Shown here: piece after piece, positions 1-36,728 of the stretch
How positions within the stretch are numbered: the stretch's first letter is position 1
Layout: every line of letters begins with the position of its first letter
From: Parvibaculum sp.
GTDB lineage: Bacteria; Pseudomonadota; Alphaproteobacteria; Parvibaculales; Parvibaculaceae
NCBI RefSeq assembly: GCF_002684405.1
Contig: NZ_NYVD01000081.1
Location: forward strand, 1-36,728
DNA: 36,728 nt
Direction: 5' to 3'
Made by a program: the position numbers and the translations under genes
The notes under the pieces: generated by a model
What the model was told of the DNA's origin: nothing
Database searches by the model: none
What the model saw: the letters and a program-made list of their open reading frames with translations, nothing else

Positions 1-20
1 CTTTCGCTTGAAACGAAACG

Positions 21-53
21 ACCCGCGCCCCTCGATCGGGGGCGCGGGTTTTT
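21..53 (+). terminator. Rho-independent terminator at the left edge
   Basis: Perfect 11-bp inverted repeat (ACCCGCGCCCC at 21-31, its complement at 39-49) with a 7-nt loop, running into TTTTT. The T-run lies on the + strand, so it probably ends a rightward gene left of the window. It faces the 3' end of acr3 and could also act, less efficiently, on leftward transcripts. Confidence 0.8.
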
Positions 54-77
54 CATTGTCCGGCCAAACGCCGTCGG

Positions 78-1148
78 TCAGTCGGCGGGCCGTACCGCGC
101 CTGCGGGGAACCAGCGCTCCTTCAGCCTGAGCGCGACGCCCACCAGCGCAATCAGCACCGGCACTTCCACCAGCGGGCCAATGACGGTCGCAAAGGCCAC
201 CGGCGAAGCAATGCCGAACGCGGCGATGGCGACAGCAATCGCCAGTTCGAAATTATTGCTGGCTGCGGTGAAGGACAGCGAGACCGTCTTCGGATAGTCC
301 GCGCCCAGCACGCGGCTCATCGCAAAGCTCACCAGAAACATGATGACGAAATAGATCGCCAGCGGGATCGCGATCCGGACCGCGTCGAGCGGCAGCGCCA
401 ATACCGCCTCGCCCTTCAGGGCGAACATGACGAGAATGGTGAAAAGAAGCGCAAAGAGCGTCAGCGGCGCAACCTTGGGCACGAACCCGTTGTCATAGGC
501 GTCCGCTCCGATGGCCGGACGCAGGAACCGTCGCGTGAGATAGCCCGCCGCAAAGGGCACACCGAGATAGAGCGCCACGGCGCCCGCCACCACCCAGAAG
601 CTCACATCGATGACCTGCCCTTCGAGCCCGAAGAGCGGCGGCAGCACGGAGAGAAAGAACCACGCATAGACGCTGAAGAAGATCAGCTGGAACACGCTGT
701 TGAAGGCCACCAGCCCGGCGACATATTCGTTGCTGCCGCGCGCAAGCTGGTTCCAGACGATCACCATCGCAATACAACGCGCCAACCCGATGAGAATGAG
801 CCCGGTCATATAGGCCGGCTCGTCATAGAGAAAAATCACGGCCAGCGCGAACATGAGAACCGGCCCGATCAGCCAGTTCTGCACGAGCGACAACGCCAGG
901 ACTTTCCGGTCCTCGAAAATAAGATGCAGCTCCTCGTACCGCACGCGCGCCAGCGGCGGATACATCATGAGCAGGAGGCCGATGGCGATCGGGATATTGG
1001 TGGTCCCGATGGAGAGACCGTCAATGGCGGCAGGCAGGCCGGGTACGAAGCTGCCCAGTGCCGCGCCCAGCGCCATGGCGGCGAAAATCCAGAGGGTCAG
1101 ATAGCGGTCGAGAAAGCCGAGCCGCGCCTTCTTGTCACCAGCCGCCAT
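78..1148 (-). CDS. acr3: ACR3-family arsenite efflux permease
   Basis: A 356-residue inner-membrane protein with about ten hydrophobic segments, the usual ACR3 size. It exports arsenite, using the proton gradient, after ArsC has reduced arsenate. Hallmarks seen: the ACR3 cysteine (C125) in the segment [14 protein letters not shown] and the glutamate E328 in [10 protein letters not shown], both known to be needed in characterised ACR3 proteins. It is the last gene of arsR-arsI-arsC-acr3. Its ATG shares one base with the arsC stop (TAATG), which suggests translational coupling. ArsB-type pumps are a different family and do not match. Identification is by family resemblance. Confidence 0.95.
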
Positions 1149-1669
1149 TATTCGGCCTCCGCCGGAGAGCGGCCCATATCGTCGAGCTTCTTCTTGAGCG
1201 CCAGCCTGTCGAGCGAGGTGATGGGCAGCGCGACCAGAAGGTCGATCCGGGTGCGGATCTGACGGAAGACCTCAAGGAAGTGCGCCCGCGTTTCGGTTTC
1301 CGTACCCTCGAACTTCGCCGGGTCCGGGAACGGCCAATGCGCCGTCATAGGCTGGCCGGGCCAGATCGGACAGACCTCGCCCGCCGCATTGTCGCAGACG
1401 GTGAAGACGAAATTCATGGCCGGCGCGCCCGGTTCGGCGAACTCGTCCCAGCTTTTGGACCGAAGTCCGTCGGTGGGAACCTTTGCATATTGCAGCGTCT
1501 CGATGGCGTAGGGGTTCACCTCGCCGGTCGGCATGCTGCCCGCGCTGTAAGCGTGGAAAGGCGTGCCTGGAAGCGAATTCATATAGGCTTCCGCCATCAC
1601 CGAACGGCACGAATTGCCGGTGCAGAGAAACAGGACATTGTACTTTTCTTGGGGTTCTTGCTGGGCCAT
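1148..1669 (-). CDS. arsC: Arsenate reductase, LMW phosphatase-like (thioredoxin-coupled type)
   Basis: A 173-residue cytoplasmic enzyme that reduces arsenate to arsenite. The N-terminus has the low-molecular-weight phosphatase loop CTGNSCR (C16-X5-R22). A second region holds C92 and C100 ([10 protein letters not shown]), the pair that relays the disulfide in thioredoxin-linked ArsC. The aspartate in WPFPDP (D116) fits the general acid. The frame is open 60 codons further upstream, but that part overlaps arsI and has no family likeness. The ATG at 1669 follows AAAGGAGAGG at good spacing. It lies 13 bases after arsI and overlaps acr3 by one base. Confidence 0.93.
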
Positions 1670-1682
1670 ATCGACCTCTCCT

Positions 1683-2132
1683 TTACGAACAACATACGCC
1701 GCGCGGCGCTGCGGGACGGGGCTCATCGCCCCGTTCGAGTTTCGCGAGATCCGGACCACTGCCGAATTCTTCCATCTGGCGGTGCGTATGAAACGCTTCC
1801 CAGGCCACCCCGTCGGGATCCGCCGTCCAGCTCTTTTCCGACTTGGCATAGCAGCAGGTGGTCACGCTTTCCGGCAGATAAGGCGCTTCAGCATGCTTCA
1901 TTCGTTCGAAGATCTCGTGAAGCTCGCTTTGTTCCTCCACCTGGATGCCCGCATGGTTGAAGCCTTGCGTCTGCGACCCTGTCTCGACGACGAAATTGAC
2001 GCGGGGATCGTCCAGCATCCATTTGGCGTAGCCCGGCCGCACCACGCTGGGTGCCTCGCCGAACAGCGACGTATAGAAGGCAATCGACTTGTCGAGATCG
2101 GCGACGCCGAAGCTCACATGCAGTCTTTTCAC
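1683..2132 (-). CDS. arsI: ArsI-type glyoxalase-fold C-As lyase
   Basis: A 149-residue vicinal-oxygen-chelate protein beginning MKRLHVSFGVADLDKSIAFY, typical of ArsI/CadI. ArsI enzymes are Fe(II) dioxygenases that cleave the carbon-arsenic bond of trivalent methyl- or aryl-arsenicals and release arsenite. Seen: candidate metal ligands H5, H60 and E112, and the diagnostic vicinal cysteines TTCCYA (C93-C94) that bind the organoarsenical. The protein ends in an extra Cys-Cys-Ser. I chose the GTG at 2132: it overlaps the arsR stop as GTGA and sits 8 bases after GAGGAG. A GTG at 2141 lies inside that ribosome site and is unlikely. CadI, the cadmium-induced name for the same family, is the alternative label. 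Confidence 0.88.
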   Translation of the reverse strand: MKRLHVSFGVADLDKSIAFYTSLFGEAPSVVRPGYAKWMLDDPRVNFVVETGSQTQGFNHAGIQVEEQSELHEIFERMKHAEAPYLPESVTTCCYAKSEKSWTADPDGVAWEAFHTHRQMEEFGSGPDLAKLERGDEPRPAAPRGVCCS

Positions 2133-2476
2133 GAGACGCACTCCTCTTGCGGGGCGCAGGCCGCGACCGTGCCGCAGGCGCCGTTACAACAATCTTCCAG
2201 CAGAAATCCCATCACGCCGCTCATCCGGTCGAGATCGGCTTTGTAGATGATCGAGCGGCCTTCACGCCGCGAGGTAACGAGCCCCGCATGAGCCAGCTCC
2301 TTCAGATGGAAGGAGAGCGTGGCAGGCGCCACGCCCAGCCTGTCGGCAATCTCGCCCGCGGCGAGCCCGCCCTTGCCGCCTTCCGGCGAATGGGCGCGCA
2401 CCAGCGCGCGAAAGATGGTGAGCCGGGTTTCCTGGGCCAGCGCGGAAAGCGCGTCTATGGTCTGCTTCATTTCCAT
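2129..2476 (-). CDS. arsR: ArsR-family arsenic-responsive repressor
   Basis: A 115-residue winged-helix repressor. The recognition helix lies around residues 40-64 (ADRLGVAPATLSFHLKEL). The C-terminus carries C96, C97 and C101 (EDCCNGAC) plus C107 and C113, resembling the C-terminal As(III) site of the Acidithiobacillus-type ArsR rather than the classical CVC site in the DNA-binding helix. As(III) binding should release the operator and switch on arsI-arsC-acr3. The ATG at 2476 is only 9 bases after a TATAAT box, so the message may be leaderless. An ATG at 2470 is the alternative. No clear ribosome site precedes either. Confidence 0.93.
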   Translation of the reverse strand: MEMKQTIDALSALAQETRLTIFRALVRAHSPEGGKGGLAAGEIADRLGVAPATLSFHLKELAHAGLVTSRREGRSIIYKADLDRMSGVMGFLLEDCCNGACGTVAACAPQEECVS

Positions 2477-2511
2477 ATTTCGATAATTATAGAAACATAA
2501 GATGATTTCAA
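2475..2511 (-). promoter_or_regulatory. arsR promoter with overlapping 24-bp operator palindrome
   Basis: Leftward promoter: TTGAAA (complement of 2506-2511), 14-bp spacer, TATAAT (complement of 2486-2491). A 24-bp inverted repeat at 2475-2498 (20 of 24 positions symmetric, core ATAATTAT, flanks TTTC/GAAA) covers the -10 box and reaches the start codon. Its position is ideal for repression by ArsR. The spacer is short of the usual 17, so the exact -35 is uncertain. Confidence 0.7.
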
Positions 2512-2869
2512 GCCTGAAATCCCTCGTCCCTGAAAAATTCCATAATGAATGGGAGGTTAAGCCGGATCACACAATCCGAACGGTTCCGCTGACCCGATCT
2601 TCAGACCTCCGACCTTACCCTTGTGACGGAATATCGGAATTCCTACGTAGAATCATTGAGCCCTCGCCCCCGGCCGGTCAGCATCCCTCAAGATCGCCAA
2701 AGGCCGCTCGCGAAAGCTCAACACTGCGAGCGGTCCGCCCTGCCCATGTGTGGAAGCGAGGGCAAGGCGGGCCGCACCTCTCCCCCAAAAAAGATAGATG
2801 CGTGACCGAGCCACGCCCCTTGTGTAATTCTGGGCGCAGAGTTTCGGGCGCGTGAGGATAGGGCGACAG
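2499..2869. other. Intergenic region between arsR and the hydrolase gene
   Basis: About 370 bases between divergent genes. The left edge holds the upstream part of the ars promoter. The rest has short open frames without family likeness or ribosome sites. A TGTAAT at 2821-2826 could be the -10 of the rightward gene, but no convincing -35 is present. No RNA gene or repeat was seen. Confidence 0.4.
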
Positions 2870-3709
2870 GTGACGCAGGCTCCAGCCACAGTGGAAATGA
2901 TCCGCCGGGATCGTCGGCATGACGATATGGGCGAGATTCCGCGCGCCTGGTATGCGGACGATCCGGGCCTGACGGCTTTCTTCAACGCCATGTCGCTGGC
3001 GATCGAGGAGCTGGAGCACTATCTGCTGCGCTCCGTGCGCCGCTTTGCGGAGACCGCGAAAGACACGCCTCTCGAACCGCAGGTGAAGGATTTCCTCTTT
3101 CAGGAATCGATCCATTCCCGCGAACACCGGCGCTACAACGACCAGTTGCAGGAACAGGGCTTTCCCGCCGAAGAGATGACGCAGGTGCTGCGCGACCGCG
3201 TGAAGCGGATGGAAGCACGCCGCACCGATCTTCAGAACCTCGCGCTCACCGCCGCCATCGAACATTTCACGGCGATCCTCGCACACCAGCTTCTCGACCG
3301 GCCGGAACATATCCGCGCCAACGGTTACCCGCCGCTCGTTCGCATGTGGATCTGGCATGGCGCGGAAGAGGTCGAGCATAAATCGGTGACCTATGATCTC
3401 TTCTGCATGCAGGTGAGCGGCTTCCGCCGCTACCGCATGCGGATCGCGGGTATCCTCGCCGCGACACGGGTCATGCTGCCCTTCCTCTACTGGGTGACAT
3501 GGCGTTTCCTGAAGACGGACGGCATCCAGTGGCGCTGGAAAAGCTGGCGCGTCATGCTGCGCGTGACGCTAGTTTATCCGGGCTTCATGCGGCGCATGCT
3601 GCGCGACTACATCCGCTGGTACCGCCCCGGCTTCCATCCCTGGGACCAGGACGACCGCGCCCTCCTCTTCCGCTGGCGCGACAGTGAACCGGGCAAGGGT
3701 CTCACCTGA
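2870..3709 (+). CDS. COG3687-type predicted metal-dependent hydrolase
   Basis: About 279 residues, resembling the PF10118/COG3687 family, whose biochemical role is not established. Seen: His/Glu motifs spaced along helices, IEELEHYLL, FQESIHSREH and GAEEVEHKS, which look like a ferritin-like two-metal site. A hydrophobic stretch (RIAGILAATRVMLPFLYWVTWRF split around its middle) may contact the membrane. Start: the GTG at 2870 follows AGGATAGGG and was preferred; a GTG at 2852 has no ribosome site, and the ATG at 2897 is also possible. The gene stands alone, divergent from arsR, and ends at a strong bidirectional terminator. Function should be left as predicted hydrolase. Confidence 0.75.
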   Translation: MTQAPATVEMIRRDRRHDDMGEIPRAWYADDPGLTAFFNAMSLAIEELEHYLLRSVRRFAETAKDTPLEPQVKDFLFQESIHSREHRRYNDQLQEQGFPAEEMTQVLRDRVKRMEARRTDLQNLALTAAIEHFTAILAHQLLDRPEHIRANGYPPLVRMWIWHGAEEVEHKSVTYDLFCMQVSGFRRYRMRIAGILAATRVMLPFLYWVTWRFLKTDGIQWRWKSWRVMLRVTLVYPGFMRRMLRDYIRWYRPGFHPWDQDDRALLFRWRDSEPGKGLT

Positions 3710-3716
3710 CCAAACA

Positions 3717-3744
3717 AAAAGGCCGCTCCAAAGAGCGGCCTTTT
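3717..3744. terminator. Bidirectional terminator between hydrolase gene and sdhB
   Basis: Perfect 12-bp stem (AAAAGGCCGCTC at 3717-3728, complement at 3733-3744) with loop CAAA. A-run on one side and T-run on the other, so it can end both the rightward gene (stop at 3709) and leftward sdhB (stop at 3767). Confidence 0.9.
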
Positions 3745-3766
3745 GCGTTATCGATTGCGAGAACCG

Positions 3767-4546
3767 TCAGACCTGACGCTCCACCATCATCTTCTTGATC
3801 TCCGCAATGGCCTTGGCCGGGTTCAGGCTCTTAGGGCAGGCCTGTGCGCAGTTCATAATGGTGTGGCAGCGATAGAGACGGAACGGATCTTCCAGATCGT
3901 CGAGACGCTTGCCGGTCGCCTCGTCGCGGCTGTCCACCAGCCAGCGATAGGCCTGCAAGAGCGCGGCGGGGCCGAGATAGCGGTCGCCGTTCCACCAATA
4001 GCTCGGGCAGGAGGTGGAGCAGCAGGCGCAGAGAATGCACTCGTAAAGCCCGTCGAGCTTTTCGCGATCCTCATGGCTCTGGCGCCATTCCTTGGCAGGC
4101 TCGGTCGTTTCCGTCTGCAGCCAGGGCTCGATGGACGCATGCTGCGCGTAGAAGTTCGTCAGGTCCGGCACGAGATCCTTCACCACCGGCATATGCGGCA
4201 GCGGGTAGATGCGCACCTCGCCGGAGACCTCGTCGATGCCCTTGGTGCAAGCCAGCGTGTTCTGCCCGTCGATATTCATCGCGCAGGAGCCGCAAATGCC
4301 TTCGCGGCAGGAACGACGGAAGGTCAGCGTCTGGTCGATCTCGTTCTTGATCTTGATGAGCGCGTCCAGAACCATCGGCCCGCAGTCGGACATATCCACT
4401 TCATAAGTGTCCATGCGCGGATTGGCGCCGTCATCCGGGCTCCAGCGATAGATGCGGAACTTCTTGACCTTCTTGGTGCCCTTGGGGGCCTTGAAGGTCT
4501 TGCCCTTCTTCACGACGGAGTTTTTCGGCAGGCTGAGCTGAACCAT
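3767..4546 (-). CDS. sdhB: Succinate dehydrogenase iron-sulfur subunit
   Basis: A 259-residue subunit carrying electrons from the SdhA flavin to ubiquinone. The N-terminal ferredoxin domain has the [2Fe-2S] cysteines C80, C85, C88 and C100 ([10 protein letters not shown]). The C-terminal domain has [12 protein letters not shown] (C170-C180) plus C227, C233 and C237 for the [4Fe-4S] and [3Fe-4S] centres. A lysine-rich N-terminus ([17 protein letters not shown]) is common in alphaproteobacterial SdhB. Last gene of sdhCDAB, 21 bases after sdhA, and followed by a strong terminator. Confidence 0.98.
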
Positions 4547-4567
4547 CTTTTCGATCCTTTCCCGCGA

Positions 4568-6367
4568 TCAGTAAACGCGGGCCTTCGGCTTGATGTATTC
4601 GATGTCGTTGGAAAGCGTGTAGGTGTGCACAGGGCGATAATCGATCGTCGCCTGGCCGTTCTCGTCCACCCAGCACATCGTATGCTTCATCCAGGTCTCG
4701 TCATTACGATCCGGGAAGTCCTCACGCGCATGCGCGCCGCGGCTTTCCTGACGGTTGGCCGCACCTTCCACGGTGGCGACCGCCTGAATGATGAGATTGT
4801 CGAATTCCAGCGTCTCGATGAGATCGGAATTCCACACGAGCGAGCGGTCGCTGACGCGCAGATCGCCGCGCTTGCCCACCGTCTCCTGAATGCGCTTGCG
4901 GCCCTGCTCCAGCGTCTCGCCGGTACGGAACACGGCAACGTCTTCCTGCATGGCGCGCTGCATCTCGTCGCGCAGCTCAGCGGTCGGGGTGGAGCCGCTG
5001 GCATTGCGGAACTTGTCGAGACGCGCGATCGAATTGTCGCCCGCGCCCGCCGGCAGTTCCGGCTGCGAGGCGCCCTTCTCCACGAGTTCAGCGGCGCGGA
5101 TACCCGCGGCGCGGCCGAACACGACAAGGTCGATCAGCGAGTTGGAGCCGAGACGGTTCGCGCCATGGACCGACACGCAGGCCGCTTCGCCCACCGCCAT
5201 CAGGCCCGGCACGACGCTGTCCGGGTTGCCGTCCTTGAGCGTCAGCACCTCGCCATGGAAGTTCGTCGGAATGCCGCCCATGTTGTAATGCACGGTCGGC
5301 AGCACCGGGATCGGCTCCTTCGTCACATCGACGCCGGCGAAGATGCGGGCCGATTCGGAGATGCCGGGGAGACGCTCTTTCAGCACCGCCGGATCGAGAT
5401 GATCGAGATGCAGGAAGATGTGGTCCTTGTTCTTGCCCACGCCGCGTCCTTCGCGGATTTCGATGGTCATCGACCGCGAAACCACGTCGCGCGAGGCAAG
5501 GTCCTTGGCGCTCGGCGCATAGCGCTCCATGAAGCGCTCGCCCTCGGAATTGGTGAGGTAGCCACCCTCGCCGCGCGACCCTTCGGTGATGAGACAGCCC
5601 GCGCCGTAAATGCCGGTCGGATGGAACTGCACGAACTCCATGTCCTGCAGCGGCAGACCGGCGCGCAGCACCATGGCGTTGCCGTCGCCCGTGCAGGTAT
5701 GCGCGGAAGTGCAGGAGAAATAGGCGCGGCCATAGCCGCCCGTCGCCAGAATGACGAGCTGGGCGCGGAAGCGGTGAATCTCGCCGGTCGCCATGTCGAG
5801 CGCGACGACGCCGCGGCAGACGCCCTCATCGTCCATGATGAGGTCGATGGCGAAATATTCGATGTAGAAATCCGCCTTGTGGCGCACCGACTGGCCGTAA
5901 AGCGTGTGCAGCATGGCATGGCCGGTCCGGTCGGCCGCCGCGCAGGTGCGCTGGGCAATGCCTTCGCCGAAATTGGTCGTCATGCCGCCGAAGGGACGCT
6001 GATAGATCTTGCCGTCCTCGGTCCGGCTGAAGGGCACACCGAAATGCTCCAGCTCGTACACCGCATCCGGCGCGTGCCGGCAGAGATATTCGATGGCGTC
6101 CTGGTCGCCCAGCCAGTCCGACCCCTTCACGGTGTCGTACATGTGCCAGCGCCAGTTATCCTCGCCCATATTGCCGAGCGAGGCGGCAACGCCGCCCTGC
6201 GCCGCCACGGTGTGGCTACGGGTGGGGAAAACCTTCGAGATGCAGGCCGTCGAAAGGCCGCGCTCCACGCAACCCAGCGTCGCGCGAAGGCCGGCGCCGC
6301 CGGCGCCCACCACCACGACATCGAAAGTATGATCGTTGAATGTGTAGTCGTTGGATGCTGCCGCCAT
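4568..6367 (-). CDS. sdhA: Succinate dehydrogenase flavoprotein subunit
   Basis: A 599-residue catalytic subunit of complex II that oxidises succinate to fumarate. Seen: the Rossmann FAD motif [13 protein letters not shown] (residues 17-30), H52 in [13 protein letters not shown] as the covalent FAD attachment, and the substrate/FAD region [21 protein letters not shown] (cut to its core here). The C-terminus ends YIKPKARVY, as in other alphaproteobacterial SdhA. Length is normal. It lies 17 bases after sdhD and 21 before sdhB, in one operon. Confidence 0.98.
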
Positions 6368-6384
6368 GAGCCCGATCTCTTGTT

Positions 6385-6768
6385 TTACGCCCCGAAACCG
6401 ATCTTCAGCGCCGCGAAAACGCAGGCGAGACCGACCAGGAAGGAAAAGAACGTATTACCGATCAGCGAGAGGAACTTTGCGCTCTCACCGGTCACATAGT
6501 CTTCGATGATGACCTGCATCCCGGCCCGCATATGCAGAATGCCGGAAATGATGAGGGCCAGCATGAGGATGACAACCAGCGGATTGGCCAGATAGGCGCG
6601 AACCGTCTCATAGTCGCTGCCCGTCAGCGCGACCACCGAGGCGATCAGAAAGATCGCCAGAAAGACGTTCTCCACCGCCGTCACGCGCTGGAGGATGAAA
6701 TGGCCGGAGCCGGAGCGGGCCGACCCGAGGCCATGCACGCGGCTGTAAGGGGTACGCATATCGCTCAT
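6385..6768 (-). CDS. sdhD: Succinate dehydrogenase membrane anchor subunit
   Basis: A 127-residue protein with three membrane segments, which with SdhC holds haem b and the quinone site. H79 in [11 protein letters not shown] is the expected haem ligand, and D90-Y91 (IIEDYVTG) the expected quinone-site pair. Start ATG at 6768 overlaps the sdhC stop by one base (TGATG). The frame is open far upstream inside sdhC, but that portion is antisense-like noise. Confidence 0.95.
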
Positions 6769-7172
6769 CACATGGCTCCCATCATGCTGTAGCCGATCCA
6801 CCAGACGAAGATAGTCAGCACGAAGCCGCCGACCAGCGTCATCCAGGCCATGAAATTCGCAAAGCCGAGCGAGAAGCCCTTGCCCATGTCCCAGATGAAG
6901 TGGCGGATACCGCCCAGCATGTGGTGCATCAGCGCCCAGGTGAAGACGAACAGGAGAAGCTTGCCGACCCACCATGAGATGAAGCTCTCGAAGAGCGAAT
7001 AGGCATTGGGGCCCGCCGCCACCGAAAGCAGCCACCAGGCCAGAATCAGCGTGCCGATATAGAGCGCCGCCCCGCTGATGCGGTGCGCGATCGACATCAT
7101 CATGGTCATCGTGCGGCGATAAATCTGCAGATGCGGGGAAAGTGGCCGTGAAACCGGTTGCGTATCAGCCAT
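6768..7172 (-). CDS. sdhC: Succinate dehydrogenase cytochrome b556 subunit
   Basis: A 134-residue membrane anchor beginning MADTQPVSRPLSPHLQIYR, typical of SdhC. It has three hydrophobic segments. SIAHRISG (H30, R31, S33) forms part of the ubiquinone site, and HHMLGGIRH (H83, H84, H91) holds the haem ligand. The ATG at 7172 follows GAGGACGCGAAG, a good ribosome site; the frame stays open to 7241 without family likeness. First gene of sdhCDAB. Confidence 0.95.
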   Translation of the reverse strand: MADTQPVSRPLSPHLQIYRRTMTMMMSIAHRISGAALYIGTLILAWWLLSVAAGPNAYSLFESFISWWVGKLLLFVFTWALMHHMLGGIRHFIWDMGKGFSLGFANFMAWMTLVGGFVLTIFVWWIGYSMMGAM

Positions 7173-7388
7173 CTTCGCGTCCTCGTTAGAACTCCCTGGC
7201 CGAGGCGCGGCGGGCGCCGCGCACTGTCCGGCTCCGGGCAAGGCGTGGAGTCGTGTGTCGTGGCTGTTGTTTACCGCGCGATATGCCGCAACGCAAACAT
7301 CACGTGATGCCGTAACCCATTCTTTTTGCGAACGATTCTCACATATACCGCATACCGCAGCGACAACCTTGCCGCCCGAAAGAGCCGT
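7173..7388 (-). promoter_or_regulatory. sdhCDAB upstream region with two dyads
   Basis: A 216-base gap before sdhC. It contains a perfect 12-bp palindrome CATCACGTGATG (7298-7309) and an imperfect dyad TGCGAACGATTCTCA (7327-7341). On the leftward strand TTGCGT, a 17-bp spacer and TAAACA form a weak promoter match just downstream of the palindrome. The dyads are plausible operators, but I cannot name the regulator. Confidence 0.4.
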
Positions 7389-7979
7389 TCAAAAGAAAGG
7401 CGACGTCACGGGCGGGATGCCATGCCCGATATCGATCCAGCGCCAGACAGCGGCTCCCTCGAACATCCGCACCTCGGGCATCGCATCTGCGGGCGTCAGA
7501 TCGATATGCACATAGACGAGAATCTGGTCCGCCTCTCCTTCGCCTCTGGCGAGGGGAAAGATCGTATATTCGTAATCGGTCCGGCGGCCATTCGCTTCCA
7601 GCACCGGCGTGAACTGCCAGAGGCCGCAAGGCTTCGCCATCAGCGCCCGCACGCTGTCATAGGCATCGCTGGCGATCGCCGGGTCGACAAGCGACAGATA
7701 GTCCATGCCCGTCAGATCCGCGCCGAAGAAATCGAAAAACCCCGACCCGACGAGCCGGTAGGGCAGCGCAGGCTTTTCCTTGTCCGGCTCGATGATCGCC
7801 ATCCATGGCGCAAAGCGCGCGAAGGGCTTGAGGCCGATATCCTTGCGCAGGGGAATGGCACGGCCATGACAGGCCTCGCGCCACGCCGCCTCGAAATCCA
7901 CGCTCGCCCCGGAGCGAAGCGCCGGATTTCCCATTCCGTCGCCAAACGGGTTCGGCCCGGCCGCGTCGATTTCCGCCAT
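7389..7979 (-). CDS. PAS-domain protein (PF07310-like)
   Basis: A 196-residue soluble protein resembling the PAS_5 (PF07310) family, widespread in alphaproteobacteria and without an assigned function. Seen: an N-terminal region IPLRKDIGLKPFARFAPWMA, then a PAS-like core (YRLVGSGFFDFFGADLTGMD to residue ~165). No kinase, cyclase or output domain is attached. It lies 21 bases after the mesaconyl-CoA hydratase gene on the same strand, so it may be co-transcribed with it. Any signalling role is inference. Confidence 0.75.
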   Translation of the reverse strand: MAEIDAAGPNPFGDGMGNPALRSGASVDFEAAWREACHGRAIPLRKDIGLKPFARFAPWMAIIEPDKEKPALPYRLVGSGFFDFFGADLTGMDYLSLVDPAIASDAYDSVRALMAKPCGLWQFTPVLEANGRRTDYEYTIFPLARGEGEADQILVYVHIDLTPADAMPEVRMFEGAAVWRWIDIGHGIPPVTSPFF

Positions 7980-8000
7980 TCCAGCCTCCTCAAACCGCGA

Positions 8001-9062
8001 TCAGCGCCGCGGCATAAACACCCAATAGTCGAGATCGAGAATGACGCCTTCCGCATAGCCCTTCTCCAGCGGACCGGGGAAGTTCGTGCAAGGGGCGTCC
8101 TTGGTGGCAAGGGTGCGAAGCCTGAGCGCGCCGAGATCGGTGCGGCGGTCGAGTTCCGATTTCTCCAGCACCTCCGTCCAGGCGAACACCGTATTGCCCG
8201 CAAAGCAGGGCGCGACATGACGCCCGCCATTGATGGCTCCGAACAGCACCGCGTTGCCGAGCCCGTTGAAGGAAAGCGAACGGGCCAGCGAAATCACATG
8301 GCCGCCATAGATCAGCCGGCGACCGAAGCGCCCCTGACCTTCCGTGAACTGATTGAAATGCACCTTTGCCGTGTTCTGGTAAAGGCGCGTCGCCATCATG
8401 TGCTCGGCTTCCTCGATGGTGACACCATCCACATGGTCGATCTTCTCGCCCACCTCGTAGTCGTCCCAGAGATGCCGGGAGCCGGAGGCGGTGAGATCGA
8501 AATTACGGAAATCGGTTTCCGACGGCGGGATCAGATGATGCGGATCCACCACGTCGGGAAGCGAGGGAACGTCCGGCGTTGGTGCGGGCGAGGTCTTGTC
8601 GCGCTTGCGCACCATCACCCAGCGCACATAATCGATCACGATATCGCCGCGCTGGTTACGACCGGTCGAGCGCACATAGACGACGCCGGTTTCGCCATTG
8701 GAATTTTCCTTGAACCCGATGACCTTGCTGTCCGCGCTCAGCGTATCGCCGGGAAAGACCGGCCGGTGGAACTTGCAGTCCGCATAACCGAGATTGGCGA
8801 CGGCGTTGAGCGAAATGTCGGGCACCGTCTTGCCGAACACGATGTGGAACGCGAGAAGGTCATCGACCGGCGCGGTCGCATAGCCCGAAAGGCGCGCGAC
8901 CTCCGCGGAAGATTGCAGCGAGAAACGCGATCCGAACAGCGCCTGATAAAGCGCGACATCGCCCTCCGTCACTGTGCGCGGCGTCGCATGGTGGATGACC
9001 TGCCCGATCGAGAAGTCCTCGAAATAATTGCCTTCATTCGTCTTGGTCATGCTCATGCTCAC
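8001..9062 (-). CDS. mch: Mesaconyl-CoA hydratase (double MaoC domain)
   Basis: A 353-residue protein with two hotdog/MaoC domains (about 12-150 and 190-340), the size of the ethylmalonyl-CoA pathway enzyme that interconverts mesaconyl-CoA and beta-methylmalyl-CoA. Seen: NYFEDFSIGQVIHHATPRTV at the start, FHRPVFPGDTL in the first domain, and HFNQFTEGQGRFGRRLIYGG in the second. The GTG start at 9062 overlaps the citE stop (GTGA), with AAGG 7 bases upstream; ATGs at 9056 and 9050 are alternatives. Pairing with a CitE-family gene supports the pathway. Another MaoC-type dehydratase activity cannot be excluded from sequence alone. Confidence 0.82.
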   Translation of the reverse strand: MSMSMTKTNEGNYFEDFSIGQVIHHATPRTVTEGDVALYQALFGSRFSLQSSAEVARLSGYATAPVDDLLAFHIVFGKTVPDISLNAVANLGYADCKFHRPVFPGDTLSADSKVIGFKENSNGETGVVYVRSTGRNQRGDIVIDYVRWVMVRKRDKTSPAPTPDVPSLPDVVDPHHLIPPSETDFRNFDLTASGSRHLWDDYEVGEKIDHVDGVTIEEAEHMMATRLYQNTAKVHFNQFTEGQGRFGRRLIYGGHVISLARSLSFNGLGNAVLFGAINGGRHVAPCFAGNTVFAWTEVLEKSELDRRTDLGALRLRTLATKDAPCTNFPGPLEKGYAEGVILDLDYWVFMPRR

Positions 9063-9955
9063 CCGTTTGCCTTTTCCAGTTCCGCGATCTGGTCGGCCAC
9101 ATTCACGACGCGGCGCGCGATTTCCGCGTGCAGGATCTCAACCATCTTGCCATCGACCTTGAGAACGCCCTTGCCCTGATTTTCCGGCTGGTCGAAAGCC
9201 TCGATCACCTTGCGGGAAAACGCGACCGTTTCCTCATCCGGCGAGAAAACCTTGTTGCAGGGGCCGACCTGGCTTGGGTGGATCAGCGTCTTGCCGTCCA
9301 TGCCGAGATCGCGGCCCTGTTCGCACATGGCAAAGAAGCCGTCCTCGTCCTTGATGTCGTTATAGACGCCGTCGAGGATGACGAGGCCATAGGCGCGCGC
9401 GGCCAGCATCGCAAGCCCCAGCGAGGTCATCATCGGCATACGCTCCGGCGTATGCTGGCAGCGCAATTCCTTGGCGATGTCGTTCGTGCCCATCACCCAG
9501 ACATTCATGCGCAGCGAGGTCTCGGTCTTGGCCGCGATCTCCTTGATGTTGAGCATGGCAAGCGGCGTCTCGATCATGCACCAGAGCTGCATGGTCTCCG
9601 GCGCGCCGGCGGCCGCCATCTGGCTTTCGGCCAGCGTCACGTCGTCGGGCGTGTTGATCTTGGGCACCAGAATGGCGTCCGGCCCGGCCGCGACGGCGGC
9701 GGCGATATCGTCCTTGCCCCAGGCCGTATCGAGTGCATTCACACGAATTGCGATTTCGCGCTTGCCATAACCGCCCGCCTTCACGGCGTCGCAAACCTGC
9801 TGTCGCGCCTCTTCCTTGGCGTCGGGCGCCACGGCATCCTCCAGGTCGAGGATCAGCGCATCGGCGGGAATTTCCTTCGCCTTCTCCAGCGCCCGGGCAT
9901 TCGAGCCGGGCATATAGAGGACGGAACGGCGGGGACGGGCTGTAAAATCTGCCAT
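9059..9955 (-). CDS. CitE-like CoA-ester lyase or (3S)-malyl-CoA thioesterase
   Basis: A 298-residue TIM-barrel protein of the HpcH/HpaI aldolase/citrate lyase beta family. Seen: substrate arginine in IRVNALDTAWG (R71), metal ligands E129 (MIETPLAML) and D159 (MGTNDIAKELR), and KTLIHPSQV near the C-terminus. The family includes malyl-CoA/beta-methylmalyl-CoA lyase (Mcl1) and malyl-CoA thioesterase (Mcl2). The motif GTNDIAKE looks closer to CitE/Mcl2 than to the GAADFAAS form of Mcl1, so the thioesterase is my first choice, with modest certainty. The ATG at 9955 follows GGAAG; the upstream extension has no family likeness. Operon with the hydratase by a 4-base overlap. Confidence 0.8.
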   Translation of the reverse strand: MADFTARPRRSVLYMPGSNARALEKAKEIPADALILDLEDAVAPDAKEEARQQVCDAVKAGGYGKREIAIRVNALDTAWGKDDIAAAVAAGPDAILVPKINTPDDVTLAESQMAAAGAPETMQLWCMIETPLAMLNIKEIAAKTETSLRMNVWVMGTNDIAKELRCQHTPERMPMMTSLGLAMLAARAYGLVILDGVYNDIKDEDGFFAMCEQGRDLGMDGKTLIHPSQVGPCNKVFSPDEETVAFSRKVIEAFDQPENQGKGVLKVDGKMVEILHAEIARRVVNVADQIAELEKANG

Positions 9956-10071
9956 GGGGAACTTCCATTTGATAGCGCGTGAAGAATGCGGCGACACTAT
10001 AAAGACTGTCGGCACGTGTGAAGCCGCATTTGGTCTCGCCCGCCAAAGGAACGAAGGATCGAGAGGAGCGC

Positions 10072-10899
10072 GTGGCACGCATTCTCAGCATATCGAGCCA
10101 GGTCGTTTACGGCACGGTCGGCAATTCGGCGGGCGTTTTCGCCCTGCAAAGGCTCGGGCATGAGGTCTGGCCGGTGCCGACCACCCTGCTCTCCCACCAT
10201 CCGGGCTACGGGGCCCCGGCGGGCGGCCCTCTGCCCGCGGAGGCGATTTCAGCGCTGATCCGCTCGCTGGACGAAAAGGGCTGGCTTGGCCGCTGCGACG
10301 CTATGATGTCGGGCTATCTCGCCGCGCCGGATCAGAAAGAGGCAATCCTCGAGGCGCATGACCGGCTGAAACGCGCCAACCCGCAGGCGCTTTTTCTGTG
10401 CGATCCCGTGCTGGGCGATGAGGAATCCGGGCTCTATGCCGCGCCGGGCGTGGCGGACGCCATGCAAACGCTCATCGCCCGGGCCGACATCGCAACGCCC
10501 AATCTCTTCGAACTCGCCCTCCTGACCGGCACCCCCCAAGGCAAGGCCACGCCGGAGGAGATGCTGCGCGCCGCCACCCCCGCCCGGATATGCCTGACCT
10601 CCGCGCCCGCTCCGGCAGGGCGGATCGGCATTGTCGTCAAGGAGGAGGAGAGCTTCCACGCCGTCGAGACGCCTCGCTTCGAGCCTGCGCCCAAAGGCAC
10701 GGGCGACCTTTTCAGCGCCCTTGTGCTGGGCCGACTGCTCCGTCACGGGAATTTCGCAGAGGCCGCGCGGGAGGCCGCCGCCTCGACCGCCTCCATCGTG
10801 CGGGAAAGCGTGGCGCGGGAAAGAAGCGACCTGACGCTGGCGGAAGCCCAGCAATTCATCGAGCGCCCGGATGAAGAGGCGACCCTGACCGTGCTGTAA
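10072..10899 (+). CDS. pdxY: Pyridoxal kinase (PdxY/PdxK type)
   Basis: About 275 residues of the ribokinase-like family, which phosphorylates pyridoxal in the vitamin B6 salvage route. Seen: ILSISSQVVYGTVGNSAG at the N-terminus, matching the family's IQSHVVYG; LCDPVLGDE in the middle; and the GTGD catalytic motif (aspartate about residue 212) near the C-terminus. Start: the GTG at 10072 gives the usual family N-terminus and follows GAGAGGAG, though spacing is short. A GTG at 10018 would add 18 residues. It is divergent from citE and ends 4 bases from the oppositely oriented Amt-kinase gene. Confidence 0.88.
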   Translation: MARILSISSQVVYGTVGNSAGVFALQRLGHEVWPVPTTLLSHHPGYGAPAGGPLPAEAISALIRSLDEKGWLGRCDAMMSGYLAAPDQKEAILEAHDRLKRANPQALFLCDPVLGDEESGLYAAPGVADAMQTLIARADIATPNLFELALLTGTPQGKATPEEMLRAATPARICLTSAPAPAGRIGIVVKEEESFHAVETPRFEPAPKGTGDLFSALVLGRLLRHGNFAEAAREAAASTASIVRESVARERSDLTLAEAQQFIERPDEEATLTVL

Positions 10900-10903
10900 G
10901 GCC

Positions 10904-13057
10904 TCAGGCGGTGGCCAGCATCGTGTTGTCCTCGACGGTGCGCGTATAGGGCATGCGGACCGTGATGGTGGTGCCCTGTCTCGGTTCCGATTCGATGACG
11001 AGCGAAGCGCCATGCAGGCGGGCCAGCGCGCGGGTGAGCGGCAGGCCAAGCCCCGTGCCCTCCGCGGCATAAACCGTGCTGTCCAGATTGATCTGGCGGA
11101 AGGGTTCGAGCGCCAGCGGAATATCTTCCTTCGCAATGCCCACGCCCGTATCGCTGACCCGGAAGGCGAGACGCCGGTCCGGCTCGAGGAAGGGGGCAAG
11201 TTCCACCCGGCCGCCACGCGGCGTGAACTTCACCGCATTGGAAACGAGATTGAGAATGATCTGACGCATGGCCCGCTTGTCGGCGAAAAGCATCGGCAGG
11301 CCCTCCACCACTTCCACATGGAGCGAAACGCCCGCATCCGCCGCGCGATGATGGATCATCCGGCTGCAACTTTCGACGATCCGGTCTACCTCGAGTTCTT
11401 CCTCATAGAGCTCGTACCGGTCGGCCTCCACCTTGGACAGGTCGAGAATATCGTTGATGAGCGAAAGCAGATGGTTTGAGGATTTGTGGATGTCGTCCAC
11501 ATATTCCTTGTAGCGCTCATTGCCCATCGGCCCGAAAAGCTCGCCATTCATAAGCTCGGAGAATCCGATGATCGCATTGAGCGGCGTACGCAGCTCGTGG
11601 CTCATATTGGCGAGGAACTGGCTTTTGGTGGAATTGGCAAGCTCCGCCGCGTCACGCGCATCGCGCAGCTCACCCGCCGTGCGCTCGCGCTCCATCACTT
11701 CGTGGTTGAACTTCTCGAGCACCTGATTGTAACGCACCGCAATCTCGCCGGCCTCGGTAAAGGGCTCCACATGCACCGGCCGCGAAAAGTCGCTGCGCTT
11801 GGCCTGCGCCTCCATCGCACCCAGCACGTCGAGCAACGAGGAAGATGCGCCGTGCTCGGCCACGTTGAGGCCCATCCGTTCCGCTTCCTCGCTGACGCGG
11901 AGCGGCAGGAAGCGATTGACGATCTTCAGCACGACAAAGCCCGCCCCGAAGGCGAAGACACCGGCGACCGAGACGCCCAGAAGCTGAACGCCGAACTGCT
12001 CCAGCCGCGTATGACCGTCGAGAAACTGCGCCTGATCGCCGAAAATCGCCACGGCCAGCGTGCCCCAGACGCCCGCCGCCAAATGCACTGGCACCGCATC
12101 CACCGCATCGTCGATCTTGTGCGCTTCGAGAACCCCCGAGGCGATATAGGAAACAATGCCGCCAATCGCGCCGATCAGAATGGCCGACGGCGTGTTCACC
12201 AGATGACAATTGGCGGTGATGGCGACAAGCCCGGCCAGCACGCCGTTGATCGTCTGGTCGACGGGGGGAAGCCCGTTGCGCCACCACGTCACCATCACCA
12301 CGGCAAAACCGCCCGCGGCGGCGGCCAGCATCGTATGCACGAGAATGAAGGGAACGCTCGCATTGAGCGCTAGTGTCGAGCCGCCATTGAAGCCGAACCA
12401 GCCGATCCAGAGCAGGAACATGCCCAGCGTCGCAATCGGCATGTCATGCGCCTCGATAGGTCGCCCGTCCTTGCCGAAGCGCCCGATGCGCGGCCCCATC
12501 ACGATGATCGCAGCAAGCGCGATCCAGCCGCCCACGGAGTGAACGACCGTCGAACCGGCAAAATCGATGAAGCCGAGCTTTTCCAGCCAGCCCGCGCTTT
12601 CGCCGAACAACAGCCCGCCCCACGCCCAATGACCGAAGACCGGGTAGATCAGCGTGGACAGAATGGCCGCCGTGATGATGTAGCCGCGGAAGTTCATCCG
12701 CTCAGCCACCGCGCCGGACACGACGGTGGTGGAGGTGGAACAGAAGGCAAGCTGGAAAAAGAAGAACACCATGGTCCAGGGCAGCACATCGCTGCTGCCG
12801 GCCTGCCCCACCATCGCGAATTCGCTCGCGCCGATGAGCCCACTCTGGCTTGCCCCGAACATCAGCCCGAAGCCGATCGCCCAGAAGCCGAGCCCCGACA
12901 CACAGAAATCGACGACGTTCTTGACCGCCACATTGATCGAGTTCTTGGCCCGGACGAGACCGGATTCAAGACAGGTAAAGCCCGCCTGCATCAGCAGCAC
13001 GAGCACGGTGCACACCAGCACCCATGTCGTGTCTATCGATTGAGATAAGCTTTCCAC
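10904..13057 (-). CDS. Ammonium transporter-histidine kinase fusion (Amt-HK sensor)
   Basis: 717 residues in two parts. Residues 1-385 are an Amt/Rh domain with about eleven membrane segments. The twin histidines are kept (H173 in STVVHSVGG, H325 in VPVHLAAG), as is DFAGS before the first. Residues 390-475 form a linker with a helical, HAMP/coiled-coil-like stretch. Residues 476-705 are a sensor kinase: phosphoacceptor H487 in MSHELRTPLNAIIGF, N-box ILNLVSNAVKF, G1 DTGVGI, G2 GTGLGLPL. Amt-kinase fusions are known (an anammox Amt-sensor kinase has been studied), and this probably senses ammonium and signals through phosphotransfer. No receiver gene lies in the window. The 3' end is 4 bases from that of pdxY. 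Confidence 0.92.
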   Translation of the reverse strand: MESLSQSIDTTWVLVCTVLVLLMQAGFTCLESGLVRAKNSINVAVKNVVDFCVSGLGFWAIGFGLMFGASQSGLIGASEFAMVGQAGSSDVLPWTMVFFFFQLAFCSTSTTVVSGAVAERMNFRGYIITAAILSTLIYPVFGHWAWGGLLFGESAGWLEKLGFIDFAGSTVVHSVGGWIALAAIIVMGPRIGRFGKDGRPIEAHDMPIATLGMFLLWIGWFGFNGGSTLALNASVPFILVHTMLAAAAGGFAVVMVTWWRNGLPPVDQTINGVLAGLVAITANCHLVNTPSAILIGAIGGIVSYIASGVLEAHKIDDAVDAVPVHLAAGVWGTLAVAIFGDQAQFLDGHTRLEQFGVQLLGVSVAGVFAFGAGFVVLKIVNRFLPLRVSEEAERMGLNVAEHGASSSLLDVLGAMEAQAKRSDFSRPVHVEPFTEAGEIAVRYNQVLEKFNHEVMERERTAGELRDARDAAELANSTKSQFLANMSHELRTPLNAIIGFSELMNGELFGPMGNERYKEYVDDIHKSSNHLLSLINDILDLSKVEADRYELYEEELEVDRIVESCSRMIHHRAADAGVSLHVEVVEGLPMLFADKRAMRQIILNLVSNAVKFTPRGGRVELAPFLEPDRRLAFRVSDTGVGIAKEDIPLALEPFRQINLDSTVYAAEGTGLGLPLTRALARLHGASLVIESEPRQGTTITVRMPYTRTVEDNTMLATA

Positions 13058-13166
13058 CTCGACGCCCCCGACTGTCCCAACAGAGAGAGCATCGCAGAGA
13101 AGCGTTAAGTTTCCGCTTATCGAAAACTGCCGAATTCACCCGTAAACTGCTGTTTATAAAGCAATT

Positions 13167-13183
13167 TGCACAGTTTGTGTGCA
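13167..13183 (-). promoter_or_regulatory. Candidate NtrC-type site upstream of the Amt-kinase
   Basis: TGCACAGTTTGTGTGCA is a 17-bp dyad that fits TGCAC-N7-GTGCA, the spacing and half-sites of classical NtrC sites. It lies 110 bases upstream of the Amt-kinase start, in the only gap between that gene and asd. I could not find a matching sigma-54 promoter (GG-N10-GC) between it and the start codon, so NtrC binding is inference. Confidence 0.5.
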
Positions 13184-13216
13184 GACTATGCCTGCGCGAC
13201 CCGGAAGGCGGGGGTG

Positions 13217-14239
13217 TCAGCCCGCCTTCTTCAGATAGCGCGCCCCGAGAATTTCTGCGATCTGCACGGCGTTGAGCGCCGCGCCCTTGCGCAGATTGTC
13301 GGAGACGACCCACAGGTTGAGACCGTTATCGACGGTGGGGTCGGAGCGCAGCCGGCTGATATAGGTCGCATACTCGCCCACGCATTCGACCGGCGTGACG
13401 TAACCGCCATCCTCGCGCTTGTCGACGACGAGACAACCCGGCGCCTCGCGCAGGATGTCGCGCGCCTCATCGTCGGAAATCTCCCGCTCGAATTCGAGAT
13501 TGAGCGCTTCGGCATGCCCCACGAAAACCGGCACGCGCACACAGGTCGCCGTCACCTTGATCTTCGGATCGAGGATCTTCTTGGTTTCGACCATCATCTT
13601 CCATTCCTCCTTGGTCGAGCCGTCTTCCATGAAGGCGTCGATATGAGGAATGACGTTGAAGGCGATCTGCTTGGTGAAGAACTCCGATTCCTTCGGATCG
13701 TTCACGAAGATGGAGCGCGTCTGGGTGAAGAGCTCATCCATCGCCTCCTTGCCCGCGCCGGAAACCGACTGATAGGTCGACACCACGCAGCGCGTGATCT
13801 TCGCCGCATCGTGCAGCGGCTTCATCGCCACCACCATCTGCGCCGTGGAACAATTCGGGTTCGCGATGATGTTCTTCTTGGTGTAACCGGCAATCGCGTC
13901 GGCATTCACTTCCGGCACCACGAGCGGCACATCCGGGTCCATCCGCCACTTCGACGAATTGTCGATGACGACGCAGCCCTTGGCTGCGATCTTGGGCGCC
14001 CATTCCGCCGACATCTCGCCGGACGTCGCCATCAGGCAGATATCGGTGCCCGCGAAATCATAGGTATCGAGCGCCTTCACCTTAAGCGTGCGCTCGCCAT
14101 AAGAGACTTCCGTCCCCTGGCTGCGGCGCGAGGCAAGCGCCACCACCTCGTCGGCGGGGAACTCGCGCTCCGCAAGGATGTTGAGCATCTCCTGGCCCAC
14201 ATTACCCGTGGCACCGAGGACGGCGACCTTGTAGCCCAT
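13217..14239 (-). CDS. asd: Aspartate-semialdehyde dehydrogenase
   Basis: A 340-residue NADPH enzyme that reduces aspartyl phosphate to aspartate semialdehyde, feeding lysine, diaminopimelate, threonine and methionine synthesis. Seen: nucleotide-binding motif VAVLGATGNVGQEML (5-19), catalytic C130 in ANPNCSTAQMV, Q157 in TYQSVSGAG, and the substrate region VRVPVFVGHAEALNLEFE. Normal length. It is 66 bases after leuB on the same strand and probably ends the leuC-leuD-leuB-asd unit. Its stop codon sits in a GC-rich dyad without a T-run. Confidence 0.97.
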   Translation of the reverse strand: MGYKVAVLGATGNVGQEMLNILAEREFPADEVVALASRRSQGTEVSYGERTLKVKALDTYDFAGTDICLMATSGEMSAEWAPKIAAKGCVVIDNSSKWRMDPDVPLVVPEVNADAIAGYTKKNIIANPNCSTAQMVVAMKPLHDAAKITRCVVSTYQSVSGAGKEAMDELFTQTRSIFVNDPKESEFFTKQIAFNVIPHIDAFMEDGSTKEEWKMMVETKKILDPKIKVTATCVRVPVFVGHAEALNLEFEREISDDEARDILREAPGCLVVDKREDGGYVTPVECVGEYATYISRLRSDPTVDNGLNLWVVSDNLRKGAALNAVQIAEILGARYLKKAG

Positions 14240-14305
14240 ATCTGGCTCCTTCCTGAGAACCGCCCGTCCCGGGCGATTTTCCGGCGGGTCGGGCTGTCTT
14301 TTGGA

Positions 14306-15412
14306 TTATCCGTTCAGCTTGTCGAGCGCCGCGAGGATCGCGTCGCCCATCTCGGTCGTGCCGACTTTTTTCATGCCGTCCTGCATGATGTCGCCGGTGC
14401 GCAGGCCGTCGGCCAGCACGGTATCCACGGCTTTCTCCAGCAGGTCGGCATCCGCGCCAAGCTCGAAGGTGTAGCGCAGCGCCATCGCGAAGGAGAGGAT
14501 GGACGCAATCGGGTTCGCAGCCCCCGTGCCCGCAATATCCGGCGCGGAGCCATGCACGGGTTCGTACATCGCGCAGGCCTTGCCGTTCGCATCCTTCGCA
14601 CCGAGCGAGGCGGAGGGCAGCATGCCGAGCGAGCCGGTGAGCATGGACGCAATATCGGACAGCACGTCGCCGAAAAGATTGTCGGTCACAATGACATCGA
14701 ACTGCTTCGGGTTACGCACGAGCTGCATGGCGCAATTGTCGGCCAGCATGTTCTCGAGCGTCACATCGGAGAACTTCTCCTTGTGCAGCTTCGCAACCTC
14801 TTCGTACCAGAGCACGCCCGATTTCATGACATTGCGCTTCTCGACCGACATCACGCGATTGTCGCGCTTGCGGGCAAGATCGAACGCGACTTCCGCGATA
14901 CGGCGGATTTCGCCCGTCGTATAGACCTGCGTATCGACACCGCGCCGTTCGCCATTGCCGAGATCGGTGATTTCCTTCGGCTCGCCGAAATAGACACCGC
15001 CGGTCAGCTCGCGCACGATCATGATGTCGAGACCTTCGACGATCTCGCGCTTCAGCGACGAGGCATCGGCAAGCGCCGAGAAGCAGAGCGCCGGCCGCAG
15101 ATTGGCGAACAGTTCGAGATCCTTGCGCAGACGCAGCAGGCCCGCCTCGGGGCGCCCTTCATAGGGGACGTTATCCCATTTGGGTCCGCCGACCGCACCG
15201 AGCAGCACGGCATCGGCCTTCTTCGCCTTTTCGACCGTCTCGTCCGTCACAGCCACGCCATGCGCATCATAGCAGCAGCCGCCGACAAGCTCGTTCTCGA
15301 TGTCTGCATCGAAACCGCGCTTGTCGTTGTACCAGGCGATGACGCGCTCGACTTCGCCCATCACTTCCGGGCCGATACCATCACCGGCGACGATCAGGAT
15401 CTTCTTGCTCAT
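14306..15412 (-). CDS. leuB: 3-isopropylmalate dehydrogenase
   Basis: A 368-residue NAD enzyme that oxidises and decarboxylates 3-isopropylmalate in leucine synthesis. Seen: start [20 protein letters not shown], substrate region [17 protein letters not shown], metal aspartates in [16 protein letters not shown], and the NAD loop [17 protein letters not shown]. The leucine-specific length and motifs separate it from isocitrate or tartrate dehydrogenases. It follows leuD by 48 bases. Confidence 0.97.
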
Positions 15413-15460
15413 ACTCGGTCTTTCGTTTTCTTGTCGTGGTGCGGACGATGCTCGGCAGGA

Positions 15461-16066
15461 TCAGACCCAGGGCTGGACTTCTTTCTGCTTCGTCTCGTAA
15501 TCGGCGATCTCGTCTTCCTTCTGAAGCGTCAGGCCGACATCGTCGAGACCTTCCATCAGACAATGCTTGCGGAAGGGATCGACGTCGAACTTGATGACGC
15601 CGCCATCCGGCCCGCGAATTTCCTGCGCTTCGAGATCGATGGTGACGACCGCGTTGGACCCGCGCTCGGCATCGTCCATCAGCTTGTCGACTTCTTCCTG
15701 CGGCAACACGATCGGCAGAATGCCGTTCTTGAAGCAGTTGTTATAAAAAATGTCGGCAAAGCTCGGCGCGATGATGCAGCGGATACCGAAATCCAGAAGC
15801 GCCCAGGGCGCATGTTCGCGCGACGAGCCGCAGCCGAAATTGTCGCCGGTCACGAGGATCTGCGCATTCCGGTAGGCCGGCTTGTTCAGCACGAAGTCCG
15901 GGATTTCCTTCTTGTCGTCGTCATAACGCATTTCGTCGAACAGGTTCTTGCCGAGCCCGGTGCGCTTGATCGTCTTCAGGAACTGCTTGGGGATGATCAT
16001 GTCGGTATCGACATTGATCATGTCCAAGGGCGCCGCGACGCCTTCCAGTTTGGTGAATTTTTCCAT
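15461..16066 (-). CDS. leuD: 3-isopropylmalate dehydratase small subunit
   Basis: A 201-residue swivel-domain subunit that pairs with LeuC to isomerise 2- to 3-isopropylmalate. Seen: [38 protein letters not shown] (the substrate-recognition loop) and [10 protein letters not shown]. Start at the ATG 16066, directly before MEKFTKLEG; the frame is open further but overlaps leuC. Twenty bases separate it from leuC, so the two subunits are surely co-expressed. Confidence 0.97.
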
Positions 16067-16086
16067 CTTCTGCTGTTCCCGTTCAA

Positions 16087-17505
16087 TCAGTCGAAATCGC
16101 GCACATCGACGAAGTGGCCGGCGATCGCCGCCGCCGCCGCCATGGCGGGCGAGACGAGATGCGTGCGCCCGCCGCGGCCCTGACGGCCTTCGAAGTTGCG
16201 GTTGGAGGTGGAGGCGCAACGCTCGCCCGGCTCCAGCTTGTCGGCATTCATCGCCAGGCACATGGAGCAGCCCGGCTCGCGCCACTCAAAACCCGCTTCG
16301 ATGAAGATCTTGTCGAGACCTTCCTTCTCCGCCTGCTCCTTCACGAGACCCGAGCCCGGCACCACCATCGCGCTGACGGTGGAGGCGACCTTCCGCCCCT
16401 TGTCCAGCGCCTTCTGGGCGATGACCGCCGCGGCGCGCAAATCTTCGATGCGGCCATTGGTGCACGACCCGATAAAGGCGCGGTCGATCTTGACCTCCGT
16501 CATCGGCGTGCCTGCCGTGAGGCCCATATAGTCCAGCGAACGCTGCATGGCGCGCGCGCGATGCTCGTCCGGCTGGCTCTTGGGATCCGGCACGACATCG
16601 GTGATCTTCACCACGTCCTGAGGCGAGGTGCCCCAGGTGACGAGCGGCGGCAGATCGGCGATGTCGATGGTGATTTCCTTGTCGAACACCGCACCTTCGT
16701 CGCTCGGCAGCGTCTTCCAGTACTCGACCGCCATCTCCCACGCCTTGCCCTTGGGCGCGCGCGGGCGGCCTTCCAGATAGGCATAGGTCTTTTCGTCCGG
16801 CGCGATGAGGCCGGCGCGGGCGCCGCCTTCGATCGTCATGTTGCAGACGGTCATGCGGCCTTCCATGGAAAGGTCGCGGATCGCCTCGCCCGCGAACTCG
16901 ATCACATAACCGGTGCCGCCCGCCGTGCCGATCTCGCCGATGATCGCCAGCACGATGTCCTTCGCCGTAAAGCCCTCAGGCGCCTTGCCCACCACATTGA
17001 TGCGCATGTTCTTGGCCTTGGACTGGATCAGCGTCTGGGTCGCGAGCACATGCTCGACCTCCGACGTGCCGATGCCATGCGCCAGCGCGCCGAAGGCGCC
17101 ATGCGTGGAGGTGTGGCTGTCGCCGCAAACGATGGTCGTGCCGGGGAGCGTGAAGCCCTGTTCCGGCCCGACGATATGCACGATGCCCTGGCGGATATCG
17201 GACATTTCCAGATATTCGACGCCGAAATCCTTGGCGTTGTGTTCCAGCGTCTCGACCTGGAGCTTCGATTCCGGATCGGAAATGCCATGCGCCCGGTCGG
17301 TGGTCGGCACATTATGATCGGCAACCGCCAGCGTGCGCTCGGGGCGGTGCACCTGACGATGCGCCATACGCAGGCCTTCGAACGCCTGCGGGCTGGTGAC
17401 TTCATGCACCAGATGCCGGTCGATATAGAGCAGGCAGGTTCCATCCTTCTGCTCTTCCACCAGATGGGCATCCCAGATCTTGTCGTACATGGTGCGGGGC
17501 GCCAT
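16087..17505 (-). CDS. leuC: 3-isopropylmalate dehydratase large subunit
   Basis: A 472-residue aconitase-family subunit carrying the [4Fe-4S] cluster. Cluster cysteines are C348 (IGSCTNGR), C413 and C416 ([10 protein letters not shown]). Other family motifs: [20 protein letters not shown] and [17 protein letters not shown]. Start ATG at 17505 follows AGAGGATTGGAG. It heads leuC-leuD-leuB-asd. The 100 bases upstream, after the rplS terminator, must hold the promoter, but I saw no convincing leucine leader peptide or attenuator there. Confidence 0.97.
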
Positions 17506-17605
17506 GGCTCCAATCCTCTCTGTCGTCTCCGGCGCCGTTTACTTACGCGCCGTTATTTTCAAAGGCATGTCGGAATGCGCTGGATATGGGACGCACTCCG
17601 GAACG

Positions 17606-17646
17606 AAAAAAGCGGGCCCGGGCGCTCCGGCGCCCTGCCCGCTTTT
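17606..17646 (-). terminator. Terminator after rplS
   Basis: Leftward hairpin: outer 10-bp stem (AAAAGCGGGC at 17608-17617, complement at 17637-17646) enclosing a second GC stem around TCCG, followed on the leftward strand by TTTTTT. It ends the rpsP-rimM-trmD-rplS transcript before leuC. Confidence 0.85.
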
Positions 17647-17682
17647 CGAAGATGGTTTTCTGCTCTGTGAGAGCGGCCGAAA

Positions 17683-18078
17683 TCAGGCGGCGCCGTTCTT
17701 GTCTTCGCGACGGGCTTTATGGTCCTGTTTCTCGGTAATTCGGGCTGCCTTGCCGCGCAGGCCACGCAGGTAATAGAGCTTCGCACGACGGACGCGGCCG
17801 CGGCGCAGCACCTTGATCGAGGCGACAAGCGGGCTGTAGACCGGGAAGACGCGTTCCACGCCTTCGCCGTAGGAAATCTTGCGGACGGTGAAGTTTTCCT
17901 GCAGGCCCGAGCCGGAACGCGCAATGCACACGCCCTCGAATGCCTGAAGGCGCTCGCGCGAGCCTTCCACCACCTTCACATTGACCTGCAGCGTGTCGCC
18001 CGGCGCGAATTCCGGGACGTCCTTGGTCGCTGCCAGCGATGCCATCTGCTCCTGCTCGAGCTGCTGGATGATATTCAT
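17683..18078 (-). CDS. rplS: 50S ribosomal protein L19
   Basis: A 131-residue ribosomal protein at the 30S-50S interface. Seen: [15 protein letters not shown] at the start, [40 protein letters not shown], and [19 protein letters not shown]. The ATG at 18078 follows GAGGTTGATCGTT; the frame is open to 18144 without family likeness. The basic C-terminal extension after the core is usual in alphaproteobacteria. Last gene of the rpsP operon, ended by a strong terminator. Confidence 0.97.
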
Positions 18079-18147
18079 AACGATCAACCTCGAATGTGAA
18101 GGCCTTCCGGGCAAAATGCCTCCGGAAGCGCGGTTCACTATCACGTT

Positions 18148-18900
18148 TTAATCCGTATGGCGACCACCTTTGGGCGATTCCGTGAGGAATTTTTCCCAAA
18201 GGTCCGGCCGCCGCGTTCTTGTCAGCTCCTCGGCCCGCTCTCTGCGCCATGCGTTAACCTTTGCATGGTCGCCGGAGGTCAGAACCGCCGGAATTTCCCG
18301 TCCTTCGAAAACCGCAGGCCGGGTGTAGTGCGGGTATTCAAGCAACCCGCTCTCGAAACTCTCGTCCTCGCCCGAAAGCCCGCTGCCCATCACGCCGGGC
18401 AGCAGCCTTACACAGGCATCGATCAGTGCCATCGCGGCCGGTTCGCCGCCGGAGAGTACGAAATCCCCGAGGCTTACCTCTTCCATGGACCGCGCCTCGA
18501 TCACGCGCTGGTCCACCCCTTCAAAACGCCCGCACAGAAGCGTCACACCGGGCCCGGCGGCCAGCTCCCGGACCCGTTTCTGGGTCAGCGACTTACCCCG
18601 AGGGCTCAAATAAATCAAGGGCTTGGCGCTATCCGGCCGATGCACCGCATCCACCGCCGCCGCCACCACATCGGCCCGCATCACCATGCCCGGACCGCCG
18701 CCTGCCGGCGTATCGTCAACGCTGCGGTGTTTATCGCTCGCGAACCCGCGAATGTCCACAGCCCTGAGCCGCCATGTGCCCTCTTCGAGCGCCCGCCCCG
18801 CCAGCGAAATGCCGAGCGGGCCGGGAAACATGGACGGAAAGAGGGTCAGCACGTCGGCTTCCCATACTCTTTCCGGATCGGAGGCGCCGGCCTTACTCAT
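18148..18900 (-). CDS. trmD: tRNA (guanine37-N1)-methyltransferase
   Basis: A 250-residue SPOUT methyltransferase that makes m1G37 next to the anticodon and prevents frameshifting. Seen: [16 protein letters not shown], the knot and SAM loops [26 protein letters not shown] and [19 protein letters not shown], and the C-terminal [20 protein letters not shown] 18900 follows GAGGAGGCGGCGG and overlaps the rimM end by 8 bases; an in-frame ATG at 18927 would extend it into rimM without a better match. Confidence 0.96.
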
Positions 18901-19438
18901 CCGCCGCCTCCTCATCTTCTTCGCCAAAAGTGCCGATCGGCGGGTCGATCACGATCTTCCCGCCTTCGATATCCACTTCCGGCGCATTTTCCGCCGTGAA
19001 GGGCATCAGCACCGTGGCGCCGCCGCCTTCCGGCGAGATTTCCAGCAGGTCGCCCGCGCCGAAATTCTGGACGGCCGCGACCTTGCCGTAACGGGTCCCG
19101 TCGGCACCGATGGCGGCCAGACCGACCAGGTCGGCGTAATACCAGCCTTCCTCGTCCTCATCCGGCTCGGGCAGACGCTCCCGTGACACGTAAAGCTCCG
19201 TGCCCCTGAGCGCCTCGGCCTCGTCGCGGTCGGTGACGCCCTCAAGCGCGCACAGGGCAAGGCCCTTGGCGACGCCTTTGAAGTCGATCCCGAAGCTGCG
19301 ACCGCCGTCCTTTGTCTCCACCGGCCCATAGGCGGCAATGCCGTCGGGCGCCTCGGTGAAGAATTTCACCCGGACCTGGCCGCGCACGCCATGCGCGCCG
19401 GCGATGACGCCGAGACAGACTCTCTTGTCCGTGCTCAT
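18893..19438 (-). CDS. rimM: 16S rRNA processing protein RimM
   Basis: A 181-residue assembly factor for the 30S head, working with S19. Seen: N-terminal beta-barrel start [19 protein letters not shown], the linker [10 protein letters not shown], and the PRC-barrel [18 protein letters not shown] with VLMPFT. An acidic C-terminus ([10 protein letters not shown]) is common in this family. It overlaps trmD by 8 bases and follows rpsP by 36, in the conserved rpsP-rimM-trmD-rplS order. Confidence 0.95.
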
Positions 19439-19474
19439 AAGGCGATCTCCGCGCGGCGCTCACATGGCACGAGA

Positions 19475-19906
19475 TCAGGCCTCGGCCTGCTCTTCGCCGG
19501 CGGCTTCTTCGGCAGGGGCTTCCTCGGCGGGAGCCTCTTCGGCCGGGGCCGCCTCGGCAGCAGCCGCTTCCTCGGCCGCCATACGGGCAGCTTCGAGGCG
19601 TTCCTGCGCCTTCGCCTTCGGCTTGGCCTTCTCCGGATTGTTGCTCGGCTTGCGGTTCCACAGGCCGGCATCCGTCAGGAAGCGCGCGACACGATCCGTC
19701 GGCAGAGCGCCATTGTCGAGCCAGTGCTTGGCGCGCTCGGTGTCGAGCACGACGCGCTGATCGCCGTCCTTGGGGAGCATCGGATTATAGGTGCCGAGCT
19801 TCTCGATGAAGCGGCCATCGCGCGGGAACCGGGTGTCGGCCACGACGATACGGTAGATGGGGCGCTTCTTGGTGCCGCCACGGGAAAGCCTGATCTTGAG
19901 TGCCAT
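19475..19906 (-). CDS. rpsP: 30S ribosomal protein S16 with acidic Ala/Glu tail
   Basis: 143 residues. The ribosomal core (about 1-85) is clear: [41 protein letters not shown], and [16 protein letters not shown]. The C-terminal 58 residues begin with a charged [20 protein letters not shown] stretch and end in a low-complexity Ala/Glu/Pro tail ([13 protein letters not shown]). Such tails occur in alphaproteobacterial S16 and are dispensable for the fold. Ribosome site AAGGAAGTAGACAT before the ATG at 19906. It heads the rimM-trmD-rplS operon. Confidence 0.96.
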
Positions 19907-19932
19907 ATGTCTACTTCCTTCGTTGAACCTTG

Positions 19933-19997
19933 CCGCCGCTTTATTGACCTTGCGGCGGATAACCTGTTGATCCTGAAAGGCCCGATATGCGCGGGCC
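19933..19997 (-). terminator. Weak hairpins between ffh and rpsP
   Basis: Two dyads in the 105-base gap. GGCCCG (19979-19984) pairs with 19992-19997 and is followed leftward by TTTC, a weak candidate terminator for ffh. CCGCCGC (19933-19939) pairs with 19952-19958 and lies in what would be the rpsP leader. Neither has a strong T-run, so ffh may read through into rpsP. Confidence 0.3.
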
Positions 19998-20011
19998 CGA
20001 AACGCGAAATT

Positions 20012-21574
20012 CTATTTGCGCCGCTTTTTCTTGGGGCTCTTGGTCGCCTTGCGCCCGCCACCCGGTGCGCCGAAACCACCGCCCGGAAGGCCGGGAAGAC
20101 CGCCGGGCATGCCGCCGCCCATGCCGCCGGGAAGCCCCGGCAGACCGCCACCGGGCGCGCCACCACCCTGATCCATCAGCTTTTTCATCGCTTCCGGATC
20201 CTGCGCGGCCTCCGGCGGAAGCTCGGGCATCCCGCCGCCACCGCCGAACAGCTTGCTCATCATGCCGCCGCCTTTCTGCTTGCCCATCTGCTTCATCAGA
20301 TCGGCCATCTGGCGGTGCATTTTCAAAAGCTTGTTGATTTCCGAGACATCCGTGCCCGAGCCCTTCGCCACACGCTTCTTGCGGCTGGCATTGAGGAGCT
20401 TGGGATTGCGGCGCTCCGCCTTGGTCATGGAGGAGATGATCGCGCCCTGACGCTTGAAGACGCTGTCGTCCATATTGGCGCCGGCCATCTGCTTGGAGCT
20501 CAAACCGGGGAGCATGCCCAGCACGCCCTTGATGCCGCCCATGCGGCCCATCTGCTTGAGCTGCTCGGCCATGTCGTCCAGGTCGAACTGACCCTTCCGC
20601 ATCTTCTCGGCGATCTTGTTCGCCTTGTCGGCGTCGATCGTCTCGGCGGCTTTTTCCACCAGCGATACGACGTCGCCCATGCCGAGAATGCGGCCCGCCA
20701 CGCGGTCGGCCTTGAAATCCTCGATGGCGTCGAGCTTTTCGCCCGTGCCCAGCACCTTGATCGGCACACCCGTGACCGCGCGCATGGAAAGCGCCGCGCC
20801 GCCGCGCCCGTCGCCGTCGACGCGGGTAAGGACGATGCCGGTCACGCCGATCCGATCCTTGAAGTTCTCCGCCACATTGACCGCGTCCTGACCGGTCAGG
20901 CTGTCGGCGACGAGCAGCGTTTCATGCGGATGGGTCGCGTCGCGCACCTGCGCAACCTCGGCCATCAGCTCTTCGTCGATATGGATACGGCCCGCCGTAT
21001 CGAGCATGACGACGTCATAGCCGCCGAGCCTGGCCGCCTCCATGGCGCGCCTGGCGATGGCGACCGGCTGCTGACCCTCGACGATGGGCAGCGTCGCCAC
21101 CCCCGTCTGCTCGCCCAGCACTTTCAGCTGTTCCTGCGCGGCGGGGCGGCGCGTATCGAGCGAGGCCATCAGCACCTTGCGCTTGTCGCGCTCGGTCAGC
21201 CGTTTGGCGATCTTGCCGGTCGAGGTCGTCTTACCCGAGCCCTGCAGGCCCACCATCATGATGCAGACCGGCGGAGCGGCCGCGAGCGAGATCGAGCTGT
21301 CGGCCCCCTCGCCGCCCAGCATCTCCACCAGTTCGTCATGGACAATCTTGATGACCTGCTGGCCGGGCGTCACGGAGCGCAGCACGTCCGCGCCCACCGC
21401 GCGCGCCTTCACCTTGTCGATGAAGGAGCGGGCGACCGGCAGCGCCACATCGGCCTCCAGCAGAGCCCGGCGCACCTCGCGCATCGTCTCGTCGACATCC
21501 TTCTCGCTCAGCGAGCCGCGGCCCTTGAGTTTGGTGAAGACGTCGCCCAGACGGCCTGACAGGTTTTCGAACAT
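20012..21574 (-). CDS. ffh: Signal recognition particle protein Ffh
   Basis: A 520-residue SRP GTPase that binds signal sequences and 4.5S RNA and delivers ribosomes to FtsY. N domain 1-95; G domain with G1 GLQGSGKTTSTGK (109-121), DTAGR and TRVDGDGRGGAA; M domain about 330-430 with the RNA-binding GSGTDVSEINKLLK and methionine-rich helices. The last ~85 residues are Gly/Met/Pro-rich and end in the basic run RKATKSPKKKRRK. Longer than E. coli Ffh (453) because of this tail, which is common in alphaproteobacteria. It precedes rpsP on the same strand, with its receptor gene ftsY 3 kb away. Confidence 0.97.
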   Translation of the reverse strand: MFENLSGRLGDVFTKLKGRGSLSEKDVDETMREVRRALLEADVALPVARSFIDKVKARAVGADVLRSVTPGQQVIKIVHDELVEMLGGEGADSSISLAAAPPVCIMMVGLQGSGKTTSTGKIAKRLTERDKRKVLMASLDTRRPAAQEQLKVLGEQTGVATLPIVEGQQPVAIARRAMEAARLGGYDVVMLDTAGRIHIDEELMAEVAQVRDATHPHETLLVADSLTGQDAVNVAENFKDRIGVTGIVLTRVDGDGRGGAALSMRAVTGVPIKVLGTGEKLDAIEDFKADRVAGRILGMGDVVSLVEKAAETIDADKANKIAEKMRKGQFDLDDMAEQLKQMGRMGGIKGVLGMLPGLSSKQMAGANMDDSVFKRQGAIISSMTKAERRNPKLLNASRKKRVAKGSGTDVSEINKLLKMHRQMADLMKQMGKQKGGGMMSKLFGGGGGMPELPPEAAQDPEAMKKLMDQGGGAPGGGLPGLPGGMGGGMPGGLPGLPGGGFGAPGGGRKATKSPKKKRRK

Positions 21575-21844
21575 GGGGCCCTTTCAGCCTTCAAGTTCCG
21601 GTGGCACAAAGCAAAATCGCCTCCGCGAACGAATATCGTCGGCGGAGGGGGACCCCGGCAAAACGCCTGGGGCGGTCGGGAAAACGGCAATGTCCCGAAA
21701 AACGTGGGCGGAAACTAGGGTTTGGAGGCGATTAAGTCAAGTTTCAGAGCCCAACCATCACCTGCCGCGGATATTCGCTTGCCCTTGGTCGCGGCAGGGT
21801 CGATTTTACGCCTCCTCAACCACCAAACGGCAAGGAACACGACT

Positions 21845-22069
21845 TTGACCGACGACGTCATCGTGCGCGACAGCAACGGCACGGAACTCAATGACGGGGA
21901 TTCCGTCACTCTTATCAAGGATCTGAAGGTCAAAGGCACCTCCCAGACCCTCAAGCGCGGCACGCTGGTGAAGAACATCCGCCTGACGGCCAATCCCGGC
22001 GAGGTCGATTGCAGCACCAAGCAGGTCAAGGGACTGGTGCTCAAGACCGAGTTTCTGAAGAAGGCCTGA
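21845..22069 (+). CDS. Stand-alone PhnA C-terminal domain protein
   Basis: A 74-residue protein matching only the C-terminal domain of PhnA/YjdM: VIVRDSNGTELNDGDSV, LIKDLKVKGTSQTLKRGT and VKNIRL with a closing KTEFLKKA. The zinc-ribbon half of E. coli YjdM is absent. No ATG or GTG fits the domain start; the TTG at 21845 lies 8 bases after AAGGA and gives MTDDVIV. The frame is open back to an ATG at 21722, but that extension has no cysteines and no likeness. The name from alkylphosphonate use is historical, and the function is unknown. Single gene, divergent from ffh. Confidence 0.8.
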   Translation: MTDDVIVRDSNGTELNDGDSVTLIKDLKVKGTSQTLKRGTLVKNIRLTANPGEVDCSTKQVKGLVLKTEFLKKA

Positions 22070-22096
22070 GCCGCCCTTCCGCGACCGGAACCAGAA

Positions 22097-22122
22097 GGGC
22101 CCGGCGCTTACGCACCGGGCCC
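22097..22122. terminator. GC hairpin between two convergent genes
   Basis: GGGCCCGG (22097-22104) pairs with CCGGGCCC (22115-22122) around a short loop. It lies between the stops of the PhnA-domain gene and the leftward H1-like gene, the right place for a shared terminator, but neither side has a T-run. Confidence 0.4.
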
Positions 22123-22146
22123 GCATCGTCTCGTGGAACGGCCGGA

Positions 22147-22287
22147 TTACTTCTTCTTCGCGGCCTTCTTGGCGGCCGGCTTGGCAGCCGGAGCCACGGC
22201 GGCGGCTTTCTTCGCGGCGGGTTTGGCAGCCGGTTTCGCGGCCTTGGCCGCAGCGGGTTTGGAAGCCTTGGCAGTTTTCGTCGCCAT
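22147..22287 (-). CDS. Small histone H1-like Lys/Ala/Pro-rich peptide
   Basis: 46 residues starting MATKTAKASKPAAAKAA and ending KPAAKKAAKKK. It contains only Ala, Lys, Pro, Thr, Ser, Val and Met, with no acidic or aromatic residue. This is the composition of bacterial H1-like nucleoid proteins and of H1-like C-terminal tails. The length is far below that of HctB or AlgP-type proteins, so it could be a free DNA- or RNA-coating peptide. Start ATG 22287 (an ATG at 22296 would add MID). The ribosome site is weak (GGATGATCGAC). The same sequence type recurs in MarR (29346-29945) and AcnA (33948 onward). Confidence 0.65.
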   Translation of the reverse strand: MATKTAKASKPAAAKAAKPAAKPAAKKAAAVAPAAKPAAKKAAKKK

Positions 22288-22630
22288 GTCGATCATCCAT
22301 GCGGCCTTGTTGCGCATGGGTCCGTCACCGGAAATCTCCGGCCGGTACGAGCAAGCCCGGGCCGACCGCAAACCGATGCGGGCTCTCTCGACGGCCACGG
22401 AGGCATCCTTAGCCTTGTCTCGTGAATCACCTCCGGGCGACCCGACAAAAACTCTATGGAAGGTTTGAAATTCCGGCAAATGGAATCCGTCAGATAACGG
22501 AGGATCAGGAGCCCCACAGGAACGCCGGATGACTGCCCTGACCGGCCCGCCGCCCTCTCCTCCGCCCGGTTCCGCCGAATCTTCATTCCACTGGCAATTT
22601 TGGGCCAAAAGCGCCATATATCCCCTCATT
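22288..22630. other. Intergenic region before dapF
   Basis: About 340 bases between the divergent H1-like gene and dapF; it must hold both promoters. TTTTGGGCCAAAA (a near-palindrome around 22600) and TATATC lie just upstream of the dapF start and could be promoter elements, leaving a very short leader. No other gene, RNA or repeat was recognised. Confidence 0.4.
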
Positions 22631-23515
22631 ATGGCAGCCATGACCGCAACACCCCGTCCCATGCCGTTCCGCAAGATGAACGGCCTCGGCAACGACTTCG
22701 TCGTGCTGGATCTGCGCGCGCATCCGCTCGCGCTGACGGAGGAGCTTGCGCGCCGCATCGCTGACCGGGAAAACGGCGTGGGCTGCGACCAGTTCATCAC
22801 CATCGAACCGGCGCGCACCGGCGGCGACGCCTTTATGGGCATCCGCAACAATGACGGCGGCGCGGTGGAAGCCTGCGGCAACGCGGCCCGCTGCATCGGC
22901 CAGATCCTGCTGGACGAGACGGGCAAGGACGCCGTCACCATCGAGACCCCGAGCGGCGACACGGTCGCAACGCGCGGCCCCGAGGGAACCATCACCGTCG
23001 ACATGGGCGAGCCGCGCCTCGGCTGGGACGAAATCCCGCTCTCCGAAGAATTTCGCGACACCCGCGCCATCGAACTCGAAGTCGGCCCGCTGGGCGATCC
23101 GATCATGCATTCGCCCGCCGTGGTGAATGTCGGCAATCCGCATGCGATCTTCTTCGTCGACGATGTGGACGCGATAGACCTCGGCCGCATCGGCCCGATG
23201 CTGGAACACCATCCGCTCTTTCCCGAGCGCGCGAACATCTCCGTCGCGCAGGTGCTTTCGCCGACCCATATCCGCATTCGCACATGGGAGCGCGGCGCAG
23301 GCCTCACCAAGGCCTGCGGCACGGCGGCCTGTGCCAGCGCGGTCGCCGCGATCCGCCGCCGCAAGACGGAGCGGACCATGACGGTAAGCCTGCCCGGCGG
23401 CGACCTGACGCTCGAATGGCGCGAGGCCGACAACCGCATCTATATGACGGGCCCCGCGACTCTCGACTATGAAAGCGAACTCGACCCCGCGCTTCTTTCG
23501 GGAGGGGCGGCATGA
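22631..23515 (+). CDS. dapF: Diaminopimelate epimerase
   Basis: A 294-residue enzyme that converts LL- to meso-diaminopimelate for lysine and peptidoglycan, without a cofactor. Both catalytic cysteines are present: C82 in EACGNAARC and C229 in KACGTAACA. Also seen: FRKMNGLGNDFVVLD at the start and VNVGNPHAIFFVDDV. The ATG at 22631 or 22640 gives the family N-terminus; the frame is open to 22529 but that part is unlike any DapF. Its stop overlaps the mtaB start as ATGA, so dapF-mtaB-ftsY are translationally coupled. Confidence 0.97.
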   Translation: MAAMTATPRPMPFRKMNGLGNDFVVLDLRAHPLALTEELARRIADRENGVGCDQFITIEPARTGGDAFMGIRNNDGGAVEACGNAARCIGQILLDETGKDAVTIETPSGDTVATRGPEGTITVDMGEPRLGWDEIPLSEEFRDTRAIELEVGPLGDPIMHSPAVVNVGNPHAIFFVDDVDAIDLGRIGPMLEHHPLFPERANISVAQVLSPTHIRIRTWERGAGLTKACGTAACASAVAAIRRRKTERTMTVSLPGGDLTLEWREADNRIYMTGPATLDYESELDPALLSGGAA

Positions 23516-24783
23516 GCGAGAAGAAGCCCACCGAAATCGTGACCTTCGGCTGCCGCCTCAACACCTATGAATCCGAGGTGATGCGCGGCCATGCGGCGGA
23601 AGCAGGGCTCGAAGGCGCCATCGTCTTCAATACCTGCGCCGTCACGGGCGAGGCGGTACGCCAGGCCAAGCAGGCGATCCGCAAGGCGCGCCGCGAAAAC
23701 CCGGAAGCCCGCATCATCGTCACCGGCTGCGCCGCGCAGGTGGACCCGGAAAGCTTCGGCGATATGGGCGAGGTCGATCTCGTCATCGGCAATGCCGAAA
23801 AGATGGAAGCGGCAAGCTGGACACCCGCCCGCGCGCTACATGCGAACGAAAAGATCCGCGTCAACGACATCATGTCGGTGCGCGAAACCGCCGGCCATCT
23901 GGTGCAAGGGCTGGAAGGCCGCGCCCGCGCCTTCGTCCAGGTGCAGAACGGCTGCGATCATCGCTGCACCTTCTGCATCATTCCCTATGGCCGGGGCAAT
24001 TCGCGCTCCGTGCCCGCGGGCGAAGTCGTCTCCGAGGTCCGGAACCTCGTCGAAAACGGCTACCGCGAAATCGTGCTGACGGGCGTCGACATCACCTCTT
24101 ACGGATCGGACCTGCCCGGCAGGCCCTCGCTCGGCAATCTCGCGACCCGCATTCTGAAGCTGGTGCCGGAACTGGAGCGTCTGCGGCTTTCCTCCATCGA
24201 CAGCATCGAAGCCGACGACGCGCTGATGCGCCTCATCGCTGAGGAAGAGCGGCTGATGCCGCATCTCCATCTATCGCTGCAGTCCGGCGACAACATGATC
24301 CTGAAGCGCATGAAGCGCCGCCATTCGCGCGAGGACGCCATCGCCTTTTGCGAGGAAGCGCGCCGCCTGCGCCCCGACATCGTGTTCGGCGCGGACATCA
24401 TTGCCGGCTTCCCGACCGAGACCGACGAGATGTTCGAGAACTCGCTGCGGCATGTCGATGAATGCGGCCTCACCTGGCTGCATGTCTTTCCCTATTCGCC
24501 GCGCCCCGGCACACCCGCCGCGCGCATGCCGCAGGTGGAACGCGGCCTTATCAAGACCCGCGCCGCCCGCCTTCGCCAGAAGGGCGCCGAGCGCCTGCGC
24601 GCCCATCTGGAATCGGGTCTCGGCGCCACTTGCCCGGTGCTGATGGAAACCGGCACGATGGGCCGCACGCATCAGTTCACGCCGGTCAGGCTCGAAGGCG
24701 GCAAGGCGCAGGCAGGCGACATCCTGCCGGTGCAGCTCGCCGGGCATGACGGCAAGCGTTTCAAGGGATTATTGGCTGCATGA
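23512..24783 (+). CDS. mtaB: tRNA t6A37 methylthiotransferase MtaB
   Basis: A 423-residue radical-SAM enzyme that adds a methylthio group to t6A37 in tRNA, giving ms2t6A. The N-terminal UPF0004 domain has C14, C42 and C73 for one [4Fe-4S] cluster (TFGCRLNTYES, FNTCAVTGEAV, VTGCAAQ). The radical-SAM CxxxCxxC is C148, C152, C155 (GCDHRCTFCIIPYGRG). The FGCRLN form and the TCAVT motif favour MtaB over MiaB or RimO. A C-terminal TRAM-like part follows. It overlaps dapF and ftsY by 4 bases each. Confidence 0.95.
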   Translation: MSEKKPTEIVTFGCRLNTYESEVMRGHAAEAGLEGAIVFNTCAVTGEAVRQAKQAIRKARRENPEARIIVTGCAAQVDPESFGDMGEVDLVIGNAEKMEAASWTPARALHANEKIRVNDIMSVRETAGHLVQGLEGRARAFVQVQNGCDHRCTFCIIPYGRGNSRSVPAGEVVSEVRNLVENGYREIVLTGVDITSYGSDLPGRPSLGNLATRILKLVPELERLRLSSIDSIEADDALMRLIAEEERLMPHLHLSLQSGDNMILKRMKRRHSREDAIAFCEEARRLRPDIVFGADIIAGFPTETDEMFENSLRHVDECGLTWLHVFPYSPRPGTPAARMPQVERGLIKTRAARLRQKGAERLRAHLESGLGATCPVLMETGTMGRTHQFTPVRLEGGKAQAGDILPVQLAGHDGKRFKGLLAA

Positions 24784-25754
24784 GCGAAAGCGAAACCCAG
24801 GACGACGCCGGAAGCGAAACCGGATCGGAAGAAAAGAAAAAGGGCCTCTTTCGCCGCATGAAGGAGGGGCTCTCCCGCTCCGCGAAAAACATCTCCGAAG
24901 GCGTCACCGGCATCTTCACCAAGCGCAAGCTCGACGACGAGACGCTTGAAGAGCTGGAAGACCTGCTCATCTCCGCCGATCTCGGCATCGACGCGGCCTC
25001 GAAGATCACCGCCCAGATCCGCAAGGACCGTTTCGACAAGGAAGTCAGCCCGGAAGAAATACGCGAGGCGCTGGCCAGCGAGATTGCGGACATCCTCAGA
25101 CCGGTGGAAAAGCCCTTCGAGATCGACGCAACGAAGAAGCCCTATGTGCTGCTCATGGTCGGCGTGAACGGCGCTGGCAAGACCACCACCATCGGCAAGA
25201 TCGGCGCAAAGCTGATCGGGGAAGGAAAATCCGTCATCCTGGCGGCCGGCGACACCTTCCGCGCGGCAGCCGTGGAACAGCTCAAGGTCTGGGGCGAGCG
25301 CATCGGCGCGCCCGTCGTCACCACCAAGCTCGGGGGCGATGCGGCGGGCCTTGCCTATGAGGCCATTGCGCGCGCCAAGGAAGAAGGCGCCGATGTCGTG
25401 CTGATCGACACGGCAGGCCGCCTCCAGAACAAGGCCGATTTGATGGCGGAGCTCGAAAAGGTGATCCGCGTCGTCAAGAAGATCGAGCCCGAAGCGCCCC
25501 ATGCGACGCTGCTGGTGCTCGACGCCACCACAGGCCAGAACGCGGTGAACCAGGTGGAGATTTTCGGCAGCACAGCGGGCGTCACCGGCCTTGTGATGAC
25601 CAAGCTGGACGGCACGGCGCGCGGCGGCATCCTGGTTGCCATTGCCGAAAAATTCAGCATGCCGGTCCATATGATCGGGGTCGGCGAAAGCGTGGAAGAC
25701 CTGCAGACCTTCTCGGCGGACGCCTACGCGAAAGCCATTGCCGGGGCGAACTGA
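24780..25754 (+). CDS. ftsY: SRP receptor FtsY
   Basis: A 324-residue membrane-associated GTPase that docks SRP-bound ribosomes at the translocon. The acidic N-terminus is short (about 20 residues, compared with ~190 in E. coli), followed by a basic amphipathic stretch KKKGLFRRMKEGLSRS suited to lipid binding. N domain to ~110; G domain with G1 GVNGAGKTTTIGK (128-140), DTFRAAAVEQLKVW, DTAGRLQNKADL and TKLDGTARGG. Last of the coupled dapF-mtaB-ftsY set; yciB follows after 65 bases. Confidence 0.97.
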   Translation: MSESETQDDAGSETGSEEKKKGLFRRMKEGLSRSAKNISEGVTGIFTKRKLDDETLEELEDLLISADLGIDAASKITAQIRKDRFDKEVSPEEIREALASEIADILRPVEKPFEIDATKKPYVLLMVGVNGAGKTTTIGKIGAKLIGEGKSVILAAGDTFRAAAVEQLKVWGERIGAPVVTTKLGGDAAGLAYEAIARAKEEGADVVLIDTAGRLQNKADLMAELEKVIRVVKKIEPEAPHATLLVLDATTGQNAVNQVEIFGSTAGVTGLVMTKLDGTARGGILVAIAEKFSMPVHMIGVGESVEDLQTFSADAYAKAIAGAN

Positions 25755-25819
25755 TCCGATAGGCGGATTGGTCTCGTAGAAAGTAACGGACGGCTCGATA
25801 CATAACTGCGGAGTCCGGA

Positions 25820-26482
25820 ATGACCGAGACGAAGGCCGAGACCACATCTAAAGACACCCATGCGGGCATGACCGGCTCTCAATGGGGCCGCATGGCCATC
25901 GAGCTGGGGCCGCTGGCCGTGTTCTTCATCATGAACGCCCAGGCCGACAATCTGTTCGGCGTGCCCGAAAGCCAGACGATCTTCTGGGCCACCGGCGCTT
26001 TCATGATCGCGACAGCCGTCTCGCTCGGCGTGTCCTATGCGAAATTCCGCCATATCCCCACCATGCCGCTCGTCACCGGCGTCTTCGTGATGGTTTTCGG
26101 CGGGCTGACGCTCTGGCTGCATAATGACGAGTTCATCAAGCTGAAGCCCACCATCGTGAACCTTCTGTTCGCAACCGCGCTGCTGGGCGCTGCGATGATG
26201 GGCAAGCCGCTGATGAAGAAGCTCTTCGACGGCGCGTTCGACCTCACCGATACGGGCTGGATGATCCTCTCCGTGCGCTGGGGGCTCTTCTTCGTCTTTC
26301 TCGCCATCGTGAACGAAGTCGTCTGGCGCAATTTCTCGACCGACTTCTGGGTCAGTTTCAAGCTCTTCGGCGTGACGCCCATCACCCTCGTCTTCGGCAT
26401 GGCACAGCTGGGCGTGCTCACAAAGCATGCGCCGGAAAAGCCCGACGACGAGAAAGCAGAAGCCATCCAGCCTGCGGAGTAG
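25820..26482 (+). CDS. yciB: Inner membrane protein YciB (septation protein A, IspZ)
   Basis: A 220-residue protein with about five or six membrane segments. Seen: ELGPLAVFFIMNAQAD, VFVMVFGGLTLWLHNDEFIK, KPTIVNLLFATALLGAA and RWGLFFVFLAIVNEVVWRN, which mark the YciB/IspZ family. The family affects envelope integrity and division, but its biochemical role is not settled. The first ~25 residues are a hydrophilic extension. Ribosome site GGAG 7 bases before the ATG at 25820. Its stop is only 3 bases from that of the opposite MFS gene. Confidence 0.93.
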   Translation: MTETKAETTSKDTHAGMTGSQWGRMAIELGPLAVFFIMNAQADNLFGVPESQTIFWATGAFMIATAVSLGVSYAKFRHIPTMPLVTGVFVMVFGGLTLWLHNDEFIKLKPTIVNLLFATALLGAAMMGKPLMKKLFDGAFDLTDTGWMILSVRWGLFFVFLAIVNEVVWRNFSTDFWVSFKLFGVTPITLVFGMAQLGVLTKHAPEKPDDEKAEAIQPAE

Positions 26483-26485
26483 GCC

Positions 26486-28153
26486 TCACTCCTCTTCCGG
26501 ATGCAGTTCACGGTCTTTCGTCTCCGGCAGGAACAACAGCCCGATCACGAATGTCATCGCGGCGATGATGACCGGATACCACAGCCCCGAATAGACATTG
26601 CCCGTCGCCGCCACGATGGCGAAGGAAACCGTCGGCAGGAAACCGCCGAACCAGCCATTGCCGATGTGATAGGGCAGCGACATGGAGGTATAGCGGATCC
26701 GCGTCGGAAACAATTCCACCAGCGCCGCCGCGATCGGGCCATAGACCATCGTCACCAGCAGCACGAGCATGAAGAGCAGCGCGACCACCATCGTATAGTT
26801 GATGCGCGCCGGGTCGGCCGCCTTCGGATAGCCGGCATCACGCAGCACGGTTTTCAGCGTGGCGGTAAAAGCCGCGCGTCTGTCCGCCGCGCCATCCTGC
26901 GTGGCGTCGAAAGACGCAAGCTCCGCATCCCCCACTTTCACAATCGCCGCCGCCCCGGCGGGCGCGGCTTCATTGCTGTAAGGAATGCCGTCCTTCGCCA
27001 GTGCCGACTTCGCCACATCGCAGGATGAGGTAAAGGACGCCGTGCCGACCGGATTGAACTGAAAGGAACATTCCGCCGGATCCGCGACAACCACCACCGG
27101 CGCTTCGCGCTGCGCCGTTTCAAGCGCGGGATTGGCGAAATGGGTCAGCGCGGTAAAGATCGGGAAATAGCTCAGCGCCGCGATCAGACAGCCGGCCAGG
27201 ATGACCGGCTTGCGGCCGATCCTGTCCGACAGCGAACCGAACACGATGAAGAAGGGCGTCGCCAGCAGCAGGGCGCCCGCAATCAGCAGATTGGCCGTCT
27301 GCCCGTCCACCTTCAAAATCCGCGTGAGGAAGAAGAGCGCATAGAACTGGCCCGTATACCAGACCACCGCCTGCCCCGCTGTGAGACCCAGCAGCGCGAT
27401 CAGCACGATCTTCAGATTGGGCCATTTGCCGAAACTCTCCTTGATCGGCGATTTGGAGAGCGTGCCCTCCTCTTTCATCTTCTTGAACAGCGGCGACTCG
27501 TTGAGCTGCACGCGGATCCAGACGGATATACCGAGCAGAATGATCGAAAGAATGAAGGGGATACGCCACCCCCAGCTTTCGAATGAGGCGCCGTCCATGG
27601 AGAGCCGCACACCCAGAATGACCAGCAACGACAGGAACAGACCCATCGTCGCCGTCGTCTGGATCCATGAGGTATAATTGCCGCGTTTATGCGTCGGCGC
27701 ATGTTCCGCGACGTAGATCGCCGCGCCGCCATATTCGCCGCCCAGCGCCAGCCCCTGCGCCAGACGTAACGCGATCAGAATGACCGGCGCCGCCATGCCG
27801 ATGGTCGCGTAATTGGGCAGAAGCCCCACGATGAAGGTCGACAGCCCCATGATCGTGATGGTGATGAGGAAAGTGTATTTGCGGCCCACCAGATCGCCCA
27901 GCCGGCCGAACACCAGCGCCCCGAAAGGCCGGACGGCAAAACCCGCCGCGAATGCGAGCAAGGCGAAGATGAAACCCGCCGTCGGGTTCACGCCGGAAAA
28001 GAACTGAACACTGATGATCGCAGCGAGCGAACCGTATAGGTAAAAGTCGTACCACTCGAAAACCGTGCCCAGCGACGAGGCGAAAATCACCCGCCGTTCT
28101 TCACGCGTCATCTTGTGCTTATAGGCCTGCTCACCGCCCGACAATTCGGCCAC
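26486..28153 (-). CDS. MFS transporter, metabolite:H+ symporter (MHS) type
   Basis: 555 residues with twelve predicted membrane segments. MHS hallmarks: FEWYDFYLYGSLAAI in segment 1, RPFGALVFGRLGDLVGRK after segment 2, and GEYGGAAIYVAEHAP after segment 4. Members carry organic acids, osmolytes or aromatic acids with protons; the substrate here is unknown. An unusual periplasmic insert of about 110 residues, with two cysteines (PAECSFQ, SSCDVAK), sits between segments 9 and 10. Start: GTG at 28153, 7 bases after GGAGG; the frame is open 20 codons more (28213) without a ribosome site. Confidence 0.9.
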   Translation of the reverse strand: MAELSGGEQAYKHKMTREERRVIFASSLGTVFEWYDFYLYGSLAAIISVQFFSGVNPTAGFIFALLAFAAGFAVRPFGALVFGRLGDLVGRKYTFLITITIMGLSTFIVGLLPNYATIGMAAPVILIALRLAQGLALGGEYGGAAIYVAEHAPTHKRGNYTSWIQTTATMGLFLSLLVILGVRLSMDGASFESWGWRIPFILSIILLGISVWIRVQLNESPLFKKMKEEGTLSKSPIKESFGKWPNLKIVLIALLGLTAGQAVVWYTGQFYALFFLTRILKVDGQTANLLIAGALLLATPFFIVFGSLSDRIGRKPVILAGCLIAALSYFPIFTALTHFANPALETAQREAPVVVVADPAECSFQFNPVGTASFTSSCDVAKSALAKDGIPYSNEAAPAGAAAIVKVGDAELASFDATQDGAADRRAAFTATLKTVLRDAGYPKAADPARINYTMVVALLFMLVLLVTMVYGPIAAALVELFPTRIRYTSMSLPYHIGNGWFGGFLPTVSFAIVAATGNVYSGLWYPVIIAAMTFVIGLLFLPETKDRELHPEEE

Positions 28154-28267
28154 GTCGTTTCCTCCCCCGATGTAGCGGCCCGTCGCCTTCTGCGCGAAAC
28201 GGGCCTCCTCCACCGAAGATCATGCCCAAACGAGGCAGGATCGCCAAGCGACGAAAACACGAACCCC

Positions 28268-28936
28268 TCAGCCCGCGGAGGGGGCGGCGGGAAAGAAATT
28301 TCCGTTCTCGCCCTCCGGATTGCCGAAGGGTACAATAGCCGATTTCTCCTTAACGCTGCGATATTGCGTGAGCGCCCAATAGACGCTTGGAAAGGCAAGC
28401 TCTTGCCACGGAATATCGTCCCAGGCGAAGAGAGCGACTTCGAGGCTTTCCTCGCCGGCGGAAAATTCGGGCCGGGCCAACGTTGCGCGATACATGAGTT
28501 GCACCTGCGAAATGCGCGGAATGTTGTAGACCGCCAGCAGGTCGCGAATGACGATTTCAGCATTCGCTTCTTCACGCGCCTCACGCTTCGCACCGTCTTC
28601 GGTCGTCTCGCCCTGCTCCATGAAACCCGCCGGCAATGTCCAAAATCCCCGGCGCGGCTCGATGGAACGGCGGCACATCAAGAAACGCTCTTCATGTTCG
28701 ACCACCGATCCGACCACGATCCGCGGATTCACATAGTCGATGAAACCGCATGCATCGCACACATCGCGCGCGAGATTGTCCCCATCCGGCACGCGACGGG
28801 AAAAGGCGACGCTCTCTTCCCGTCCCGGCTCCTGGGGCTTGGGCACGCGATGCGTCACTTTTTCGCGCATTGCAGTTTGTTCATCTTCTTTATCGTTTTG
28901 GTTGCCGCTCGTCATCGCCGTGTCACTTTTCGTCAT
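28268..28936 (-). CDS. Nudix hydrolase
   Basis: Up to 222 residues. The Nudix box is complete: GFMEQGETTEDGAKREAREEAN (split here: G-x5-E, then REAREE), for hydrolysis of a nucleoside diphosphate derivative; the substrate cannot be told. Before it, CDACGFIDYVNPRIVVGSVVE resembles the end of the NudC-like zinc ribbon seen in ADP-ribose/NADH-type members, but only one CxxC is present. ATGs at 28936, 28915 and 28870 are all possible starts; the first ~35 residues are hydrophilic and may not be translated. The gene lies 114 bases upstream of the MFS start on the same strand. Confidence 0.85.
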   Translation of the reverse strand: MTKSDTAMTSGNQNDKEDEQTAMREKVTHRVPKPQEPGREESVAFSRRVPDGDNLARDVCDACGFIDYVNPRIVVGSVVEHEERFLMCRRSIEPRRGFWTLPAGFMEQGETTEDGAKREAREEANAEIVIRDLLAVYNIPRISQVQLMYRATLARPEFSAGEESLEVALFAWDDIPWQELAFPSVYWALTQYRSVKEKSAIVPFGNPEGENGNFFPAAPSAG

Positions 28937-29345
28937 TGCCGCTTATCGTTACCGCGCATCCGGAAGGGTCTGTCTGCCCACGGAGTTACGCAGCTGCCGC
29001 CGGGATTTCAGCCGGAGCGGCGCCTTATTGCTCCGGCTACAGATATACGCGACACATAAGCACGATTCTTTCGCCCTTGCCTCTTGCGCGGCAGGGGTCC
29101 TCAGGTGCATATGATGATAGATCGGCGCAGACGTTCAGGCCATATCCCGGCACGCAGGCATACAGATATGCGGTGCTTTCATGGCCGGTCATCGCGCGCC
29201 GGGCAGCGTTACCTTCTGCATTCGGTTTATCCGGCGAGGCAACGCGTCCAAAAGCACAACATGGCTTAAGCCAGCCGTCGGCTTTCCGTATGCGGCCCGT
29301 TTCCCGCGGATCACTCCGGCGACAAACATCTGAAGGAAAAATTGC
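28937..29345. other. Intergenic region upstream of marR with several dyads
   Basis: About 410 bases between divergent genes, with no credible coding region. Seen: a perfect 9-bp inverted repeat AGCCGGAGC (29010-29018) with complement at 29030-29038; GCATACAGATATGC (29158-29171); and the perfect palindrome TGGCTTAAGCCA (29262-29273), 73 bases before the marR start. The last is the best candidate for a MarR autoregulatory operator. No RNA gene was recognised. Confidence 0.4.
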
Positions 29346-29945
29346 ATGGCCCCGAGGAAGACTGCCGGAAGTTTCGACCTTGAAAGCTCGCTGAGTCATT
29401 TGCTGCGCCGCGCGCAGCAGTTCGCCTATGACCAGTTCGTACAGCAGATGGGCGACAGCTCGCTCACGCCGCGTCAGTTCATCGTGCTGTTCGCAGTCAA
29501 CGAGGAAGAAGGCCTGAGCCAGACCGATCTGGTGAACCGCACGGGCATCGACCGCTCGACGCTGGCCGACATGATCAGCCGCATGATCAAGAACGGCCTG
29601 CTCGCCCGCAAGCGTACCGCCGAAGACGCCCGCGCCAATTCCGTACGCCTGACCGCAGCCGGCCGCCGCGCGCTCAAAAGCGCCATGCCGCGCGCCCTGG
29701 CCGCCGAGAAGGCGCTTCTCGACATCATGCCCAAGACCGTCCAGTCGGATCTGATGAAGGCGCTCAGCCATCTGAACGAAGCCGTGGAAGGCATGAAGGC
29801 AGAGGAAGCCGCCGCGCCCGCCAAAAAGGCGCCGGCCAAGCGCGCCCCGGCCCGCAAGAAACCGGCTGCGAAAAAGCCCGCCGCCCGGAAGGCCCCGGCC
29901 CGCAAGCCGGCAGCGAAGAAGACGACGGCCCGCAAGAAGAAGTAA
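29346..29945 (+). CDS. MarR-family regulator with histone H1-like C-terminal tail
   Basis: 199 residues. Residues ~10-150 are a MarR winged helix: SHLLRRAQQFAYDQFVQQM, LTPRQFIVLFAVNEEEGLSQ, recognition helix DLVNRTGIDRSTLADMISRM, and wing RKRTAEDARANSVRLTAAG. Residues ~152-199 are a polycationic Ala/Lys/Pro/Arg tail ending TTARKKK, like H1 C-terminal domains. MarR proteins normally end near residue 150, so the tail is an addition and should raise non-specific DNA affinity. Ribosome site AAGGA 8 bases before the ATG. The ligand is unknown. Its stop is 11 bases from that of ccmG on the opposite strand. Confidence 0.93.
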   Translation: MAPRKTAGSFDLESSLSHLLRRAQQFAYDQFVQQMGDSSLTPRQFIVLFAVNEEEGLSQTDLVNRTGIDRSTLADMISRMIKNGLLARKRTAEDARANSVRLTAAGRRALKSAMPRALAAEKALLDIMPKTVQSDLMKALSHLNEAVEGMKAEEAAAPAKKAPAKRAPARKKPAAKKPAARKAPARKPAAKKTTARKKK

Positions 29946-29956
29946 GCCGTCTGCCT

Positions 29957-30547
29957 CTACTGCCCGGCGGCGGGAGTCGCCGGGTTTGCGGCCCGCAGCG
30001 CCGGAAGGATATCGTTCTCGATACTTTCCGGTGTGAGCGGGCCGACATGTTTCACGACAATCCGCCCCTCGCCATCGACCACATAGGTTTCCGGAACGCC
30101 ATAAACGCCCCAGTCGATGGAGGCCTGCCCCCTGGCGTCGGCGCCGATCCGGTCGAACGGGTCCCCAAGTTCGGAAAGGAAACGCCGCGCAGCCCGCGGA
30201 TCGTCCTTGTAGTTGATCCCGTAAAGCGGCACCTCGGGGTGCTTTTGGCGGAACTCGACCAGCATCGGCATTTCCTCGCGGCACGGCACGCACCAGCTCG
30301 CCCAGACATTGACGATGCTCGCCTTGCCCCCGCGCAAATTTCCATCGGCCAGTCCCGGGTGCGGAAGCCCTTCGACCGGTGGCAGGTCGAACACCGGCAC
30401 TTCACGCCCGATCAGCGCCGAGGGCACACGGGACGGATCCCCGTTGAACAGCGCCACAAGGAAGAAACCGGCCAGAACGAAGAAAACAACGGCAGGGATC
30501 AGCGCCAGCAGCCGCCGTCTTCCGCCCGTGGAAGGCTCGTCGGTCAC
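29957..30547 (-). CDS. ccmG: Thiol:disulfide interchange protein CcmG/DsbE
   Basis: A 196-residue periplasmic thioredoxin-fold protein anchored by one N-terminal segment (LLALIPAVVFFVLAGFFL). Active site WCVPC (C86, C89) after NVWAS; the cis-proline region is GVYGVPETYVVD. In cytochrome c maturation it reduces apocytochrome haem-binding cysteines. The GTG start at 30547 overlaps the ccmD stop (GTGA). Last gene of the ccmA-B-C-D-G run. Confidence 0.95.
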   Translation of the reverse strand: MTDEPSTGGRRRLLALIPAVVFFVLAGFFLVALFNGDPSRVPSALIGREVPVFDLPPVEGLPHPGLADGNLRGGKASIVNVWASWCVPCREEMPMLVEFRQKHPEVPLYGINYKDDPRAARRFLSELGDPFDRIGADARGQASIDWGVYGVPETYVVDGEGRIVVKHVGPLTPESIENDILPALRAANPATPAAGQ

Positions 30548-30723
30548 GCGCCGCCCTCCGGCTTGCGATCCCGGCGTCGCGTTTCGAGCTTGTCCACCAG
30601 ACGTTTCTGCGCCCTGAGATCGGTGACGCTCTGCCAGATCACGCCGATAAAGACGAGCGCGGCCAGCCCGTAGCTTGGCCAGACGAAGGCGGCATATCCG
30701 CCCATATAGAAAAATTCGGCCAT
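30544..30723 (-). CDS. ccmD: Haem exporter subunit CcmD
   Basis: A 59-residue protein starting MAEFFYMGGYAAFVWPSYG, with one membrane segment (GLAALVFIGVIWQSV) and a basic cytoplasmic tail (RRRDRKPEGGA). Size, position between ccmC and ccmG, and the aromatic-rich N-terminus identify it despite low family conservation. CcmD stabilises CcmABC and helps release haem-loaded CcmE. It overlaps ccmG by 4 bases and starts 7 bases after ccmC. Confidence 0.9.
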   Translation of the reverse strand: MAEFFYMGGYAAFVWPSYGLAALVFIGVIWQSVTDLRAQKRLVDKLETRRRDRKPEGGA

Positions 30724-30730
30724 TTCCGCC

Positions 30731-31477
30731 CTACCCTTCGGCCCGGCGCAGGCTCATCGCCCGCACACGCCGCCTGAGCACTTCCGCCCGCATCCGCACC
30801 AGCAGCATCACGAAGAAGAACAACGTGAACCCGATGGCCAGCGTCATCAGCGGAACGAGCATGGACGACGCAACGGTCGGCCCGTCCATCCGAAACACGC
30901 TGGCCGGCTGATGCAGCGTGTTCCACCAGTTCACCGAATAATGAATGATCGGCACATTGACGAAGCCCACCAGCGCCAGCACCGCCGCCGGCCGCGTCGC
31001 CGCATGCGGGTCGTCGATAGTGGCGCGCAGCGCCATATAGCCCAGATAGATGAAGAACAGGATCAGCACCGAGGTCAGCCTTGCATCCCAGACCCACCAG
31101 GTACCCCACATCGGTTCGCCCCAGAGCGAGCCCGTGACCAGCGCCAGAAAGGTGAAGGCCGCCCCGATGGGCGCCGCCGCCTTGGCGCAGACATCGGCGA
31201 TCGGATGGCGGAACACGAGCGCCACGCCGCTCGACACCGCCATCACCGAATAGACGAAGAGCGACAGCCAGGCCGACGGCACATGGATATACATGATCCG
31301 CACCGTCTCACCCTGCTGATAGTCAGGCGGAGAAGCGAACAGCGCAAAATAGAGCCCCGCCGCCATCACCACCGCCGTAAGCACGCCGAGCGGCGCGACA
31401 AGACGGCCCGACAGCGCCATGAAGCGCGTGGGATTGGCGAAGGCCTGGAGCCGCTGCGAGGCGGTGAGCATGGTCAT
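30731..31477 (-). CDS. ccmC: Haem exporter permease CcmC
   Basis: A 248-residue, six-segment inner membrane protein that loads haem onto CcmE. Seen: the tryptophan-rich periplasmic motif WGTWWVWDARLTS and flanking haem-ligand histidines in YIHVPSAWLS and IIHYSVNWWNTLHQ. Start: the ATG at 31477 gives the normal family length; the frame opens at a GTG at 31567, but that codon lies inside a GGGAG ribosome-like sequence and the added 30 residues have no likeness. The ribosome site before 31477 is weak. It follows ccmB on the same strand. Confidence 0.95.
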   Translation of the reverse strand: MTMLTASQRLQAFANPTRFMALSGRLVAPLGVLTAVVMAAGLYFALFASPPDYQQGETVRIMYIHVPSAWLSLFVYSVMAVSSGVALVFRHPIADVCAKAAAPIGAAFTFLALVTGSLWGEPMWGTWWVWDARLTSVLILFFIYLGYMALRATIDDPHAATRPAAVLALVGFVNVPIIHYSVNWWNTLHQPASVFRMDGPTVASSMLVPLMTLAIGFTLFFFVMLLVRMRAEVLRRRVRAMSLRRAEG

Positions 31478-31570
31478 GCCTGTGATGTAGCCCGGCAGGG
31501 CGTGAAACGGCAAGAGAGCGGGGCGATTTGTGATCCCGACATAAGGTCGCGCCTCATTCCAACGCACTCC

Positions 31571-32248
31571 CTATTTCAGCGCAGCTCTGAGCCCCGCCGC
31601 CGCGGCCACGGGGCCGATGACGAGGCTTGCCAGCGTCACGGCCCCGAGAAAGCTGAGTGCCTGCATCATGACGCCGGGCGGCGCGCCCGAAATCGCCTCA
31701 TCCGCCGCCCCGACGCCGAAAATCAGCACCGGGACATAGAACGGCACCACAAGCAGCGAGGCGAGCAGGCCGCCCCGGCGCACCCCGACGGTCAGCGCCG
31801 CTCCGATGGCGCCCAGAAAGCTCAATGCGGGCGTCCCGATGGCCATCGACAGGATGAGCGGGGGAAACACATTCACCGGCAGGTTGAGCAACAGGCCCAG
31901 AAGCGGCGCGGCGACCAGCAGCGGCAACCCCGTTGTCAGCCAATGGCTGAACGCCTTGGCGGCCGCGATCACCTCCAGCGGCAAGGGCCCCATGGCGAGG
32001 AGGTCGAGCGTTCCGTCTTCGAGGTCGGCCTGAAACAGACGTTCCAGCGTCAGCAGCGAGGAAAGCAGCAAGGCCACCCACAAAATGCCCGGCGCAATCT
32101 GCGCCAGCAGCGACAGGTTGGGCCCGACGCCCACCGCGACGACACTCACCGTAATCAGGAAAAAGAAGACGGCCATGCCGCCGCCGCCGCCTGCGCGCAC
32201 GGCCAGCCGCAAATCCCGCGCGATCAATGCTGCAATGGCGCGTCCCAT
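31571..32248 (-). CDS. ccmB: Haem exporter permease CcmB
   Basis: A 225-residue, six-segment membrane subunit of the CcmAB ABC complex, which uses ATP to release holo-CcmE from CcmC. Seen: ALIARDLRLAVRAGGG at the N-terminus, QADLEDGTLDLLAMGPLPLE (a conserved CcmB cytoplasmic loop) and VPFYVPVLIFGVGA. Its ATG overlaps the ccmA stop by one base (TGATG). Length is normal. Confidence 0.95.
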   Translation of the reverse strand: MGRAIAALIARDLRLAVRAGGGGGMAVFFFLITVSVVAVGVGPNLSLLAQIAPGILWVALLLSSLLTLERLFQADLEDGTLDLLAMGPLPLEVIAAAKAFSHWLTTGLPLLVAAPLLGLLLNLPVNVFPPLILSMAIGTPALSFLGAIGAALTVGVRRGGLLASLLVVPFYVPVLIFGVGAADEAISGAPPGVMMQALSFLGAVTLASLVIGPVAAAAGLRAALK

Positions 32249-32892
32249 CAGGCCACCTGCCGGCGAGGCGAAAGATCGAGCGTCAGCTGGCGCTTGAGCC
32301 CCAGTTCGAGATGCGTTGCCGCCACGATGAGCCCGCCCAGCGCCAGATGCGCCTCCATGAGCTCCGCCAGGATGGCAGTCGAGGCCTTGTCCAGCGCGAC
32401 GCTGGGCTCGTCCAGCAGCCAGAGGGGGCGCGGCGCCACAAGAAGCCGCGCCAGCGCCAGCCGCTTGCGCTGCCCGGCGGATAGATAGGCTACCGAGAGA
32501 TCGGCGAGATCGCCAAGCCGCACGGCGTCGAGCGCGGGCAGAACATCGCGCGCGCCGCCTGCCCCGTCCAGAAACGAACTCCAGAATCGGAGCGTCTCTT
32601 CCACCGAAAAGGCGGGCTTCAGCGCGTCCAGATGGCCGAGATAATGCGCCTGCTCGCCAACCGATATGTCCGCCTTGCCGCCATCGAGCGTCAGATGCCC
32701 CTCGGCCAACTCCACAAGACCGGCAATCTGGCGCAGCAGACTCGATTTCCCCGCCCCGTTGGGGCCCACCAGCACAAGCGCCTCGCCGCTCGCCACCTCG
32801 AAGCCGAGACCCTGATAGACGAGCCGTCCGCCCCGGATGCAGGCAAGATCGGACGCCCGCAATGTCATCTTTCGCGCGGCGGGCGCCGCCAT
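32248..32892 (-). CDS. ccmA: Haem exporter ATP-binding subunit CcmA
   Basis: A 214-residue ABC ATPase. Walker [10 protein letters not shown] (43-51), signature [16 protein letters not shown], Walker [12 protein letters not shown], and the switch histidine in AATHLEL are all present. Start at the ATG 32892, 8 bases after the crotonase stop; ATG 32868 is an alternative. A longer open frame runs back through the crotonase gene but is antisense-type noise. First ccm gene; ccmE, ccmF and ccmH are not in the window. Confidence 0.95.
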
Positions 32893-32899
32893 CGCATCT

Positions 32900-33712
32900 T
32901 CAAATATCGTCAAAATTCCCGCCCCGTCCCTTGCCGGCGGCAAACCGCGTGGCGCCTGCGACCGTTTCACCGGAAGCAAGCACCTTCCGGCCATGTGTGA
33001 ACTCGTTTGCCAGGGCCTGATCGTAAGGCAGGTCCCATTGCTCATAGGCCGACATCCGGTCGTGACGGAGGCAGCCTTGCGGAAAACGCGCAATCTGCTG
33101 CGCCAACTCTTCCGCGGTCTCCCGCGCCGTCCCCGGCTCCGCGATCCGGTTCGCAAGACCCATTTGCAGTGCTTCCTCCGCATCGACCGGACGGCCGGTG
33201 AGAATGAGATCCATCGCCCGCGAATGACCGATGAGCCGCGGCAGACGTACCGTGCCCCCATCGATCAGCGGCACACCCCAGCGTCGGCAGAATACCCCCA
33301 TCGTGGCGTCGCGTTCCATGACGCGCATGTCGCACCACAAGGCGAGTTCCATGCCGCCCGCCACCGCATAACCGGAAATCGCCGCGATCACGGGCTTGGA
33401 AAGCACCATGCGCGAGGGCCCCATCGGCCCGTCCGCGGCAAGCCTGTCCGCTTCCAGGCCGGTCCCCGGCGACGTCATGCGGTTGGCGCCGCCTTCCCCG
33501 CCCCGGGATACCGCTTTCAGGTCCGCGCCCGCGCAGAAAGTTCCGTTCTCGCCATGAAACACACCGACAAGTGCATCCTCGTCGCGCTCGAAATCGAGAA
33601 AGGCTTGCGCCAGTGCATCGGCGGTTTCGCGATCCACCGCATTTTTCACATCCGGCCGGCTGAGCACGATCGTCGTGACGGCACCGTTTTTCTCCGTTCT
33701 CACCGCATTCAT
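32900..33712 (-). CDS. Crotonase/enoyl-CoA hydratase-family protein
   Basis: A 270-residue crotonase-fold protein. The oxyanion-hole motifs are present: [10 protein letters not shown] and [13 protein letters not shown]. The two glutamates that activate water in classical enoyl-CoA hydratase appear replaced: [13 protein letters not shown] stands where PExxLG.PGAGG is expected, and AMDLILTG has Asp in place of Glu. It may therefore be an isomerase, hydrolase or a variant hydratase. It lies 8 bases upstream of ccmA and is probably co-transcribed with the ccm genes, though no functional link is known. Confidence 0.85.
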
Positions 33713-33947
33713 CGCCGTCTCCCCTGAACTGTTCCGTGATGCTCATTATCATGGCTCAAGACCGCGCGCGAAGCATGGCATTAGCCGATGAAAGTCATTA
33801 TAGTCCGCCGCGTCACGAACAGCGGCCCGCAACGACAGATCGGCGGCGTATCGACAGCGGCGTTGGAGAGCGTGCGTAACACGCATCGCGCCACATCGTA
33901 TCGCATCGCATTCCCGGGTCCGGCAAGCAGCATCGAGGATCGAACTG
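33713..33947. promoter_or_regulatory. Divergent crotonase/acnA promoter region
   Basis: 235 bases. TGATGCTCATTATCA (33738-33752) is an imperfect dyad resembling Fur-type boxes, which would suit the iron-sulfur enzyme AcnA. TGCGTAACACGCA (33873-33885) is a second dyad about 65 bases before acnA. TATAGT at 33800 region may be a rightward -10, without a clear -35. AGGA lies 8 bases before the acnA ATG. All regulator names here are inference. Confidence 0.35.

Positions 33948-36728
<2,781 letters not shown>

Follow-up and report, generated by a model that had tools for sequence, protein, structure and literature searches.

A putative NtrC-type operator shared by an Amt-histidine kinase gene and glnK-amtB in Parvibaculum

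Amt-kinase sensors, in which an ammonium transporter domain is fused to a histidine kinase, are known mainly from anammox bacteria. For the anammox Amt-kinase that has been studied, no response regulator has been identified according to the available text of PMC12918730. The window analyzed here, 36,728 nucleotides of DNA from an alphaproteobacterial Parvibaculum species, contains an Amt-kinase gene preceded by an NtrC-like dyad, and the question is whether this sensor is itself controlled by NtrC, and in what way, at a promoter that shows no sign of sigma-54. The features of the locus, in order of coordinates, are as follows.

10904..13057, minus strand, gene of the Amt-histidine kinase, 717 aa, GTG start, from domain matches (ammonium transporter 12-405, HisKA 478-545, HATPase_c 593-705)
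13088..13108, minus strand, promoter-like box TTAACG-N9-GATGCT, from the alignment, with a predicted promoter role
13167..13183, minus strand, putative NtrC-type operator, TGCACA-CAAAC-TGTGCA on the coding strand
13204..13229, minus strand, GC-rich hairpin at the asd stop, GAAGGCGGG/CCCGCCTTC, read by eye
13217..14239, minus strand, upstream gene asd (aspartate-semialdehyde dehydrogenase)

The fusion of an Amt domain to HisKA and HATPase_c, together with a match to the Amt domain of Ks-Amt5 (PDB 6EU6, 1.1e-103), makes the 717-aa protein a candidate ammonium-sensing histidine kinase of the Ks-Amt5 type. As in Ks-Amt5 of Kuenenia stuttgartiensis, described in part of PMC5764959, the Amt domain is N-terminal and there is no adjacent GlnK gene, whereas the window protein is alphaproteobacterial, has a DivJ/PdhS-like kinase half and is preceded by an NtrC-type operator. 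Among the NCBIfam kinase models, the best matches of the kinase half (window 10904-11700) were DivJ (1.1e-69) and PdhS (6e-68), both far under the model cut-offs; this resemblance suggests a partner of the DivK/PleD type.

The dyad reads TGCACACAAACTGTGCA on the minus strand (13183-13167) and TGCACAGTTTGTGTGCA on the plus strand (13167-13183). The initial annotation had described it as a 17-bp TGCAC-N7-GTGCA dyad 110 bases from the start codon. Direct reading bears out the dyad and its span, while the five-base arms, which are present, prove too short a description of arms that are really six bases each (TGCACA-N5-TGTGCA), and the nearly correct distance comes to 109 bases (13058-13166) before the GTG at 13057. 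On the other side, the asd stop codon precedes the dyad by 33 bases; we do not think that asd is its target. The GC-rich hairpin at this stop codon has no T run and could possibly form the 3' end of asd.

TGCAC-N7-GTGCA occurs once in the window, at this place, and in none of 100 dinucleotide shuffles of the window. Near-dyads are rarer in the window than in the shuffles, with 6 versus 17.8 at up to two mismatches to the five-base form and 2 versus 11 at up to three mismatches to the six-base form. In the 3.42-Mb genome the five-base form has four copies, versus about three expected by our own arithmetic for random sequence, so this pattern by itself proves little, and an assessment resting on the five-base arms only was rejected. 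The six-base form, by contrast, has two copies, upstream of the Amt-kinase gene and of glnK-amtB, with no third copy in the genome when one mismatch is allowed. Of the remaining two five-base copies, one (C120) lies inside a long open reading frame on one strand, and the other (C98) inside a long frame that a greedy reading put on the opposite strand.

The glnK-amtB genes are at the core of NtrC regulons. The initial annotation had suggested looking for the same dyad upstream of glnA/glnK, and the second and last genomic copy does lie before glnK (G000:C27:5450-5466). It is flanked by an amt gene on one side and glnK-amtB on the other, 290 bases ahead of the glnK ATG and 121 bp (start to start) ahead of a sigma-54 type promoter, CGGCACGGTTTTTGA. 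In 18 of 30 glnK loci, those where both patterns were found at no more than one arm change, the distance from the dyad to the CGGCACGGTTCTTG-type promoter is 110 bp in five genomes, 121 bp in two and 131-133 bp in 11. These spacings step by about one helical turn; a check against random triples gave P of about 0.02, a post hoc value on related genomes. The amt gene upstream of glnK has a sigma-54-like promoter of its own, CGGCACGCTTCTTG in G000 and CGGCACACTTCTTG in G012, and both genomes carry a dyad with two or one mismatches some 353 bp ahead of that promoter (dyad and promoter at L194:963-979 and 1317 in G000, and at L212:1818-1834 and 2170 in G012).

The genome also encodes a full NtrC. 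This protein scores 714 bits against a curated cut-off of 558.6 and carries the GAFTGA loop (KGAFTGANQR) and a Fis-type HTH; rpoN was found as two pieces at contig ends. Further NtrC-like proteins are the adjacent NtrX, which has no GAFTGA loop, a 423-bit match at C145 and a fragment at C151. No dyad match better than three mismatches was found at glnB, the third P-II gene or dusB-ntrBC of the window genome, nor, in the wider comparison, in the six genomes read for glnB or the five read for the third P-II gene. The three-mismatch sequence TGCACAATTTTTTAACA, 22 bases before dusB, is possibly a half site.

Conservation was followed in 40 genomes of the family, which are also the whole sample for the order. 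The exact TGCACA-N5-TGTGCA dyad has 34 copies in 22 of them, versus two copies of the reversed control pattern in the same 40 genomes; as the genomes are related, these counts are not independent events. Sixteen copies precede Amt-kinase orthologues and 16 precede glnK. One of the other two (G036, L104:1501-1517) lies 28 bases ahead of the ATG of a glutaminase gene (PF04960, 2.5e-110), where no sigma-54-like match was found, and the last is inside an unrelated open reading frame of G007, sulfatase-like as far as can be judged from its sequence by eye.

The initial annotation had made conservation upstream of orthologues a test of the site. Within the genus, among 20 Amt-kinase genes with a readable start and upstream DNA, the dyad is exact in 16 and has one (G034, G036) or two (G013, G025) mismatches in the other four. 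In two sister genera it was found at none of six orthologues (best matches with three to five mismatches in 320 bases), and the more distant Amt-kinases at L012-L014 (51-56% identity) have none. Not included in these counts are genes truncated at the end of a contig (G019, G028, G008), genomes in which identity and coverage gave no Amt-kinase orthologue, both in the genus (G014, G029, G030, G031, G035) and outside it (G001, G002, G004, G005, G010, G011), and loci L005-L010 and L016, which duplicate G-numbered genomes in upstream DNA and identities. G018, where the Amt-kinase match is split in two, is one of the 20 and is absent from the alignment, the mismatch scoring and the box spacing; G021 and G036 fit poorly in the upstream alignment. 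The glnK dyads of the five genus members without the Amt-kinase are degraded, with one to three mismatches, and G021 has an exact dyad at the Amt-kinase gene and a half site at glnK.

A sample of 385 genomes drawn from the class was searched for TGCAC-N7-GTGCA followed at 95-125 bp by GGCACG-N4-TTG. The pattern was found in six genomes, and its reversed control gave no match; as the pattern is strict, this number does not measure the frequency of such sites. Three of the matches are before glnK in the window's family (G000, G003, G034). The other three, in two further families, precede an Amt gene (two cases) or glnK-amtB (one case), and one of the Amt proteins from these matches was itself checked. 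All six carry TGCACA/TGTGCA arms, though the pattern left positions 6 and 12 free. We see good evidence in these sequences that TGCACA-N5-TGTGCA serves as the NtrC operator at the ammonium-uptake genes of these bacteria.

The site resembles the enteric NtrC enhancer, TGCACC(A/T)4TGGTGCA in a table of PMC4987338, in being a 17-bp dyad with TGCAC/GTGCA outer arms, in having glnK-amtB as a target and in its sigma-54 promoter at glnK. It differs in having A/T for C/G at positions 6 and 12 of the window dyad, and the window Amt-kinase gene has a single site and no sigma-54 promoter. As judged from the sequences found, the A/T pair sets the site apart from the enteric form but agrees with the alphaproteobacterial copies; those of the family have it by design of the exact pattern, whereas those of the class were found with this position free. 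No description of the dyad site was found in open-licence literature on NtrC in Parvibaculum, on NtrC and TGCACA sequences or on Amt kinases and NtrC, by titles and abstract openings.

The Amt-kinase gene lacks a sigma-54 promoter in the window, as the initial annotation had noted, and throughout the genus. In 25 orthologue upstream regions the best scores over 11 positions are 6-8, none at a shared place, versus 8-9 at the glnK promoters of all genomes but one (G002). GG-N10-G[CA] occurs at any single offset from the Amt-kinase dyad in at most three of 15 genomes, and searches for GGCA[CT] upstream of the gene revealed nothing conserved. No sigma-70 promoter was found in a scan of 12900-13400. 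What is conserved in the genus is a box, TTTACC...GATACT, with the form TTAACG...GATGCT in the window (13108-13088), which may be a sigma-54-independent promoter; a similar box, read by eye, seems to recur in sister genera without the dyad. Among 19 aligned genus sequences, the distance from the dyad centre to the G of GAT is 73 bp in 14 genomes, 74 bp in one and 82 bp in the window genome. In G021 it is perhaps 124 bp with a doubtful box, and no value was obtained from G036 or from G012, which by the alignment is like the window. From the box to the start the distance varies between 34 and 49. Testing 73, 82 and 124 for a common phase gave no significant result (P of about 0.08); the box was picked after viewing the alignment, and spacing and phasing are post hoc on related genomes.

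We propose, with a probability of about 0.8, that the NtrC operator places the Amt-kinase gene in a small regulon with glnK-amtB and acts there on a sigma-54-independent promoter. The dyad shared with the ammonium-uptake genes makes it very probable that the sensor kinase is under the control of the general nitrogen regulator, and we infer with good confidence that NtrC is the binder. The nitrogen control of the sensor suggested by the initial annotation is in this way supported by the sharing with glnK, the conservation in the genus and the presence of NtrC, and its provision for another mode is borne out by a dyad without a sigma-54 promoter in a genome whose NtrC has the GAFTGA loop, so that the mode would not be the classical one. 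NtrC would bind the TGCACA/TGTGCA operator at both loci. At glnK the operator would be a classical remote enhancer for the sigma-54 promoter; at the Amt-kinase gene NtrC would sit at a fixed distance upstream of the sigma-54-independent promoter near 13088-13108 and alter its output with nitrogen status. Counting against this explanation are the sister-genus orthologues, six of six without the dyad yet with a similar box kept, the half site at glnK of G021 and the lack of a close dyad at glnB, the third P-II gene and dusB-ntrBC. A conserved NtrC-type operator would tie the alphaproteobacterial Amt-kinase to nitrogen status and give growth conditions for its study, and the promoter would let one test, in a natural setting, whether an NtrC competent for sigma-54 also governs a promoter that does not use it.

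The sign of the effect is nearly balanced, and we lean slightly towards NtrC raising Amt-kinase expression under nitrogen limitation. Activation is favoured by the fixed upstream place of the dyad, and also by Ks-Amt5, which is said to rise in ammonium-limited growth (PMC12918730, citing other work). NtrC acting on sigma-70 promoters without sigma-54, as activator and repressor, is described for Caulobacter and Rhodobacter in part of PMC10274813; as there, a gene without a sigma-54 promoter and a glnK-amt target would be under NtrC here, also in the Alphaproteobacteria. The NtrC proteins of those bacteria lack GAFTGA, whereas the one in the window genome has it and presumably uses it with sigma-54 at glnK, so activation of a non-sigma-54 promoter by it would be unusual. 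It is possible, though the less probable course, that NtrC binds as a repressor of a sigma-70-type promoter, so that nitrogen limitation lowers the sensor. This would suit a GAFTGA-bearing NtrC at a gene with no sigma-54 promoter and the glutaminase gene of G036, where repression in nitrogen limitation would be sensible, and in Caulobacter NtrC acts as a repressor on its own operon and on genes activated by CtrA (PMC10274813, in part). However, the dyad is centred 73-82 bp upstream of the candidate promoter box instead of lying over it, and the glutaminase case comes from one genome.

Binding of the dyad by another Fis-type bEBP or an unrelated dimeric regulator seems quite improbable. The non-enteric bases at positions 6 and 12 and the other NtrC-like proteins (NtrX, C145, C151) would allow for it, but the targets are the textbook NtrC core glnK-amtB, so named in the available part of PMC5343134, coupled to sigma-54 in three families; and NtrX, having no GAFTGA loop, would be unable to act on the glnK promoter by the classical mechanism.

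Slightly less probable again is that the dyad works as an RNA hairpin, for instance as the asd terminator or as an attenuator in the leader, instead of binding a protein. From outside to inside, the outer arms at the Amt-kinase gene are symmetric in 8, 8, 8, 6, 11 and 4 of 11 distinct sequences, as opposed to 0, 2, 3, 4, 5 and 2 of 13 at glnK; folding energies at the Amt-kinase dyads reach -19.6 kcal/mol, and in a scan the dyad comes up as a terminator-like element of the minus strand. The terminator reading, which the extended arms had prompted, fails on the glnK copies, where the same core stands before a sigma-54 promoter with flanks that are not symmetric. Moreover, the outer arms in the window are poor (-7.6 kcal/mol) with no T run after them, the dyad is retained in G018 and G020, where the roughly 430-440 upstream bases before the contig end contain no asd match, and the core letters are identical in all 11 distinct sequences, though these were selected as exact. 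A chance dyad, which the five-base count in the genome would permit, is contradicted by the distribution of the 34 copies and the conservation in the genus and has a negligible probability.

Returning to the NtrC operator, a rather improbable extension is that one GAFTGA-NtrC operator works in two modes, as an enhancer at glnK and at fixed distance at a sensor whose kinase half would feed DivK/CtrA. If true, internal nitrogen status would set how strongly external ammonium steers division.

Two features of the flanks deserve mention. In several genomes of the genus the Amt-kinase dyads, not those at glnK, extend to palindromes with 12-base arms and matched changes on both sides, and NtrC binding alone gives no explanation for these extended flanks. 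In most genus genomes, not including G000 and G012, the 5' side of the dyad is abutted by a GTTAACC-N4-GATAA-like box, which resembles a CtrA site (consensus TTAA-N7-TTAA).
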